Shown here: piece after piece, positions 1 through 64,000 of the stretch
Layout: the number at the start of each line of letters is the position of its first letter
Position numbering within the stretch: position 1 is the stretch's first letter
NCBI RefSeq assembly: GCF_000428745.1
Contig: NZ_AUAN01000007.1
Coordinates: 1-64,000, forward strand
DNA: 64,000 bases
Source: Veillonella magna DSM 19857
GTDB taxonomy: Bacteria; Bacillota; Negativicutes; Veillonellales; Veillonellaceae
Direction: 5' to 3'
Translations under genes and position numbers: made by a program
Notes under the pieces: model-generated
Database searches by the model: none
Told to the model about the DNA's origin: nothing
Seen by the model: the letters and a program-made list of their open reading frames with translations, nothing else

Positions 1-3000
1 ACCCGTTGTAGTGTAAGTGATACGGTCCATCGTAGCCGATTTGTTTGTTTCGCTTACTGGTTGGCTAGGATCAACGCCGATATTTACGTCGTCGTTTAAG
101 GATTTCGTACCACGGTCGATTGTAATCGTCGCATTGCTGCCATTCTTACCATCTAAACCGATTTTGCCGTATTCCTTATCCGTACCAGAACCATCTGTAC
201 CTTTGTCAATGGTTACAAATTCTTTTGCCTCATCGCCGGTTTTACCATTATTAACCACTACTTTACCATCAGTCGTTACACCCTTACCAGATACGATGGT
301 TTTCGTACCATCCGTTTCATCAGCAGTAGTTACCGATGTAAGGTCTTGTAATTCCTTAGCCAATTTAATGGTTAATGTATCAGAACCATTAGATACAACG
401 CCAATGTTGTTATCCGTTAAATTATCTGGTGTAGTTACTCCACCAACAATTTTCGCTTCTTCGCTCAATTTGCGGCCGAATGTATTCTTCACATTACCGT
501 TTTTGCCATCCGCAGCATCGCCACTAAAGAACAATGGCGTTTCGGCTAAGTTTTTCAAATCGCCTGCATTGACAACGGTAGTCTTATCAATAGCACCCTT
601 ACCGGTACCGCCTACTTTATCAAGGTTCTTGATAAAAGTATTGTCACCTTGCGTGCCATCAACGGTTGTACCATCTTTAATGCCGTTACCTGCATCGCCA
701 CCGATGCCGGATTTAACATTATCTAATGTCATGGACGTATCCGTGCCAGCCCCTACGCCTGTATTAGGGTTCACCAAGCTAGTTTTTACATTGCTTTGGT
801 CTACTGGATTAGGTGTTACCGCTTGTGCATCTTTATTTGGTTTACCGTCCGTAAGGTCACTGTTACTATACCATTTATTTTCGCTAGGTATGTATGTTTT
901 ATCCTTAATCGCTTCATTGGTATAGTACTTGCCATCACCACCGCGAACGAGTTCATTCCCGTCCGCATCCTTATGGGCTAGGATTTTGTCCACATGTACA
1001 TTGTAAATAGTATGACCATCTTCTTCGGTGTCCGTAACGAATGCTTCGCCTGTGCCAGTTACTTCCGTTTTTGCCGCAGCCGCCACCTGTTTAAGATCCC
1101 CTACATTCACTGCATTTTTCAATACAGGGTTGTTAGCATCCGTCATGTTAAGCAATTCGTTAGGCTTAATCGTCTTACCATTATTATCCACTAAACCAGA
1201 ACCAACGTTCTTGATTTGTGGAGCTACACCAGTATGACTGCCAGTATTATCCAACATAGATACATTGCTAGTTACCTTGTCAGCAGGTACTTCAACAGTC
1301 CCTGCTGGAGGCACGCCATTTACCAAGTCAGATGTTTTGTAGAATTTATCACCAATCTTAGTTAATGGGTTACCATCACTATCTACATAGGACATAGGCA
1401 AGCCATTTACATCGATGTGGAATGTATGCGTACCAGTTGTGCTGTCATCGATAGCAGATACTTTCGTATTCGCCCCATCAATGATGTTAATGGTATCACC
1501 AATCTTAACGGTGGTCGCACCAGATTTAGTTGGTTGCCCAGATGTGTTGAGTTTAAACCCTGTATCAATGATATTTTTCAAATCACCTACGTTAACGGCA
1601 TTGTTCCAAACATTGCTGTCTTTCAATGCGTCACTAGGATTCTTAATATCATCAATGGTCACAGAAGTTGTACCATTTTTGAAACCAGAACCAACATTGG
1701 TAATTTGTTTATTACCACCAGTGATGCCATCTGTAGTGAGGCTAGGTGCATCGGTTTTCACCGCATTGTTATCCCCTACGAAACGAACGCCATTGCCATC
1801 TACTTTCATAGTGGACGTTGCATCGCCATCGTCAGTGGCTGTGGTATCGCTGGTGTAAGTAGTGGAATCCAAATCTTTCAGATTCTTCGCCAATTTAACG
1901 GTTAACGTATCAGTACCGTCGGAAATAACGCCGATGTTGCCGTCCGTCAATTTGTCCGCAATGGCTTTCTTACGCTGATCTGCCGTTGCACTATCCTGCA
2001 AGCCAAGGTCTACGCCGCCAAGGATTTTCATCTGCTGGCTTAACTTGCGGCCAAAGGCATTTTTATCGGCTGTCGTGCCCTTTTCGTTCACACCGTCTGC
2101 ACTGTCACCGGCAAAGAAGAGTGATGTATCTGCGAGGTTTTTAAGGTCACCAGTAGTCACTACAGCGTTCTTGCTAATAGCATCATTCCCTGTGCCGCCC
2201 ACTTTATTGAGGTTATCAATAAAGCTGTTGTTCCCCGGTTTGCCGTTGATAGTGCTGCCTGTCGGTGCGCCATTGTTCACTTCGCCGCCGATGGAGGAGC
2301 CTACATTGTTCACCGTCGGCGGTGCGGATCCGTCCGTTTTGCTGATTGAGCCGTCCGGATTAACGATACTGATATTCTTCGCATCGCTCGATGTTGCATT
2401 CGGTTTTAATGTACCATTATCAAACTGATCATCTTTGTAGAACTTGTCTCCTACCTTAGTCAGCTTATTGCCGTCTTTATCGGTATATACTACGGGCAAT
2501 CCGTTTACATCAATATGGAATTCATGTACACCAGTGGTTGGATGGGTAATAGCAGAAACGGTTGTATTCTTGCCATCAACCACTTGGATAGTGTCATTCA
2601 ACTTCACGCCAGCCGGGGCATTTTTATCTGTCACATCCTTAGAGGTAGTTAAGAAGAATCCATCGTCCAAGGTAGCCACTTCATGATTAATGGTAGAATC
2701 ATTTGGACCCTTCGTGGTGTACGTAATGCGATCCATACCAGCCACGGGGTTATCGGCACCAATTTTCTTTTCACGATCATTGCCTACATTAGCCGTATCC
2801 GTAAGAGACTTCGTGCCGCGGTCGATAGTAATGGTCCCATCGGCCCCTTGTTTACCATCTACATGAATGGTACCAAAGTCTTGATCCGTCTCACCAGGTG
2901 TAGCACTCCCCTTGCCAAGGCTTACTAAATCCTTGCCACCGTCTTCTCCATTGGTAACTTTAACAGTGCCATCCGTTGTTACACCTTCATTGTTCACTGT

Positions 3001-4089
3001 TGTCGATACCTTTTTAGTGGTTGTAGGGCCCGCATCACCTGGTGTTACCGTTTCCGTATATACCTGCATGCCACTACTATCCATCATCGTAACAGGCGTT
3101 TCTTGACTACCATTAACTTCCTTCGTTTCGCCACGCAATTCTACGGACTTAAAGCTTGGCGTATCAATGGTGCTAATGCTAAACTCACCTGGTTTTTGTA
3201 CTAATCCGATGTTCTTGCCCGCTTTAAAGGTCATTACCTTGGATGCATCTACAATATAGCCATCCTTTTTCAACTTAGCTATCCTAGCTTGGTAAGCCTC
3301 TTCTGTTTCATCCGTTTTTTTATCAGCGTCATACGCCACCGTACCATTAGAGCCGCCTACCGTACCGGCCTTAGCAATCCACCCCAATGTGTCAATATCA
3401 CCAGCTACAGTAATTTGTCCATCTTCGCTAACCGTAACACTATCACCTAAGGTTTTCTTCAAACTGCCTACCAAATTGCCTAACATTTGGTTCGTCGCAA
3501 ACAGCTGTGACCCATTGATGGCATCGGTAGAGTTGAGCCCAATTAAACCTGGTGCTACATTTTGAATACGCCGCGTTTCAAATACGGTATATGTTGAATT
3601 GGAAGAAGATATACTCTTTTGAATGGTATCCCACACCTTTGCCTTATCTTCCTCTGACAATGTATTATCTGCATAAATAGTGTCACGCGTTGAATCGGCT
3701 GCAAAATAACGTGTTTGTTGTTGCTCACCTAATGGAACACCATTTTTCGTAACTTGCACGGTAACATCTACCGGCACCGTAATAAGAGAGCCCACCTTGC
3801 TATGATAGTCCTTAATATCTTTAAGGCTATTAAACTGTTGTTCATAAGTAGAGCCTACACTCACTACACCAACGGTGGAATCACCACCAGCGAAATCGCT
3901 ACGAACCGCTATGGGTGCACCAATTTGGGTGCCATCGTCTTGCCGTTCCAGCATGTAAATGTAGATAAAATCCTTAGTATAATCCCGCAATGCCCCCTTC
4001 GTACTGCTAAGGGATTCAGTTAATTCCATTTTTCCCGCACTGCCTACTACATCTACTTGTCCTAGGGATGTAGGACGGATTTTGCGGAC
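1..4089 (-). pseudogene. Trimeric autotransporter adhesin, C-terminal-side fragment (disrupted, runs off window)
   Basis: The minus strand is open without a stop from the element border at 4089 down to base 1, giving over 1,360 codons in one frame. The translation is typical of the stalk of YadA/Hia-like trimeric autotransporters: RRIQNVAPGL and STDAINGSQLF neck motifs near 3510-3570, then long Thr/Asp/Gly-rich segments with repeated TGDLKNL-type and NVGDLK-type connectors. The outer-membrane anchor is not in the window and must lie beyond base 1. Modules recur: FHIDVNGLP with GNxLTKxGDKFYK appears twice (near 1330-1440 and 2430-2540), FGRKLSxxxKIxGGV appears near 440-490 and 2000-2060, and DRITYTT appears near 10-30 and 2715-2740. 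In related proteins this is an adhesin exported through the outer membrane. The gene's start is at 13985. A mobile element separates the two halves, so this part has no start of its own. Confidence 0.9.
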
Positions 4090-4124
4090 ATTCAAAATAA
4101 AAAAGAATGTGGAGGTAACAGACA

Positions 4125-4499
4125 ATGGCAAAATCATTATTTGAGGAACTGGGCGGCAAATACGAAAGGCAAGGGGATTATTTGATACCGTGCTTAACTG
4201 TACCCGCCGAAGAAGAACAGGCAATAGGCATCTGGGGGCAACGGCATTTAGATTATCTAAAACAGTACCGTAAAGTTACATACACCAATCTTCTTACAAG
4301 CGGCAGGCTAAACGCCTACCTTGCCGACATCAACAGACAGGCACAGGAACGCTTTGAAAGGCTCATAGAGGGTATGAAACAGGCACAGGGCATAACGGAA
4401 CAGCTAAAGGCAGAAAACGCCTTAGAATGGACAGGATGCCTCAATAACATAAGGGCTTGTGCGAGGGAGATTGTGGAAAAGGAAATTATTTTTGCATAA
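4125..4499 (+). CDS. tnpV: TnpV-like transposon protein
   Basis: This 124-residue protein begins MAKSLFEELGGKYERQGDYLIPCL, the recognisable start of the TnpV family found in Tn4451-type and other clostridial transposons. The family is small, helical and of uncertain role. The middle carries the usual segment with HLDYLKQYRKVTYTNLLTSG, the end is a helical stretch with two Cys. The start is supported by GGAGG at 4111-4115, ten bases upstream. It is the first gene inside the left border of the element. Membership of the family is my recognition of the sequence. Its function is not established. Confidence 0.85.
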   Translation: MAKSLFEELGGKYERQGDYLIPCLTVPAEEEQAIGIWGQRHLDYLKQYRKVTYTNLLTSGRLNAYLADINRQAQERFERLIEGMKQAQGITEQLKAENALEWTGCLNNIRACAREIVEKEIIFA

Positions 4500-4510
4500 A
4501 CAGATGATTA

Positions 4511-4538
4511 GTGGCAGGGGGAAATCCTGCCGCTTTTT
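4511..4538 (+). terminator. Rho-independent terminator after tnpV
   Basis: GGCAGG (4513-4518) pairs with CCTGCC (4526-4531) across a 7-base loop, followed by a TTTTT run. It lies 12 bases after the tnpV stop and just ahead of the tet(O) promoter, so it isolates the two units. Confidence 0.8.
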
Positions 4539-4556
4539 CTGCTTTAGTTTGTCAGC

Positions 4557-4585
4557 TTGACAAATAAAGGGTTAAGGAATATAAT
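4557..4585 (+). promoter_or_regulatory. Promoter of tet(O)
   Basis: A perfect consensus pair: TTGACA at 4557-4562, a 17-base spacer, TATAAT at 4580-4585. It drives the leader and attenuator ahead of tet(O). Such a consensus promoter fits the known arrangement of tet(M)/tet(O) genes, where control is by attenuation rather than by promoter weakness. Confidence 0.93.
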
Positions 4586-4617
4586 TAGATTCAGTATTAT
4601 ACAAGGAGTTAATAAAT

Positions 4618-4641
4618 ATGCGGCAAGGTATTCTTAAATAA
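4618..4641 (+). CDS. Short leader peptide of tet(O)
   Basis: ATG at 4618 opens a 7-residue frame, MRQGILK, closed by TAA at 4639-4641. AAGGAG at 4603-4608 lies nine bases upstream. The codons overlap the left arm (4628-4645) of a long-range stem whose right arm is 4717-4730. This fits the tet(M)/tet(O) attenuation model, in which ribosome position on the leader decides whether transcription passes into the resistance gene. Translation of this frame is inferred. Confidence 0.7.
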   Translation: MRQGILK

Positions 4642-4829
4642 ACTGTCAATTTGATAGTGGGAACAAAAAGTAGCAGTCCCGTTTCACTTTTAATATGGGG
4701 CTTAGTTTTTTGTACCCAGTTTAAGAATACTTTTATCATGTAATTTTATATGCCCGAAAACATATAAGTGTTTTGGGGCTATTGGAGTTATTTACCCAGT
4801 GATAGGAGTATTTATCACTGGGTATTTTT
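4628..4829 (+). promoter_or_regulatory. Transcription attenuator of tet(O)
   Basis: Three structures follow the leader start. GTATTCTTAAA (from 4628) can pair with TTTAAGAATAC (to 4730), followed by TTTT. GCCCGAAAACA (from 4752) can pair with TGTTTTGGGGC (to about 4779). ACCCAGTGATA (4794-4804) pairs with TATCACTGGGT (4813-4823) and is followed by ATTTTT, a classical terminator 36 bases before the tet(O) start. This matches the leader architecture known for ribosomal-protection tet genes. Tetracycline-stalled translation of the leader is expected to favour read-through. Confidence 0.85.
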
Positions 4830-4865
4830 ATGCCCTTTTTTGGGTGTTGATAGGAGGAAAATCAC

Positions 4866-6785
4866 ATGAAAATAATTAACTTAGGCATTCTGGCTCACGT
4901 TGACGCAGGAAAGACAACATTAACGGAAAGTTTATTGTATACCAGTGGTGCAATTGCAGAACCAGGGAGCGTAGATGAAGGCACAACAAGGACAGATACA
5001 ATGAATTTGGAGCGTCAAAGGGGAATCACTATCCAGACAGCAGTGACATCTTTTCAGTGGGAGGATGTAAAAGTCAACATTATAGATACGCCAGGCCATA
5101 TGGATTTTTTGGCGGAAGTATACCGTTCTTTATCCGTATTAGACGGAGCAGTATTATTAGTTTCTGCAAAGGATGGCATACAGGCACAGACCCGTATACT
5201 GTTTCATGCACTACAGATAATGAAGATTCCGACAATTTTTTTCATCAATAAAATTGACCAAGAGGGGATTGATTTGCCAATGGTATATCGGGAAATGAAA
5301 GCAAAGCTTTCTTCGGAAATTATAGTGAAGCAAAAGGTTGGGCAGCATCCCCATATAAATGTAACGGACAATGACGATATGGAACAGTGGGATGCGGTAA
5401 TTATGGGAAACGATGAACTATTAGAGAAATATATGTCAGGGAAACCGTTTAAAATGTCAGAACTGGAACAGGAAGAAAACAGGAGATTCCAAAACGGAAC
5501 GTTATTTCCCGTTTATCACGGAAGCGCTAAAAACAATCTGGGGATTCGGCAGCTTATAGAAGTAATTGCCAGTAAATTTTATTCATCAACGCCTGAAGGT
5601 CAATCTGAACTATGCGGGCAGGTTTTTAAGATTGAATATTCAGAGAAAAGGCGGCGTTTTGTTTATGTGCGTATATATAGCGGAACATTGCATTTGAGGG
5701 ATGTTATTAGAATATCTGAAAAAGAGAAAATAAAAATCACAGAGATGTGTGTTCCGACAAACGGTGAATTATATTCATCCGATACAGCCTGCTCTGGTGA
5801 TATTGTAATTTTACCAAATGATGTTTTGCAGCTAAACAGTATTTTGGGGAACGAAATACTGTTGCCGCAGAGAAAATTTATTGAAAATCCTCTCCCTATG
5901 CTCCAAACAACGATTGCAGTAAAGAAATCTGAACAGCGGGAAATATTGCTTGGGGCACTTACAGAAATTTCAGATTGCGACCCTCTTTTAAAATATTATG
6001 TGGATACTACAACGCATGAGATTATACTTTCTTTTTTGGGGAATGTGCAGATGGAAGTCATTTGTGCCATCCTTGAGGAAAAATATCATGTGGAGGCAGA
6101 AATAAAAGAGCCTACTGTTATATATATGGAAAGACCGCTTAGAAAAGCAGAATATACCATCCACATAGAAGTCCCGCCAAATCCTTTCTGGGCTTCTGTC
6201 GGGTTGTCCATAGAGCCGCTCCCTATTGGAAGCGGAGTGCAGTATGAAAGCAGAGTTTCACTTGGATATTTAAATCAATCGTTCCAAAATGCGGTTATGG
6301 AGGGGGTTCTTTATGGCTGCGAGCAGGGGCTGTATGGATGGAAAGTGACAGACTGTAAAATCTGTTTTGAATATGGATTGTATTATAGTCCTGTAAGTAC
6401 CCCCGCAGACTTTCGGCTGCTTTCCCCTATCGTATTGGAGCAGGCTTTAAAAAAAGCAGGGACAGAACTATTAGAGCCATATCTCCACTTTGAAATTTAT
6501 GCACCGCAGGAATATCTCTCACGGGCGTATCATGATGCTCCAAGGTATTGTGCAGATATTGTAAGTACTCAGATAAAGAATGACGAGGTCATTCTGAAAG
6601 GAGAAATCCCTGCTAGATGTATTCAAGAATACAGGAACGATTTAACTTATTTCACAAATGGGCAGGGAGTCTGCTTGACAGAGTTAAAAGGATACCAGCC
6701 AGCTATTGGTAAATTTATTTGCCAACCCCGCCGCCCGAATAGCCGTATAGATAAGGTTCGGCATATGTTCCACAAGTTAGCTTAA
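4866..6785 (+). CDS. tet(O): Tetracycline resistance ribosomal protection protein Tet(O)
   Basis: This 639-residue, EF-G-like GTPase releases tetracycline from the 30S A site using GTP. Visible motifs are G1 AHVDAGKTT (residues 10-18), RGITIQ in switch I, DTPGH in G3 and NKID in G4, followed by EF-G-like domains. The C-terminal decoding tip region contains the conserved [10 protein letters not shown] segment. The length equals that of Tet(O)/Tet(M)/Tet(W). The N-terminal, middle and C-terminal parts all read like Tet(O) as I know it, so I see no O/W or O/32 mosaic, though small blocks could not be excluded by eye. The start is set by AGGAGG at 4852-4857. It has its own consensus promoter and attenuator. 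Base composition is lower in GC than the host genes, as expected for a transferred gene. Confidence 0.97.
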
Positions 6786-6836
6786 CAGCTTGCAAAAGTC
6801 ATATAAAATGAGATTTGAAAGGATTAGAGACTAATT

Positions 6837-7010
6837 ATGATGAAATGCGAATGGATATTGTGTCCTGTTTGTGGGAGCAAAACCCGTAATAAAATTAGGA
6901 AGGACACTGTTTTGGAGAATTATCCCCTTTATTGTCCAAAATGCAGACAAGAAAGATTGATTAAAGTTGACAACTTGAAGATAACTGTCATCAAAGAGCC
7001 AGACGCTTAA
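6837..7010 (+). CDS. Small cysteine-rich KTR-domain protein
   Basis: This 57-residue frame starts MMKCEWILCPVCGSKTRNKIR. It has two CxxC pairs (CPVC near residues 9-12, CPKC near 33-36) that would form a zinc ribbon, with a KTR triplet after the first. Such cysteine-rich KTR proteins are often found directly after ribosomal-protection tet genes in mobile elements. It lies 51 bases after tet(O) and is followed by a strong terminator, so the two are likely co-transcribed. No function is known to me. Confidence 0.8.
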   Translation: MMKCEWILCPVCGSKTRNKIRKDTVLENYPLYCPKCRQERLIKVDNLKITVIKEPDA

Positions 7011-7015
7011 GACGC

Positions 7016-7062
7016 AGAGCCGATGAAATTGTGGAACAATTCACGAATCATCGGCTCTTTTT
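7016..7062 (+). terminator. Terminator of the tet(O) unit
   Basis: AGAGCCGATGA (7016-7026) is perfectly complementary to TCATCGGCTCT (7048-7058), with a T run after it. It lies six bases after the stop of the KTR gene. Confidence 0.9.
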
Positions 7063-7497
7063 GTTTCGTATTTGAAAGAACAAACTCACCAAATAAAAAA
7101 AACGATATTCGGGTGGGTTATTTTGTTATACCCTAAATTACCCTCTGAATTTGTTTTTAAATTTGGAGGGATTTTTTTATGTCCTTTTTTCGGGCAGTTA
7201 TCTATCTGCTCATACGAAGCAAAATTTATCAATACATAGCATATCAGAGAACGGCAGGAAACCAGTTAAAAAAATTTCTGCCAGTGCAACGGTACTTCTC
7301 ACCTTGAAAGTAGAAGTACAATCTCCATACAATAGAATTACTATTTCCTATAACCGTAAAGGTCACAGAGCCTTTGCGGTTTTTCTTTTGTCGATTTTTG
7401 TTGGAAAGTGCCGTAGGGCTGTTTCTGATATGCGGTGTCGTTCTCCGCCTCTCCATCTGGATTTTTTACATTTCAAAAATTCAGATGGGAGGTATTT
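7063..7497 (+). other. Non-coding stretch with two terminators and a hairpin
   Basis: I see no convincing gene here. A terminator-like hairpin lies at 7141-7178 (CCCTC...GGAGGG arms followed by ATTTTTTT). A short perfect hairpin, GTACTTCT (7292-7299) with AGAAGTAC (7312-7319), lies in the middle. A second terminator, AACCGTAAAGG with CCTTTGCGGTT and a T run, lies at 7352-7386. A relaxase recognition site might be expected near a MobV gene, but I cannot identify one. Confidence 0.55.
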
Positions 7498-7716
7498 ATG
7501 GTGAAATATGCACCAAGAAAGGTATATATCAGAGAAAGTGGCGGCTATGTGGAATTATCCTACACGGAGTTCTGCCGTTGCAGGGAATCCGACCAGACCT
7601 ATATGGACAAGCTGTTTATCCCCATTCAAGGCTGTCTGCTTGAAGTCGTGAGGGAGCAATACACAGACTTCTACCGTGACAAGGAACGGTGGCGTTATAG
7701 ATATGGAACGCTCTAA
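7498..7716 (+). pseudogene. Truncated ORF resembling the N-terminus of an element-borne sigma-70-like factor
   Basis: ATG at 7498 (TGGGAGG upstream at 7487-7493) opens a 72-residue frame, MVKYAPRKVYIRESGGYVEL and onward to DKERWRYRYGTL. The first 65 residues resemble small sigma-70-like proteins of clostridial conjugative elements, which continue well beyond this point. Here the frame runs into the MobV-coding DNA at about 7697-7703 and stops at 7716 in a foreign frame. It is best read as a 5' fragment left by a deletion. The family assignment is from memory and only moderately sure. Confidence 0.55.
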
Positions 7717-8557
7717 AAACAATTACCATCTCATAGCACCACCAAAGTACACCTACAAGAAAGAGATTAACCGCATGGTAGCCGAAGCGGGGTGCAGGAC
7801 AAGGAAAGACAGCGTGATGATGGTGGAAACGCTCATCACAGCTTCACCAGAATTTATGAACCAGTTACCGCCCGAAGAACAAAAAGCGTATTTCCAGACG
7901 GCTCTTGACTTCATTTCGGAGCGTGTTGGAAAGCAGAATATCCTCTCCGCTGTCGTCCATATGGACGAGAGAACGCCCCATATGCACCTCTGCTTTGTGC
8001 CGATTACGCCAGACAATAAGCTGTCAGCGAAAGCTATCTTAGGCAACCAGAAATCATTATCCGAGTGGCAGACCGCCTACCATGAGCGGATGTCCTCACG
8101 GTGGAATCAGCTTGAACGGGGGCAGTCCTCAATGGAAACCAAGCGGAAACACGTCCCCACATGGCTCTATAAATTAGGCGGCAGGCTTGATAAACAGTAT
8201 GAAGAAATCGTGTCTGCCCTATCCGACATCAACGCCTTTAACGCAGGGAAGAAAAGGGATAAAGCGTTAGATTTACTCTCTGCATGGCTGCCAGACGTGG
8301 AGAAATTCTCTAAGGAAATCGGGAAACAGCAGGCGTATATCGACAGTTTGAAAGAGAGAATTGGGCAGGAATCAGACTATGCGGGGCGTATGCGTGATGA
8401 AAAGTACGAGCAGGAACTAAAGGTGCAGAAAGCGAATCAGAAGATATTTGAATTGCAGAGAACCAACGAGCAGATGGGGCGGCTGCTGTCAAAAATACCG
8501 CCCGAAGTGTTGGAAGAATTGCAGAAAAATCATAGAAGCAGAGCGAAAGAAAGGTAG
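7676..8557 (+). pseudogene. mobV: MobV/Pre-type relaxase, N-terminally truncated
   Basis: This 293-residue frame is a MobV (plasmid recombination enzyme, Pre) relaxase lacking its N-terminus. Full-length members start about 50 residues earlier with a conserved HNQR-type motif, followed by a segment that leads into xxDMERSKxNYHL. Here only the last part, IDMERSKNNYHL, is present from residue 8 on. The metal-binding motif HMDERTPHMH (residues 95-104) is intact. The C-terminal third is a helical coiled-coil region. The first nine codons overlap, in another frame, the 3' end of the sigma-like fragment, which marks a deletion junction near 7700. Without the first motif the protein is unlikely to nick DNA, although a start at 7676 or 7703 could still give a shortened product. 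It ends 2 bases before the ParB-like gene. Confidence 0.85.
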
Positions 8558-8559
8558 AT

Positions 8560-9420
8560 ATGAGAATGAAGAAACAGGATTTTAAGGTGTTAAAGACCAA
8601 AGACTTGTACCCGTTCCCCGACAATCCGTTTCATGTGGCAGAAGATGAAACACTGTCAGAGTTAGCGGAAAGCATCAAGGAATTTGGCATTGTCACGCCG
8701 ATAATCACACGCCCGAAAGAGGACGGGGACGGTTATGAAGTGATTGCAGGACAGCGGCGTGTCCGTGCTTCTGAACTTGCAGGGATAAATACCGTGCCTG
8801 CGTTTGTCCTGCCCTTAGACCGTGACCGAGCCATCATCACCCTTGTAGACAGCAATTTGCAGCGTGAGAATATCCTGCCATCGGAGCGGGCGTTTGCTTA
8901 CAAGATGAAATCCGAAGCCATGAAGCGGCAGGGTTTCCGCACAGACTTAACCTCGTCACAAGTTGTGACGAAGTTGCGGACGGACGACAAGGTGGCACAG
9001 GGCTTCGGCGTGGGCAGGATGACCGTGCAGCGTTTTATCCGCCTGACGGAACTGATACCGCCGATTTTGCAGATGGTGGACGAGGGGAAAATCGCCCTCA
9101 CGCCTGCGGTGGAACTGTCCTTCTTGAAGAAAGACGAGCAGGAAAACCTCTTTGCCACGATGGAGAGCGAAGAAGCAACGCCCTCACTCTCACAGGCACA
9201 GCGGATGAAACAGTTAAGCCAGAGCGGGCGGCTTGACATGGATACGATATTTGCGATTATGACGGAGGAAAAGGGCAACCAGAAAGAAACCTTGAAAATC
9301 AACACAAGCAAGCTGAAAAAATACTTTCCGAAGAACACAACGCCGAAGCAGATGGAGGAAACCATCATCAAACTTTTGGAGCGTGAGTTGCAGAGGAAAC
9401 GCAACCGTGACAGCCGCTAA
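8560..9420 (+). CDS. ParB/RepB/Spo0J-family partition-like protein
   Basis: This 286-residue protein has a ParB N-terminal CTPase fold: YPFPDNPF, then ELAESIKEFGIVTPIITRP, then EVIAGQRRVRASELAG (the GxRR box), followed by DSNLQREN and a helix-turn-helix (FGVGRMTVQRFIRLTEL). The C-terminus is a charged helical tail. In plasmids ParB binds parS and works with ParA. No ParA is present in the element, so it may instead be an accessory transfer or maintenance factor, as is common in clostridial integrative elements. It is nearly contiguous with the relaxase fragment. AAAGG about ten bases upstream supports the ATG at 8560; ATG at 8566 is an alternative. Confidence 0.88.
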   Translation: MRMKKQDFKVLKTKDLYPFPDNPFHVAEDETLSELAESIKEFGIVTPIITRPKEDGDGYEVIAGQRRVRASELAGINTVPAFVLPLDRDRAIITLVDSNLQRENILPSERAFAYKMKSEAMKRQGFRTDLTSSQVVTKLRTDDKVAQGFGVGRMTVQRFIRLTELIPPILQMVDEGKIALTPAVELSFLKKDEQENLFATMESEEATPSLSQAQRMKQLSQSGRLDMDTIFAIMTEEKGNQKETLKINTSKLKKYFPKNTTPKQMEETIIKLLERELQRKRNRDSR

Positions 9421-9465
9421 TCTTCTTTTTTCGGGAAGTAAATACAGAGAGTTGAGGTATGGAGA

Positions 9466-9696
9466 ATGAGAGAAATCCAGTATGAAATCGTAAAGGAAAT
9501 CGCAGTATTGTCTACGGGCGACAGTGGCTACACAAAGGAAATCAATCTCATTTCATGGAATGGGAAAGAGCCGAAGTATGACATCCGCAGCTTTTCCCCG
9601 AACCGTGAAAAGTGCGGCAAGGGAATCACGCTGAACGCTGATGAAGCGGCGGCACTCCTTAAAGCATTACAGAAAGAATTAAACAGCGAGGATTAA
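9466..9696 (+). CDS. YdbC/PC4-like ssDNA-binding protein
   Basis: This 76-residue protein carries ELxLxSWNGxxPKYDIRSFSPxxEKxGKGITL, the signature of the YdbC family of PC4-like single-stranded-DNA-binding proteins in Firmicutes. These form dimers and bind ssDNA non-specifically. It lies 45 bases after the ParB-like gene and its stop overlaps the next start (TAATG at 9694-9698). A role in handling the DNA strand produced in transfer is plausible but inferred from context. Confidence 0.85.
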   Translation: MREIQYEIVKEIAVLSTGDSGYTKEINLISWNGKEPKYDIRSFSPNREKCGKGITLNADEAAALLKALQKELNSED

Positions 9697-9959
9697 TGGT
9701 ATCTGATTGGCAGGGCGGGGACATTTCCAAACTCTTCCCTGCCCTGTCTGGAAAGGAAGATTTAAGTATGGGCGAGGATAAGAAAGCAGATAAAAAGAGA
9801 AAGCGTATCGTGCCAAAAGCACCAGTGCAGATGATAATCAGCCGTGAATATGTCGGCACACAGACCGTTACAGAAGCGTTTGTCCCGATTATCTCCGAGG
9901 ATATTCGGAAGAAGATTGCCGAGGGCGACACCTTCGACAATGAGGGGCTGTCCGCTTAG
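9696..9959 (+). CDS. Small element-borne protein of unknown function
   Basis: The 87-residue frame starts at an ATG overlapping the upstream stop by one base, which would allow translational coupling. A second start at 9768 (MGEDKKADKKRKRIV, 63 residues) has a good AAGGAAGA site and may be the true one. The N-terminal part is Lys-rich and the C-terminal part has VTEAFVPIISEDIRKKIAEG. Similar small ORFs accompany recombinase genes in clostridial elements, but I know no function. It precedes the serine recombinase by 54 bases. Confidence 0.65.
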   Translation: MVSDWQGGDISKLFPALSGKEDLSMGEDKKADKKRKRIVPKAPVQMIISREYVGTQTVTEAFVPIISEDIRKKIAEGDTFDNEGLSA

Positions 9960-10013
9960 AATGTACGCAATGGGACATGAAAACAGATAGGACAGATACG
10001 GAGGTTTTACAGT

Positions 10014-11870
10014 ATGGCAGGAATCAAAGAAGAAAAGAAAATCTATTTAGTCGGCATTTATTGCCGCTTATCTAAAGACGATGGTACGGATAACGAGAGT
10101 GCGAGCATTGCGACACAGAAATCCATCCTCACGGATTATGTGAAAAAGCAGGGATGGCACATAGCAAAAACGTATGTGGACGATGGTTATTCTGGTACAA
10201 ATTTCCAAAGACCAAGTTTCCAGAATATGATAAAAGACATTGAAAGCGGTCTGATAAACTGCGTGATTACGAAAGATTTATCCCGTCTGGGGAGAAACTA
10301 TCTTGATTGTGGGTTATATCTGGAAGTTTTCTTCCCAGAGCATAACGTGAGGTATATAGCGGTCAATGACGGCGTAGATACCTTGAATAAATCTGCTATG
10401 GACATCACGCCTTTCCGCAACATTTTAAACGAAATGTATGCCGCTGACATATCTGTTAAGATAAAATCGGCATATCGGGCGAGGTTTCAACAGGGGAAAT
10501 TCATGGGAACTACCGCCCCTTATGGCTATATCAAAGACCCTGCCGACCACAACCATCTGCTGATAGATGATAAAGTGGCACATGTTGTAAAAGAGATATT
10601 CGACCTTGCATTAAAAGGGAATGGAGTTGCCAAAATTTGCAGACATCTTAATAAACAGCATATCCTACGCCCTGCCGCTTATGCGGCGGAGCGTGGCGAA
10701 ATAGGCTTTGAACGTCATTTTGAGGGGAACGAGGACAAACGCTATATTTGGAGTGGGAACAGCGTGAGGAGCATTTTAAGAAGCCCGATATATGCGGGAA
10801 ATCTTGTAGGCTACAAACGGATTGCCGCCAATATGAAAAGCAAGAAACGCCCCTCTAAGCTGCCCGAAGAATGGGAAGTGATACCCAATACCCATGAGGG
10901 AATAGTCACGCAGGAGGAATTTGATATTGTCCAACAGCTTATTACAAGTCGTAGGCTTCCACAGAACAAGGGAGGATTTGTAAATATTTTTGCAGGCGTT
11001 ATCAAGTGTGTGGACTGCGGATGTGCTCTGCGGGCAATGAACGTACACAGGAGGAAACGCCCAGAGATTATCGACTGTGTACAGTATTCATGTAATAATT
11101 ATGCAAGAAACGGAAGAAGCGAGTGTAGTGCCCACAATATAGAAGCAAGGGATTTATTCAATGCCGTTCTTGCCGACATCAACTGTTTTGCGGATATGGC
11201 AGTGAATGATGAAAAGGCGGTCAGGGCCATAGAAAAGCGGCTCACGGAAACAGACCAGAGCAGGGCGAAAGCATTAGAGAAAGAACGTAAGAAGCTGAAC
11301 AAACGCCTTGCGGAACTGGACAGGCTGTTTTCCTCTCTCTACGAGGATAAGGTCATGGAGCGTATTACCGAGCGGAATTTTGAGATGATGTCGGGGAAAT
11401 ACCAGAAAGAGCAGCTTGAAATTGAAGCAAGGCTGAAAGAGGTGACGGAAACTCTTAATGAAAGCTACGAGAAATCACGGGGAATCCGTGACTTCCTCGC
11501 CCTTATCCGAAATTATCAAGGCTTAAAAGAACTGGATGCAACAGTTATAAACGCACTCATAGACAAGATACTTGTTTCGGAGCGTGAGAAGATGGCAGAC
11601 GGAACAGTGAAGCAGGAAATCAAGATTTACTATAAATTCATCGGCTTTGTCGATGAATTACATATCATACCTACAAAACGGTGGGCAGCAATGCCCGCTA
11701 AAAATTGTACGGTGTGCGGCGTTGAATATGTCCCGGGCTCTGGTGCATCAAGGTATTGTCCTGCTTGTGCCAAGAAGATACGGAGGGAGAAATCAAACGA
11801 GAGCAAACGCAGGAGCAGAGAACAGAAAAGGATAGCATGTATGAACTGTCCGCAAAAAATGACCGACTGA
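10014..11870 (+). CDS. tnpX: Large serine recombinase (TnpX/TndX-like)
   Basis: This 618-residue protein excises and inserts the element. The catalytic resolvase domain starts GIYCRLSKDDG with Ser20 as nucleophile, followed by KDLSRLGRNY around residues 87-96. The recombinase domain contains GYIKDPxDHNHLLID and the zinc ribbon with Cys pairs (IKCVDCGCALRA and later CSAHN). A coiled coil spans roughly residues 400-500, then a DUF4368-type region, and a C-terminal Cys-rich tail (CTVCGVEY, CPACAKK, CMNCPQK). The length is near the 700 residues usual for TnpX/TndX, slightly short. A weak AGG-rich site lies upstream at about 10000-10005. It is the last gene before the right border, as in Tn5397. 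It shows no lesion. Confidence 0.95.
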   Translation: MAGIKEEKKIYLVGIYCRLSKDDGTDNESASIATQKSILTDYVKKQGWHIAKTYVDDGYSGTNFQRPSFQNMIKDIESGLINCVITKDLSRLGRNYLDCGLYLEVFFPEHNVRYIAVNDGVDTLNKSAMDITPFRNILNEMYAADISVKIKSAYRARFQQGKFMGTTAPYGYIKDPADHNHLLIDDKVAHVVKEIFDLALKGNGVAKICRHLNKQHILRPAAYAAERGEIGFERHFEGNEDKRYIWSGNSVRSILRSPIYAGNLVGYKRIAANMKSKKRPSKLPEEWEVIPNTHEGIVTQEEFDIVQQLITSRRLPQNKGGFVNIFAGVIKCVDCGCALRAMNVHRRKRPEIIDCVQYSCNNYARNGRSECSAHNIEARDLFNAVLADINCFADMAVNDEKAVRAIEKRLTETDQSRAKALEKERKKLNKRLAELDRLFSSLYEDKVMERITERNFEMMSGKYQKEQLEIEARLKEVTETLNESYEKSRGIRDFLALIRNYQGLKELDATVINALIDKILVSEREKMADGTVKQEIKIYYKFIGFVDELHIIPTKRWAAMPAKNCTVCGVEYVPGSGASRYCPACAKKIRREKSNESKRRSREQKRIACMNCPQKMTD

Positions 11871-11885
11871 GCGAGAGCGTTTGGA

Positions 11886-13985
11886 ATCCTTTACATAGCC
11901 CGCATGATCACCTAAGAATACGGATCCTGCCGTATTATTCTCTTGGTCATTTTGGTCTGCCGCTTTAATATTAATATTATTACCGAGGCCTACGACGCGG
12001 TCATTAGCAATGCTACCGCTACTACCGATCAGGATCGAGTTATTGCCTGCGATATTGCCATAACTACCAATGAGGGTGGAATCGTGACCACTAACTGAAT
12101 TATAAGTAATACTATTGGAATCTGTACTGCTTTGTGTTCCAAAACCCAAAGCTAAGGAATTAGTGCCAGTTACTTGGCTAAACGCCCCTAAGGCTACGGC
12201 ATTGCCCGCTTGTACATTGGTATGCGAGCCGATTGCCATACTATTATCAAAGGATGTGTCTATTGTCCCTACGTGGGCCTTACCACCCATAGCCATCGAA
12301 TTGGTACCATTTGCCAAAGTTTGACCGCCATAGGCGATGGCATCACTGGAAATCGCCTTCGCATAGTCACCTACTGCCATAGAGCGATCCCCTTGTGCCA
12401 AGATTTGACGCCCTACACCTAGGGCACCATTACCATCGACGAAGGAATACTTTGTCAAGTACGTCTTACGAAAGTCCTTTTTGGCAGTCGCTAATCTTTC
12501 TTCGGCAGCTTTCACGGCACTTTCCAATGTTGCCGTATCGCCGTTATTGGCCCCCGCCTGTAACGCTTCCTTAGCATCGTACAAGGTTTCTTCCATGTCC
12601 ATGATTTTTCTCATGTCTCTAGCGTATTGGGACTTATCCTTTTCGGAAAGATCTGCCGTCATTTCCCCGGTTGCCAAACCAATGGCACTGTTCCCACGCA
12701 CCTGGGTATAGGTACCAATGCCTAAGGCATTCTTACCTTCTACGATAAATCCCCCTGGATCACTGCTACCAGCACCATAGTTATTGTACTTAGGTAAAGA
12801 TCCACCTTTTTCATATTTATAGTTACCTTTTCGCCCACTACTAGTTTTCGTATATGGTTTATCGCCATTAATATCATTACTAAGCACCTGTTTCAATACT
12901 TTATATTCTGGTGGCAACTCCCAATCACGACCATAATAGTCATCTCTTACATCTTCACCATTTTTAAAGCGAGAGCCATCTTCAAATTCATAGCCACTGC
13001 CTTAAGCGATAGCAATACTGCCATCGCTTAAGGACTGTACGCCACTACCAATGGCTACGCTATTACTGCCCATGGCACGGGAATAGGTACCAATAATACT
13101 CGAACGATTACCATAGGCCACATTATAGGCACCTACAATAACACTATTCCCCCCTGGGTCCTCTTCGCTATACTTAGTTTTAGATTTTGTCGTTAAGACT
13201 CCACCCTTCACCAAGTCAGGATCTGGCACCCCAACGATATTGCGACGCCCAATGGACACGCCAGAGTAACCAAATACACTCGTAGAGGTACCAATACCAA
13301 TGGAGTCATTCCCTTGCGCTATATTATAAGAACCTTTATTCGTGGTTGACTGATTCCCTAATGCAATACTTCTATTGCCACTAGCCACGGTTTTAGTACC
13401 AATAGCAATGTATCCATTGCTATTATCCACCGGATAATTCGTACCCTTCTTCGGCGTTAGGTCACCTGCATGAGCATCTGCACCAATGGCAATGCTATTA
13501 CTTTGTACGGCTTTACTCTGGTCACCCATCGCTATGATTCCCGTTGGGTTCTTATCACCCATAGAAGTAATTGGACTTATGTTCCCACCTACTGCATAAG
13601 TTGCTACTATCGTTTCATCCTTTGTATCCGGATCCGTTTTAACAAGTTTAATGGTACCCGTTGTTTTATCATATTTAACAGATACCAGCTCATCCGTTGA
13701 AGCCCCTTCTGCCCAGCTACTAGGGACGGCCGCGGCAGACCATACGGAAATACACATCAATGCCACCATAGCTGCACGAGATATAGACATAGTCACAGGA
13801 TTGCCATCTTCATCGCTCTTATTAACACCACCCCTGACGCGCATCCACAGGCGGCGCAACCAGTTAGTATCACCAGCGGTAGTCACGGTAGTCTTGCACT
13901 TGCCACCGTGACTTTTTGCTAATTCCGACACTACTTCATATCTATGTTTATTCTTATTGTATATGACTTTATATATCTTGTTCAT
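11886..13985 (-). pseudogene. Trimeric autotransporter adhesin, N-terminal fragment with ESPR (nonsense mutation plus insertion)
   Basis: The gene starts at 13985 with MNKIYKVIYNKNKHRYEVVSE, an ESPR (extended signal peptide region), followed by a hydrophobic signal core near residues 65-85 and a cleavage region ending in SSWAEG. The passenger is a YadA-like head of repeated AIG-type motifs (NSIAIGxxA, SVAIGSG, NSxALGFG) that build a left-handed trimeric beta roll. An in-frame TAA at 13002-13004 ends translation after 327 residues. The same frame is then open for a further 1.1 kb (GSGYEFEDGSRFKNG onward) to the element border at 11886, where SVFLGDHAGYVKD is cut. The frame continues in the block 4089-1. 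The gene is therefore doubly inactivated, unless the TAA is a sequencing error. Its promoter should lie in 13986-14888. Confidence 0.93.
13000..13033 (-). repeat. Perfect 11-bp inverted repeat containing the premature stop codon
   Basis: CCTTAAGCGAT (13000-13010) and ATCGCTTAAGG (13023-13033) are perfect reverse complements around a 12-base loop. The TAA stop of the adhesin (minus strand, 13002-13004) lies inside the first arm. Both arms code for parts of the AIG-type repeat. Confidence 0.9.
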
Positions 13986-14737
13986 CCTATTACCCCCTCC
14001 CCATTAATTATATGCATTAATCAAGGATATCTCATTGCAATTACTAATACTAGTATAACTCGCTTCACTCATAACTCTTGTATCATCAGCAAGGCGGCAA
14101 CGCACACCGTCCACATCAGACACTTGCGCGCCGCGTCGTACCTTCATAGTGTGTATTAACTCCATTTCACTGTCACCTATATTCTTCCTTACTAAACTAC
14201 TTAATTTATATCTATACACTATAGCGTTACTTAACGCCTTATAACCATAAGATAATTCGGTATGAGCCATCGACAAACTATCACCTTGCCGATGCGGACA
14301 AACAACATCTAGCAATGCTGTCTCAAGTCAGGTGTTTCATGTGTTATAACTCCAAACGTTTTCTCTCTTTATTGTACCTATAGATACACCTCTTTGTATA
14401 TGTTTCTTTGGTTTGCACCAATCAAATTTCAATCTTAGTATATCCCTCAACCCCTTTAATCATGCGAACTATACCCTACCATTTCAACATACTATTTTAT
14501 TATATATTAATCCCCTATGCAATATCAATAACGATTATTAAGATTGAAATTTATATTCTATAGGTTAACTTTTTCAAGTCTCTTAACAAGACAGACTTAC
14601 TGCTGTTTTTCTCGCTAACGATACACCCTGTTACGAAATGTACATAACAACAAAACAGCCCACGTATATCGGGAAACGCCATTCACTAGACCCGGCTTCA
14701 AAGCACTATCATAGATATCTTTTTCCTAAAGAATGAG
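13986..14737 (-). other. Intergenic region upstream of the adhesin, with a doubtful small ORF
   Basis: About 750 bases lie between the adhesin start and the hcp terminator. GGGGAGGGGG just upstream of 13985 is a strong ribosome site for the adhesin. A minus-strand frame from ATG 14270 to 14004 (MAHTELSYGYKALSNAIVYR onward, 88 residues) has no clear ribosome site and no recognisable domain. I would not call it a gene without homologues. The rest (14330-14700) is AT-rich and probably holds the adhesin promoter and a long leader. Confidence 0.5.
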
Positions 14738-14809
14738 AAAAGCCCCGTACACAGGTTAAACAATGTCATTTCATAGATCTGACTTGTCATACCTATATAC
14801 GGAGCTTTT
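14738..14809 (-). terminator. Terminator downstream of hcp
   Basis: On the minus strand AAAAGCTCCGTA pairs with TACGGGGCTTTT (one mismatch) across a long loop and is followed by TCTCATTC. It lies 80 bases after the hcp stop, beyond a second GC-rich hairpin. Confidence 0.6.
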
Positions 14810-14822
14810 ATTTATTGCCGAA

Positions 14823-14859
14823 GGTGTTGGCCAAGGAGCCCCCTCCGGGGCCCCACACC
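14823..14859. other. GC-rich hairpin between hcp and its terminator
   Basis: GGTGT at 14823 pairs with ACACC ending 14859, and GGCC with GGCC/CC inside, enclosing an additional CCCC/GGGG pair. It has no T run. It could be an mRNA 3'-end stabilizer for hcp. Confidence 0.5.
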
Positions 14860-14888
14860 ACTAGGCTCAATACATATATCGCTACCGA

Positions 14889-16460
14889 TTAGTTAGCACC
14901 GAGGATAGCTTTCATATCAGCTTCCGGTGTAGTAATCGGGTGCAACTGGAATTTTTCAACAAGGATGTTGAGAACGTTGGAGGAGAAGAACTTCGGCAAG
15001 GTTGGTCCGATGTAAATGTTGCGGATACCCAATGCCAACAAGGTGAGGAGTACGCAAACAGCTTTCTGTTCGTACCAGGAAAGTACGAGGGTAAGCGGCA
15101 AGTCGTTAACATCGCAATCAAATGCTTTTGCCAAAGCTACGGCTACCTGGATAGCGGAGTAGGAGTCGTTACACTGACCCATGTCGAGCATACGCGGAAT
15201 GCCGCCGATTTCGCCGAGGTCAAGGTCGTTGAAACGATATTTACCGCAAGCCAAGGTGAGGACTACCGTATCCTTCGGAGTCTGTTTTACGAATTCGGTG
15301 TAGTAGTTACGGCCTACCTTAGCACCGTCGCAACCGCCAACGAGGAAGAAGTGTTTAATAGCGCCGGCTTTAACAGCGTCGATAACTTTGTCGGCAATGC
15401 CAAGAACCGTACCATGACCGAAACCGGTCGTTACTTCGTGACCACCGTTGATACCGGTGAAGTGCTGTGCTTCTTTGTAGCCGCCGAGTTCGATAGCTTT
15501 TTCGATAACAGCGCTGAAATCTTTCGTGCCGTCTTCGTTAGCCGTTACGTGAGCTACATCCGGGAAGCCTACCATATCCGTAGTGAATACGTTGCTCTTG
15601 TAGGAAGCTCTTGGCGGCATCAAGCAGTTCGTCGTGAAGAGGAATGCGCCCGGTACGTTATCGAATTCGTTCTGCTGGTTCTGCCATGCAGTACCGAAGT
15701 TGCCTTTTAAGTGGGAGTATTTTTTAAGTTCCGGATATGCGTGGCACGGTAACATTTCACCGTGAGTATAGATGTCTACGCCTTTGCCTTCGGACTGTTC
15801 GAGTAACATTTTAAGGTCGTGCAAGTCGTGACCGGTTACTACGATGAACGGGCCGGGCTGTACGGTGAGAGATACCTTAGTCGGTTCCGGCGTACCATAG
15901 CTTTCCGTATTGGCTTTGTCAAGAAGAGCCATGCATTTGAGGTTGACTTCGCCGAATTCCATGAGAAGACCAAGCCATTCTTCAGCGCTGTGATCCTTAG
16001 CGAATTCAACGAGACCTTTTACGAACCAAGCGTCAACGTCCGGATCGTTGTAGGAAAGAACCGCTGCATGCCATGCATAAGCGGCCATACCGCGCATGCC
16101 GAGAAGCAAGGTGGAGCGCAAGGAAATGATATCTTCGTCGCCAACCCAAAGTGCTTCCCAATCGAAATCAGCAGCACTCGGATCGATAGCATTGCGAGCA
16201 GCTTCTACGCGATTGATGAATTCCTGTACGCGTTCTTCGTCAAAGTTAACGTTCGTTACGCACATGAACAGGCCTTGTTTTAATAATGCATATTCGGCTG
16301 CCGTTGCACCTTTCGCATCGCAAGCGCGTGCCAAACCGATCAAAGCCGCTGTCAATTCATCCTGCTTGTTAGCTACCGGTGCCGTTTTACCGCATACACC
16401 CTGAACCTTACAACCGCCCGGATTTGCCGACTGTTCACACTGGAAACAGAACATACTCAT
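14889..16460 (-). CDS. hcp: Hydroxylamine reductase / hybrid cluster protein
   Basis: This 523-residue cytoplasmic enzyme carries an N-terminal iron-sulfur motif C5-x2-C8-x8-C17-x5-C23 (MSMFCFQCEQSANPGGC...), the same spacing as in Desulfovibrio Hcp. The hybrid Fe-S-O cluster ligand regions are visible: GGHEVTTGFGHGT, then FFLVGGCDGAKVGRNYYTEF, TLACGKYRFNDLDLG and LSWYEQKAVCVLLTLLALGI. Hcp reduces hydroxylamine and is now viewed mainly as an NO reductase under nitrosative stress. A ribosome site (GGAGGTTTCTC) precedes the start. A Crp/Fnr gene is transcribed divergently 230 bases away, the arrangement seen for HcpR-type control. No Hcr reductase partner is adjacent, so its electron donor must lie elsewhere. 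Confidence 0.95.
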   Translation of the reverse strand: MSMFCFQCEQSANPGGCKVQGVCGKTAPVANKQDELTAALIGLARACDAKGATAAEYALLKQGLFMCVTNVNFDEERVQEFINRVEAARNAIDPSAADFDWEALWVGDEDIISLRSTLLLGMRGMAAYAWHAAVLSYNDPDVDAWFVKGLVEFAKDHSAEEWLGLLMEFGEVNLKCMALLDKANTESYGTPEPTKVSLTVQPGPFIVVTGHDLHDLKMLLEQSEGKGVDIYTHGEMLPCHAYPELKKYSHLKGNFGTAWQNQQNEFDNVPGAFLFTTNCLMPPRASYKSNVFTTDMVGFPDVAHVTANEDGTKDFSAVIEKAIELGGYKEAQHFTGINGGHEVTTGFGHGTVLGIADKVIDAVKAGAIKHFFLVGGCDGAKVGRNYYTEFVKQTPKDTVVLTLACGKYRFNDLDLGEIGGIPRMLDMGQCNDSYSAIQVAVALAKAFDCDVNDLPLTLVLSWYEQKAVCVLLTLLALGIRNIYIGPTLPKFFSSNVLNILVEKFQLHPITTPEADMKAILGAN

Positions 16461-16690
16461 GAGAAACCTCCTTCTTCGGGACTCTCCCGAAACACTGTAT
16501 ATGAATTACAATTTACATAACTGCCACATCTTGGGTTTTCGTTACTTCGTCGTTTGTGACTATGCTTAAAGTATATTATAATGGTGGTATAAAATCTGTA
16601 TCCGGGGCAACACTTTTACAGCCAACATAGAGTTTTTTTGATATACTTATACATATAATCATCCGTTGTTACTTAATAGGAGGTATGCGC
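16461..16690. promoter_or_regulatory. Divergent promoter region hcp / Crp-Fnr regulator
   Basis: This 230-base AT-rich region separates two divergent genes. TATAAT-like sequences occur on both strands near 16572-16580 (ATTATAAT). A TTGATATAC motif lies near 16638, but I found no clean FNR box (TTGATNNNNATCAA) or other strong palindrome. The regulator is expected to bind here. Confidence 0.5.
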
Positions 16691-17407
16691 ATGACCACAG
16701 CTGTCACTGAACTACTCATTCAAAAATATATGCCTATCCTGCGCGAATCACCGTTGTTTCGCCAGCTTAGCGACGAAGAGCTGCATTTATTTCTGAACAA
16801 CACCTCCTTATATATAGAGTCATATAAAAAGCAAAGCTTCATCGCCCTTACCGGCGAACCCATGGAGGGCATCGGCATCTTGCTCAGCGGCCACGCTCAC
16901 TTGACGCGGGAAAACGTCATGGGGCAACGCACGATTATGACCGAATTGCACCCGTCGGATATGTTCGGCGAAGCCTTGCTCTTTACGGACAAACCTAACT
17001 GGCCGGCCACCATTCAAACCACCAAGGCCAGCGAAGTATTGTTCCTTCCCCTCAAAGCTTTCACCGGATCCTTTAAGGGTTGTGAAAGCTGTCAGCTGCA
17101 AATCGTCACTAACTTATTACATGACATGTCAGAGAAAGCATTGCAACTGACACGGAAGGTACATTATCTCAGTCTTAAAGGGATGCGCGAAAAAATCTTC
17201 GCCTACTTTATGGATATTTACAACAAGCAACACAGCACCACCTTGCAATTACCTCACAATCGTCAAGAAATGGCAGATGTCCTCAATGTATCGCGCACTG
17301 CACTGAGTCGCGAGTTAGGGCGATTGCAGGATGAAGGCATCATTCGCCTGGACGGCAAAACGGTGTCGCTGCTCAATCTGGATGATATTGCAGAGTTTGG
17401 TTTTTAA
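16691..17407 (+). CDS. Crp/Fnr-family transcriptional regulator (probable hcp regulator)
   Basis: This 238-residue protein has a cyclic-nucleotide-binding-type beta roll (residues about 20-135, with GIGILLSGHAHLTRE and SDMFGEALLFT) and a C-terminal winged helix (NRQEMADVLNVSRTALSRELGRLQDEGIIRL), the typical Crp/Fnr HTH. The start at 16691 is preferred because AGGAGG at 16678-16683 lies seven bases upstream; the ATG at 16685 would be only one base away. There is no N-terminal Cys cluster of FNR type; the only Cys pair is CESC near residue 137. It is divergent to hcp, so a role in nitrosative-stress sensing, as for HcpR, is an inference from context. Confidence 0.85.
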   Translation: MTTAVTELLIQKYMPILRESPLFRQLSDEELHLFLNNTSLYIESYKKQSFIALTGEPMEGIGILLSGHAHLTRENVMGQRTIMTELHPSDMFGEALLFTDKPNWPATIQTTKASEVLFLPLKAFTGSFKGCESCQLQIVTNLLHDMSEKALQLTRKVHYLSLKGMREKIFAYFMDIYNKQHSTTLQLPHNRQEMADVLNVSRTALSRELGRLQDEGIIRLDGKTVSLLNLDDIAEFGF

Positions 17408-17417
17408 TTTCTAATAG

Positions 17418-17446
17418 GCCCGTTGTTACGGGCTTTTCTTTTTTTC
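17418..17446 (+). terminator. Terminator of the Crp/Fnr gene
   Basis: GCCCG (17418-17422) pairs with CGGGC (17429-17433) across a 6-base loop, followed by a long T-rich tract. It lies eleven bases after the stop. Confidence 0.88.
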
Positions 17447-17452
17447 TCTAAT

Positions 17453-17481
17453 TTGTAATTCAAATTTGAATTTGATATAAT
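17453..17481 (+). promoter_or_regulatory. Promoter with embedded palindromic operator for the ybh-like operon
   Basis: TTGTAA (17453-17458), a 17-base spacer and TATAAT (17476-17481) form a strong promoter. The spacer is almost filled by a perfect 16-bp palindrome AATTCAAATTTGAATT at 17457-17472. Occupation of this site would block RNA polymerase. The operon ends with a TetR-family regulator gene, the natural candidate for binding here. Confidence 0.75.
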
Positions 17482-17543
17482 GAACGTACAAAGTATGCGG
17501 CGAGTCTGTTCTCGCCCTGTTCCGCAATAAGGAGGTCATATCC

Positions 17544-18539
17544 GTGATTACCTATGTACGCACTCACAAAGTGCCAACGCTTATCGGCGTCGTTATTCTC
17601 GCCATTATAGTGGGCATTCTCTACTATGTGTGGCGCCCGACCACAGGCCCGCTCACCTTGTACGGCAATGTGGATCAACGACAAGTATCGCTAAGCTTTA
17701 ATGCCAGCGAACGTATTGCTTCCATGAATGTAGAGGAAGGTGCCCGCGTCAAGAAGGGCGATGTCTTGGCACAACTCGCCACCGAACCGTTGCAATTATC
17801 CATTGCTCAAACCAAGGCACAAATTGCTCAGCAGGAAGCTATCGTAACAAAGCTGCACAATGGCTCTCGTCCGGAAGAAATTAACGAAGCCGCTGCTACG
17901 GTATCCAATGCTACCGCCACCGCAGAAAATGCCCGCGTCACTTACGAACGGTTGCGTCAACTTCGCGAAAGCGGTGCCATCAGTCAACAGGAACTGGATA
18001 ATGCCGAAGCGCGTTACAATGAAGCGGTCGCTAATGTAAACCGCACCGAAGCGTCGCACCAGTTAGCCGTAGCCGGACCACGCAGCGAAGATATTGCTGC
18101 GGCAGAAGCACAGCTTGCGGCACTGAAGGAACAATTAAAGATAGCGGAATACAAACTTAGCCAAGCTACCTTGATTGCTCCGGAAAACGGCACCATCCGC
18201 AATCGTCTCATGCAACCCGGCGACATGGCCGCACCGAACAAACCCGTATACTTGCTCAGCTTGGATACGACTAAATGGGTACGCGCGTACGTAAACGAAA
18301 AGGATTTGGGTCGCATTTACGAAGGCATGCCGGCCACCGTCACCATCGACAGCTTGCCCGGTCAAACCTTATCCGGCACGGTTGGATTTATTTCCGGCAC
18401 CGCCGAGTTTACGCCAAAGCAGGTGCAAACCACAGAGCTTCGCACGGATTTGGTGTACGAAGTACGCATCAATGTAGAGGATCCCAACAATGTGCTGCGC
18501 CTAGGCATGCCGGCTACCGTTACTTTCGATAACAAATAA
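17544..18539 (+). CDS. ybhG: Periplasmic adaptor (HlyD/YbhG family) of an ABC exporter
   Basis: This 331-residue protein begins at GTG (17544) with AAGGAGG at 17529-17535. A single N-terminal transmembrane segment (residues 11-29) is followed by a barrel-sandwich half (residues 40-75, with VEEGARVKKGDVLAQL), a long coiled-coil hairpin (about 80-205), the second lipoyl half (ATLIAPENGTIRNRLMQPGD) and a beta-barrel ending VTFDNK. This is the membrane-fusion-protein architecture, and it implies an outer membrane to span. The following genes encode a double ATPase and two ABC-2 permeases, as in E. coli ybhGFSR, an exporter linked to cefoperazone, chloramphenicol and cation tolerance. The outer-membrane channel is not encoded nearby. 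Confidence 0.9.
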   Translation: MITYVRTHKVPTLIGVVILAIIVGILYYVWRPTTGPLTLYGNVDQRQVSLSFNASERIASMNVEEGARVKKGDVLAQLATEPLQLSIAQTKAQIAQQEAIVTKLHNGSRPEEINEAAATVSNATATAENARVTYERLRQLRESGAISQQELDNAEARYNEAVANVNRTEASHQLAVAGPRSEDIAAAEAQLAALKEQLKIAEYKLSQATLIAPENGTIRNRLMQPGDMAAPNKPVYLLSLDTTKWVRAYVNEKDLGRIYEGMPATVTIDSLPGQTLSGTVGFISGTAEFTPKQVQTTELRTDLVYEVRINVEDPNNVLRLGMPATVTFDNK

Positions 18540-18622
18540 CAGACTTCATATGCACAGCACCACTTCGTTCCCATTACAGGTCACTGCTCTTCTATTGAAA
18601 TATTTCTGGTAAGGAGGCCCTT

Positions 18623-20431
18623 ATGTCAGTCAGTGAAATGCCGCTCGTCACGGTACAAGAACTTCATAAATGCTTTCCCCATCCGGTAACGGGCGACACC
18701 GTTGTAGCCTTAGAAGCGCTAAACATTACTGTCGCGCCCGGCGAATTGGTGGCCCTCATCGGGCCGGACGGAGCCGGTAAGACAACGTGTATGCGCATTC
18801 TCTGCGGTCTCCTTCGTGCCGACGGCGGCCATGCCGTTATCGATGGCATCGACGTGTCCGCCGATCCGCAAGCCGTACAAAATCGCGTCGGCTACATGCC
18901 GCAGAAATTCGGTTTATACGAAGATTTATCCGTACAAGAAAATCTAAATTTATACGCGGACCTGCACGCATTGCCTGACGATGTGCGCGAGCAGCGCTTT
19001 CAACGGCTTCTCGCCATGACCGGCTTGGATCCCTTCACGGATCGACCGGCAGGCAAATTATCCGGCGGGATGAAGCAAAAGTTAGGCTTGGCCTGCACAT
19101 TATTAAGTGCGCCAAAGCTGATTATTCTCGATGAACCGACGGTCGGCGTAGATCCGTTATCGCGCCGTGAGCTGTGGGATATTCTGCAACAGCTGGCACA
19201 CGACGATAACCTTTCCATTCTTGTCAGCACCGCCTATATGGATGAAGCCTCGCTTTGTCATAAGGTATATATTCTTCACGAAGGAAAGCTCCTCGCCCAA
19301 GGATCACCGGAGGCGATTACAAAAAAAGCCGACGGCGCTTGTTATCTCGTAACACCACCGCCTCATGTGCCGGCCCGCTTATTGCAGGCGGCCCTCATTG
19401 ACGATGCGCCGCACGTTATTGACGCAGTTCCTCAAGGTGGGGCCGTGCGTTTTATCAGCCGCACCTCCGATGTAAGCCAGCTGGCAGTGTATGCCCATTT
19501 CCCCGATTTGGTGCCGCAAGCCACACCGCCTACACTGGAGGATGCATTCATGATGATACTGAAAGAGCACAGTCAGCCGCAAGCAGAAGCATCCCATTTT
19601 GTCATTGATTATACTTCGACAGCGTCCTCCGAGGATGCTCCGGTCGATGTAGAAGTAAAGGATGTGATGCGTAAATTCGGTGACTTCATCGCTGTCAATC
19701 ACGTATCCTTTTCCGTTCATCGCGGTGAAATTTTCGGACTGCTGGGGCCAAACGGAGCCGGTAAGTCTACCACCTTTCGCATGTTGTGCGGTCTCCTGCC
19801 GGCCAGCTCCGGAGCACTGTCCGTTCTCGGCTACGATTTGCGGCGTGCCCGTGCCAAGGCTCGTGCCGGACTCGGTTATGTGGCGCAAAAGTTTTCTTTG
19901 TACGGTACCTTGACGGTAGAAGAAAATTTGGAATTCTTTGCCGGGGCCTATGGTTTATCGCCTCATGCGGCTAAGGAACGCATTGAAGAAATTCTTCATC
20001 AGTTTGATCTTGATACCCATCGCTATGAACCGGCCGGTGAACTACCCGGCGGTTATAAGCAGCGTCTCTCCATGGCCGCCGCTTTACTACATAAACCGGG
20101 ACTGCTCTTTCTCGATGAACCGACCAGTGGTATCGATCCCTTGGCACGCCGCATCTTTTGGCGTCAAATTACGGCGCTGGCCGCAGCCGGTACTACGGTT
20201 ATCATTACCACCCACTTTATGGAAGAAGCGGAGTATTGCGACCGCATCCTCATCCAGGACCGCGGCTGCATGGTAGCCTTAGGTACACCGGCAGAGATTC
20301 GCCGACGCGCCGGCAATCCACCGTCCATGAACGAAGCGTTCATCAACATTGTCGAACAGAAACGAAACAATCCGGTAACGACTGCTGCCAACAATAGGGC
20401 AACACCACCGAAAGGAGGTTCTTCTTCATGA
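18623..20431 (+). CDS. ybhF: ABC exporter ATPase with two fused nucleotide-binding domains (YbhF-like)
   Basis: This 602-residue protein contains two complete ABC ATPase domains. NBD1 (about residues 8-235) has Walker A GPDGAGKTT, signature LSGGMKQKL and Walker B LIILDEPT. NBD2 (about 345-580) has GPNGAGKST, a signature region LPGGYKQRL in place of LSGGQ, and LLFLDEPT. The tandem NBD form matches YbhF. AAGGAGG precedes the start at 18623. The stop overlaps the next gene's ATG by four bases (20428-20431), so the subunits are translationally coupled. It energizes export through the two permeases that follow. Confidence 0.93.
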   Translation: MSVSEMPLVTVQELHKCFPHPVTGDTVVALEALNITVAPGELVALIGPDGAGKTTCMRILCGLLRADGGHAVIDGIDVSADPQAVQNRVGYMPQKFGLYEDLSVQENLNLYADLHALPDDVREQRFQRLLAMTGLDPFTDRPAGKLSGGMKQKLGLACTLLSAPKLIILDEPTVGVDPLSRRELWDILQQLAHDDNLSILVSTAYMDEASLCHKVYILHEGKLLAQGSPEAITKKADGACYLVTPPPHVPARLLQAALIDDAPHVIDAVPQGGAVRFISRTSDVSQLAVYAHFPDLVPQATPPTLEDAFMMILKEHSQPQAEASHFVIDYTSTASSEDAPVDVEVKDVMRKFGDFIAVNHVSFSVHRGEIFGLLGPNGAGKSTTFRMLCGLLPASSGALSVLGYDLRRARAKARAGLGYVAQKFSLYGTLTVEENLEFFAGAYGLSPHAAKERIEEILHQFDLDTHRYEPAGELPGGYKQRLSMAAALLHKPGLLFLDEPTSGIDPLARRIFWRQITALAAAGTTVIITTHFMEEAEYCDRILIQDRGCMVALGTPAEIRRRAGNPPSMNEAFINIVEQKRNNPVTTAANNRATPPKGGSSS

Positions 20432-21600
20432 GCTTTCGTCGCCTACGGGCCTTAATCTATAAAGAATGCTTACAGCTTACCCGCGACCCCAGCAGCTTTT
20501 TCATCGGTCTCGTCATTCCGGCGCTGTTGATTTTCCTCATCGGCTTCGGTATGTCTATGGATGTGACGCACATTCCTACCGCTGTAGTGCTGGAGGACAG
20601 TTCGCCTACGGCGCGCTCGGTTGTCAGCTTCATGAATGAATCTCCGTATTTTTCACCGCGCTATGTTACCTCCATGCAGGAAGCTAAAGAGCTAATGGAT
20701 GAACGACGGGCCGAAGCCATCCTTCGCATTCCCGGCGATTTCTCCGCTCGGCTCAGCGAGGGACGCGGCAAAGTGCAGCTCATTACCTACGGTGTGGATA
20801 CTACGATTGCCAACGCCACCACTACGTATGTGCAAAACGGTATCGCCCGCTGGCAGCAATCGTATCTGTCGGGCACTGCCATTAACGGAGCACCGGCCAT
20901 AGCCGGCGCATCTTCGTCAGCAACGCTCTCCGCAACGCCGCCCATCGTACCTGGCTCTGTTACCGTCGATTCTCGTCAATGGTTTAACGATGCCAACACC
21001 AGTACGTGGATGTTTATTCCCGGTTTGATCGTCATCGTTATGACCTTGGTCGGCGTATTCCTAACAGCCCTTGTCATGGCCCGCGAATGGGAACGAGGCA
21101 CATTGGAATCACTTTTCGTAACGCCCATGCATGCATCGGAGATTGTCTTTGCCAAAATTATTCCTTACTTCGGCGTAGCCATGATCGGCTTTTTCATTTG
21201 CCTGTTATCGGCGCGTTACGTATACGAAGTTCCCATCGAAGGATCTATCTTCCTTATCCTTTTCGCTTCCGTAGAGTACGTGCTCGTTGCCATCGGCATG
21301 GGGCTGACTATTTCTTCGGTGCTGAAGAATCAATTTCTTTCCTGTCAGTTGGCTCTATTGGTCAGTCTATTGCCTACCATTATGCTTAGCGGCTTCATCT
21401 TTGACTTGCGCAGCGTGCCCACGGCGGTAAATGTCATCAGCCATCTCATGCCGGCTACGTACTATATGGATTTACTGAAATCCCTGTTCCTCGCCGGTAA
21501 CAATCCGGTCATCATTTACAAAAACTGTGCTATCCTTGCCGGCTATGCATCCCTCTTTATCGGCTTATCATTACTGGTAACGCGCAAGCGGCTGGATTAA
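20428..21600 (+). CDS. ybhS: ABC-2 type permease (YbhS-like)
   Basis: This 390-residue ABC-2 permease has one N-terminal transmembrane helix (residues about 25-45), a large extracytoplasmic domain (about 50-190) with a Ser/Ala/Pro-rich low-complexity stretch, and five C-terminal helices. The region MAREWERGTLESLFVTPM just after the second helix is the usual ABC-2 motif. The internal ribosome site AAAGGAGG at 20410-20417 lies inside the upstream gene. It pairs with the next gene to form the heterodimeric channel. Confidence 0.93.
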   Translation: MSFRRLRALIYKECLQLTRDPSSFFIGLVIPALLIFLIGFGMSMDVTHIPTAVVLEDSSPTARSVVSFMNESPYFSPRYVTSMQEAKELMDERRAEAILRIPGDFSARLSEGRGKVQLITYGVDTTIANATTTYVQNGIARWQQSYLSGTAINGAPAIAGASSSATLSATPPIVPGSVTVDSRQWFNDANTSTWMFIPGLIVIVMTLVGVFLTALVMAREWERGTLESLFVTPMHASEIVFAKIIPYFGVAMIGFFICLLSARYVYEVPIEGSIFLILFASVEYVLVAIGMGLTISSVLKNQFLSCQLALLVSLLPTIMLSGFIFDLRSVPTAVNVISHLMPATYYMDLLKSLFLAGNNPVIIYKNCAILAGYASLFIGLSLLVTRKRLD

Positions 21601-21690
21601 TTTCTATCCGCAAGCACGGCTTTACATACTCGTATCTCTTACCATATTTTTAATGTAATCATATCTTATTCTACGAAAGAGGCCACACTT

Positions 21691-22806
21691 ATGACGTCAT
21701 TATCGACTACGTTTTACAAATTATTGTGCGTCATTCGCAAGGAACTCTTGGTGACGCTGAAGGATCCTAAAATCCGTTTCATTCTTCTCCTGCCCGTTAT
21801 CGTACAGGGCATGCTGTTCGGCTACACGGCCAGTTTTAACCTAGACCGAGTTCCTTACGCACTGTTAGACCAAAGCCACAGCAGCTATTCAGCAGATTTT
21901 ATCGCTCGTCTGGAAGGATCCGGCATTTTTCAGCGCGTCTTCACCTTGAGCTCTACTGCGCAAATCGCCCCGGCCATCGACTCCGGTGACGTCATTGCCG
22001 TCGTAACGGTAAACCAAGACTTTGCCAATCAGATTACCGCCGGTACGGCCGCACCGGTACAGGTCATCACCGACGGGCGCAACCCAACCACCTCGGGCAT
22101 TGCCGCCGGATATATTTCATCTATAGCCTCTGCGTATTCCACAGAGCTTCGCGGTACTCCGCCGGCGATAGAAGTAGTCAATCGCACGTGGTACAATCCC
22201 AATCTGATTACCCGTTGGATGTTCCTTCCGTCCTTGATTCCCATGCTGGCTCTGACGCAGGTTATGATGCTGGCCGGTTTGTCGGTAGCCCGCGAACGCG
22301 AGCAAGGTACCTTCGATCAGTTGTTGGTTACGCCGCTGCAACCCTATGAAATTCTTATTGCCAAAGCGATTCCGCCGATGATCATCGGCACCATCCAAGC
22401 TACCTTGGTATTGCTGCTGACAATTTTCTGGTTCGGCATTACGCCGGTAGGCTCTATCGGCACACTGTATTTAACTATTTTTATCTTCTTGCTCAGCTCT
22501 GTCGGTGTCGGTCTGTCCGTATCGGCCATCTCCGATTCTATGCAGCAGGTCATGGTGTATTGCTTTGTTATCCTGCTCCCCATGCTACTATTATCCGGTT
22601 TGTCCACGCCGATTCAAAACATGCCGGAAGTATTGCAGTACGCCACCTATATCAATCCTATGCGCTTTGCCGTCGAGTCGGTGCGCCGCATTTATCTGGA
22701 AGGGGCCGGCCTTAATTTAATTGCCATCAACTATATTCCTATGTTGATCGTCGCCTCCATTACCCTGCCCTTGGCAGCTACGCTGTTCCGTAAAAAATTA
22801 TCGTAA
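21691..22806 (+). CDS. ybhR: ABC-2 type permease (YbhR-like)
   Basis: This 371-residue paralogue of the preceding permease has the same topology: an N-terminal helix (about residues 26-45), an extracytoplasmic domain (about 50-180) and five C-terminal helices. It carries VAREREQGTFDQLLVTPL, the counterpart of the motif in the partner. GAAAGAGG about eleven bases upstream supports the start. A 90-base gap separates it from the previous gene, longer than elsewhere in the operon, but I see no terminator in it. Confidence 0.92.
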   Translation: MTSLSTTFYKLLCVIRKELLVTLKDPKIRFILLLPVIVQGMLFGYTASFNLDRVPYALLDQSHSSYSADFIARLEGSGIFQRVFTLSSTAQIAPAIDSGDVIAVVTVNQDFANQITAGTAAPVQVITDGRNPTTSGIAAGYISSIASAYSTELRGTPPAIEVVNRTWYNPNLITRWMFLPSLIPMLALTQVMMLAGLSVAREREQGTFDQLLVTPLQPYEILIAKAIPPMIIGTIQATLVLLLTIFWFGITPVGSIGTLYLTIFIFLLSSVGVGLSVSAISDSMQQVMVYCFVILLPMLLLSGLSTPIQNMPEVLQYATYINPMRFAVESVRRIYLEGAGLNLIAINYIPMLIVASITLPLAATLFRKKLS

Positions 22807-22824
22807 AACTGTATCGAGGTGTCC

Positions 22825-23577
22825 ATGAATATAAACGAAACACAATTACAAACAAGTATCCCTCCGGAAGCCGCCAATGCATCGGTACAAAAAAAGCGCG
22901 CCTCCGCCGGACAAACACGAATACCAAAGACGCCAGCGGCCAACGGTCGCGAAGACGGACAAGCTACCAAAGCCCGCATCATCGATCACGCCGGTCGTCT
23001 CTTTGCCATCCAAGGCTATGATAAAACGACCAGCAAAGAAATCTGCACGGCTGCCCAGGTTAACAGCGCTGCCGTTAATTACCATTTCGGCAGTCGCGAA
23101 GCATTATACGAAGCCGTACTCGGCGAGGTACAGCATTATTTGATGGATTTGGCTATCCTTCGAGATATTGCGGATAGCGATGCTCCACCGGATAAACGTC
23201 TGTTATCCATTGTAGATTTTTTTCTCGCGCAAACGCTCAGCGACAGCGACTGGCACATCAAACTTTGGATTCGCGAAGTCTTATCCCCGTCACCGATGAT
23301 GCATCGCGTCATCACTTCGTCGGCACTGCCAAAGTTTTCTCTCATCGGCAGCTTACTCAGCGATTACCTTGGCTATGATATGGCGGATCCGCGATTGTAC
23401 GGCTGTTACATCAGCTTGCTGTCGCCGTTTGCGCTGACTGCCATCATGCAACATTCGCCGCTATTGGCCCATGCTCCCATCTCTATGAGCCGCGATACAT
23501 ATACAACCATGCTGCGCAATAATTTCATTTGCCAGCTTAACGCGTTTAAACATCGAGCCGACGAGGAGCAATCATAA
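22825..23577 (+). CDS. cecR: TetR-family regulator with CerR-type C-terminal domain (CecR-like)
   Basis: This roughly 250-residue regulator has a long, basic, probably disordered N-terminus (residues 1-45), then a TetR HTH: IDHAGRLFAIQGYDKTTSKEICTAAQVNSAAVNYHFGSREALY. The C-terminal ligand domain resembles the CerR/DUF1956 type found in E. coli CecR (YbiH), which controls ybhGFSR. ATG at 22825 is preferred because GAGG lies five bases upstream; GTG at 22819 is possible. It is 18 bases after the permease, at the end of the operon it likely represses. In E. coli the regulator is the first gene, so the order differs. Confidence 0.88.
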   Translation: MNINETQLQTSIPPEAANASVQKKRASAGQTRIPKTPAANGREDGQATKARIIDHAGRLFAIQGYDKTTSKEICTAAQVNSAAVNYHFGSREALYEAVLGEVQHYLMDLAILRDIADSDAPPDKRLLSIVDFFLAQTLSDSDWHIKLWIREVLSPSPMMHRVITSSALPKFSLIGSLLSDYLGYDMADPRLYGCYISLLSPFALTAIMQHSPLLAHAPISMSRDTYTTMLRNNFICQLNAFKHRADEEQS

Positions 23578-23654
23578 AGTAAATCCCTATACCACGCCGG
23601 ACTATGCAACATAAGATAAAACATAAAAACTCCCTCAAAATAAGACATAAAAAA

Positions 23655-23722
23655 ACTCCCTCCAGTTACGAAGAAGCGCAAACTGATGTAAGCGTTCATC
23701 GTAAACCGGAGGGAGTATTTTA
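23655..23722. terminator. Bidirectional terminator between cecR and the 568-residue unknown gene
   Basis: ACTCCCTCC (23655-23663) is complementary to GGAGGGAGT (23708-23716). T-rich tracts follow on both strands, with seven T on the minus strand. A partial copy of the left arm (ACTCCCTC) lies just upstream, near 23629. Confidence 0.85.
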
Positions 23723-23734
23723 TTATTACAGCCG

Positions 23735-23788
23735 CAGCATGTATTACCACCACAGCATCTATCACAATCACAGCATGATTACAACCAC
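23735..23788. repeat. Three 18-bp imperfect direct repeats
   Basis: Three consecutive 18-base units each begin CAGCAT (23735, 23753, 23771), with a shared pattern of A/C-rich bases after it. The third unit covers the stop codon of the minus-strand gene at 23779. Function is unknown. Confidence 0.75.
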
Positions 23789-25485
23789 GGCGACAAATCG
23801 AATTCTTCGCCGATAGTGACTTTCACATGAGCCCGTCCCAAATACAAGCCCAAGAGGGTCAATGTCATTTTGGAAATCGGCGTGGTATCGTATACTTCGG
23901 CAAGGTTTACCAATACCGGCGAAATGCGTTCCATAATTTCCAAACTTTCCCGTCCCGTAAAAGCTGTCGGCTTGCTCTTGGCCAATGCCAATAGGCGCTG
24001 CTGAATGTCACCGTCACTGATATGTGCTAAGCGGAAGAAGCGCTGTGCCAAACCTTCATCTACTAAGGTGAGCTTGTACATAGAAGAATTAATGCTGCGC
24101 GCAATAAAGCGTTCGTCCAAGCGTTCACCGTCCAATGCCATGCTCAGCTCATCCCGAGTAAAGCCGCGGTATTTAAAAATCAGCGGATAGGAATTACTGA
24201 AGATAGCTGCGAGGCTAACCCGATCGGCAGCCTGTGCGCTACAGTGCAAGTATTCCAGTTGACGATGCATGGATTCGTCCCGCGGTACATCCGACACAAA
24301 GGGTTCGATATATTTTTCCACATAGTGGCGCAGGTTATCCATGCTATAGTTATTGGAGTTACGCGAGTACTGCAATAAAAGTGCCAAGGCCATAACCTGG
24401 AAATGACCTAAGTGAAGATGCGGTAAAATGCGAAGCGCATCAAAGGCCAACAAGTAAAGCGTGCTTGATTTCGGTTGCTGCACTACATCGCCGAAGGCTT
24501 CGATGGCTGTTTCGTACATCCACGGTGTAGGCGTTGCCACATAGGCTTTTTGCATACACATCAACGCTTCCTGTACGACAATATTTTCCAGAAGAGCCTT
24601 TACTTCTGCTTCACCGGTAATTCCCAATCGCTGCAGGGCATCGGCGGTAATGGCACGAACGCCTTCTTTAGCAGAGTCACCAAGCATCCCGAAGGATTGC
24701 ATAAAGTGATGCACCGCCCAGTCTACCGCATCACCGGCAGCCGGTACATCACTGTGGGAGGCCGTCCGTTTTGCCGCCGGAGTCGTTTCTGCCGTAACTA
24801 CCGGCAAGATACGCGTCGCATCGTCAGCCACTTCCGAAGCTTCCATGGTCCGCACATTAATCGGCGCAATAGGTCGCGTCATATCCGTATCGACCGGAGC
24901 CGTCGGCGTTTGTGTATGTGTCGCACCGTCTGTGTCTGCCAGGTGACGGGTCAATTCTTCCCGCGAACCGATAACTACAGTAGCATCCGTATTTACGGAG
25001 GAATTCGGCACTGTCTGTTCTGCGGCCCTATGACCCTTCACCGTATGACGGCGAGCCTGTGCGTCTGCTTCGTCATTCTTTACCTTGCTATGCTTACGCT
25101 GCTCCGCTTGCTTGCGACGCCATTCCCGTTCTTCTACCTTGGCAGCTGCCTGTTCACTGTGATGACGTGCATGCGTATCTCGGTGCGATGCCGGCATAAT
25201 CTGCGTGGCTTCCATAGCTTCCTGCGTCGGTGCCTCGGCGTTGGTTTTCGCTGCTTCGCCGTTACGACGAGTCGCCGTATCCTCTGCGGTTACATTGCGC
25301 GTACGATATTGCGTACCGCCGTGCTCCGCTCGTTTTCGTTCGTAATAATCCGCATTCGCCACCGTCTCGCGAGCAGCAGGCCGTTTTACTGTCGGCTCAT
25401 CCTTATCGCGGAATACTAAGTAACATACAAAGAAAAAAACAATCACTACAGCCAATACTACTAAATATGGTATATAGGCAGTCAT
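23779..25485 (-). CDS. Membrane-anchored protein of unknown function with Thr-motif linker
   Basis: This 568-residue protein has one N-terminal transmembrane helix (residues about 5-25), then about 200 residues of charged, probably disordered linker, then a helical C-terminal domain (about 245-568). The linker repeats a short motif: EATQIMPA (about 92-99), DATVVIGS (about 165), DMTRPIAP (about 200) and DATRILPV (about 222). The C-terminus ends GLYLGRAHVKVTIGEEFDLSPWL. A similar tail occurs, as I remember it, in a poorly known group named after Vpar_1526 of Veillonella, but I cannot confirm this. There is no enzyme motif. AGGAGGG precedes the start. It stands alone between a terminator and the tRNA cluster. 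Topology suggests a cytoplasmic domain tethered to the inner membrane. Confidence 0.75.
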   Translation of the reverse strand: MTAYIPYLVVLAVVIVFFFVCYLVFRDKDEPTVKRPAARETVANADYYERKRAEHGGTQYRTRNVTAEDTATRRNGEAAKTNAEAPTQEAMEATQIMPASHRDTHARHHSEQAAAKVEEREWRRKQAEQRKHSKVKNDEADAQARRHTVKGHRAAEQTVPNSSVNTDATVVIGSREELTRHLADTDGATHTQTPTAPVDTDMTRPIAPINVRTMEASEVADDATRILPVVTAETTPAAKRTASHSDVPAAGDAVDWAVHHFMQSFGMLGDSAKEGVRAITADALQRLGITGEAEVKALLENIVVQEALMCMQKAYVATPTPWMYETAIEAFGDVVQQPKSSTLYLLAFDALRILPHLHLGHFQVMALALLLQYSRNSNNYSMDNLRHYVEKYIEPFVSDVPRDESMHRQLEYLHCSAQAADRVSLAAIFSNSYPLIFKYRGFTRDELSMALDGERLDERFIARSINSSMYKLTLVDEGLAQRFFRLAHISDGDIQQRLLALAKSKPTAFTGRESLEIMERISPVLVNLAEVYDTTPISKMTLTLLGLYLGRAHVKVTIGEEFDLSPWL

Positions 25486-25711
25486 GAAGTAACCCTCCTA
25501 CCTGATTCTCAATCTATGATGAAAGCGTTATATTCTACCTGCTATGTTAGCACATATACCCCATATCGCCAATGGGGAGTTAGCGTATTCAACAAAAATC
25601 TCACAGAATACATCTGTCATAGTATACTCTCCTATCAATCTAAGCATGACTCGTCGTAGGGCTACCCAACGGTTACCTATCCATGCATGCGATGTTTCTG
25701 TGAGAAGGTAT

Positions 25712-25750
25712 AAAAAAAGCGAGCCATCTTCCGAAGAAAATGGCTCGCTT
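25712..25750 (-). terminator. Terminator of the tRNA operon
   Basis: On the minus strand AAGCGAGCCAT pairs with ATGGCTCGCTT around a short loop and is followed by seven T. It lies five bases after the tRNA-Val CCA end. Confidence 0.93.
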
Positions 25751-25754
25751 GGTT

Positions 25755-25830
<76 letters not shown>

Positions 25831-25834
25831 ATGC

Positions 25835-25909
25835 TGGTGACCCGTGGGGGAATCGAACCCCCGATACCGCCGTGAAAGGGCGGTGTCTTAACCGCTTGAC
25901 CAACGGGCC
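25835..25909 (-). tRNA. tRNA-Glu (anticodon UUC)
   Basis: Acceptor GGCCCGT pairs with ACGGGTC, the T-arm is GGGGGTTCGATTCCCCC, and the anticodon stem CCGCC/GGCGG encloses CTTTCAC, so the anticodon is UUC. CCA is encoded at 25835-25837. Only four bases separate it from each neighbouring tRNA. Confidence 0.97.
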
Positions 25910-25913
25910 ACAA

Positions 25914-25989
25914 TGGCTCCCCGAGTAGGACTCGAACCTACGACCGATCGGTTAACAGCCGATTGCTCTACCGACTGAGCTATCGAGGA
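25914..25989 (-). tRNA. tRNA-Asn (anticodon GUU)
   Basis: Acceptor TCCTCGA pairs with TCGGGGA, and the anticodon stem ATCGG/CCGAT encloses CTGTTAA, so the anticodon is GUU. CCA is encoded at 25914-25916, and the discriminator base is G as usual for Asn. It is the first tRNA of the transcription unit. Confidence 0.97.
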
Positions 25990-26103
25990 ATGGTACGTCA
26001 ATTATTATATGATACTGCGCTGATAAATGCAAGCCCTTTTTTATAAATTACTTTATATTTTTTTACTTCTTCTAACAAAATGCTTCTCGGCCCGCTTTTA
26101 GCG

Positions 26104-26152
26104 GCGCATACGACGCTCGGTTTAATTGTTCCGGACTTACGGTCGTATGCGC
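26104..26152. repeat. Perfect 11-bp inverted repeat of unknown role
   Basis: GCGCATACGAC (26104-26114) and GTCGTATGCGC (26142-26152) are perfect reverse complements around a 27-base spacer. No T run follows, so it is not an obvious terminator. It lies between the tRNA promoter side and a GGDEF gene relic. Confidence 0.7.
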
Positions 26153-26170
26153 GGTATCCTTATTGAGCAC

Positions 26171-26500
26171 CTATATGTATCCTATATCAATGGCAAGCTT
26201 ACCGACTGGCATACCGATTCTTACCGGAATTTTTAGCATGTGACGCATGATACCTACCGCTCGACGCAATGCTTCGTCACCGGCTTGATGACCGAAGATA
26301 TCGTTAACCTGTTTAAAAGTATCCAGATCCAAAAAGAGTAACGCTCCGCAATCATTATTGTGTTCCAATTCTTGAGAAATGCGTTCCCAACAAAGGCACC
26401 AACAAGCCCATATAAAAAGATGCCGCCATAAACGGTTCTTTGCGCCACATAAAGGCGCTCACAATCATAGACTCTCTCAGCCACGATCGCTTCCACCGCA
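26171..26500 (-). pseudogene. GGDEF-domain (diguanylate cyclase) remnant
   Basis: The minus strand encodes WERISQELEHNNDCGALLFLD followed by LDTFKQVNDIFGHQAGDEALRR, a clear GGDEF-domain start, including the Asp that binds metal and the FGHxxGD nucleotide motif. After RHML the sequence jumps to VRIGMPVGKLAIDIGYI and stops at 26171, so the GG(D/E)EF active loop is missing. Upstream, GLVGAFVG in another frame looks like the preceding helix, which suggests a frameshift near 26388. No regulatory domain or start is present. This is a decayed fragment and probably makes no cyclic di-GMP. Confidence 0.7.
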
Positions 26501-26769
26501 TTTACTGTTTTAAATCATCTATCAATGGTAATTCTTCTGTATATCATTAGTATCCATATCAAAAATAAAGGAGCCACATTCTATCGTCGTTGTTACGCAA
26601 TCTATACGCTCCTGTCGACGACACCTGTCGCTCCTTCATCAGACTATAGTAGCACACACAGCCCTACCTAGCCCGTTATCGCTATATGCTATCCTACTCT
26701 GCTATGGTGCAGTGCTAACTACATATATAAATCAAATTATGTATGCACCGTTTACGCATGTATCAACAA
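26501..26769. other. Intergenic, no feature recognised
   Basis: This AT-rich stretch lies after the gdhA stop on the minus strand. I see no gene and no convincing terminator; it may hold further decay products of the GGDEF gene. Confidence 0.4.
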
Positions 26770-28026
26770 TCAGCCGTTAAAGCCACGTAACTTACTAGCC
26801 GCTACCAAACGTTTTAGCGCTACCATATATGCAGCTAAGCGCGGATATACCTTGTATTCCTGTTGCATAGCCCATACTTCTTCAAAGCTGCGCTTCATAT
26901 TTTTTTCCAAACGATCGTTAACTTCTTCTTCCGTCCAGTACAAACCTTCTTTGTTTTGTACCCATTCGTAATAAGAAGTAACAACGCCACCGCCATTAGT
27001 CAATACATCCGGCAAGATATCTACGCCTTTATCATAGAAATACAAGTCTGCTTCATTTGTCGTCGGCCCGTTAGCCCCTTCCAAAAGAAGCTTAGCCTTA
27101 ACATCTTTCATATTATCGCCATTAATCTGGTTTTCCAAGGCAGCTAAGTATAATACATCAACATCCAATAAAAGCAGTTCTTTATTGTCGATAACTGTCA
27201 TGCCCGGTTCTTCATAGCCTTCCAAGGATCGACCGTGCGTATTAGCATATTCATACGCTTTTTCTACATCGATGCCGTTTTCATTGTAGATGGATCCGTG
27301 AACATCACCGATAGCTACAATCTTACAGCCTTCACGATGCATGAGAAGTGCCCCTACACTGCCTACGTTACCAAAGCCCTGAACAGCAATCGTCACATCA
27401 GACATCTTTTTGCCCTTCTTTTCCAAATAGCTTTTCAATGTAAACATGCAACCACGACCGGTAGCTTCGTTACGTCCCAATGAGCCGCCTACTTCCAGTG
27501 GTTTACCGGTTACAACTCCGGGTGACCAAACACCTTTTAAAGTACTGAATTCATCTACAATCCATGCCATAATTTGAGGATTGGTATTTACATCCGGTGC
27601 CGGTACATCCGTATCTACTCCGATAATCGGGGCAATCTTGCGTACAAAACCGCGCGTCAGACGTTCCAGTTCGCGTTTACTTAATTTTTTCGGATCTACT
27701 TTGATACCGCCTTTACCACCGCCGTACGGTAAGTGAGCGATGGAATTCTTTATTGTCATCCAAGCAGCCAATGCACGCACTTCGTTTTCATCTGCATCGG
27801 GATGGAAACGAATGCCCCCTTTAGCTGCCCCCATAATTGTACTGTGTTGTGTACGATAGCCATTGAATACTTCAATGTGGCCGTCATCCATTTGTACCGG
27901 AATCGATACGCTCAGTTCACGTTCCGGATGGCGAATCACTTCATAATCATTACGCGTTAAGCCCAATTTCTGAGCTGCTTCGTCAAGTGTATTCAACATA
28001 TTTTCATAAGGATTGTACTTTGCCAT
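26770..28026 (-). CDS. gdhA: Glutamate dehydrogenase
   Basis: This 418-residue hexameric-type enzyme interconverts glutamate and 2-oxoglutarate plus ammonia. The catalytic domain shows STIMGAAKGGIRFHPDAD and LPYGGGKGGIKVDPKKLS with the catalytic Lys residues, then DVPAPDVNTNPQIMAWIVDE. The Rossmann domain has VAIQGFGNVGS-like VAVQGFGNVGSVGA and ends with NGGGVVTSYYEW. Length and motifs match the catabolic RocG/GudB group of about 420-430 residues, probably NAD-linked. AGGTGATAC upstream of 28026 is the ribosome site. It stands as a single gene, and with threonine ammonia-lyase and ornithine decarboxylase fits an amino-acid-fermenting lifestyle. Confidence 0.96.
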   Translation of the reverse strand: MAKYNPYENMLNTLDEAAQKLGLTRNDYEVIRHPERELSVSIPVQMDDGHIEVFNGYRTQHSTIMGAAKGGIRFHPDADENEVRALAAWMTIKNSIAHLPYGGGKGGIKVDPKKLSKRELERLTRGFVRKIAPIIGVDTDVPAPDVNTNPQIMAWIVDEFSTLKGVWSPGVVTGKPLEVGGSLGRNEATGRGCMFTLKSYLEKKGKKMSDVTIAVQGFGNVGSVGALLMHREGCKIVAIGDVHGSIYNENGIDVEKAYEYANTHGRSLEGYEEPGMTVIDNKELLLLDVDVLYLAALENQINGDNMKDVKAKLLLEGANGPTTNEADLYFYDKGVDILPDVLTNGGGVVTSYYEWVQNKEGLYWTEEEVNDRLEKNMKRSFEEVWAMQQEYKVYPRLAAYMVALKRLVAASKLRGFNG

Positions 28027-28182
28027 AGTCGTATCACCTCATATAGAATAACAGGTTTGCAAAACCAACCGTCTTGCTCATCTTCACTATACCACAGGGA
28101 TAATTAAAAATATATCTCAAATTTCTATTTACGCATAATACGATGATTAAAAGTTATATCTAAACAATTAGATAATAACTAA

Positions 28183-28213
28183 AACGACCGGGTCTGTCAT
28201 AGACCCGGTCGTT
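28183..28213 (-). terminator. Terminator of the exonuclease III gene
   Basis: AACGACCGGGTCT (28183-28195) and AGACCCGGTCGTT (28201-28213) form a perfect 13-bp stem with a 5-base loop. TTTT follows on the minus strand. It lies 125 bases after the xth stop and 157 bases upstream of gdhA. Confidence 0.85.
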
Positions 28214-28337
28214 AGATTTCAAACTATACCATGAGAAATCAATATAGGCAAATCATTCAGTTTTATGTACTTCTATAGACTATATATCAATTAATCATCT
28301 ATTGGGACTCCTTATGCCCCATAAAAATAAACTATTT

Positions 28338-29096
28338 TTAATCAATGGCAATATCGAGCTCTACCGGGCAATGATCGCTACCAAAAATTTGCGGATGAAT
28401 CTTTGCTTCTGTAATACTATTATCCAAACGTTTGGAAGTAATAAAGTAATCAATTCTCCACCCTACATTTCTATCGCGCGCTTTTCCCATATAGGACCAC
28501 CAACTATACGCATCGGTTACATCCGGATATAAATGACGGAAGGTATCCGTAAAACCTGCTGCCAATAGTTCTGTCATTTTAGATCGCTCTTCATCGGTAA
28601 AGCCTGCATTTTTGTGATTGGTCTTCGGATTTTTCAAATCGATTTCTTCATGTGCTACATTGAGGTCACCGCAAAGAATCACCGGCTTTTTCGCATCCAG
28701 CTCCAGCAAATAATTACGGAATGCATCTTCCCATGTCATTCGATACGCAAGTCGTGCCAATCCTCGCTGACTGTTCGGCGTGTAGCAGGTCACCACATAG
28801 CAATGCTCATACTCCGCCGTAATAACGCGTCCTTCCTGGTCGTGTTCTTCAATGCCGATACCATAGGTAACACTGATTGGCTCCGTTTTAGTAAAAAGTG
28901 CCGTACCGCTGTACCCCTTCTTCACCGCACTGTTCCAATACTGGTGATAACCGGGCAATTCCAATTCAATCTGGTGGGGCTGTAGTTTGGTTTCCTGCAA
29001 ACAAAATACATCCGCATCAAGTTCGTTAAAGCTATCCATGAAGCCTTTCGTCACTGCTGCCCGCAGGCCGTTTACATTCCAAGAAATAAGTTTCAT
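28338..29096 (-). CDS. xth: Exodeoxyribonuclease III (AP endonuclease)
   Basis: This 252-residue enzyme cleaves at abasic sites and has 3'-5' exonuclease activity in base-excision repair. Family motifs in order: [25 protein letters not shown] (metal Glu), [59 protein letters not shown] and [10 protein letters not shown] (catalytic Asp-His). The start at 29096 is set by GAGGAGG upstream; an in-frame ATG 18 bases earlier lacks a site. It is followed by a strong terminator. Confidence 0.96.
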
Positions 29097-29123
29097 ACAT
29101 TCCTCCTCACACAATACGTACCA

Positions 29124-29309
29124 TCATTTTGTATCACGCCGTTTCCGTGCCTCTTCGGCCCGGCGCCTACGGCGGTGCGCGTCAAGATATAAACTGGCCG
29201 CCAAAAGAATCAATGCCGCCACATTCACCACCGTAAAACCAAAGCTATACATATGATACAGAATATACGCAAACACAATAACATACAATAATTTATATAA
29301 GGTTTGCAA
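29124..29309 (-). CDS. Small membrane protein of unknown function
   Basis: This 61-residue protein starts at TTG (29309), chosen because AGGAGG lies seven bases upstream. Two hydrophobic segments (about residues 6-22 and 26-43) are followed by a strongly basic tail, HRRRRRAEEARKRRDTK. It ends 27 bases upstream of the xth start and could be co-transcribed with it. I recognise no family. Confidence 0.7.
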   Translation of the reverse strand: MQTLYKLLYVIVFAYILYHMYSFGFTVVNVAALILLAASLYLDAHRRRRRAEEARKRRDTK

Positions 29310-29333
29310 ACGAAACCCTCCTATACATTAGTT

Positions 29334-30155
29334 TTAATCATCCATCGTTTCCGTGCCCGTAGCAATCACCGCATTCTCATAGCTAATCCAGTCACTAAAA
29401 CTGCCAAGGTACAATGCTACGGGAATATTTAATTCATCCACGGCTAGCATTTCGATGGGTGCCGTAATACCGGAGCCACAATACAACACGGTTTTCTTGG
29501 TTGAGTTAAGAAGCGGCTTGAATATTTCCCTCAACTCCGCCTCCGGCTTTAAGCCATCCGCTGTATAAGGTAATTCATAATAAATATTAATCGCTGTCGG
29601 TATATGGCCGGCTACAGGATCTAGCGGTTCCACTTCACCGCGATAGCGTTCGGGTGCACGCACATCTACAAGAATCTTCTCCTGCGATGCGGTAAGAGCC
29701 ACCACTTCCTCATGACTAACAAGCCAATTCTCACGCCACTGCGGCACAAAAGACGACGGAGCCGGATTAGGTGTCTCTGCCTGTGTCAACGGATACCCTT
29801 CCCGTTGCCAACGGCCAATGCCACCGGCCAGTACTTTTACATTTTCAATCCCGGCATAGCGTAACATCCACCACAGTCGGCCCACACCGGTCATCCAATC
29901 ATCATAAATAACTACTGTAGATGTAATCGTAAGTCCCAATCGCCGCAGCGTTTCTGCAAAATTATCCTTCGTCGGTAACGGATGACGGCCACCGTGCGCT
30001 TCCACAGGTTTTGTCAAATCCCGTTCTACGTCGAGAGCTAAGGCTCCTTCGATGTGACCCGCCTCGTAAGGCCCCTTACCGCGTACATCAATAATCACAA
30101 GGTTCCCCTGCGCTTGTAATGTATGTAACTCCTTTGGTGTAATAAAATTTTTCAT
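29334..30155 (-). CDS. sseA: Thiosulfate/3-mercaptopyruvate sulfurtransferase (two rhodanese domains)
   Basis: This 273-residue protein has two rhodanese domains (residues about 5-122 and 140-270). The C-terminal domain carries the active-site loop CGSGITA with Cys226; the N-terminal domain keeps DDW at the equivalent position and is inactive, as usual. CGSG(V/I)TA is typical of the SseA-like group, which uses 3-mercaptopyruvate or thiosulfate as sulfur donor. The start at 30155 is preferred because AAGGAG lies upstream. An upstream in-frame ATG (30203) overlaps the stop region of the previous gene and lacks a site. It lies 50 bases after the YwlG-like gene, possibly in one transcript. Confidence 0.93.
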   Translation of the reverse strand: MKNFITPKELHTLQAQGNLVIIDVRGKGPYEAGHIEGALALDVERDLTKPVEAHGGRHPLPTKDNFAETLRRLGLTITSTVVIYDDWMTGVGRLWWMLRYAGIENVKVLAGGIGRWQREGYPLTQAETPNPAPSSFVPQWRENWLVSHEEVVALTASQEKILVDVRAPERYRGEVEPLDPVAGHIPTAINIYYELPYTADGLKPEAELREIFKPLLNSTKKTVLYCGSGITAPIEMLAVDELNIPVALYLGSFSDWISYENAVIATGTETMDD

Positions 30156-30204
30156 ACATCTCAACTCCTTCTTCACAACATAATTGAATCCGCACGTCAT
30201 CAAA

Positions 30205-30762
30205 TTACATCAATGCTTCATCATACACAGCCCTCGGTCCACCGATATATTTAGGGCGCACCCGAGCCGCCGTCAAATGAGCTTCACCGATTGCCTTCAC
30301 GGCTAACCGCACCGGCACGGCTACATGTTTTAAATGCATACCGATAAACGTGTCACCAATATCAAGACCTGCATCGGCCTTGATATATTCCACAACCACC
30401 GGATCCGTCATTCGACCGAAAGCCGTCGTTGCCATAGCACCGCCTGCATGTAACTGCGGTACAGCATTACAAATATACAAATCATTGCGCTCCGCCACAG
30501 AACGCTCTGTTACAATGGCTCTGTTTAAATGTTCGCAGCACTGAAAAGCCAAGGCAAAACCTTTTTCTTTAGCCACCGCAGCCAATGCTTCGTAAATAGC
30601 CACGCCAATATCCGGTCCCGATGCAGTACCAATTTTCTTACCCTGCACTTCGCTGGTAGAACAGCCAATAACCATAATTTGACCTTCCTTCAGTTTGGCT
30701 TTATCCGCTAACTCCATTGCTGCTTGCGTTATTTCTGCTTTAATTCGTGCCAACCCTTCCAT
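30205..30762 (-). CDS. YwlG/UPF0340 (DUF436) family protein
   Basis: This 185-residue protein contains [56 protein letters not shown] and [21 protein letters not shown]-like sequence, all hallmarks of the YwlG/UPF0340 family. The fold is known in the family but no function is. GAGGGACTATTC upstream of 30762 is a weaker ribosome site. It is followed by the sulfurtransferase. Confidence 0.9.
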   Translation of the reverse strand: [185 protein letters not shown]

Positions 30763-30900
30763 GAATAGTCCCTCTTTTCTTTGCTATGTATTGCCATATC
30801 TATTGCATCGTTGCTTAAACCATGTGTAAGCTCTTTATTCAAACTAACTATTAAGTGTTTTAACAAATAATTCACCGGTTTCTCCGAACCGTCTTTCAAA

Positions 30901-31848
30901 TTACTCGTCATCATCGGCTTCATCCAATAAATAATCCTTTGCCATCCAACGCTTAGTAGCCGTAAAGGTAATCGTTACCCATTTTTCTTCGGCTCGCCCA
31001 CCGATAGCTTCATCAATTTCATTGCGAATCGCATCCAACTCCACTATGCGTTGATGCTCATAATTTTTGGGGATTAAAATATCGATTTCAATGATCTTTG
31101 TCTTCCCATAAGCCTGCACGCTGCTTACATAATCCTTAAAATGATAGCGCTCCATGAATTCATCCATAATTCGCTGAATACGATTATGCAACTCCATCGG
31201 TGCCACTCCCATAATTTGTTTCATAGAAGGCACCAAAATTTTTATAGCACTGGGAAGCATTTGTATGGACAAAGCGATAAGTACCACCGGATCCACATAT
31301 CGCGCATAGATGGCCCATTCCGTTTGTTCCAATCCCCATGCAAACAGAAAGCTGATAAGAATGCCTGCCGAAAGCACCGCATCAATGGACCAACTAATGT
31401 TATCGAACTTAACCAAATTGGATTTTAACCGTTTATTCACGGCATGCACATAAAAATAATAGGCTGCGTCAGCTATGGTGAATACCAATGCGTAAATTAC
31501 GATGGGCCCTGCCTTTACAATCGTCCCCGGACCCAATAAACTCATAATCCCCGTCATCAATGCATAGATAACGAAAAGCAATGTAAAGCCGCCTTCCACA
31601 ATTAACACCAGTGGCTCAAATTGCCAATAGCCGAACTGAAAGCGTTTGCTTGTTTCACGGGATATGAGCTTAGATGTCATAATCATCATAATTTTTATGA
31701 TAACTGCCATGAACGATACGATACCATCAAGAAGTACCGCAGCCGATCCGGTGAATACCCCCATCAACGTACCACTGATAGCCACCATGAACATGAGCAA
31801 AGCCGACTGCCACAGCAGTCGTTGTTCAATCACTTGCTTATCTATCAT
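30901..31848 (-). CDS. Cation diffusion facilitator (CDF) family transporter
   Basis: This 315-residue protein has an N-terminal bundle of about six transmembrane helices. The HxxxD-type metal sites of CDF proteins are represented by LLDGIVSF in helix 2 and DNISWSIDAVLSAG in helix 5. The C-terminal domain (about 205-315) is the usual cytoplasmic ferredoxin-like part. His residues normally in the second site are replaced (D-GIV-S, D-NIS-W), so substrate cannot be read off. It is probably a divalent-cation efflux pump of the inner membrane. ATG at 31848 has GGGAGG about eleven bases upstream; GTG at 31860 would overlap that site. Confidence 0.88.
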   Translation of the reverse strand: MIDKQVIEQRLLWQSALLMFMVAISGTLMGVFTGSAAVLLDGIVSFMAVIIKIMMIMTSKLISRETSKRFQFGYWQFEPLVLIVEGGFTLLFVIYALMTGIMSLLGPGTIVKAGPIVIYALVFTIADAAYYFYVHAVNKRLKSNLVKFDNISWSIDAVLSAGILISFLFAWGLEQTEWAIYARYVDPVVLIALSIQMLPSAIKILVPSMKQIMGVAPMELHNRIQRIMDEFMERYHFKDYVSSVQAYGKTKIIEIDILIPKNYEHQRIVELDAIRNEIDEAIGGRAEEKWVTITFTATKRWMAKDYLLDEADDDE

Positions 31849-32108
31849 AGTATCACTCACCTCCCATATGCTCTATTGTACCACGTCAATGCAGCCAAGT
31901 AAAAATCGCTCTCAATCTTCGTTACGGCTATCCCCAAAATTCATAATACCCCTTACCCATTTCTCTTTTATTAAAATTATTCATAGCTTAACGTTTTATA
32001 CTACTATTTATTTTCTAAACGGGCTATTATAAGAAGAGATGCCTCTTGCATTCATTCAGAACTCGGATTTCTCTACTCACTGACTACGATACCAATAAGG
32101 AGGTTCTT

Positions 32109-33500
32109 ATGAATTTTATCATTCAAAACGGTACGATTTGTACATCCGACCGTCATTTTATCGGTGATATTGTCGTTACCGGCGATACTATAACGGCTAT
32201 TACAGCACCGCAGACAGCTCAGCTCTCACATCCGGCGCATCAGATTATCGATGCTACGGGACGCTACATCGTGCCCGGCGGCATTGATCCTCACACACAT
32301 TTTGACCTACAGCAATCGCCGCAGTATCGTGCTTGCGATGATTTTTATGACGGCGGAGTAGCTGCGGCTTGCGGCGGCACCACTACTATCATTGACCATA
32401 TGGCCTTCGGCCCTGGCGGCTGCGATTTACATCATCAATTCAATGTATATCGACAACTGGCCGAACGTTGTCCCATTGATTACAGCTTCCACGGCGTCTT
32501 CCAACATATGTCCGAGGACATTCTTCGCGAACTGCCGTCCCTAGTGACCGAAGAAGGATTCCCTTCCTTTAAGGCTTACACGACTTACGGTTCCCCTATG
32601 TTCGACCGCGATCTTTTCCGCATACTGAAAGCAATGAAGCCCATCAACGGCTTACTCACCGTCCACGCCGAAAATGATGCCATCACCAACGAACTTCGCG
32701 ACATGTTAGCACCGGATGAAATTCTACCGGCCGCTCAAGCTACCACCCGTCCCAATGAAGCCGAGTCCATTACTATCAGTACCCTACTGGGTCTTGCCAA
32801 AGCTGCCGATAATGCGCCCGTATATATTGTTCATTTATCGGCCCATGAAAGTTTGGAAGAAGTGCGCTTAGCTCGTCGTGAAGGACAACCGCATATTTAC
32901 GTGGAAACGTGTCCACAATATTTACTTTTAACGGATGATAAATTCTCGGACGGCGGTCCAATGGAAGGTATCAAATACATGCTGGCTCCACCATTACGCA
33001 AAAAGCATGATAATGATGCTCTTTGGAACGGACTGGCCAACGGTGATATCCAGGTAGTGGCTACCGATCATTGTCCGTTTACCATCGAAGAAAAGCAAGC
33101 CAACGTAGCTGACTTCCGACGTTGCCCGGGCGGTGTATCCGGGGTAGAAGAACGCATGCCGCTCCTCTTCAGCGAAGGTGTACTCAAGGGACGATTAACA
33201 CCGGAACGATTCGTTCAAGTCACGGCTACTAACGCTGCTCGCATCTTCGGTATTTCTCACAAAGGTGATATTAAAGAAGGCTATGATGCCGATCTTGTCA
33301 TCATCAATCCTACCGACACGCACGAGTTCAATGCGCACACGTTACATACTACCTGCCACTACTCACCGTACGAAGGTATTACGGCCCATTGCTCCATTGA
33401 ACGCGTATTCCTTCGCGGTACACTCATCGCCGAGCACAATGAATTCCGCGGCCAACGAGGCGGCGGTACGCTCCTTCATCGACGTCGCACCGAAGTGTAA
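32109..33500 (+). CDS. hydA: D-hydantoinase / dihydropyrimidinase family amidohydrolase
   Basis: This 463-residue cyclic amidohydrolase opens hydantoin or dihydropyrimidine rings. Metal-site motifs: GGIDPHTHFD (first two His), FPSFKAYTTY (the Lys that is carboxylated), LTVHAENDA, YIVHLSA, and VATDHCPF (the Asp). Length fits D-hydantoinases of about 460 residues. The start at 32109 has AAGGAGG seven bases upstream; earlier in-frame codons do not. The typical partner genes of pyrimidine degradation (PreA/PreT, beta-ureidopropionase) are absent, so the substrate is open. It is a single-gene unit closed by a shared terminator. Confidence 0.92.
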   Translation: MNFIIQNGTICTSDRHFIGDIVVTGDTITAITAPQTAQLSHPAHQIIDATGRYIVPGGIDPHTHFDLQQSPQYRACDDFYDGGVAAACGGTTTIIDHMAFGPGGCDLHHQFNVYRQLAERCPIDYSFHGVFQHMSEDILRELPSLVTEEGFPSFKAYTTYGSPMFDRDLFRILKAMKPINGLLTVHAENDAITNELRDMLAPDEILPAAQATTRPNEAESITISTLLGLAKAADNAPVYIVHLSAHESLEEVRLARREGQPHIYVETCPQYLLLTDDKFSDGGPMEGIKYMLAPPLRKKHDNDALWNGLANGDIQVVATDHCPFTIEEKQANVADFRRCPGGVSGVEERMPLLFSEGVLKGRLTPERFVQVTATNAARIFGISHKGDIKEGYDADLVIINPTDTHEFNAHTLHTTCHYSPYEGITAHCSIERVFLRGTLIAEHNEFRGQRGGGTLLHRRRTEV

Positions 33501-33532
33501 TTAATACGTGCAGTCTCTGTAAAAAATACGAC

Positions 33533-33602
33533 AAGAGGGTTACTCATATTACAATCAGGTCATTTTTAAGACCCTAGCGATACGACATGAGTAGCCCTCT
33601 TT
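33533..33602. terminator. Bidirectional terminator between hydA and the ornithine decarboxylase gene
   Basis: AAGAGGGTTACTCAT (33533-33547) pairs with ATGAGTAGCCCTCTT (33587-33601) with one mismatch, and the loop can form a smaller stem. It serves two converging genes. Confidence 0.75.
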
Positions 33603-33607
33603 GTTAT

Positions 33608-35770
33608 TTATTCCTTCAACATGTAGCCGAAAGCCTTCTTCGTTCCATCTAGCTGTTCGGTAATATACACACCTTGAATCTCCGGAGCAAATCCCGGTAA
33701 CCGATTAATCCCTTCTTCCAAAGCCAGAAAATATTGTTGTGCTGTTTCCGACCACCGCTCTCCCGGCTGCACGCAAATAACACCCGGCGGATACGGCAAT
33801 GCCCCTTCTAAGGCGATGCGTCCCAGCGCCTCGCTAAGCGGTACCAATTCACCCAGCCCGCGTACAAAATCTATATTCGCTTCTTGCGGGGACTTCACAT
33901 ACTCCGGTAAATAGTCTGCCAAGAACAATCGTTTTTGTAATTCGCTCACATTGCGGCTGCAATAAAAATCATGCATTTCTTGACACAATCGACGAATGGT
34001 ATAGCCTTGATATGTATCAATATGACGGTAATACACGGACGGCAATACCTCTTGCATCGGTGCATCCGCATCAATCAGCTTCTCAAAACGAACCAACGCC
34101 GCTACCAGATTATCCATTTTCGTACGATTTTCTGCCGGTGTCAGTAGGAAAAGAATCGTATTAAGATCACACTTTTCCGGGATAATCCCGTTCTCGCGCA
34201 GATAATGAGCTAAAATCGTAGCCGGTATACCGAACTCTTCATACTCACCGGTTTCTACATGAATGCCCGGCGTAATAAGCTGAAATTTACAAGGATCTAT
34301 AAAATACTGTCCTGCACCATATCCTTCGAAAGAATGCCAACGCCCATTAGGGGTAAATGCAAAATACGCTTTGTCCTCAGCCATTGCTGCTGTATTGCCA
34401 TCCTGCCATGGTGCATCATGTACAACAGGAGGTATTAATGGACGCACATAACGACAATTTCGTAAAACCGATTTGCGCGCTTCGATTCCCAACTCAACAC
34501 AGCGTCTCCATAACCAACGGCCTGCCTCTCCTTCATGCATTTTGGCATTTACATCGAGAGCCGCGAACAGCGGATAAAACGGTGAAGTAGATGCATGCAT
34601 CATAAAGGCATTATTGACCCGTTTGTGATCCACATAACGGGCTTGCCCTTTGATATGACTGTCCTTCTTGTGAATTTGCGAGGTCTGTGAAAAACCGGCT
34701 TGCTGCTTATGTACCGATTGCGTAACAAAAATGCCCGGATCATCCGGTCCTAAGGTAAGCAGTAAAGGACTGCAATCTTTCATCATCGGAATAAACTGCT
34801 CATAACCAACCCAAGCGGAATCAAAAAGAATATAGTCACAAAGATGCCCGATTTTATCAACTACCTGACGCGCATTATAAACAACACCATCATACGTTCC
34901 CAATTGAATAACAGCTAAACGAACGGGGCGCTTGGCCTTGGCTTTTTCCGGATCCCGTTTAGCGATGAGTTCACGAATATACGCTTCCTCAAAACAACGT
35001 TCCGTAATACCGCCGATAGATCCGAAGGGATTACGTGCCGTTTCCAAATATACCGGCATCGCCCCGGCCTGCACCAAAGCTCCGTGTGAAACAGATTTAT
35101 GATTATTTCTGTCATAAAGCACGATATCACCCGGCGCCAACAACGCATTAAGCACAACCTTGTTAGCCGCTGATGTACCGTTTAATACAAAATATGTTTT
35201 ATCCGCATTGAAAACCTCTGCCGCATGACGCTGTGCATCATATGCCGGTCCTTCGTGAATAAGAAGATCTCCTAAAGCTACGTCCGCATTACACAAGTCA
35301 CTGCGAAATACAGTTTCTCCGTAAAAATCATACAGCGCACGCCCTGCCGGGTGCTGTCTAAAAAAAGCGCCTCCTTGGTGTCCCGGACAATCAAACTGAG
35401 AATGCCCCGCCTTCACATATTGCGCTAAGGCTCTGAAAAACGGCGGCAACATCGTCGCTTCATACCGTGCAGCAGCTGCTTCTATACGATGGGCAAACAG
35501 AATTTGGTCACCGCTGTTTCCATCAATGACATGCCTAACTTTTTTAAGTAGCCTATCATCTATCGGCTCTTTTCCGGTAGCCAAACAAATAACGGGAATT
35601 CCATAAGCACGTACCATATCATCATCTGCCAACGCCTCTTCTTTATCGATAATCACCAATGCTGCTACAGCACTGTAATCTGCATTGATTGCATCAACGA
35701 TACTACGCCGGCCCACCGTAGGTACGTAGGTGCGTGCCGCCTCCGTCATAGCAATAACTAATTGATTCAC
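33608..35770 (-). CDS. speC: Ornithine decarboxylase
   Basis: This 720-residue PLP enzyme converts ornithine to putrescine. It has the full fold-type I, prokaryotic architecture: an N-terminal wing domain (1-105), PLP domain with GTSAANKVVLNALL (about 198-211) and DSAWVGYEQF, the Schiff-base Lys355 in SVHKQQAGFSQTSQIHKKDSHI, and MMHASTSPFYPLFAALD. This stretch and the position Lys355 are the same as in E. coli SpeC/SpeF, which favours ornithine over lysine or arginine as substrate. GGAGG precedes the start. No PotE antiporter is adjacent, so this does not look like an acid-resistance pair. Putrescine may be used for the cell wall, since Negativicutes attach diamines to peptidoglycan. Confidence 0.94.
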   Translation of the reverse strand: MNQLVIAMTEAARTYVPTVGRRSIVDAINADYSAVAALVIIDKEEALADDDMVRAYGIPVICLATGKEPIDDRLLKKVRHVIDGNSGDQILFAHRIEAAAARYEATMLPPFFRALAQYVKAGHSQFDCPGHQGGAFFRQHPAGRALYDFYGETVFRSDLCNADVALGDLLIHEGPAYDAQRHAAEVFNADKTYFVLNGTSAANKVVLNALLAPGDIVLYDRNNHKSVSHGALVQAGAMPVYLETARNPFGSIGGITERCFEEAYIRELIAKRDPEKAKAKRPVRLAVIQLGTYDGVVYNARQVVDKIGHLCDYILFDSAWVGYEQFIPMMKDCSPLLLTLGPDDPGIFVTQSVHKQQAGFSQTSQIHKKDSHIKGQARYVDHKRVNNAFMMHASTSPFYPLFAALDVNAKMHEGEAGRWLWRRCVELGIEARKSVLRNCRYVRPLIPPVVHDAPWQDGNTAAMAEDKAYFAFTPNGRWHSFEGYGAGQYFIDPCKFQLITPGIHVETGEYEEFGIPATILAHYLRENGIIPEKCDLNTILFLLTPAENRTKMDNLVAALVRFEKLIDADAPMQEVLPSVYYRHIDTYQGYTIRRLCQEMHDFYCSRNVSELQKRLFLADYLPEYVKSPQEANIDFVRGLGELVPLSEALGRIALEGALPYPPGVICVQPGERWSETAQQYFLALEEGINRLPGFAPEIQGVYITEQLDGTKKAFGYMLKE

Positions 35771-36041
35771 TGTAACCTCCTCATCGTCTCTCTTTTCCTA
35801 TAGAACTCTATACACTATGTATCTTGCGATACCAACTTTCACTAAGTAGTATTTATTATAAACTACGGACTCCTTTTTCAACAATAACGAATACCTGCCA
35901 TAACTTCCAATTGTCTAAATCACAGTTTTATGGTAGTCTAATAGCAACTGTTAATGACTATCACTCAAACGGGGATGTGACTAGCCTAACAACAGCTTGC
36001 GTATAGTTGAGAATCAAGAGAAAAAAGGAGAGATGATACGT
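35771..36041. other. Divergent intergenic region speC / metQ
   Basis: This 270-base AT-rich region holds both promoters. I looked for a SAM or T-box leader ahead of metQ and saw neither. No terminator hairpin stands out. Confidence 0.45.
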
Positions 36042-36848
36042 ATGAAATTAAAACGTTTATTGGCCCCTCTATTAATCGGTGTGTTAGCCCTAGGCATCGC
36101 CGGTTGCGGGCAAAGCAGTAACAATGACAAGGAAATTCGCATCGGTGCCACTGCCGGTCCGCACGCCGAAGTTGTGGAAGCCGTTGCCAAGGAAGCTGCC
36201 AAAGAGGGTATTAAAATTAAAGTCGTAGAATTTTCCGACTATATTACACCCAATAAAGCATTAGCCTCCGGCGATTTAGAATTAGACAGCTATCAACACG
36301 TGCCTTTCCTGGAAAACTTTAATAAACAAAACGGTACGGATTTAGTGCCAATCGGCAAGACTATTCTTATGCGCATGGGACTGTACAGTAATAAAATTCA
36401 CAATCCCGCCGATATTCCGGATGGCGCTATCGTAGCTGTACCTAACGATCCTACCAACGGTGGTCGCGGCCTGGCACTGCTCGCCAAGGCCGGGCTGATT
36501 ACATTGAAAGATGGCGTAGGCTTCAAGGCCACACCTGCCGATATTACATCCAATCCTAAACATTTAGTCATCAAAGAATTGGAAGCGGCACAATTACCGC
36601 GTAGTCTTGACGATGTAACCGTTGCCGCTATTCCGATGAACTATGTAATGAGCGCCGGCATCGATGTAGCTAAGCAGGGTATCTTCTTGGAACCGAAGGA
36701 TGAACCGTTAGCCGTTATGGTACTGGCTGTACGCGCTAAAGATAAGGACAATGAAACCTACAAAAAAATTGCCGCTATTTACCATTCCGATGCAGTAAAA
36801 AAATTCATTGCCGATAAGTTCCACGGCACCATCGAACCGGCAGAATAG
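36042..36848 (+). CDS. metQ: MetQ/NlpA-family substrate-binding lipoprotein
   Basis: This 268-residue protein starts MKLKRLLAPLLIGVLALGIAGC, a lipoprotein signal with lipobox LGIAGC (Cys22). The NlpA/MetQ fold follows: IRIGATAGPHAEVVE, VEFSDYITPNKALASGDLELDSYQH, VAVPNDPTNGGRGLALL. The family binds methionine or related compounds for the MetNI importer. No metN or metI lies in the window, so it is an orphan or works with a distant transporter. ATG at 36042 with AGGAG eleven bases upstream is favoured over ATG at 36033. Confidence 0.92.
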   Translation: MKLKRLLAPLLIGVLALGIAGCGQSSNNDKEIRIGATAGPHAEVVEAVAKEAAKEGIKIKVVEFSDYITPNKALASGDLELDSYQHVPFLENFNKQNGTDLVPIGKTILMRMGLYSNKIHNPADIPDGAIVAVPNDPTNGGRGLALLAKAGLITLKDGVGFKATPADITSNPKHLVIKELEAAQLPRSLDDVTVAAIPMNYVMSAGIDVAKQGIFLEPKDEPLAVMVLAVRAKDKDNETYKKIAAIYHSDAVKKFIADKFHGTIEPAE

Positions 36849-36884
36849 AGACAGGTCAAAGCGCTAAATAACAAGCCTCCTTCT

Positions 36885-37247
36885 TTATGTTTCGGCTAAC
36901 GCTGCCATCAATACCGGAATATGACTGTGCACCACATCCTTGGCTGCCGTCAGCAATGTCACCGGTCCCGACTGTAATCGTTCAGCCACAGCATGCACAA
37001 ATGCGGGCCATGCTTTGTTTTGTTCTATTTCCATACGATAAGCGGCTGCAAATTGTTCATAGCTGATATCTTTATGATGATACGCCTTTCGCAATTCTGC
37101 GGAAGGCGTTATTTCTTTGCGCCAAGCGGTGAGCTTAGCTTCTTCTTTTTTTATACCTCGCGGCCACAGGCGATCCACCAAAATACGGGCTCCATCCTCA
37201 GGTGTGGCTTTATCATAAATTCGTTTATAACTAAGTTGTCCTTTCAT
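36885..37247 (-). CDS. DUF488 family protein (YeaO-like)
   Basis: This 120-residue protein shows the family pattern: KRIYDKATPEDGARILVDRLWPRGIKKEEA, WRKEITPSAELRKAYHH and VTLLTAAKDVVHSHIPVL. The family is widespread, small and of unknown function. AAAGGAG eight bases upstream sets the start at 37247; an ATG 24 bases earlier lacks a site. It stands alone. Confidence 0.9.
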   Translation of the reverse strand: MKGQLSYKRIYDKATPEDGARILVDRLWPRGIKKEEAKLTAWRKEITPSAELRKAYHHKDISYEQFAAAYRMEIEQNKAWPAFVHAVAERLQSGPVTLLTAAKDVVHSHIPVLMAALAET

Positions 37248-37376
37248 GAGATGACTCCTTTCGCAACGCAATGCAAGATGAAATATAAAGCAGGCCCTGC
37301 CACCAATTCATTTCGGTAGCATAAAGCCTGCGTTTTCTTTAACAGCGATATCTGTATTGTATCACCGTGCTGCTTT

Positions 37377-38816
37377 TTATTTTGTTGTCGTTGCACCCTC
37401 TACCGATTCATGTGCTGCCCGCACTTCTTCATCATCGGTAAACTCTTCATGTACGATAGGGCGTTTGTTCATCCCTTTGCCATAATACGCCAGAGTTAAG
37501 ATGGCGATAAACAGCCAACCAATAATCAGTGACGCCCGCGTGTCTTCATTAATCCACATGCCCACCGTTACCAACGCTAAAAAGCCTAAACAAAAATAAT
37601 TGGCGTATGGATATAACGGAGATTTAAAAGGATGTTTAGCCATTGCTTCCTTGCCCCAACGTTTGCGGAAATTCTTTTGCGCACCGGCGAGTACAAACCA
37701 GGATACCATAGCGGGAAATACACTGGCGCTGTATACATAAAGAAACAGCTTTGAGTCGGGAATTAAATAATTAAGTACTACGCCTAAACAGAGTACTGCC
37801 ATAGTAAAATATATTCCGTTCCGCGGTACCCCCGATTGTGATAATTTGCCGAACGCCTTCGGTGCCTGTCCGTTACACGCCAAGGTGTAGAGCATGCGGC
37901 CACAGCTATAGACGCCGCTGTTACAACCGGACAGTGCTGCCGTCAACACTACGAAGTTAATAATCCCCGCCGCACTGGCAATGCCTACCCGCGTAAATGT
38001 CTGCACGAAGGGACTCCCCATCATGCCCAATTCGTTCCAAGGATAAATGCAAAGAATAATAAAAATAGCGCCTACGTAAAAAATAAGAATACGCCATACA
38101 ATGTTCTTAACCGCTTTCATCAATGTTTTACGCGGCTCTTGCGCTTCACCGGCTGTAATGCCTACCAATTCCACACCTTGGAAGGCAGCCGCCACTACGC
38201 ACATAGCCGCTACCATTCCATCCAAGCCGTGCGGAAAAAATCCGCCATGCTCCCACAAATTGCTTAAACCGATAGGCACGCCGTCATTACCAAAACCAAA
38301 CGCAATCATCATAACGCCTACTACCAGCATGAATACGATAGTAGCTACCTTAACAAAAGCAAACCAAAACTCAAACTCTCCGTAATACTTAACGGACGCA
38401 ATGTTAGCCGTCACAATAATGGCCATGGCAACCAACGCGGAAATCCAATGCGGTATATCCGGAAACCAATAACTCATATAGATTCCCACCGCGGTCAGCT
38501 CCGCCAGTCCTACGGTGGCCCACATAAACCAATAACACCACGCCGTAATAAATCCGATGTACGGTGAAATATACCGATATCCATAGGATGCAAATGATCC
38601 CGGTACCGGTTCCAAATAAAGCATTTCCCCCATAATGCGCATAATCAAAAACATTACTACACCGGCTATAGCGTAGCAAATCAGCACTGATGGGCCCGCC
38701 GTCTGAATCGTACTGGCCGATCCCATAAACAAGCCGACGCCGATTGTTCCGCCTAGTGCAATCATTTCCACGTGACGCGGCTTTAATTTTCGCTCCAACT
38801 TTTTCTCTTCCATCAT
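37377..38816 (-). CDS. Amino acid permease (AAT/APC family)
   Basis: This 479-residue inner-membrane protein has about twelve helices and the APC signature near the N-terminus: RHVEMIALGGTIGVGLFMGSA, then EPVPGSFASYGYRYI and FQGVELVGITAGEAQEPRKTL. The closest known groups are the AnsP/GabP/AapA-like proton symporters for amino acids. AAGGAG lies five bases upstream of ATG 38816. It lies 52 bases after the threonine ammonia-lyase gene on the same strand, so threonine or serine uptake for that enzyme is a reasonable inference. Confidence 0.92.
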   Translation of the reverse strand: MMEEKKLERKLKPRHVEMIALGGTIGVGLFMGSASTIQTAGPSVLICYAIAGVVMFLIMRIMGEMLYLEPVPGSFASYGYRYISPYIGFITAWCYWFMWATVGLAELTAVGIYMSYWFPDIPHWISALVAMAIIVTANIASVKYYGEFEFWFAFVKVATIVFMLVVGVMMIAFGFGNDGVPIGLSNLWEHGGFFPHGLDGMVAAMCVVAAAFQGVELVGITAGEAQEPRKTLMKAVKNIVWRILIFYVGAIFIILCIYPWNELGMMGSPFVQTFTRVGIASAAGIINFVVLTAALSGCNSGVYSCGRMLYTLACNGQAPKAFGKLSQSGVPRNGIYFTMAVLCLGVVLNYLIPDSKLFLYVYSASVFPAMVSWFVLAGAQKNFRKRWGKEAMAKHPFKSPLYPYANYFCLGFLALVTVGMWINEDTRASLIIGWLFIAILTLAYYGKGMNKRPIVHEEFTDDEEVRAAHESVEGATTTK

Positions 38817-38868
38817 CAATTCTCCTTATCGCTTGCACATTGCCCGCTCACAGACAATGTATCCCCAA

Positions 38869-40083
38869 TTATCTGAGCACTGCCGGGAATCCGTTGGCAC
38901 GCAACGTTTTTAATAATCCCTGCACATGTTCTTCATTCATTGTCTCCAGTTCCAGCGCCACATGAACATAGCCCACTTCAATATCGCGCTGGCTGCGATC
39001 ATGGAAAATACTCAGGATATTAGCATTACTGTCGGACACCAATTTCGTCAACGATGCCAACACATACGGACGGTCTTCCACAACGACATCAAAATATGCC
39101 CGGCGCCATGACTGTACCAATCCATTATTAATAATGCGATCAATAATATTTACATCAATGTTACCACCACTTACCAAGGCAACTACATTTTTGCCTTCGA
39201 TACCGGTAATCTTATGATTCATCAAGGCTGCTACCGGACATGCCCCGGCTCCTTCTGCAGCCGTCTTTACGCGTTCTAATAAGAAGAGGATAGCACCGGC
39301 AATCTCGCTTTCATCGACTGTCACGATATCATCTACATATTTTTTTACCAGCTCAAAGGTAACATCGCCCGGTGTGCCCACAGTAATTCCATCAGCTAAG
39401 CTTTTATGTGAAGGCACCGTTGTTAGTTTGTCATCTTCCACGGACACCTTCATAGATGGCATGCCTGCCGTCTGCACACCGACGATACGGATAGACGGTT
39501 TAATGGCCTTCGCCGCTACGGCGATACCGGAAATTAAACCGCCTCCACCGATAGGCACGACAATAACATCGGTTTCCGGTACATCTTCCAGAATTTCCAA
39601 GGCAATGGTTCCCTGCCCGGCGATAACCAGCGGATCATTAAAAGGATGACAGAAGGTCAGTCCTTTTTCTTTTTCCAATTCACAGGCTTTATCATACGCA
39701 TCGCTGTAAAAATCTCCGGCTAAAACGACATCCGCTCCATAACTACGAGTAGCGTCAATTTTAGACAACGGCGCATTCGATGGCATGCAAATAGTGGCCT
39801 TTACGCCGTACTCGCTGGCTGCCAATGCCACGCCCTGCGCATGATTACCGGCGGATGAGGCCACGATGCCTCGTGCTTTTTCTGCTTCACTGAGAGAAGC
39901 TACCTTATTATATGCACCGCGTAGTTTGAAAGATCCTGTACGCTGTAAATTTTCCATCTTTAAAAATACATTGCAATGACTGCAAGTACTAACAGCGGTA
40001 GACTGCATAATTGCCGTGTGCTGCGCCACACCATTCAACCGTTCTTTGGCAGCTCTCACCATATCCAATGTTACTGTATCCAT
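38869..40083 (-). CDS. ilvA: Threonine ammonia-lyase (catabolic type, with ACT domain)
   Basis: This 404-residue PLP enzyme deaminates threonine to 2-oxobutyrate. The cofactor Lys lies in RTGSFKLRGAYNK (about residue 54); SSAGNHAQGVALAA and the PLP-phosphate loop VPIGGGGLISG are present. A C-terminal ACT-like domain (about 330-404) follows. The length and single ACT domain fit the approximately 400-residue TdcB/IlvA-short group. AGGAGG precedes the start. With the downstream permease it forms a threonine/serine catabolic unit; 2-oxobutyrate could feed propionate formation or isoleucine synthesis. Confidence 0.94.
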   Translation of the reverse strand: MDTVTLDMVRAAKERLNGVAQHTAIMQSTAVSTCSHCNVFLKMENLQRTGSFKLRGAYNKVASLSEAEKARGIVASSAGNHAQGVALAASEYGVKATICMPSNAPLSKIDATRSYGADVVLAGDFYSDAYDKACELEKEKGLTFCHPFNDPLVIAGQGTIALEILEDVPETDVIVVPIGGGGLISGIAVAAKAIKPSIRIVGVQTAGMPSMKVSVEDDKLTTVPSHKSLADGITVGTPGDVTFELVKKYVDDIVTVDESEIAGAILFLLERVKTAAEGAGACPVAALMNHKITGIEGKNVVALVSGGNIDVNIIDRIINNGLVQSWRRAYFDVVVEDRPYVLASLTKLVSDSNANILSIFHDRSQRDIEVGYVHVALELETMNEEHVQGLLKTLRANGFPAVLR

Positions 40084-40144
40084 AGATACCTCCTTTGGCC
40101 GGTCGGCCTTTTACCTAACGGGAATATCCCTCTTTCTTCCGCCC

Positions 40145-40963
40145 TCATAACACATCTTCATCAAAGGACACATCCAACGGGCGACGTTCCACAAGATTAC
40201 GATATTTATATTTAGGGTAGCCCACCATGATGGCACCTGCCACTTTTTGTCCATCCGGAATATCTAACAAATCCAGTAGCTCATCCCAGCCGTACTGAGC
40301 ACAGTATTCTACAAACCCTGACCAGCAACTGCCTAAGCCAAGCGTCGGAGCAAACAGCTCTGCATAAGATAAGCAGAAATGTCCGCTGTCACGACCGCGA
40401 TCAAACATTTTTTCCGACGTCACTGCCAATATCAATGTAGGAGCATCATGCAAAATAAAATCCTGCCCCCGTTTTACGCACATATCTGCACCGCGTGCAT
40501 ATAAACGCATACGTGCATTTTTCTTCCCCATCATGTGCATCCAATTCAATACGGCTACGCTGATTTTTTTCAGTGTCTCTTTATTCTGTATTACTCGAAA
40601 CGAAATGCCCTGGCTATTGGTAGCCGTCGGTGCCATTCGTGCTACATTAAGCAAACGCACTAAATCTTCACGAGGTACCGGCAGATCCTTATACACGCGG
40701 ATAGATCGGCGACGCCGTAAAAACAATTCCGCTTCATCCGGCGACAAAGTTGTCTGATTTGGCAGAACCGGCTGCTCAGCACGCGGCGTCATATCATAAT
40801 CCAAAGCCATAGTCGGACATACGGCCACGCAATGACCACATTTAAGGCATCCCCCTCTGTCCGGTTGCGGTCCATTTTCCGTCATCACCAATAATCCCGT
40901 CGGGCACTCCGCCACACATATACCGCATCGAGTACAGACTTCTGTATTCACTGTAAAATTCAT
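40145..40963 (-). CDS. Nitroreductase fused to an N-terminal 2x[4Fe-4S] ferredoxin
   Basis: This 272-residue protein starts with two ferredoxin motifs, CTRCGICVAECPTG (about 10-23) and CLKCGHCVAVCPT (about 39-51). A nitroreductase domain follows from about residue 80 (RRSIRVYKDLPVPRED, then MAPTATNSQG), which binds FMN. This fusion is common in strict anaerobes, and electrons probably run from ferredoxin-type donors to FMN. The physiological acceptor is unknown. It lies 60 bases upstream of the ilvA start on the same strand and may be in that transcript. The ribosome site is GGAGGTCG. Confidence 0.93.
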   Translation of the reverse strand: MNFTVNTEVCTRCGICVAECPTGLLVMTENGPQPDRGGCLKCGHCVAVCPTMALDYDMTPRAEQPVLPNQTTLSPDEAELFLRRRRSIRVYKDLPVPREDLVRLLNVARMAPTATNSQGISFRVIQNKETLKKISVAVLNWMHMMGKKNARMRLYARGADMCVKRGQDFILHDAPTLILAVTSEKMFDRGRDSGHFCLSYAELFAPTLGLGSCWSGFVEYCAQYGWDELLDLLDIPDGQKVAGAIMVGYPKYKYRNLVERRPLDVSFDEDVL

Positions 40964-41483
40964 ACGTTACGACCTCCGTCATGGCGACTCTACTTTGATT
41001 ATACACTATTCGCAAACAATTCATGTCTTTTCTACATGAATATATTCTATAGTTCGCAAAATTCAAGCTATGCAGTAAGAATCACCGTTTCACATAAAAA
41101 GCACACCACCATAATTCCTTGTGATGCGCTTTTCTGTCTATTATAAACAAACATTCTTCCTATACTAATCTATCGTACCATATATTTTACGGATAGCCAA
41201 TACATGTACGTTAATAAAGGTATATCATTTCCTTAAATCATGTATGCATATCTGTCGTATCACTTAACTTTCTTCTATTCTACATATATAGCACTTTGTA
41301 TATATTCCAAGAGTATCCTATTTTCTCTATCCCATTATAAACTCCTATAAATTCGCATGGACAAAACCCTTTTTAGGTTATACTATAAGAATAGTTGGTT
41401 ACTATGTACCGAGAGTGCATCGTGACAACTATTTGTGAGTTTTATCTATGTGTTACTCATATGTAAGGAGAAATAAAATTATT
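40964..41483. other. Divergent intergenic region with a hairpin
   Basis: About 520 AT-rich bases separate the nitroreductase and fetA. A hairpin of AAAAAGC with GCGCTTTT arms lies at about 41096-41137, which may be a terminator relic or a small transcript end. No other gene is seen. Confidence 0.45.
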
Positions 41484-42167
41484 ATGGAACTATTACGAAC
41501 TGAGCAACTTTCCTTCACAGCCGGGAATACCCACATCCGTTATCCCGACCTTGTGGTGGAAGCGAATAAAATGACATTTCTTTCCGGCCCCAGCGGGTGC
41601 GGCAAAAGTACGCTATTTCGCTTATTAAACGGTACGCTGACCCAAACAGCCGGTCGTATTTTTTATCGCGGCACCGACACCCTCACCATGGATACCTTGG
41701 AGCTGCGTCGTCAAATTCTCTTAGTTAATCAACAAGCCTATCTTTTTGATGGCACCGTAGAAGATAATTTCCGTATTTACAATCAATACCGACATCAGCC
41801 GGTACCGGCCAAGTCAGCCATAAAGGAATACCTTTACATCGCCTCGGCTCATTTTGATCCTACTCACGAAACCGCGCGCCTATCCGGCGGTGAACGCCAA
41901 CGCGTATTCAATGCAGTAATGCTATCCTTGGGTGCTGACGTCTACTTGTGGGATGAACCAAGCTCGGCTCTCGATACGATTACAGCTAATGCTTTTTTCT
42001 ATCGCTTGCGTGCCTTCAATGCCGATCGCGGTATTACCTCACTGGTCATCACACATGATGATTCGCTGATTCCTACTTTTAGCGATGCCTTAATTACCTT
42101 AGATGCTCCGCGTCTTAGTAGTATATCATCGGCTACGGCTGCATCATCGACAAATCAACATGACTAA
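41484..42167 (+). CDS. fetA: ABC transporter ATPase, FetA-like (iron export)
   Basis: This 227-residue ATPase has Walker A GPSGCGKST (about 34-42), Q-loop VNQQAYLF, signature LSGGERQRV, Walker B DVYLWDEP and a switch His in VITHDD. It is short, like FetA (YbbL), the partner of the FetB permease. AAGGAG at 41465 lies about 14 bases from the ATG at 41484, rather far, so a nearby non-ATG start is possible. A gap of 21 bases separates it from fetB. FetAB is linked to iron efflux and peroxide resistance in E. coli. Confidence 0.88.
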   Translation: MELLRTEQLSFTAGNTHIRYPDLVVEANKMTFLSGPSGCGKSTLFRLLNGTLTQTAGRIFYRGTDTLTMDTLELRRQILLVNQQAYLFDGTVEDNFRIYNQYRHQPVPAKSAIKEYLYIASAHFDPTHETARLSGGERQRVFNAVMLSLGADVYLWDEPSSALDTITANAFFYRLRAFNADRGITSLVITHDDSLIPTFSDALITLDAPRLSSISSATAASSTNQHD

Positions 42168-42188
42168 TTGAGAAAGGAGTTACTTATC

Positions 42189-42974
42189 ATGACAGAATCG
42201 CTAAGTATGCAGCTATCCGGATTTGCTTCCATCTATTTATTGCTGCTTATCGTCGGTGCTATTTTTAAAAAGTGCCACATTCAACAAACAAAATTCTTAC
42301 TTCTTGCCAGCTTACAAATGACTGTACAGCTCATTATTGCCGGCTACGTATTATTATATATTTTTAAATATCCGTCACCGATTTTTACCTGTACCTACCT
42401 GGCCTTGATGATTGGCTTCGCCATTCATCGTGCCTTAAATAAAAATAAATGGCTCAACAATAAATTTAAATGGATTACCATTCTTTCCATTGTATTAAGC
42501 GGTGCTTTTATCGTTGGATTTATGATGATTGCCGTTATTCAAAAAGATATTTTCACACCACAATATATCATCCCAATCAGCGGTATGCTGGTCAGCGCTA
42601 TCATGAACGGTAGCACGTTAGCCCTGAAAGCCTTTCGTGAATCCATGGACGGACAACGCAATCGTATCGAAGTACTGATGAACATCGGTACTCCGCCGCA
42701 AGAAATTGTTCATCCCTTTGTTAACCAAGCTATGGAAACTGCTTTATTACCTACCTTGAACAACATGGTAGGCATGGGTATTGTTTCTTTGCCGGGCATG
42801 ATGACCGGTCAGATTCTTGCCGGTGCGTTGCCGAATGAAGCTGTACTTTATCAAATTACTATTATGATTGCAAACTCTACCGCCGTTAGCCTCGTATCCT
42901 TTGCTACGCTTTACTTTGGCTGTCGCACATTGTGGAACGATCGCTATCAAATTACTATTCCTTCAGCTAAATAA
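42189..42974 (+). CDS. fetB: FetB-like permease (UPF0014)
   Basis: This 261-residue membrane protein has about seven helices. The UPF0014/FetB motifs include SGMLVSAIMNGSTLALKAF and NNMVGMGIVSLPGMMTGQILAG. AAAGGAG precedes ATG 42189. It follows the ATPase gene directly, as in the E. coli fetAB operon. A terminator follows after about 80 bases. Confidence 0.93.
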   Translation: MTESLSMQLSGFASIYLLLLIVGAIFKKCHIQQTKFLLLASLQMTVQLIIAGYVLLYIFKYPSPIFTCTYLALMIGFAIHRALNKNKWLNNKFKWITILSIVLSGAFIVGFMMIAVIQKDIFTPQYIIPISGMLVSAIMNGSTLALKAFRESMDGQRNRIEVLMNIGTPPQEIVHPFVNQAMETALLPTLNNMVGMGIVSLPGMMTGQILAGALPNEAVLYQITIMIANSTAVSLVSFATLYFGCRTLWNDRYQITIPSAK

Positions 42975-43056
42975 AGAAAAGACCCTTTCTCCACTAAAAA
43001 GGAAACACTATACCTCGGCAGAAATTCTTTTATACATACACTAAAAATGTATGTAC

Positions 43057-43128
43057 AAAACCCCGTCATATATCCATAGAAGCTATCGCAACACATAGCT
43101 TTTTAGGACAATATAACGGGGTTTTATT
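43057..43128. terminator. Bidirectional terminator between fetB and the symporter gene
   Basis: AAAACCCCGT (43057-43066) pairs with ACGGGGTTTT (43116-43125). A nested stem, AAGCTAT with ATAGCTTTTT, lies in the loop. T runs follow on both strands. Confidence 0.8.
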
Positions 43129-43145
43129 ATTACGCTTTTACAGGA

Positions 43146-44561
43146 TCATGCTTCTACAGTTTCCTTCTTATCATTGTTAATTAACGCAGCGTCATTATAG
43201 GCATCCTTATCAAATGTACCCATGAGCTTATCCACGACAATAGCATTTGTCATGGAACCACTAACATTTAACATGGTACGGCCCATATCGACAATTGGGT
43301 CAACAGCCAACACCGGAGAAATCATCCCGAAGTACGCGCCGAGTCCCGTACCGGATAAAGATACAGAAGCAGCCATCGTCGCCGTTCCCGGAATACCGGC
43401 AATACCCAAAGAGCCGAGAGCAATAACGATAACACTCATTACATACATGGTCATATCCAACGGCACACCGGCTACATTAGAAATGTACACAATGCAAAGT
43501 GCCGGGAATACGCCGGCGCACCCCTGCATGCCGGCCGTGGTACCAAAGCTGGCTACCGTATTTGCTGTCGCCGGATTTACACCAAGCTTACCGGTCAACG
43601 CACTTACCGTAGCCGGCAAAACCCCCATACTGGAGCGAGATGTAAAGGCTAACAGCAATACAGCTTTTGCTTTACGGAAATACATAATCGGGCTCACACC
43701 AAACATCATTAGCAGTAGGGACTGAACTACGAGCATAATAGCTACCCCCACATAAATTAAGATGATGAACAGCCCCATATCAGCAATGGCCTGGAATCCT
43801 TTTTGTGCCAATGTAGATGCTAACAAAGCCAATACACCGTATGGCATAAGGCCAATAACAAAATCAGCTACCCATGAAATAACGAGATGCAATTCATTGA
43901 AAAGCTTGGTTACCATAGCAAGGCTGTCTGTACCGGTTTGTTTAATCAATCGTGCCACGCCACCGACAATAACACCGAAAACAACAACAGCGATAACATT
44001 TGTCGTAGCCATAGCATTCACCGGATTATTTGGAATTAATGCACGCAACGTATCTACAACCGGTTTAACTTCACGCATTTTAGAAGCACCGGCTTCTGCA
44101 TTCATCCCGGCTCCAAGATGTGTAACAGATCCCAATACAAGACCGACAATCGCAGCGATAGCAACCATAATCAAGGCGACTGCCGCCGTAGAAGATACCA
44201 ACTTTTTAAGATTAGCGCCTTGGCTCATGTTCAAAATAACATGCACGATAGAAATAAATACCAAAGGAATAACCAACATGCGAATCAAATCAATAAATCC
44301 GCCACCGATGAGTGAAAACCACTTTGTGCTTTCCTTAATGTATACAACTTTCATCGGATCATTCGGGAATCCAGCGATAATCTGTACGGCAAATCCTAAC
44401 ACTGCCCCTAAAATCGTACCGGTAATAACCAGTGTTCCAAAAGATGTCTTTTGCCGCTGCAAATAAAATACAAATCCCAGCAAAATTAGAAACAGAATCA
44501 AAATACCAATAGTCATCGGACTACTAATCATCAGAAACTGTTGAAAAAATGGTATATCCAT
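43146..44561 (-). CDS. tcyP: Dicarboxylate/amino acid:cation symporter (TcyP-like)
   Basis: This 471-residue DAACS-family transporter is closest in form to TcyP, the sodium-dependent L-cystine carrier. N-terminal helices are followed by the SxAMGVLPAT-type loop seen here as SRSSMGVLPATVSAL, the conserved TTAGMQGCAGVFPAL, and GIPGTATMAASVSLSGTG. The C-terminus ends in a charged tail. ATG at 44561 is favoured; GTG at 44570 overlaps the GAGG site. It is a single-gene unit. Confidence 0.88.
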   Translation of the reverse strand: MDIPFFQQFLMISSPMTIGILILFLILLGFVFYLQRQKTSFGTLVITGTILGAVLGFAVQIIAGFPNDPMKVVYIKESTKWFSLIGGGFIDLIRMLVIPLVFISIVHVILNMSQGANLKKLVSSTAAVALIMVAIAAIVGLVLGSVTHLGAGMNAEAGASKMREVKPVVDTLRALIPNNPVNAMATTNVIAVVVFGVIVGGVARLIKQTGTDSLAMVTKLFNELHLVISWVADFVIGLMPYGVLALLASTLAQKGFQAIADMGLFIILIYVGVAIMLVVQSLLLMMFGVSPIMYFRKAKAVLLLAFTSRSSMGVLPATVSALTGKLGVNPATANTVASFGTTAGMQGCAGVFPALCIVYISNVAGVPLDMTMYVMSVIVIALGSLGIAGIPGTATMAASVSLSGTGLGAYFGMISPVLAVDPIVDMGRTMLNVSGSMTNAIVVDKLMGTFDKDAYNDAALINNDKKETVEA

Positions 44562-44749
44562 ACCTTTCACCTCGTATCAATAAATTCTGAATGTGACTGC
44601 CACATTATAGCACAGTTAAATTCCTATCACAACTATATAATTTTAAAGTTATTCTAGTAAACTAATGCAGATACACCGATGCTTTGCAGTCGTTTTGTTT
44701 CCACAACTTGTAGTATGCCTTATATATTCCAGTACACAAAGATACATTA

Positions 44750-44807
44750 TAAAAAAACTCCGACAGCCTTCCCGCACCGGCAGTGTGCAGGAAAACATAT
44801 CGGAGTT
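44750..44807 (-). terminator. Terminator of the lutABC operon
   Basis: On the minus strand AACTCCGA pairs with TCGGAGTT, followed by seven T. An inner stem (CCTGCAC with GTGCGGG) strengthens it. It lies about 75 bases after the lutC stop. Confidence 0.88.
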
Positions 44808-44882
44808 CTTTACCTATATTACTTTAGTATGTCCCACAATCATTATACAGGGCACACTGCATACCGATTAACGGCTATATTC

Positions 44883-45593
44883 TTATTCTACCAAAATGAA
44901 AGTTACATTGATAGGACCGTGAACACCAACAACACGAACCAATTCAATATCCGCTGTATTGGACGGACCGGAAATATGCACCACATTAGACGGGAAATCC
45001 GCCGGGTTTTCACGATATGCATCCGCTAAAAGTGCCATAGACTGCGTCATACGCGGTACAATGGAATCCGTACGAAGTACAGCAATATGTGTCAACGGCA
45101 AGAGGCCGATAGAACGACCGCTTTCCTGCATACTCGGCTGAATAACCGTAGCTGTTTCTGCAATCCCCAAAATCGGGAAGGTGATCCCAATTTCAGCAAC
45201 CTTTGCTTCATCGATATTAGCCTGACGACCTTTTGCCGGATCCCACTGTACAAAGTGTGCAACATCTTCGCCTACAGTAGCAAAGGCATCCTTTAAGCCG
45301 TACTGTTCAACTTCTTCGGTACACGGGTAGATAACTTTCCCGCCACCTCGTTCCTGAATTTCATTCAAAATAGTGCCGGCTAAGCTGGCTTCATCAGTTA
45401 CGATATATTTGGTGCCTACTTTTTCACATTCTACCTTGAACATATCAATAATCTGTTCTTGCGTCATGTCCGCATACATCTTGCCCTGTGGGCCTTTCTG
45501 ATAGGCGTAGGGAGCTACATAGTTAGGGATTTCGCTGCGGCCTAACACATGAGAAATGCGGTGAAAAAATGCTTTGCGTTTTGCTTCATCCAT
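44883..45593 (-). CDS. lutC: Lactate utilization protein LutC
   Basis: This 236-residue LUD-domain protein contains GIAETATVIQPSMQESGRSIGLLPLTHIAVL and ISGPSNTADIELVRVVGVHGP, the typical LutC features. With LutA and LutB it forms the three-part, FAD-independent L-lactate oxidizing complex known from Bacillus. It is the last gene of the operon, 12 bases after lutB, with AGGAG upstream. Confidence 0.93.
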   Translation of the reverse strand: MDEAKRKAFFHRISHVLGRSEIPNYVAPYAYQKGPQGKMYADMTQEQIIDMFKVECEKVGTKYIVTDEASLAGTILNEIQERGGGKVIYPCTEEVEQYGLKDAFATVGEDVAHFVQWDPAKGRQANIDEAKVAEIGITFPILGIAETATVIQPSMQESGRSIGLLPLTHIAVLRTDSIVPRMTQSMALLADAYRENPADFPSNVVHISGPSNTADIELVRVVGVHGPINVTFILVE

Positions 45594-45605
45594 TGTTATG
45601 TCTCC

Positions 45606-47042
45606 TTACTTTCTCTTCTTCGCTTCGTATTCAGCGTATACATCACGGAATTTCTTGAGTTTCAACGTGCCCATATCTTTGGCCTTCGTCCAACCACCTA
45701 CTACCGGTAAGAGTTTAGTCCAGTCAGCCATAACACCGTTCTTACTCATCAGCTTCATACCGATGGCACCGAGCTTAGTACCATAGTCGAAGAGGAAGGA
45801 ATTACCGAATACAGTAGCCACTGTCTTGAAGATAGCTTCTTCTGCAGCCGGGCGCAAGTGTGCCTTATCCGCAATATTAACACGATGTTTCAAAAGTAAT
45901 TCGTGGAGTGGAATCTTAACCGGGCAATGTTCCCAACATTCGCCGCACAACGTAGAAGCATACGGAAGATCTCCGGCTTTTTCATAGCCTACAAGAAGCG
46001 GTGTCAATACGGCACCCATCGGCCCCGGATAAATAGAACCATATGCATGACCCGTAATATGACGATATACCGGGCAAATATTCATACAAGCACCGCAACG
46101 AATGCAGCGAAGCATAGATTCAAATTCACCGCCCAAAATATTACTGCGGCCGTTATCTACGATAATAATGTGAAGTTCTTCCGGACCATCACATTCACCC
46201 GGTTTTGCCGGGCCGGTAATCATAGAGTAGTAGTTGGAAATTTTCGCGCCAACGGAGGAGCGAACAAGCATTTCCATCATTACGTCCAAAGCGGCAAAGT
46301 CCGGTACCAATCGTTCCATACCCATAAGACAAATCATCGTCTTCGGCATAGAACTACTCATACGACCGTTACCTTCGTTACTTACAATAGTAATCGTACC
46401 GGTTTCGGCTACGGCAAAGTTACAACCGGTAAAACCGATGTCGGCACGCAAGAAACGATCACGAATACGTTTACGTACAAAACGCGTCATTTCTTCCGGA
46501 TCTTCCGTACCATTGTAACCCAATTTATCATGGAATACCTGACGAATACGATTGCGTTCGAAGTGGAGAGCCGGAACTACGATGTGAGACGGCGGATTCC
46601 AGTCGGCCGTTTGAAGAATGAATTCAGCTAAGTCTGTTTCATTAACTTCTACGCCATTATTCATTAATGCTTCGTTCAAACTAATTTCTTCGGATACCAT
46701 CGTCTTGCCTTTTACTACCATCTTGGCATTCTTGGCACGTACGACTTCCATTACATATTCGTTGGCTTCCTTCGCATCCGTTGCAAAATGTACATGTGCA
46801 CCGGCTTTTTCAGCGTTTTCTGCAAACTGATTTAAATAGTAATCAAGATTTTTAAGCACATGGTCACGGATTTCGGCCGCTTCTTCACGGAACTCTTCCC
46901 ATTCCGGAACCTGATCCACCAAGGCTTTACGTTTAGCATAGAATACGTCCTGCGCGGTCTGGATAGCTTTTACCTTAAAATCGTCGGCAAGACTTTCCTT
47001 TACGCGAGTCTTAAAGGGGCGCTGATCATATAAAATAGCCAT
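45606..47042 (-). CDS. lutB: Lactate utilization iron-sulfur protein LutB
   Basis: This 478-residue protein has an N-terminal LUD domain (about 60-300, with ADIGFTGCNFAVAETGTITIVSNEGNGR) and a ferredoxin region CIRCGACMNICPVYRHITG with a second motif CGECWEHCPVKIPLHELL. The C-terminal part is the LutB/LldF extension. It carries electrons from lactate oxidation to an unknown acceptor. It sits between lutA and lutC with gaps of 12 bases each. GGAGGAACG precedes the start. Confidence 0.95.
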   Translation of the reverse strand: MAILYDQRPFKTRVKESLADDFKVKAIQTAQDVFYAKRKALVDQVPEWEEFREEAAEIRDHVLKNLDYYLNQFAENAEKAGAHVHFATDAKEANEYVMEVVRAKNAKMVVKGKTMVSEEISLNEALMNNGVEVNETDLAEFILQTADWNPPSHIVVPALHFERNRIRQVFHDKLGYNGTEDPEEMTRFVRKRIRDRFLRADIGFTGCNFAVAETGTITIVSNEGNGRMSSSMPKTMICLMGMERLVPDFAALDVMMEMLVRSSVGAKISNYYSMITGPAKPGECDGPEELHIIIVDNGRSNILGGEFESMLRCIRCGACMNICPVYRHITGHAYGSIYPGPMGAVLTPLLVGYEKAGDLPYASTLCGECWEHCPVKIPLHELLLKHRVNIADKAHLRPAAEEAIFKTVATVFGNSFLFDYGTKLGAIGMKLMSKNGVMADWTKLLPVVGGWTKAKDMGTLKLKKFRDVYAEYEAKKRK

Positions 47043-47054
47043 CTTCCGTTCCTC

Positions 47055-47792
47055 CTAGCGACAATTTAATAGCTCTGCGATATGCATTACTTTGATGCGA
47101 CGGTCAATTTCGCCGTCTTTGTACATACGATCCAACATACCTTCGATATTCATAAGGCATGCCTGGTCGCTACCGGCCACTACGTTTGCGCCGGATTCAT
47201 AAATTGTCATCGCCTTTTCGCGCGTCATAACCGCAGAAATTTCAGGCTGTTTTACCGTAAAGGTACCGCCAAAACCGCAGCAACGTTCTGCACGATGCAT
47301 CGGCAAATATTCGAGACCGCGAATATTTTCGAGAAGTTTCATCGGCTGTTCTTTAATCCCCATAAGACGAGTTACGTGGCAGGACTTGTGGTACGTTACT
47401 TTATCTCTGAAAGTAGCGCCTACATCGGTCACGCCCAATACATCTACGATAAACTGCGTAAATTCATAGATGTGATCGCTCAATCGAGCGGCACGAGCGA
47501 GCCATTCCGGTTCATCTTTTAAAATTTCGCGATATTCATCGCGAATGGCAAAAGCACAGGATCCGGACATGCTTACTACATAATCGGCATTTTCAAAGGT
47601 TTCAATCGTATTCTTGATTGCTGCCTTGGCTGCCTGATTGTAGCCCGAGTTGGTAAACATCTGACCACAGCATACCTGTTTCTTTGGTACCGTGATATCA
47701 CAGCCTAACCGTTCCAGCACCTGTACGCCGGCCATCCCAACGTGGGGATAAAACATGTCAATCAAACATTGTGAAAATAAATGAATTTTCAT
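47055..47792 (-). CDS. lutA: Lactate utilization protein LutA
   Basis: This 245-residue protein has two CCG domains: KKQVCCGQMFTNSGY and RCCGFGGTFTVKQPEIS, with GSCAFAIRDEY and YHKSCHVTRL carrying further Cys ligands. It is the first gene of the lut operon and is preceded by GAGGAAATG. Lactate oxidation to pyruvate is a central entry to metabolism in many Negativicutes. No LutR/LldR regulator or lactate permease is adjacent. Confidence 0.94.
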   Translation of the reverse strand: MKIHLFSQCLIDMFYPHVGMAGVQVLERLGCDITVPKKQVCCGQMFTNSGYNQAAKAAIKNTIETFENADYVVSMSGSCAFAIRDEYREILKDEPEWLARAARLSDHIYEFTQFIVDVLGVTDVGATFRDKVTYHKSCHVTRLMGIKEQPMKLLENIRGLEYLPMHRAERCCGFGGTFTVKQPEISAVMTREKAMTIYESGANVVAGSDQACLMNIEGMLDRMYKDGEIDRRIKVMHIAELLNCR

Positions 47793-48396
47793 TTCCTCAC
47801 ATCCTCAACTTTCCTACGTACTTACACTTTAATTTGATTACCCACACTTGCGTATAACATGTCTCGCAACGCTGCCAGGCAGAGAGGCTTATGTATTCGC
47901 ACGGAAATCATCAATCATCACCATCATTATATAGAATATTTTTATCAAAGTCCAAAGGTTTGCAATATTGGCAAATGTCCCTCTCCATATAACAAAAACG
48001 CATACACATTTTTATATAAAGTAAATACCATTATCCTACTATCCCAGTCAACATAAGGTTTATCATTATATTCTCATTTCAATTCACTTGTTTTAAGTTA
48101 TTGAAAACCAATGACATCGGCAACATATCATCAATTATTTTTATATGCCTTGATTTGTTATTACAACCTTATATTTTCACTATTCAAGCATCATCTTATC
48201 ACTTAACAGATCTCTTTCCAAACACGGATAATTACCTTTTCACATGCTGTTTCCCTATCTTGTATGCATTTCGCTCACACCGTCCTTCCTTGCTGCTAAT
48301 TAAGTTTTGTTGACGAATCACTCACGTCTAATTCATCCCTGCTCTTTATACTATAAATTGGTAAGATAACTGCAGCTAGAGTGTTACTGTGGTTCG
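47793..48396. other. Long AT-rich divergent intergenic region lutA / SLH operon
   Basis: About 600 bases hold no gene I can support. The lut promoter must lie near 47800-47900. The right part is AT-rich and carries no clear hairpin with a T run. Confidence 0.45.
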
Positions 48397-48405
48397 TGAT
48401 ATAAT
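48397..48405 (+). promoter_or_regulatory. Extended -10 promoter of the SLH operon
   Basis: TGATATAAT at 48397-48405 is an extended -10 element with a consensus TATAAT. No good -35 stands at 17 bases. It would give a leader of about 65 bases before the ATG at 48477. Confidence 0.6.
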
Positions 48406-48476
48406 CAGACCTGTATTATTGTTGGTTACATAATGTTGAAAGACAAACTATACACATGAGAAGGGAGTCATATCCT

Positions 48477-49937
48477 ATGAAAAAATCAATTGTATTGCGT
48501 TATGCCGTACTGGCCTCATTAGTTCTTGGCGTAGGCCCCACTGCATCGGCCGCCTACACACCCTCATTGGCTGCTGCCGTTGCCTCTTCCGGTACCGTAA
48601 AAGCCACAGCTACTCAAAGCACGCCAAAGACTGATACGACAACTACCGCAAAAACGGATACCAAAGCCGCTGTATCACCTACTAAAGCTGCCGAAGAAGA
48701 AGTAGCTCGTATTGCGGCAAAGAATAAAAATGTGGCCACCGAAAAAGCCAAAGCTGCTGCTAAGACATTACCGTTCAGCGACATCGACGGTCATTGGGGG
48801 CAGGAAGCCATTCTTTACTTGCACAAAGAAGGCGTGCTCAATGGCTACACCGATGGCACCTTCCGCCCGAACGAAGCCGTGACAACAAACGAATTCACCA
48901 ACATCTTTGCTAAATCGTTGGACATAGCTAAGAAGCGCCTTGCTAAAGCTGACAAAAAAGATTCTGCCAAAGAAAAACATATAACTGCTACTGCAGCTTC
49001 TATTACGGACGGACTCATTACGGATGAAAAAGCCGATGGTATTTCCCGTCAAAAATTCGCTATCGCTGCCGCACGCTATGCCGATGCCTTGGGCATCACC
49101 AATATTCACGGAAAAAAAGCCGTTGCATTCAAAGATGCCGATGAATTCGGAGCCGGCGGTTTGAAAGCGGCTACACAATTAGCCCAAGAAGGCTATATCA
49201 GCGAAGGCGCTGACGTAAGCTTCCGTCCTCATGACTTCATCACCCGTGCGGAAGCTGCCGCTATTTTATATCGAATTGACACCGGTAAGAACATTAATGC
49301 AAAATCCGCTACACCGGCACCAACGGTAACTGCCGTAGCCGATACGAAAGATGCAGACACCATCCTTCGTAAAGAAGCCGCCGAAGAAGGTATTAACAAC
49401 GATGCCGTTGCCACTTCTGCCGAAGCACAGGACACCTTAGTGGATGCTGCTTTCAAAGAACTAAATCGCCTATATAAAACACCGGGCAATATGCAAAATC
49501 ATGGTGTAATGTATTGGAAAGACAATGTACTTCACATTGCATTAAAAAGCCAGGATGATTTGGACAAATTGAATGCACGCATCGAAAAGTTAGCTGCCGA
49601 TGGTAAGCCATTCCTCAAAAACGGAGTTATCACCGAGCCTACTCGTTACAGCCAAGCTGAGTATGATCGCATTACTGCTAACTTTGAGCGCTACTATGCA
49701 CAGCGTCAGCCGGAAGGCAAAGTCGTATCTGCTTACCCGGATGTAGCCCATAACCAACTCATCGTCAACATTGATAAAGATTTCCCATACATGAACGATT
49801 CCATCAAAACTGCCTTTGGTAATAAGGTGCGCGTCTTCTTACTTTCCCCTACCGCCGACACGACATCGGCCAAAGCAGCTGATAAAGCCGGTAATTCATC
49901 TACTGCCGAAACCGCTCCGGCCAAGGAGGACGCATGA
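48477..49937 (+). CDS. Exported SLH-domain protein 1 with novel C-terminal module
   Basis: This 486-residue protein has a signal peptide (MKKSIVLRYAVLASLVLGV..., cleavage near ASAA at about 23-26), an Ala/Thr/Lys-rich linker (30-95), an SLH domain (LPFSDIDGHWGQEAILYLHKEG with YTDGTFRPNEAVTTNEF, about 98-145) and a second SLH-like unit (about 200-265, with FRPHDFITRAEAAAILYRI). A C-terminal module (about 320-460) contains HGVMYWKDNVLHIALK and AYPDVAHNQLIVNI. It matches the end of the next protein. SLH domains in Negativicutes bind diamine-modified peptidoglycan. There is no beta-barrel region, so it is not an OmpM porin. AAGGGAG precedes the start; its stop overlaps the next start. Confidence 0.85.
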   Translation: MKKSIVLRYAVLASLVLGVGPTASAAYTPSLAAAVASSGTVKATATQSTPKTDTTTTAKTDTKAAVSPTKAAEEEVARIAAKNKNVATEKAKAAAKTLPFSDIDGHWGQEAILYLHKEGVLNGYTDGTFRPNEAVTTNEFTNIFAKSLDIAKKRLAKADKKDSAKEKHITATAASITDGLITDEKADGISRQKFAIAAARYADALGITNIHGKKAVAFKDADEFGAGGLKAATQLAQEGYISEGADVSFRPHDFITRAEAAAILYRIDTGKNINAKSATPAPTVTAVADTKDADTILRKEAAEEGINNDAVATSAEAQDTLVDAAFKELNRLYKTPGNMQNHGVMYWKDNVLHIALKSQDDLDKLNARIEKLAADGKPFLKNGVITEPTRYSQAEYDRITANFERYYAQRQPEGKVVSAYPDVAHNQLIVNIDKDFPYMNDSIKTAFGNKVRVFLLSPTADTTSAKAADKAGNSSTAETAPAKEDA

Positions 49938-51337
49938 ATCATTCACGCCATGCGATAACTGCTACATTGGCCGCTTTGCTTGTAACAAGCAGCACAACAT
50001 TAGCGGCTACCGATTCATCCGCGCCGATTACAGTTGTGCGCCCGGTAGTCGCCACGGTTTCCACCGAAACAGCTAAGGATAGCGCTTCAATTCCCGCACC
50101 AATTCGTGTTGTTCGACCAAGTGAGGCTTCAAACGCCATACCGTTTAACGGTATGGTAACTTCAAAAGCAGCCACAGCAGCTGCAATTCAAGGCAATACT
50201 GCCACAACGATACCATCCACTGACAAGAAAGTTGCCACCCACGCCATACACACGACCGGTACAGAAAAATCCGATAAAGCCATGGGTTCCATCGGCCTTG
50301 ATACACTGCGGGAAGCTAAGAAATATATTTTCCGCGATGTTCCCAGTACATATTGGGCCGCACAATCCATTGCTACCATGACGCAACAAAATTTAATCAG
50401 TGGCTACTCCGACGGCACCTTCCGCCCTGATAAACCGTTGACGCGAGAAGAAGCTGCTTCTCTTTTCAGCAAACTCATCAACGAACCGTCAACGGTTATG
50501 ATTTCCAGTACATTCTCGGATATTACTTCCGATCGTTGGTCGGCACTGGCCATCGAAGCGGTAGCTCGTAAAAATATTATCAGTGGCTACGGCGATAATA
50601 CATATCGTCCGGAACAATTCATGTCACGCCAAGAATTTGCAGTGGTAGCCGACAACTACCTACACTATTTGGGTTATGAAACACAGGATCCTACCATCTT
50701 GGACAACATTGCCTACAGCGATCAGAAATTTGTAGCCTCTTGGGCTCAAGATGCTGTGCGCGAACTTGCATCACTTCACTTCCTACATTACAATCCGCGC
50801 AATTTATTTAATCCGGAAAAATATATCACCCGTGCCGAAGCTACGGAAATTACATATCGTATGACACAAGGTGATACAGGCAAAGCCTTTAAGGACACCT
50901 TAATGAAACAAAAAACCGAAGCCGCTGCCGACGCATTAATTGTACGCACCTTTGGTAAAAATTATGATTTCCGTCAGCACGGCGTAAAATATTGGAAAGG
51001 TGACACACTTTGGGTTGCCTTTGCTAATGCGGATGATGCCAAGGAATATGGTGCCGCCATCGCCTTTGCTACTGATAAATCTGATTTACGTCACTTGCGT
51101 TTAACCACGGGACCTTTGACACAGGCTGCTATTGATGACATGCAAACCGATGCAGCCTATGCATATCACCAGGCACTAGCCGACGGTACAATTCTTGACG
51201 TCTATCCCAACACGTCTGTTAAACAGCTCGTTATTGTCGTCAACCATTTGCCGGATGCAGTGAAAAAAGATTTGTCCAAACGCTTTCCGGATGTACAGTT
51301 TATCAGCGAAGCAACTCGTGATTCACTCAGTAAGTAA
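49934..51337 (+). CDS. Exported SLH-domain protein 2, paralogue of protein 1
   Basis: This 467-residue protein starts within the stop of the previous gene (ATGA overlap at 49934-49937), with AAGGAGG in the upstream coding sequence. A signal peptide (about 1-25) is followed by a linker with three IRVVRP/ITVVRPV-like repeats (about 33-70), then SLH units: FRDVPSTYWAAQSIATMTQ with YSDGTFRPDKPLTREEAA, then FSDITSDRWSALAIEAVARK with YGDNTYRPEQFMSRQEF, and a third degenerate unit ending ITRAEATEITYRM. The C-terminal module (about 325-463) has HGVKYWKGDTLWVAFA and VYPNTSVKQLVIVVNHLP. The two genes are coupled and probably act together at the wall-outer-membrane interface. The function of the shared module is unknown. 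Confidence 0.85.
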   Translation: MNHSRHAITATLAALLVTSSTTLAATDSSAPITVVRPVVATVSTETAKDSASIPAPIRVVRPSEASNAIPFNGMVTSKAATAAAIQGNTATTIPSTDKKVATHAIHTTGTEKSDKAMGSIGLDTLREAKKYIFRDVPSTYWAAQSIATMTQQNLISGYSDGTFRPDKPLTREEAASLFSKLINEPSTVMISSTFSDITSDRWSALAIEAVARKNIISGYGDNTYRPEQFMSRQEFAVVADNYLHYLGYETQDPTILDNIAYSDQKFVASWAQDAVRELASLHFLHYNPRNLFNPEKYITRAEATEITYRMTQGDTGKAFKDTLMKQKTEAAADALIVRTFGKNYDFRQHGVKYWKGDTLWVAFANADDAKEYGAAIAFATDKSDLRHLRLTTGPLTQAAIDDMQTDAAYAYHQALADGTILDVYPNTSVKQLVIVVNHLPDAVKKDLSKRFPDVQFISEATRDSLSK

Positions 51338-51428
51338 TATGTACTCATTAATGCCTGCTCACAAGGATAGTCACGTTCACTATCTTACGTAACATGCTTC
51401 TGACAATACATGTCGCACAGTATCAAAC

Positions 51429-51466
51429 AAGAAAAAGGACAGTCAAAAGACTGTCCTTTTTCTTGT
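51429..51466. terminator. Bidirectional terminator of the SLH operon and the DUF3298-like gene
   Basis: GAAAAAGGACAGTC pairs with GACTGTCCTTTTTC around a short loop, with T-rich tails on both strands. It lies between converging genes. Confidence 0.92.
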
Positions 51467-51494
51467 TTTACATCACGTGTAATTTAGCAATATT

Positions 51495-52328
51495 TTATTT
51501 ATCGCTCAACTTTCCCATCGGCAAATACAATGTACCGGCAGCTCGCGCCGCAATGTCACCTTGCTGGAAAATTAAAAATACATTGTGATCTTCTGTAGCA
51601 TAAAACTCTTTCGGCACATTGATATCACGCTGTTTATCCTTCATAATACCGCTGTTCACGGCTGTTTTGAAATCTTCCGGTGCATCCGCCAATGCCTTCT
51701 GCAATTTTTCCTTATTCACTCCGCCAAAATCACTAAGTGATACTCGTTGACCACTGGTGGTATTAAAAGTAAATGCCTTTACAGTGTTATTTCCGTTGGC
51801 TGCTTTATCTTGAATTGTGTAGCTTTTAATAAGAACACTGAACAAACCGTTGCCATTTGCTTTCACATCATATGTAATGTACAAATTGGTAGCGTTGTCA
51901 TTTTTTAAATTTGTCTTAGTCAAATCCTCTTGCAAATCTTCTACATAATTACTAATGGCTTTATTAATTTTTTTCTGTACCGTTTTACTTACCGAGGTCA
52001 CTTCCGGATATGTAATATCCATATGATTTCCTTTTACTGCTACCGGCGACACTCCCACTTGGAGACGCTGATAAAAATTATTCGCATTCGGCGCCATCAC
52101 CATCATGCTGGCGCGCGCTTCTTTGTCACTGTTTTCTCGTACTACTTTATTTGTAGTCGGCGCTGCCGTATCTGAAATTCGCGTACTTACAATCCCCGTT
52201 GTATTAACATTCGGCGATACTTTTACGACAGGCACAGTTTCCGATGTCACGGCCGATGCATCATGAGCCATAGCACCGAAAGGCAACGCCATAACAGCTA
52301 ACATTGCTAACTTCTGAGCATAACGCAT
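51495..52328 (-). CDS. Exported DUF3298/RsiV-like protein
   Basis: This 277-residue protein has a signal peptide (MRYAQKLAMLAVMALPFGAMAHDASA, cleavage near residue 20-26), a Thr/Val-rich linker and a C-terminal domain (about 90-270). It contains MDITYPEV, VQKKINKAISNYVEDLQ, LFSVLIKSYTIQDKA, FNTTSGQRVSLSDFGG and VPKEFYATEDHNVFLIFQQGDIAARAAGTL. This order is that of DUF3298 domains, found in RsiV and PdaC. RsiV binds lysozyme, PdaC trims peptidoglycan, but here no deacetylase domain or anti-sigma TM segment is present, so the role is open. GTGAGG precedes ATG 52328. Confidence 0.82.
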   Translation of the reverse strand: MRYAQKLAMLAVMALPFGAMAHDASAVTSETVPVVKVSPNVNTTGIVSTRISDTAAPTTNKVVRENSDKEARASMMVMAPNANNFYQRLQVGVSPVAVKGNHMDITYPEVTSVSKTVQKKINKAISNYVEDLQEDLTKTNLKNDNATNLYITYDVKANGNGLFSVLIKSYTIQDKAANGNNTVKAFTFNTTSGQRVSLSDFGGVNKEKLQKALADAPEDFKTAVNSGIMKDKQRDINVPKEFYATEDHNVFLIFQQGDIAARAAGTLYLPMGKLSDK

Positions 52329-52536
52329 ATATTCCTCACTTCCTCCGATTACTACATCGGTACACACAACACATAACGATGATACTTGCTAATTATGTAT
52401 ATTATCGCATAAGACTATGAATTTTTCATTAAGACACCCATTATACATTTAGTTTATTCTGTCATTGTCTTTCAAGAAAAGATATTTATTTCATTTTTGC
52501 ACTACAATTCTCCCTACAACAAACACATCTCTATGT

Positions 52537-52615
52537 ATTGTACTTATTTTTAAGTACAATCTTGTATACACAATGTACTTCCTTGCTTTTTGTCCTTCTA
52601 AATAGTACAATTGTA
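52537..52615 (+). promoter_or_regulatory. Candidate operator cluster upstream of the OPT transporter
   Basis: A perfect 10-bp inverted repeat, ATTGTACTTA (52537-52546) with TAAGTACAAT (52551-52560), has a 4-base spacer. Further half-sites follow: AATGTACTT (52572-52580) and AGTACAATTGTA (52604-52615). All share a GTAC core. They lie 50-130 bases upstream of the transporter start, where a promoter is expected. Confidence 0.65.
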
Positions 52616-52664
52616 AATAATTGGGTACGGGGTTTTTTTATTTACTGTAAGGAGGTTTTTCACA

Positions 52665-54752
52665 ATGAAGCATGATTTTATGAGTCACGATCTTCATTTG
52701 CCGGAACTTACATTCCGCGGTATGCTTCTCGGTATTTTGATTACCGTCATCTTTACCGCATCCAATGTATACTTGGGCTTAAAAGTAGGTCTTACTTTCT
52801 CGTCCTCCATTCCGGCCGCCGTTATTTCAATGGCGATTTTACGTTTCTTTAAGGATTCCAATGTATTGGAAAACAATATGGTACAAACGCAGGCATCCGC
52901 AGCCGGTACACTATCCGCAGTTATCTTCGTATTACCCGGCCTGTTGATGCTCGGTTATTGGCAAGGATTTCCCTTTGCACAGACATTACTACTTTGTGCC
53001 TGCGGTGGTTGTTTAGGCGTGCTATTCACAATTCCGCTGCGCCGTGCTATGGTTGTTAACAGCGACTTACCGTATCCGGAAGGACGAGCTGCTGCCGAAA
53101 TTCTTAAAGTTGGCAGTCAGTCGCATGATCCGTCCGCAACGACGAAGAGTTCAAGTGGGATGAAGGAAATCGTCGGTGGCGGCATTTTTGCCGGCATTAT
53201 CAGCTTATGTACTAACGGCTTCCACTTCTTAGCCGGCGAAATGAGTTTTTGGTTTGCCGTAGGGCGCGGTACTACACAGTTGCCGTTTGGTTTTTCCACA
53301 GCTCTTCTTGGTGCCGGTTACCTCATCGGTATTGCCAGCGGTATCGCTATTTTAATCGGTATGATTATTGCTTGGGCCGGCTTTGTTCCGTACCTAACTA
53401 ACAGCTTACCGATGGGCGATGCTAAATCGCTAAGTGCCTTTGCCATGAGCGTTTGGAAATCCAAGGTTCGTTTTATCGGTGCCGGCTGTATCGGTATTGC
53501 TGCTATTTGGACTTTGCTGACATTGACCAAGCCTATATTGGAAGGTATGAAAATTTCTTTGCAAAGCATGAAGATGAGCAACGAAGAACGTGCAACGCAT
53601 CGTATGGACACCGATATGAAGCCAACCACGGTAGGACTTGTATTCGTCGCTATTATCATCGGCCTTATTGTTTGCTTCTATTCATTTGTCAGTGCTGTTG
53701 ATATCAGCCCGGTTCTTATGTGGACCTTGGTAGTATGCGGTATCGTAATTTCTCTCTGTATCGGTTTCTTCGTGGCTGCTGCTTGCGGTTACATGGCCGG
53801 TCTTATCGGTACCTCTGCCAGTCCTATCTCCGGTATTGGTATTTTAGGGATTATTATCTCCTCCCTCGTTGTATTTGCTATCGCCTCCGCAAATAATTTG
53901 TTTGCTACGGAAGCAGGTACTAAATTTGCTACCGCTATGGCGCTCTTCATGACAAGCGTAGTCGTATGTATTGCCGCAATTTCCAATGATAACCTGCAGG
54001 ATCTTAAAACCGGCCAACTCGTAGGCGCTACACCGTGGAAACAGCAGGTGGCTCTTCTCATTGGTTCTATCGCTGGGGCTATCGCGATTGCTCCGGTATT
54101 AAATCTTTTATATCAAGCCTATGGTTTCACCGGTGCATTACCTCGTCCGGACATGGATCCATCCGCCGCTTTATCTGCACCACAGGCTACCTTGATGACG
54201 ACTATTGCTCAAGGTATTTTCAGTTCTAACCTTGATTGGAACTATATTCTTATCGGCGTTGGTGTTGGCATAATTTGTATTATCGTAAACTTAATTCTCA
54301 AAAGTACAACAGCCACACTTTCCCTACCACCACTGGCTATCGGGATGGGTATTTATTTACCGCCATCTCTTGAAATGCCAATCGTTATGGGATCTGTTAT
54401 GAGTTACTTCGTAGGTAAGTACCTCGTTCAGCGTGCCAAGGAACGAAGCGGTGAATTAGCTGATGCCGATGTAGAACAATGCAATCGTCGCGGCGTACTT
54501 TTCGCTTCCGGCATGATTGTCGGCGAAAGCTTAATCGGTGTACTCATTGCTATTGTTATCGTATTATCCGTTACATCCGGCGGCAGCGAAGATCCGCTGT
54601 CTCTTGTTGGTAAAGACTTTACCAATACAGCCGAATGGTTAGGCCTCGCCGTATTTATTGCTGTTATCGCTTACTTCATTCGCTTGGTAGTATCTACTAA
54701 ATTCAACAAAGAAGAAGCACTGGAAATGAAACGCGTTAGCGAAGAAAAATAA
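52665..54752 (+). CDS. OPT-family oligopeptide transporter
   Basis: This 695-residue inner-membrane protein has about 15 helices. Motifs of the prokaryotic OPT family are visible: ITVIFTASNVYLGLKVGLTFSSSIPAAVIS (about 24-53), NNMVQTQASAAGTLSAVIFVLPGL and LPYPEGRAAAEILKVG, with GTSASPISGIGILG in the middle and LPPLAIGMGIYLPPS towards the end. The family imports small peptides or metal-peptide chelates by proton symport. AAGGAGG precedes the start. It is a single-gene unit behind the GTAC repeats and ends in a strong terminator. Confidence 0.94.
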   Translation: MKHDFMSHDLHLPELTFRGMLLGILITVIFTASNVYLGLKVGLTFSSSIPAAVISMAILRFFKDSNVLENNMVQTQASAAGTLSAVIFVLPGLLMLGYWQGFPFAQTLLLCACGGCLGVLFTIPLRRAMVVNSDLPYPEGRAAAEILKVGSQSHDPSATTKSSSGMKEIVGGGIFAGIISLCTNGFHFLAGEMSFWFAVGRGTTQLPFGFSTALLGAGYLIGIASGIAILIGMIIAWAGFVPYLTNSLPMGDAKSLSAFAMSVWKSKVRFIGAGCIGIAAIWTLLTLTKPILEGMKISLQSMKMSNEERATHRMDTDMKPTTVGLVFVAIIIGLIVCFYSFVSAVDISPVLMWTLVVCGIVISLCIGFFVAAACGYMAGLIGTSASPISGIGILGIIISSLVVFAIASANNLFATEAGTKFATAMALFMTSVVVCIAAISNDNLQDLKTGQLVGATPWKQQVALLIGSIAGAIAIAPVLNLLYQAYGFTGALPRPDMDPSAALSAPQATLMTTIAQGIFSSNLDWNYILIGVGVGIICIIVNLILKSTTATLSLPPLAIGMGIYLPPSLEMPIVMGSVMSYFVGKYLVQRAKERSGELADADVEQCNRRGVLFASGMIVGESLIGVLIAIVIVLSVTSGGSEDPLSLVGKDFTNTAEWLGLAVFIAVIAYFIRLVVSTKFNKEEALEMKRVSEEK

Positions 54753-54757
54753 TAAAT

Positions 54758-54827
54758 AAAATAAGCCTGTATATCTCAGCGGTCAAGTGCTATAACACGA
54801 CACGCCTATGATATACAGGCTATTTTT
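54758..54827. terminator. Bidirectional terminator after the OPT gene
   Basis: AATAAGCCTGTATATC (54760-54775) pairs with GATATACAGGCTATT (54810-54824) across a 34-base loop, followed by a T-rich tract. It lies before the converging PepSY gene. Confidence 0.85.
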
Positions 54828-54924
54828 ATTTGTCAGAAGAAATATAATTTACATGCAACCAGAAATTTTCCTCTATTTCTAATGTACTATGCCATCACAA
54901 TCATAGTGACAAAATGTAATAATA

Positions 54925-55632
54925 TTATTTCTGTATCGTTGCGGTAGTACCCTCCGCAGCCTCTTCATCCTGCCGGGCAGATATTTCGGTGGTTTCCTTA
55001 ACAGTCGTATCAGCGTCTGTTACTATCGGTTGATTCTGCGCTGTTGACTCAGCCGGCATCATAGTTGTCATCGGTGCTGCCGGTTGTGCCTGTGCAAAAT
55101 TAGTCGCAATGACCTGACCGGTAACCGCATCAAGCGACACGTCATAAACTACACCTTCATGAGTAGCCAAAGCTCTGTATATCGGGTGAAGGGCTACTTG
55201 CGATACAGGTGCTTTCACCTGAATTAAAGAAATATCCTTGAATGCAAGCTGATCCTCCGGTATATTAACAGTTTTTGCTACAATACTGCGTGCTGTCGTT
55301 TCATCCAATATGGCCATCTGCTGGTGCTTTACTTTATTTGTCGTTGCCTGCTGCAAATTAGTTGACTGTTGTTCTGCGGCTGTCTGATTCTCTGCTACCG
55401 GTTGCGCCTGTACATTTTCTGCCATTGCTTCATCGGTAGCTGTCATTGATGCACTCGGTGTTGCCGGCGATGCCTGCACATCATAAGATGCCGCACTACT
55501 GATACCAAAACCACCCATCACCGTTAATGCTAATGCTCCAGCAAAGGCTCGGCGACCCCATGTCTTGTAATGTACAGGAGATACGCTGCTCTTGATCTGT
55601 GTCATAGTTGCTTTTGTTTCTGTCTGTTTCAT
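54925..55632 (-). CDS. Exported PepSY-domain protein
   Basis: This protein of about 235 residues has a basic N-terminus, then a hydrophobic signal or anchor (about 29-48, FAGALALTVMGGFGISSAAS). A Gln/Ala/Thr-rich linker leads to a PepSY domain (about 105-180, DETTARSIVAKTVNIPEDQLAF to EGVVYDVSLDAVTGQVIA), and a second Thr/Ala-rich tail follows. PepSY domains often inhibit or bind peptidases in the envelope. ATG at 55632 has GAGG eight bases upstream, better than ATG 55638. The long N-terminal extension before the hydrophobic part is unusual for a signal peptide. Confidence 0.82.
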   Translation of the reverse strand: MKQTETKATMTQIKSSVSPVHYKTWGRRAFAGALALTVMGGFGISSAASYDVQASPATPSASMTATDEAMAENVQAQPVAENQTAAEQQSTNLQQATTNKVKHQQMAILDETTARSIVAKTVNIPEDQLAFKDISLIQVKAPVSQVALHPIYRALATHEGVVYDVSLDAVTGQVIATNFAQAQPAAPMTTMMPAESTAQNQPIVTDADTTVKETTEISARQDEEAAEGTTATIQK

Positions 55633-55771
55633 ATACATTCCTCACCTTTCTGTTCATATCTATATACATCATACATAAGACTATACATCGTCTTTATTTA
55701 CTATGTATTAAATTATATATCAACAATATGAAAATATAGTGAAGATAGTTATAATATGCATTCCACAACTA

Positions 55772-56998
55772 CTATCGTTCCAAAAATCTAAATACGCTAA
55801 TCTCTCGCGGACAATTCATACGCACCGGGAACCAATGCCCCGTCCCGTTATTGACATATCCATAATTATTACCATTGCGGTACATTCCCTTCCAATACGG
55901 TGTTCCTACTGGTACCAATGAATTACCGGCCACATTAATCTGACCACCGTGAGTATGACCACTTAAAGTAACGGGAATATTTCGTTTAAATGCATCGCCA
56001 ATAAAATCCGGATGATGCGCCAATAAAACAACAAATGCTTCTTGCGGCACTCCTTCCAGAGCCGCTTCAAGATAAGATTCTCTCTGTGCCTGACTGCGCG
56101 CAAAAGAATAATCTACGCCGGCTAAATATACAGGCCATGAACCACCACTGAGTCGAAGCGATGAATTCCGAAATACACGCATTGATAAGGCCCCGAATGA
56201 TTCTAAAATAAGCGGTACATTATGAAAGTACTCATGGTTCCCTAAAATATAGTCGATTCCATCAGGGATTTTAGGGAATAAGGCTTCCAATCGTTCGCAT
56301 AGTCCCGGCAAAAAGTCAAGATTGTCAATTAAATCGCCGGTAATTACCAGACGATCCGGATGTTCTGCCAACACTCGCTCCGCAATCTCATCAAAATCAT
56401 GCAAATCAATAAATGGTCCTATATGGACATCACTGATTTGTGCAATCCTATAGTTCTTCAAATACATCGGTAAGCTATCGAACAGCAGGTCATGATGAGT
56501 AACCACTAAATTTTGTGCACCTTCAAATGCCTTAACCGAGGCTCCGCCTATAGTAATTGCCGGAATAGCAATGGCTGCCCCCTTTAAAAATGCTCGGCGC
56601 GATGGATTTGCCACGCCATCATCTGCGATTATCGTTCCTCTCGGATCATCTGTTGCACCTGTACTTGCCATCTTTGTTGGTTTACAAAATCTGCACCACA
56701 ACCATCCATAACCAACGAGAACTGCCATCAATGCCACCGCTACGGCGGCACCGATCATATATCCGTATACTTCAATCGTCCAATCGCGCCAAAAGCCATA
56801 CCATTCACCATGATATAAATGGCCCTGTGCAATTTGATAATATGCCGCTCCAAAAACAGCAACAATCTCTATCCCTAAAAGGCTCCAAAACCAACGTTTT
56901 TTCTGCGGTACTCCCCATAAACGCAATGGTAAATACGCCATGCCCAACATAATCAGCAAGGTACCAATACTCACAACTGTTAAAAAGATAACTCTCAT
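55772..56998 (-). CDS. Membrane metallophosphoesterase with internal Tat motif
   Basis: This 408-residue protein has three N-terminal transmembrane helices (about 4-25, 36-56, 77-100) and a linker. A twin-arginine motif SRRAFLKG (Arg134-Arg135) with a following hydrophobic stretch comes next, then a calcineurin-like phosphoesterase domain: ISDVHIGPF, VITGDLIDN, LGNHEYFHN, LLAHHPDF and LSGHTHGGQI supply all metal ligands. The class is that of YkuE/YpbG-like enzymes, some of which act on phospholipids or UDP-sugar lipids. The catalytic domain would be outside the cytoplasm. It is a single gene, with GGAGACGCC upstream. Confidence 0.9.
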   Translation of the reverse strand: MRVIFLTVVSIGTLLIMLGMAYLPLRLWGVPQKKRWFWSLLGIEIVAVFGAAYYQIAQGHLYHGEWYGFWRDWTIEVYGYMIGAAVAVALMAVLVGYGWLWCRFCKPTKMASTGATDDPRGTIIADDGVANPSRRAFLKGAAIAIPAITIGGASVKAFEGAQNLVVTHHDLLFDSLPMYLKNYRIAQISDVHIGPFIDLHDFDEIAERVLAEHPDRLVITGDLIDNLDFLPGLCERLEALFPKIPDGIDYILGNHEYFHNVPLILESFGALSMRVFRNSSLRLSGGSWPVYLAGVDYSFARSQAQRESYLEAALEGVPQEAFVVLLAHHPDFIGDAFKRNIPVTLSGHTHGGQINVAGNSLVPVGTPYWKGMYRNGNNYGYVNNGTGHWFPVRMNCPREISVFRFLER

Positions 56999-57041
56999 GT
57001 ATGGCGTCTCCTTCCTTATTCATAGCAGAATGTTACACGCA

Positions 57042-58361
57042 CTATGATTGACAAAAAACAGTAAGCTTACCGTGAGGCCCGGCCCAAGGCAAAGTAGCAA
57101 ACTCTTCTTTGCGCAGCCAACACCATCCCTCCGGTAGCGTCGGTAACGCGTTTTTTCCTTTACCTTCACTCCGTACTTTACTGTCATCCACGACTTTATT
57201 GCTATCCGTCTCTTTTACTTCTGCTTGTATGGACTCTAATGTACCCTCATATACATCCATAATCCATCGGCGATGGGAGAATACGTGAACCAGCTCCGTT
57301 ACTTTTTCTTCTTTAATTACCACAGATAGTCCCAGTGCCGCCAACTCAGACTGTATAGCAGCTACACCTTCTTCGTATACATGTCGTCGATCATAGGCAT
57401 TCGGCTTTGGCAATATCGCCGATGTACGGCGTTTACCTCCGGGTTTCTTTTTTACCTCAAACGCATCATTTGTAACTATATCCGAAAATAATATCTCTTC
57501 CTTGCGTGAGATATGCTCATCATTTTTCTTTGGTTCCGGCAAGGGTGCCAACTCGACAGTAGGAAACTCCCACATAGATCGCAATAATCCCCGATTCGGG
57601 CGCCGATGCAACAAATAATATCCCTTATAGGAAAAAAGTCCCACCCAAAGTGGGATGGTAGGTACTTTTGTATTTTTTATTCGCACCGGTAAATCCTTTG
57701 CCGTACCTGCTGCCAACGCTCGGCACATATTTGCCAATGGACATACTTCACAACGCGGTACTTTCGGAATACATACAGAAGCACCAAAATCCATAAGCGC
57801 TTCATTAAAATCACCGGGGCGATCATATGGCATCGTTTCCGACACTAAAGCTTCAATCTGTTTACGCCCGGCCGTTTTTAAAATATCATCGTGAATATCA
57901 TACAGACGCGCATAGACGCGTAACACATTACCGTCCACAGCCGGTTCCCGTTGATTAAACGCAATAGATAGTACTGCTCCCGCCGTATATGCGCCTACGC
58001 CGCGTAGACTTTCCATCGCTTTACGATCGCGCGGTACTTGACCGCCGTATTTATTCACGACTTCCTGTACCCCAAGTCTTAAGTTGCGCGCTCGTGAATA
58101 ATAGCCCAGTCCCTGCCAAGCACGAACCACCGTATCTTCATCGGCAGCCGCTAAATCTTCCATTGTCGGAAATTGCCGCATCCACTGCTCGTAGTATGGT
58201 CGCATCGCTTCGATACGAGTTTGCTGTGACATAATTTCCGATACCCAAATACGATAAGGGTCTTTACTTTCCCGCCAAGGCAGAGCCCGCTTGTGTACGT
58301 CATACCACGCGAGTAACTGTAATGTCCACGCCGGTATATTAACTTCATTTTTATTATTCAT
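57042..58361 (-). CDS. mutY: A/G-specific adenine glycosylase MutY
   Basis: This 439-residue DNA glycosylase removes adenine opposite 8-oxoguanine. It has WVSEIMSQQTRIEAMRPYYEQW (catalytic Glu), the HhH LRGVGAYTAGAVLSIAFNQREPAVDGNV (catalytic Asp) and the [4Fe-4S] loop C-x6-C-x2-C-x5-C (CIPKVPRCEVCPLANMC). The C-terminal NUDIX-like 8-oxoG reader domain (about 230-430) is larger than usual because of a polar insert of about 60 residues in its middle and another near the end. Its start overlaps the preceding NUDIX gene by eight bases, with GAGGGG upstream. Confidence 0.96.
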   Translation of the reverse strand: MNNKNEVNIPAWTLQLLAWYDVHKRALPWRESKDPYRIWVSEIMSQQTRIEAMRPYYEQWMRQFPTMEDLAAADEDTVVRAWQGLGYYSRARNLRLGVQEVVNKYGGQVPRDRKAMESLRGVGAYTAGAVLSIAFNQREPAVDGNVLRVYARLYDIHDDILKTAGRKQIEALVSETMPYDRPGDFNEALMDFGASVCIPKVPRCEVCPLANMCRALAAGTAKDLPVRIKNTKVPTIPLWVGLFSYKGYYLLHRRPNRGLLRSMWEFPTVELAPLPEPKKNDEHISRKEEILFSDIVTNDAFEVKKKPGGKRRTSAILPKPNAYDRRHVYEEGVAAIQSELAALGLSVVIKEEKVTELVHVFSHRRWIMDVYEGTLESIQAEVKETDSNKVVDDSKVRSEGKGKNALPTLPEGWCWLRKEEFATLPWAGPHGKLTVFCQS

Positions 58362-58890
58362 GGGAATACCCCTCATAAATCCATTCTTTACAGAGCACTT
58401 CATCCTCTAATTCAGCAATAGTTTCTACCGGTTGTAACCACATATGCTCTACTGCTTCATTATCATCGGCAAATGTAATAACGCCTTTCAGCCGATATCC
58501 CTTAAAAAGTTCCGGCAGCCAAACTCTGTCGCCTTTCCACATAGATTCATACGGAATATCCTGTATCGCAAACCATTGTGGTTCCATTTCTTCCGACATA
58601 AGCGGCAGTCCCTCATACTGAGAAATCATATATACATAACCGATATGAGTAAGCTCCGGTGCAGCAGGAAAAACAAAATTAAAAAGCGCTACTGCCTCCA
58701 AATGATTTGGATCCGCTACCAACGATACCTCCTCAAATAATTCTCGCACCATACAATCGCGAAATATTTCACCATCTTGTACCTTACCGCCAAATCCATT
58801 ATACTTATCTGCACCGAAGCCACGTCTCTTGCGCCCCAGCAATATATTTCCATTCCCATCAACGGGAAATCCTAATGTCGTTGGTTTCAT
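58354..58890 (-). CDS. MTH1-like NUDIX hydrolase (probable 8-oxo-dGTP pyrophosphatase)
   Basis: This 178-residue protein starts MKPTTLGFPVDGNGNILLG and continues KRRGFGADKYNGFGGKVQDG, strikingly like human MTH1 (NUDT1). The NUDIX box runs from G35 to about residue 57 with REL-x-EE intact, but the final Gly is Ser56. Downstream SEEMEPQWFAIQDIPYESMW parallels the MTH1 DEMRPCWFQLDQIPFKDMW segment. It would hydrolyse oxidized purine nucleotides. Its 3' end overlaps mutY by eight bases, so pool sanitation and mispair repair are co-expressed. GGAGG at seven bases sets ATG 58890; the long upstream extension of the frame lacks a site. Confidence 0.9.
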   Translation of the reverse strand: MKPTTLGFPVDGNGNILLGRKRRGFGADKYNGFGGKVQDGEIFRDCMVRELFEEVSLVADPNHLEAVALFNFVFPAAPELTHIGYVYMISQYEGLPLMSEEMEPQWFAIQDIPYESMWKGDRVWLPELFKGYRLKGVITFADDNEAVEHMWLQPVETIAELEDEVLCKEWIYEGYSHE

Positions 58891-58999
58891 TGTTCCTCCA
58901 TTATTCTTCGTTACGTTATTCATTGTAATTTTATATATATTATAACAATACTGCCAAAATCTACCAACATATGATAGTATAGTATCAGTGAGGTGTATT

Positions 59000-59767
59000 A
59001 TGAATAATCCATTACTGTTTAATATTGCCATGGGGCGTACCAAACCAGAAAATATCCGCCACAAAGACGCCGATTGTCCCTTTTGCCATCCGGAACAGTT
59101 GACGGATATTTTAGCACAGGACGGCTCCATCATATGGCTCATGAATAAATATCCCGTATTGGAACGGACTTGGCAAACAGTTATCATTGAAGGCGATGAC
59201 TGTCACAGCGAATACTCGCGCTTTCCCTTGGATAAGGCCGAACACGTCTTGTCCTTTTCGTTGGAAAAATGGCAAGAAACTATGGCGCGACCGGAATTTA
59301 CTTCCGTTCTGTACTTTAAAAATTACGGGCCCATGTCGGGTGGCTCCATCCGTCATCCCCACAGCCAAATCGTCGGTCTTTACGACTACGATTATCGCGA
59401 GGACATAAAAGAATATCATCTTGATGGCTGGACCGTAGGCGAAACCGATGCTTATCGTATTACTATTTCCGATAAACCCATTATCGGCTTTTTCGAATTC
59501 AACATTCAGTTCGATTCGCATTGCCATCGACGAGTACTAGCACTCCGCATTCAACAAATCTTACGATATTTGTTGGGAGATTTTTCACGGTATGCTGCGT
59601 CATACAACTTATTCTTTTACGACCTTCACACCTCGCATTACTATGTAAAAATCGTACCGCGCTATTTAACGTCACCACTGTATGTCGGTTATCGTATCAG
59701 CCAAGTAGGTAATAACGAACGCATCCACTCTATGCTGGACGAACTGCGCGCAGCCATAAAGAATTGA
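59000..59767 (+). CDS. HIT/GalT-like protein (DUF4931 type)
   Basis: This 255-residue protein resembles galactose-1-phosphate uridylyltransferases of the HIT superfamily. It has a zinc-type CPFC near residue 25 and the nucleotidyl-transfer motif HPHSQ (about 118-122). A second half has FEFNIQFDSH and LHTSHYYVKIVPRY. It is shorter than GalT (about 350) and lacks recognisable galactose-binding parts; DUF4931 proteins of Firmicutes look like this. A nucleotidyl- or phosphorylase-type reaction is likely, with substrate unknown. ATG 59000 follows GTGAGGTG. It is co-directional with the phosphoesterase 60 bases downstream. Confidence 0.82.
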   Translation: MNNPLLFNIAMGRTKPENIRHKDADCPFCHPEQLTDILAQDGSIIWLMNKYPVLERTWQTVIIEGDDCHSEYSRFPLDKAEHVLSFSLEKWQETMARPEFTSVLYFKNYGPMSGGSIRHPHSQIVGLYDYDYREDIKEYHLDGWTVGETDAYRITISDKPIIGFFEFNIQFDSHCHRRVLALRIQQILRYLLGDFSRYAASYNLFFYDLHTSHYYVKIVPRYLTSPLYVGYRISQVGNNERIHSMLDELRAAIKN

Positions 59768-59827
59768 GTATCTGTTTGCGTCATACATAATTAGTAACAT
59801 ATACTCGCTGATGAAAAGGAGTTTTTT

Positions 59828-60577
59828 ATGAAAATTTTCGCCATTGGCGATTTGCATTTATCCGGTACACCACCACAAAAACCTATGGACGTCTTCGGTG
59901 AACACTGGCATAATCATTGGGAAAAGATTCGTACCCACTGGCAACAATCCGTCACTGATGACGACATTGTATTTATCGTCGGCGACACATCGTGGGCCAT
60001 GCGTCTTGACGCCGCTTTGGAAGATCTTCAATCTATCATGACCTTGCCCGGACAAAAATATATCATCCGCGGCAACCACGACTATTGGTGGACCGGTGTA
60101 AGTAAAATGACCAAAGTCACCGATGGTGGGTTGACTTTCTTACAAGGCCACGGACTTGCCGTACCGGCATCCTTAACGCCTCAATCAGCCGTGCTTCTTG
60201 CTTTTGGCGGAACCCGAGGCTATTTATGTCCTAACGATGGCGGCTTCACTCCGGACACAGACGACAGCATCTATGCCCGTGAACTGCTTCGCACGGAAGC
60301 TGCTTTAAAGGAAATGGATGCAGCTATAACAAAGCTATCGGCAACAACCGATGCTCCGCCACTACGGATATTGTTACTGCATTATCCACCGTTTAACGAT
60401 AAAAATGAAGCCAGCGGATTTACAGAGCTAATGGAGCGCTATCACGTAGACCACTGTATTTTCGGACATCTCCACGACAGCCTTTCTTTTTCTCGTATTC
60501 CCGAATCGGCCGGTCACACGCGGCTCCATTTAGTATCTGCGGACTACATGAATTTTTCATTAAAACAGATTTTATAA
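59828..60577 (+). CDS. Cytoplasmic metallophosphoesterase
   Basis: This 249-residue protein has the full calcineurin-like set: IGDLHLSG, FIVGDTSWAM, IIRGNHDYWW, LLLHYPP and CIFGHLHD. There is no signal or membrane segment. YxDYWW-type sequence and length match a Firmicutes group of small phosphoesterases with unknown substrate. AAGGAG precedes the start. With the DUF4931-like gene upstream and the small gene downstream it may form a three-gene unit; the gaps are 60 and 48 bases. Confidence 0.9.
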   Translation: MKIFAIGDLHLSGTPPQKPMDVFGEHWHNHWEKIRTHWQQSVTDDDIVFIVGDTSWAMRLDAALEDLQSIMTLPGQKYIIRGNHDYWWTGVSKMTKVTDGGLTFLQGHGLAVPASLTPQSAVLLAFGGTRGYLCPNDGGFTPDTDDSIYARELLRTEAALKEMDAAITKLSATTDAPPLRILLLHYPPFNDKNEASGFTELMERYHVDHCIFGHLHDSLSFSRIPESAGHTRLHLVSADYMNFSLKQIL

Positions 60578-60625
60578 AACAACGATTACAAAATAAATTC
60601 TATACATTAATTAATAGGAGAGACT

Positions 60626-60856
60626 ATGAGTCGCATTCACAAAGAGCATCTACAGGCCGGCTACATTTTCGGTGATCCGACCAACGAAGAATATATTTAT
60701 CTACCCGCCGGCGAGGTGGGTACTGACGCACCTATGTGCGTCATCGAGCGCGGTTCCTCCCGTGAAGATATTTCTTTAGATGAGGCAGCGCACTTAATTG
60801 ATACACTTACCTTGAAAGCCTGTCAACATCCTACGTTAGGAAGACGCTCCTTTTAG
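60626..60856 (+). CDS. Small conserved-looking protein of unknown function
   Basis: This 76-residue protein (MSRIHKEHLQAGYIFGDPTN onward) has an excellent AGGAG site and ends 28 bases before a strong terminator, which supports a real gene. It is mixed alpha/beta in appearance with a central VIERGSSREDISLDEAAHLID helix, and has no membrane segment. I recognise no family. Confidence 0.75.
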   Translation: MSRIHKEHLQAGYIFGDPTNEEYIYLPAGEVGTDAPMCVIERGSSREDISLDEAAHLIDTLTLKACQHPTLGRRSF

Positions 60857-60883
60857 AAAATAATCATACACAATTCTTCTATA

Positions 60884-60937
60884 AAAATATGCCGCGTAAA
60901 CGACACATAGCATTCTGTCGTTTACGCGGCATATTTT
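60884..60937. terminator. Perfect 22-bp stem bidirectional terminator
   Basis: The arms 60884-60905 and 60916-60937 are perfect reverse complements (AAAATATGCCGCG...CGCGGCATATTTT) around a 10-base loop. It lies between converging genes, and its right arm covers the stop of the DUF445 gene at 60936. Confidence 0.93.
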
Positions 60938-62219
60938 ATATTCCCAGGCTATGTACTATCGGCTCATACACGATATGTAAAAACCCCCAAACACCAAGCC
61001 CGCACGCAGCGCCCACCAAGGCACCGTTAATACGTATCCAGCTTAAATCATCCTCCACCTTCGACTCGATAAAATAAATAAATCGCTCCGTAGACAACCC
61101 CTTCAATACCTGTCGCACTATAACGCCAATAAGCGCATGCCCCTGGTAAAGCACATATTCTGCCAAACGATGACAAGCAGCTTCCAATTGCTTTCTAATC
61201 TGAGGACGAGAACCATAGACTTTCCATAATTCCTGTAAGGATTGCTCCAATACTGCCGCCGGAGTTTCTTTAGTAACCAGTTCATCCACATAAGGGCAAA
61301 CGTAGGTGAGAATAACTTGCTCCCAATTTTCTTCCGCAATCCATTGTCGGAAGGTTTTATCAATGGTGCCTGTAACTGTGCTGTTATACGCCATAGTTTC
61401 TATCGGTATCACCCACTGTTGCATCCAAACCAACCGTTCCCGACTGCCCGGTTGCTTCCATCGTTCTAATAAACGATGTAATTCATGTAGCAAAGAAACA
61501 GCCATATCTCGCGCATTAATAATGTCTGTTGCCTCTGACAAACCAATAATAAGTGCCTTCCACAAATCATCTTTCTTCTTTTGTATTTCCTCATCAATAA
61601 GATTGGTCACCCATTGAATAACACCGGGCCTGTCTAACTGCTGTTGTAATTCATCAAGCCATTTTATAATAATTGCTTCATGTCTATTTTCTCTGCACAC
61701 CGCAAGCAACCATTGTTGTAGCGGTCCGACAATCGACTGCTGCTCTAATATACTGCGCAATTTTCCACCGCCCCATTTGGCCCATTCAGCTTGCGTACGC
61801 TGCTGCCAAAGTTGTAAGAGCCCTATCTGCAGCAATGATTGTAATTGCGCTCGTCCCTTAGTTCCGGTAATATATCGATCCAATAACGGCATAAACCGTA
61901 CTGTTGCCAATGCCATCTTACAACGTTCTAAGGTAAGTAATTTTGTATCCGCCAGTTGAGCAATTCCTTCAATAAGCCTATCTTTATTACGCGGAATCAA
62001 TTCCGTATGATACGGTACTCCCAACGGTTTTCTGAATAAAGCCGTAACAGCAAACCAATCGGCTACGCTGCCGATAAGTGCCGACTGTACTACCCAGTAC
62101 AAGGCTTCATACCAAACAGCGGTCGTATAGAATTGTCCGATAAAAACAAACGTGTATAGCACTGCCGACACCAATAATACTCTGTCGGCCCAGCGTCGTC
62201 TCACGCCTTTGGTATTCAT
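60936..62219 (-). CDS. DUF445 membrane protein (second of a tandem pair)
   Basis: This 427-residue protein has the DUF445 start: two N-terminal hydrophobic segments (about 12-30 and 38-55), ALIGSVADWFAVTALFRKPLGVPYHTELIP (about 46-75), a long helical cytoplasmic or periplasmic body, and a C-terminal DLSWIRINGALVGAACGLGVW that returns to the membrane. The family is common in Firmicutes and proteobacteria, and its function is unknown. Its ATG overlaps the stop of the upstream paralogue by four bases (62216-62219). Confidence 0.9.
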   Translation of the reverse strand: MNTKGVRRRWADRVLLVSAVLYTFVFIGQFYTTAVWYEALYWVVQSALIGSVADWFAVTALFRKPLGVPYHTELIPRNKDRLIEGIAQLADTKLLTLERCKMALATVRFMPLLDRYITGTKGRAQLQSLLQIGLLQLWQQRTQAEWAKWGGGKLRSILEQQSIVGPLQQWLLAVCRENRHEAIIIKWLDELQQQLDRPGVIQWVTNLIDEEIQKKKDDLWKALIIGLSEATDIINARDMAVSLLHELHRLLERWKQPGSRERLVWMQQWVIPIETMAYNSTVTGTIDKTFRQWIAEENWEQVILTYVCPYVDELVTKETPAAVLEQSLQELWKVYGSRPQIRKQLEAACHRLAEYVLYQGHALIGVIVRQVLKGLSTERFIYFIESKVEDDLSWIRINGALVGAACGLGVWGFLHIVYEPIVHSLGI

Positions 62220-63451
62220 ACAAACAAACTCCTTCGTATCACTTCCGCCACCATATAAAATACTCCGCCTAACATGGCCCCTACCAACGAACCATTAATG
62301 CGAATCATCTGCAAATCATAATCCAGTTTATCCCGCACAAGAGTAGCAAGTTTTTCCGGTGCATACGCAGACATTTCTTTTACCACTGCCGTATCCACAA
62401 ATCGACGCACCCGTCGTAACCACGGCACCATACTTACCAATACAACCCGTTCCACCGCTGCCAAGCGTATCTCATCTGTTAATAACGCTTCCGCATACTC
62501 TATAATTTTTATTTCCGCCATAGCCCAAAGTGACTGACTTGATGTAATCATATCTTCGGCTGTTAATTCCTCCAGCCGATTGATAACCCAATGATCCTTT
62601 TTAGACTCTATATATGCTTGCCATGTCGAGTTATGCGATAGCTCATTAACCACGCCGATAGCTTTGGCATACACATATTGTCCCAGCGGCGATGCTAAGG
62701 ATTCCTGTGATGCCAAATACGCCGCACCTTTTCGCTGGATTAAATCCGTAATATGTTCCGGTGACACGCTGTCGCCTCCAAAAGCCAATGCGACCTCACG
62801 CCAAAAAGAATCTTCTGCATAACGATTCATCATAGCTGCTACTACGCTGGCAATATATGGCCGCAACCCATTGGCCTGTATCAATTGTCTAAGCAAGCGA
62901 TTTATGTAAAGCCATAATACGGAAGCCGTCTGTGGCTTCAAAAGGCTCTGACAAAAATGAATTAAAAACGGAGTCACCTGCCAATGAGTGACTCCCCTCA
63001 TGGCCGTCCGGCGCAGTTCTTGCCATAATGGTTCCAATTCGACTGTATCTGCCACCCGTTTGCACATACTAAACAGCATTTTCTTCCAGTGCATCCTGCC
63101 TTCATCACTCAAGAAATATACTATTATGCGCCGCACCGCATGTTCACGTTTAATAATACGATACATATGCGGCACTCGTAATAGTTCATCCACCATCATC
63201 ACCCGAGCCATTTCGATAAGGCGTCCTTTGCTACGCGAAATTAATGCGGTCTTATATTTGATTCCCAACGGTCTCTCAAAAAGAGCGGTTACTGCATACC
63301 AATCGGCCAATCCCCCGATCATAGCCGCCCCGAATACATGCATCAAAAAAGCAAAAAACGGATGCGCCCGGAAAGGATATACGCCAAGAAAACCTATAGC
63401 CATTGCAATTAATAGTAAGGTAGCATACTGTCGCCTATGTTGTTTTACCAT
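62216..63451 (-). CDS. DUF445 membrane protein (first of a tandem pair)
   Basis: This 411-residue paralogue of the following protein has the same layout: AAMIGGLADWYAVTALFERPLGIKYKTALI near the N-terminus and DYDLQMIRINGSLVGAMLGGVFYM at the C-terminus. Between them the two proteins differ strongly. GGAAGGAAG upstream supports ATG 63451; an upstream in-frame ATG lacks a site. The tight overlap with the next gene suggests that the two act as a heteromer. Confidence 0.9.
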   Translation of the reverse strand: MVKQHRRQYATLLLIAMAIGFLGVYPFRAHPFFAFLMHVFGAAMIGGLADWYAVTALFERPLGIKYKTALISRSKGRLIEMARVMMVDELLRVPHMYRIIKREHAVRRIIVYFLSDEGRMHWKKMLFSMCKRVADTVELEPLWQELRRTAMRGVTHWQVTPFLIHFCQSLLKPQTASVLWLYINRLLRQLIQANGLRPYIASVVAAMMNRYAEDSFWREVALAFGGDSVSPEHITDLIQRKGAAYLASQESLASPLGQYVYAKAIGVVNELSHNSTWQAYIESKKDHWVINRLEELTAEDMITSSQSLWAMAEIKIIEYAEALLTDEIRLAAVERVVLVSMVPWLRRVRRFVDTAVVKEMSAYAPEKLATLVRDKLDYDLQMIRINGSLVGAMLGGVFYMVAEVIRRSLFV

Positions 63452-63495
63452 CGTTCTTCCTTCCGTCAGTAGCTGCGATTGGCATCGATACTGAC

Positions 63496-64000
63496 TCATA
63501 GCGTTGTCATATCGCCGTCTTTGTCCGGAATCCATAAAGGCATATCCTCATACAAAGCCTTAAAATATAAAGACGGTTTCCATTTTGGACCATTGGCATG
63601 CATGGGCACGAAAAGCTGTTTCACCTTAGCCACATGTAAAAACTCAATAGGCCCCCACTCGCGGGCTGCTTCGAGACGGGCATCTACCGGAAACATAACC
63701 ACATCGGCTTGCATACCACGCACCCGTTCAAATTCCTGCACTGCATAGTTCCGAGCAAATCGATTATTTTCATCAGTATCACCTAACCAATGCCACCAAT
63801 TCAAATCGCCTGCGTGAAACACCGTATATTCTCCATTGTTTACTAAGAAGGAGCCACCTTCATCAGTGGAACCATACATGGTCACCATTACCTGTCCCAG
63901 TAAAACAACGTTACCTACATCCATAACCGTAGTGCGATTCTTAGGCATCCCTTCATGAGGTACATCTCGATGCACAATATATCGTGTCGTTTCACCATCA
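63496..64000 (-). CDS. MBL-fold metallo-hydrolase, partial (5' end beyond window)
   Basis: The minus strand is open from the window end (DGETTRYIVHRDVPHEG) to the stop at 63496. The visible part has VVLLGQVMVTMYGSTDEGGSFLV, then TVFHAGDLNWWHW, a metallo-beta-lactamase-fold GD motif, and DVVMFPVDARLEAAREWGPIEFL. The N-terminal HxHxDH motif is outside the window. It resembles small UlaG/YtkL-like MBL hydrolases. It lies 45 bases upstream of the DUF445 pair on the same strand. Confidence 0.82.
   Translation of the reverse strand, partial: DGETTRYIVHRDVPHEGMPKNRTTVMDVGNVVLLGQVMVTMYGSTDEGGSFLVNNGEYTVFHAGDLNWWHWLGDTDENNRFARNYAVQEFERVRGMQADVVMFPVDARLEAAREWGPIEFLHVAKVKQLFVPMHANGPKWKPSLYFKALYEDMPLWIPDKDGDMTTL

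Follow-up and report, generated by a model that had tools for sequence, protein, structure and literature searches.

A paired set of exported SLH proteins with a shared two-lobed C-terminal module in Veillonella magna: predicted wall-anchored periplasmic adaptors of the Veillonella and Megasphaera families

The Negativicutes are key to understanding how an outer membrane is retained or lost among relatives of Gram-positive bacteria, and the tether studied in this class is OmpM. According to the accessible text of one report, negativicute OmpM conserves two tyrosines that may bind polyamine, SLH domains outside OmpM lack this conservation, and the arginine of the TRAE motif contacts ketal-pyruvate in SpaA (PMC10628300). 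A second group of SLH proteins was noticed in V. parvula DSM 2008, where Vpar_1653 and Vpar_1654, with three SLH repeats each, are clustered with Vpar_1655, a DUF4163 protein (PMC5491611, 2017). All three products were recovered in both the outer-membrane and the surface-tagged fractions, which comprised 990 and 849 proteins, had known false positives, and included ribosomal proteins as well as, in both, the periplasmic LptA (PMC5491611). As far as the accessible part of that study states, its authors recognized no further domain in Vpar_1653 and Vpar_1654, did not find the three-gene cluster outside Veillonella, and knew of no classical S-layer documented in this genus, the abundance being judged too low for a complete one (PMC5491611).

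The window analyzed here, a stretch of 64,000 nucleotides from Veillonella magna DSM 19857 (contig NZ_AUAN01000007.1), contains two adjacent genes for exported SLH proteins that share a C-terminal module and appear to be the counterparts of Vpar_1653 and Vpar_1654. We infer this identity through V. parvula SKV38, because the module-bearing pair of that strain comprises its only triple-SLH proteins among the 14 repeats found, a PdaC-like gene lies next to the pair (28.0 bits, just under the cut-off of 29.1; a second, stronger PdaC protein is encoded elsewhere in the genome), and the gene for VtaI, equated with Vpar_1664 in PMC7549365, is located some 14 kb away from the pair. The description of the system as undescribed in the earlier note was therefore too strong, since the V. 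parvula pair and its DUF4163 neighbor were reported as a cluster in 2017, in the part of the study accessible to us (PMC5491611). No functional study of the pair was found in the Veillonella and Negativicutes literature covered, which mostly excluded subscription papers and in which a single paper names Vpar_1653, Vpar_1654, and Vpar_1655. What was already known is the existence of the pair in V. parvula; what is new is the delimitation and modeling of the module and the presence of the pair in the Megasphaera family.

Both genes lie on the forward strand. The first (P0001) occupies 48477-49937 and encodes 486 residues with the stop trimmed, and the second (P0002) occupies 49934-51337 and encodes 467 residues. 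The stop of the first overlaps the start of the second in an ATGA tetranucleotide at 49934-49937, and the gene positions and four-base overlap originally proposed are correct. An alternative in-frame ATG of the first gene is present at 48456, the ATG taken being that at 48477. The first protein consists, in order, of a signal segment, a spacer rich in Ala, Thr, and Lys, SLH repeats (repeat 1 at 48771-48884, in which Thr replaces the Arg of TRxE; a degenerate repeat 2; repeat 3 at 49128-49259), a linker, and the C-terminal module (49398-49853 as modeled). In the second protein, a signal segment and approximately 100 residues of low model confidence are followed by three SLH repeats (50330-50458, 50510-50641, and 50714-50842), a linker, and the module, which spans residues 313-460 in the model (50870-51313). 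The linker preceding the module is longer in the first protein and short in the second. In a promoter and terminator scan of 47700-52500, 17 promoter-like sites were counted vs 10.5 expected, and two terminator-like sites vs 4.4 expected.

Export and an SLH head, which had been read from the letters alone, are well grounded. Each N-terminus carries a hydrophobic signal-like segment, and Pfam assigns two SLH repeats to the first protein and three to the second, with PF00395 scores of 77.9 and 121.4 bits (E values of 5e-22 and 2e-35), respectively, vs a cut-off of 20.8; SLH was the only family above cut-off in the Pfam scan of both proteins. The model of the second protein reproduces the SLH trimer fold, aligning 178 residues with 3pyw (Z 21.9, rmsd 2.5) and matching the SLH structures of B. 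anthracis Sap and P. alvei SpaA at Z values of 18-22. Across 25 loci, namely the window and 24 from relatives, SLH repeats precede the module in all 50 proteins. Repeat 2 of the first protein, degenerate in the window, is also poorly matched in the genus of the window, where most of it has been lost from the first type.

The residues retained within these repeats bear on the ligand by which the wall would be held. With 25 proteins of each type compared, the Arg of TRxE is retained in 75/75 repeats of the second type and in 69/75 of the first, the six losses all falling in repeat 1 of the first type in the window and five relatives from its genus. A Trp of the binding groove occurs in all three second-type repeats in 18/18 rows of the Veillonella group and in 0/7 Megasphaera rows, and is absent at repeat 3 of the first type. 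The tyrosines of OmpM are scarce: of the four repeats tested at position W+2, one shows a Tyr, in a single protein out of 25, and TRxE is free of Tyr in all six repeats, with 25 proteins compared for each, in agreement with the remark in the accessible text of PMC10628300 on non-OmpM SLH domains. Among 60 genomes of the order, 59 score above the cut-off of the NCBIfam model of CsaB, the exception being a genome 75% complete, and 4 of 14 control genomes pass it as well. CsaB is present across the order, including genomes in which the pair is absent, and therefore does not track the pair; this, together with the missing groove Trp and the lost repeat-1 Arg, speaks against a pyruvylated ligand. 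Since the TRxE Arg is conserved and CsaB is generally present, a pyruvylated glycan is a likelier ligand than a polyaminated stem peptide; we thus predict a pyruvylated wall glycan as the likely SLH ligand of the pair, and these features, together with the scarce OmpM tyrosines, suggest a wall ligand that may differ from that of OmpM. The near-universal CsaB also raises the question of which pyruvylated polymer, if any, is present in the walls of this order.

The relationship between the two C-termini, each said in the earlier note to end in a common module of about 140 residues, holds up: the module-vs-module alignment scores 107, compared with a mean of 29.2 (s.d. 5.2, maximum 60) in 1000 shuffles of one partner, and the whole proteins align over 365 residues with 23% identity (E 2e-23). 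Of the three motifs originally spelled out, HGVxYWKxxxLxxA is exact in both proteins; the other two are only approximate, as the AxxDxxxAxxY stretch differs between the proteins, which have QAxxDx8YxQx4G in common when read by eye, and the YPxxxxxQLIV pattern ends in QLVIV in the second protein. Across 50 relatives, strict invariance is limited to a G, a W, and an L in the first hairpin, and one Glu and one Pro come close to it. The absence of a convincing match to a named domain was borne out by the profile check, since Pfam and NCBIfam scans of the 50 modules returned only scattered weak names, the best NCBIfam match being elongation factor P (E 1.7e-4, in 6 of 50 members), with 23 Pfam families matched by any member at E up to 1. 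A sequence-profile search of the PDB with the module gave nothing under E 0.1, and none of 76 pattern matches in viral contigs encodes a relative.

Structure prediction, which the earlier note had proposed as a check, yielded a confident module with the same topology in both paralogues. The AlphaFold2 model of the first protein's module, built from 50 aligned modules, has a mean pLDDT of 91.2 and a pTM of 0.80, and comprises two alpha-beta-beta-alpha-beta lobes, that is, helix, two strands, helix, and strand, with this order repeated once more. The full model of the second protein places a module with the same order of helices and strands behind the SLH head, its first 118 residues having pLDDT below 50. 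A duplication of one lobe within the module was considered and is unsupported by sequence, because hhalign comparison of the lobe profiles gave no meaningful match (lobe 1 vs lobe 2, probability at most 2.3%).

Comparisons with known folds place the module among familiar alpha/beta arrangements, with weak likeness and no demonstrated kinship to any known family. No Foldseek match to the PDB has an E value below 0.001 (best 3.3e-3, with a poor TM-score) and the VIA-align Z values fall below 8, a level at which, by the program's own caution, a match can reflect merely a common arrangement. The viral fold library likewise gave no E value below 0.001. The top VIA-align row is the KH domain of the archaeal FttA complex (9bct_J, Z 7.1), which spans 64 residues in the second lobe only; ribosomal S3 domains match module residues 82-152 at Z 6-7, and PrgH matches residues 11-82 at Z 5.9. 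The RBM, KH, and BON folds all appear in these comparisons as partial or weak matches.

The module was traced with a profile built from 34 modules and run against 380 Negativicutes genomes, of which 44 contain it, all in two families. It occurs in 28/28 listed genomes of the window's own family and 16/17 of the Megasphaera family, these tallies referring to itemized genomes, with 316 matchless genomes of the 380 not itemized by family. Carriers at the 24 loci include Veillonella (V. parvula, V. atypica, V. ratti, V. seminalis, V. montpellierensis, and others) and Megasphaera. A sample of 398 genomes from the phylum contained four carriers, all in the same two families, together with one doubtful further match (E 0.006). 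In the genomes searched, the module is thus restricted to these two families, that of Veillonella and that of Megasphaera, and an envelope system of the Negativicutes, as first suggested, is too wide a description. Absence of the pair from close relatives had been named as grounds for rejecting the proposal; the pair is present in them as adjacent genes. Of the 44 genomes, 37 have at least two adjacent modules, on one contig and the same strand, 0.9 to 3.4 kb apart, and the seven genomes with a single module comprise six of one related genus and one in which the adjoining stretch lies outside the sequence covered. At both loci inspected in that genus, the lone module belongs to the second type. 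A two-part structure is doubtful as an obligate arrangement because these six genomes have a single module; the single-copy genus suggests that two copies are not obligatory.

The trees bear on how the pair arose. In a tree of the 50 modules, the two Megasphaera copies cluster together, as do the two Veillonella copies. Forcing the second-type copies together costs 14 log units with all 50 modules (p-AU 0.063) and 12.5 log units with near full-length proteins (32 of 50 rows; p-AU 0.009). These sequence trees favor tandem duplications that occurred separately in the two families but do not prove them, because long branches are flagged and p-AU values are 0.063 and 0.009. A single ancient duplication is disfavored by trees that group the copies by family rather than by type. 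If the recurrent pairing is true, it would hint that two copies are useful.

The four-base overlap occurs only in the window among the 25 loci, the genes of the 24 relatives' loci being separated by 11 to 1926 bases: 12-183 bases in Veillonella proper (11 loci), 11-21 bases in the Megasphaera group (seven loci), and approximately 1.8-1.9 kb in six loci with an intervening gene for a PMT-family glycosyltransferase, two of these intervening proteins having been scanned. Such a gene lies between the pair in 6 of 20 loci. At a seventh it adjoins the second gene, the expected place of the first being outside the sequence covered; all seven loci belong to the genus of the window or a sister genus. 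From this gene arrangement, the pair may be O-glycosylated by a PMT-type enzyme, but the spacers are not clearly richer in Thr and Ser where the PMT gene intervenes, and three PMT homologues (41-45% identity) are encoded at other places in the window genome.

In 16 loci of the window's family, the pair stands divergent beside three genes that include one for a LutB/LldF-type lactate oxidation protein, and in four loci of the Megasphaera group it occupies another genomic setting. In the window, a convergent gene on the reverse strand (51495-52367) encodes an exported protein with PdaC and DUF3298 domains, DUF4163 presumably being the older name of PdaC. In V. parvula, this neighbor probably corresponds to the third member of the published cluster, and it may belong to one system with the pair. 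The third gene does not adjoin the pair in the four Megasphaera-family loci inspected.

Taken together, we propose with moderate confidence that the two proteins are paralogous, exported, wall-anchored periplasmic adaptors whose module is predicted to bind a partner. Both proteins would be exported by Sec and remain soluble between wall and outer membrane, where the SLH grooves would hold the wall non-covalently, through a pyruvylated glycan more probably than through the polyaminated stem peptide of OmpM. The module would serve as the binding surface for a protein partner, candidates for which are a protein of the outer membrane, the other paralogue, and an enzyme acting on the wall. The pair would thus act as a bracket positioning this partner at the wall and not as a membrane-inserted tether; the fold likeness behind protein binding by the module is weak, as described above, and counts against this reading. 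Neither window protein contains a cysteine or a second hydrophobic span, and no beta-barrel is predicted in the first protein's module or the full model of the second, the module being mixed alpha/beta and of about 140 residues. In a lipobox test of 50 relatives' proteins, a Cys was found within the first 14 residues in eight, preceded by Gly, Ala, or Ser in a single case, a Ser at residue 3 of an over-long start. The presence of the V. parvula counterparts in the outer-membrane and surface-tagged fractions is compatible with the adaptor role, the evidence of location being weak since these fractions are broad and impure.

Other readings of the same data differ mainly in where the proteins sit and what they touch. 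The earlier note inferred a structure tying wall to outer membrane, in which case the pair would be a second direct tether beside OmpM; the proteins are exported and carry SLH domains, their probable counterparts co-fractionate with the V. parvula outer membrane in the accessible part of the study (PMC5491611), and the module, with its two lobes carried on a linker, could extend as far as a membrane protein. The claim is nevertheless unsupported, as the proteins have no lipid anchor, no second membrane span, and no predicted barrel; with no cysteine, second span, or barrel, any link to the outer membrane would need a partner, and we regard a direct tether as unlikely. If the proteins were instead located outside the outer membrane, they could form or decorate a surface coat. 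The triple SLH head is an S-layer protein architecture, the PMT-type genes described above would fit such a coat, biotin tagging of intact cells captured the counterparts (PMC5491611), and 'S-layer proteins' are reported among abundant Veillonella transcripts, with S-layer-associated genes up-regulated, entries that may refer to the pair or to OmpM (PMC4374535). However, SLH ligands lie at the wall, beneath the outer membrane; ribosomal and periplasmic proteins were likewise present in the tagged fraction, and no classical S-layer is known in Veillonella, where abundance was too low for a complete layer, in the text accessible to us (PMC5491611). A coat outside the outer membrane is consequently rather improbable.

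Two further possibilities arise from the fold of the module. The alpha-lytic protease pro region is the sole PDB protein aligned over most of it (3pro_C, 118/152 residues, Z 6.9, rmsd 3.8 in VIA-align), and the paralogue model also matches 4pro_C (Foldseek probability 1.00, E 5.9e-3) and 2pro_A (Z 5.7, 131 aligned, rmsd 5.1), so that the module, anchored to the wall through SLH, might act on a periplasmic protease as a pro-region-like foldase or inhibitor. Against this, a Z value below 8 may reflect a common arrangement, the KH domain ranks higher and ribosomal S3 domains score nearly alike, PF02983, which we take to be the alpha-lytic protease pro domain, is not among the 23 Pfam families matched by the 50 members, and no serine protease was named among seven scanned neighbor genes, one of which had no match; a role as foldase or inhibitor therefore seems quite unlikely. 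BON domains have the alpha-beta-beta-alpha-beta order of the module's lobes, and BON-like lobes could bind inner-leaflet phospholipid of the outer membrane, like E. coli DolP, and form a wall-to-lipid bridge. DolP does turn up far down among the Foldseek matches of the second model (6xmv, E 0.22; 7a2d, E 0.34), but its TM-score is very low (0.14), no BON family appears among the matches of the 50 members, and the BON sequence pattern differs from the invariant G, W, and L of the module, leaving such a bridge very improbable.

The adaptor proposal can be extended into a more speculative picture, unlikely as a whole, in which two anchoring chemistries would operate beneath a single outer membrane: OmpM would use polyaminated peptidoglycan, and the pair a CsaB-pyruvylated wall glycan. 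The paralogues would then form a two-part bracket whose new two-lobed adaptor domain grips a complex of the outer membrane or of wall synthesis; this system would have arisen in the Veillonella and Megasphaera families, with duplication perhaps separate in each. A second conserved wall-anchored set, carrying a domain that lacks a family name and possibly using another ligand, would be a testable part of the envelope in the genetically tractable V. parvula.

Compared with known systems, the module resembles the alpha-lytic protease pro region (2pro, 3pro, 4pro) in that most of its length can be aligned, and differs in the weak Z, in the lack of a detected sequence relationship, and in the lack of an attached protease in the pair. 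The single-chain triple SLH head is shared with the S-layer proteins Sap and SpaA (Z 18-22 for the second-protein model), whereas the C-terminal module is of another kind and the V. parvula counterparts are described as low in abundance (PMC5491611, accessible part). OmpM is likewise an exported SLH protein that grips the wall from the outer-membrane side, but it carries one SLH unit per chain, trimerizes, and inserts a beta-barrel, as given in the accessible text of PMC10628300; the pair has three SLH units per chain and no predicted barrel, and the tyrosines proposed to bind polyamine in OmpM are nearly absent from it. A further likeness is to Vpar_1653, Vpar_1654, and Vpar_1655, in that two triple-SLH proteins and a DUF4163-type gene are also present at the window (the latter at 51495-52367), with the difference that the window genes overlap by four bases and the genes at relatives' loci are spaced apart.

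The gene neighbouring the pair of SLH proteins in the window (51495-52367, minus strand) encodes an exported protein in which PdaC and DUF3298 domains were matched, while its RsiV-like match remained below threshold, scoring 20.6 bits against the 250 required. Because RsiV binds lysozyme, this protein may have a free-standing lysozyme-binding role adjoining the wall proteins. A further exported protein of 237 residues (54925-55638, minus strand) had no match at E < 0.1 in Pfam or NCBIfam; by eye, its middle part resembles a PepSY domain.

Among relatives, the N-terminal spacer of the first SLH protein carries repeated units around VDTSVKNDAKR in the Veillonella parvula group, where the protein varies in length (599, 633, and 577 residues at loci L071, L072, and L073, respectively), and this repeat-bearing spacer is possibly length-variable. 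In sister species, a PMT-family glycosyltransferase gene is inserted between the pair of SLH genes (locus L060, 6500-8197; equivalents in L059 and L061-L064). Irregular copies of the shared C-terminal module include an extra partial copy in one genome (G015, contig C7, 98438-98632) and a first-type copy split into two pieces in another (G059, contig C54, 8339-8741).

With respect to wall chemistry, a curated-model match identified a CsaB-type pyruvyltransferase gene in the window's own genome (locus L121, contig C1, 636934-637851), and such enzymes exceeded the curated cut-off in 59 of 60 genomes of the Veillonella order. This is so even though the ligand described for OmpM in the Veillonella group is polyaminated peptidoglycan.
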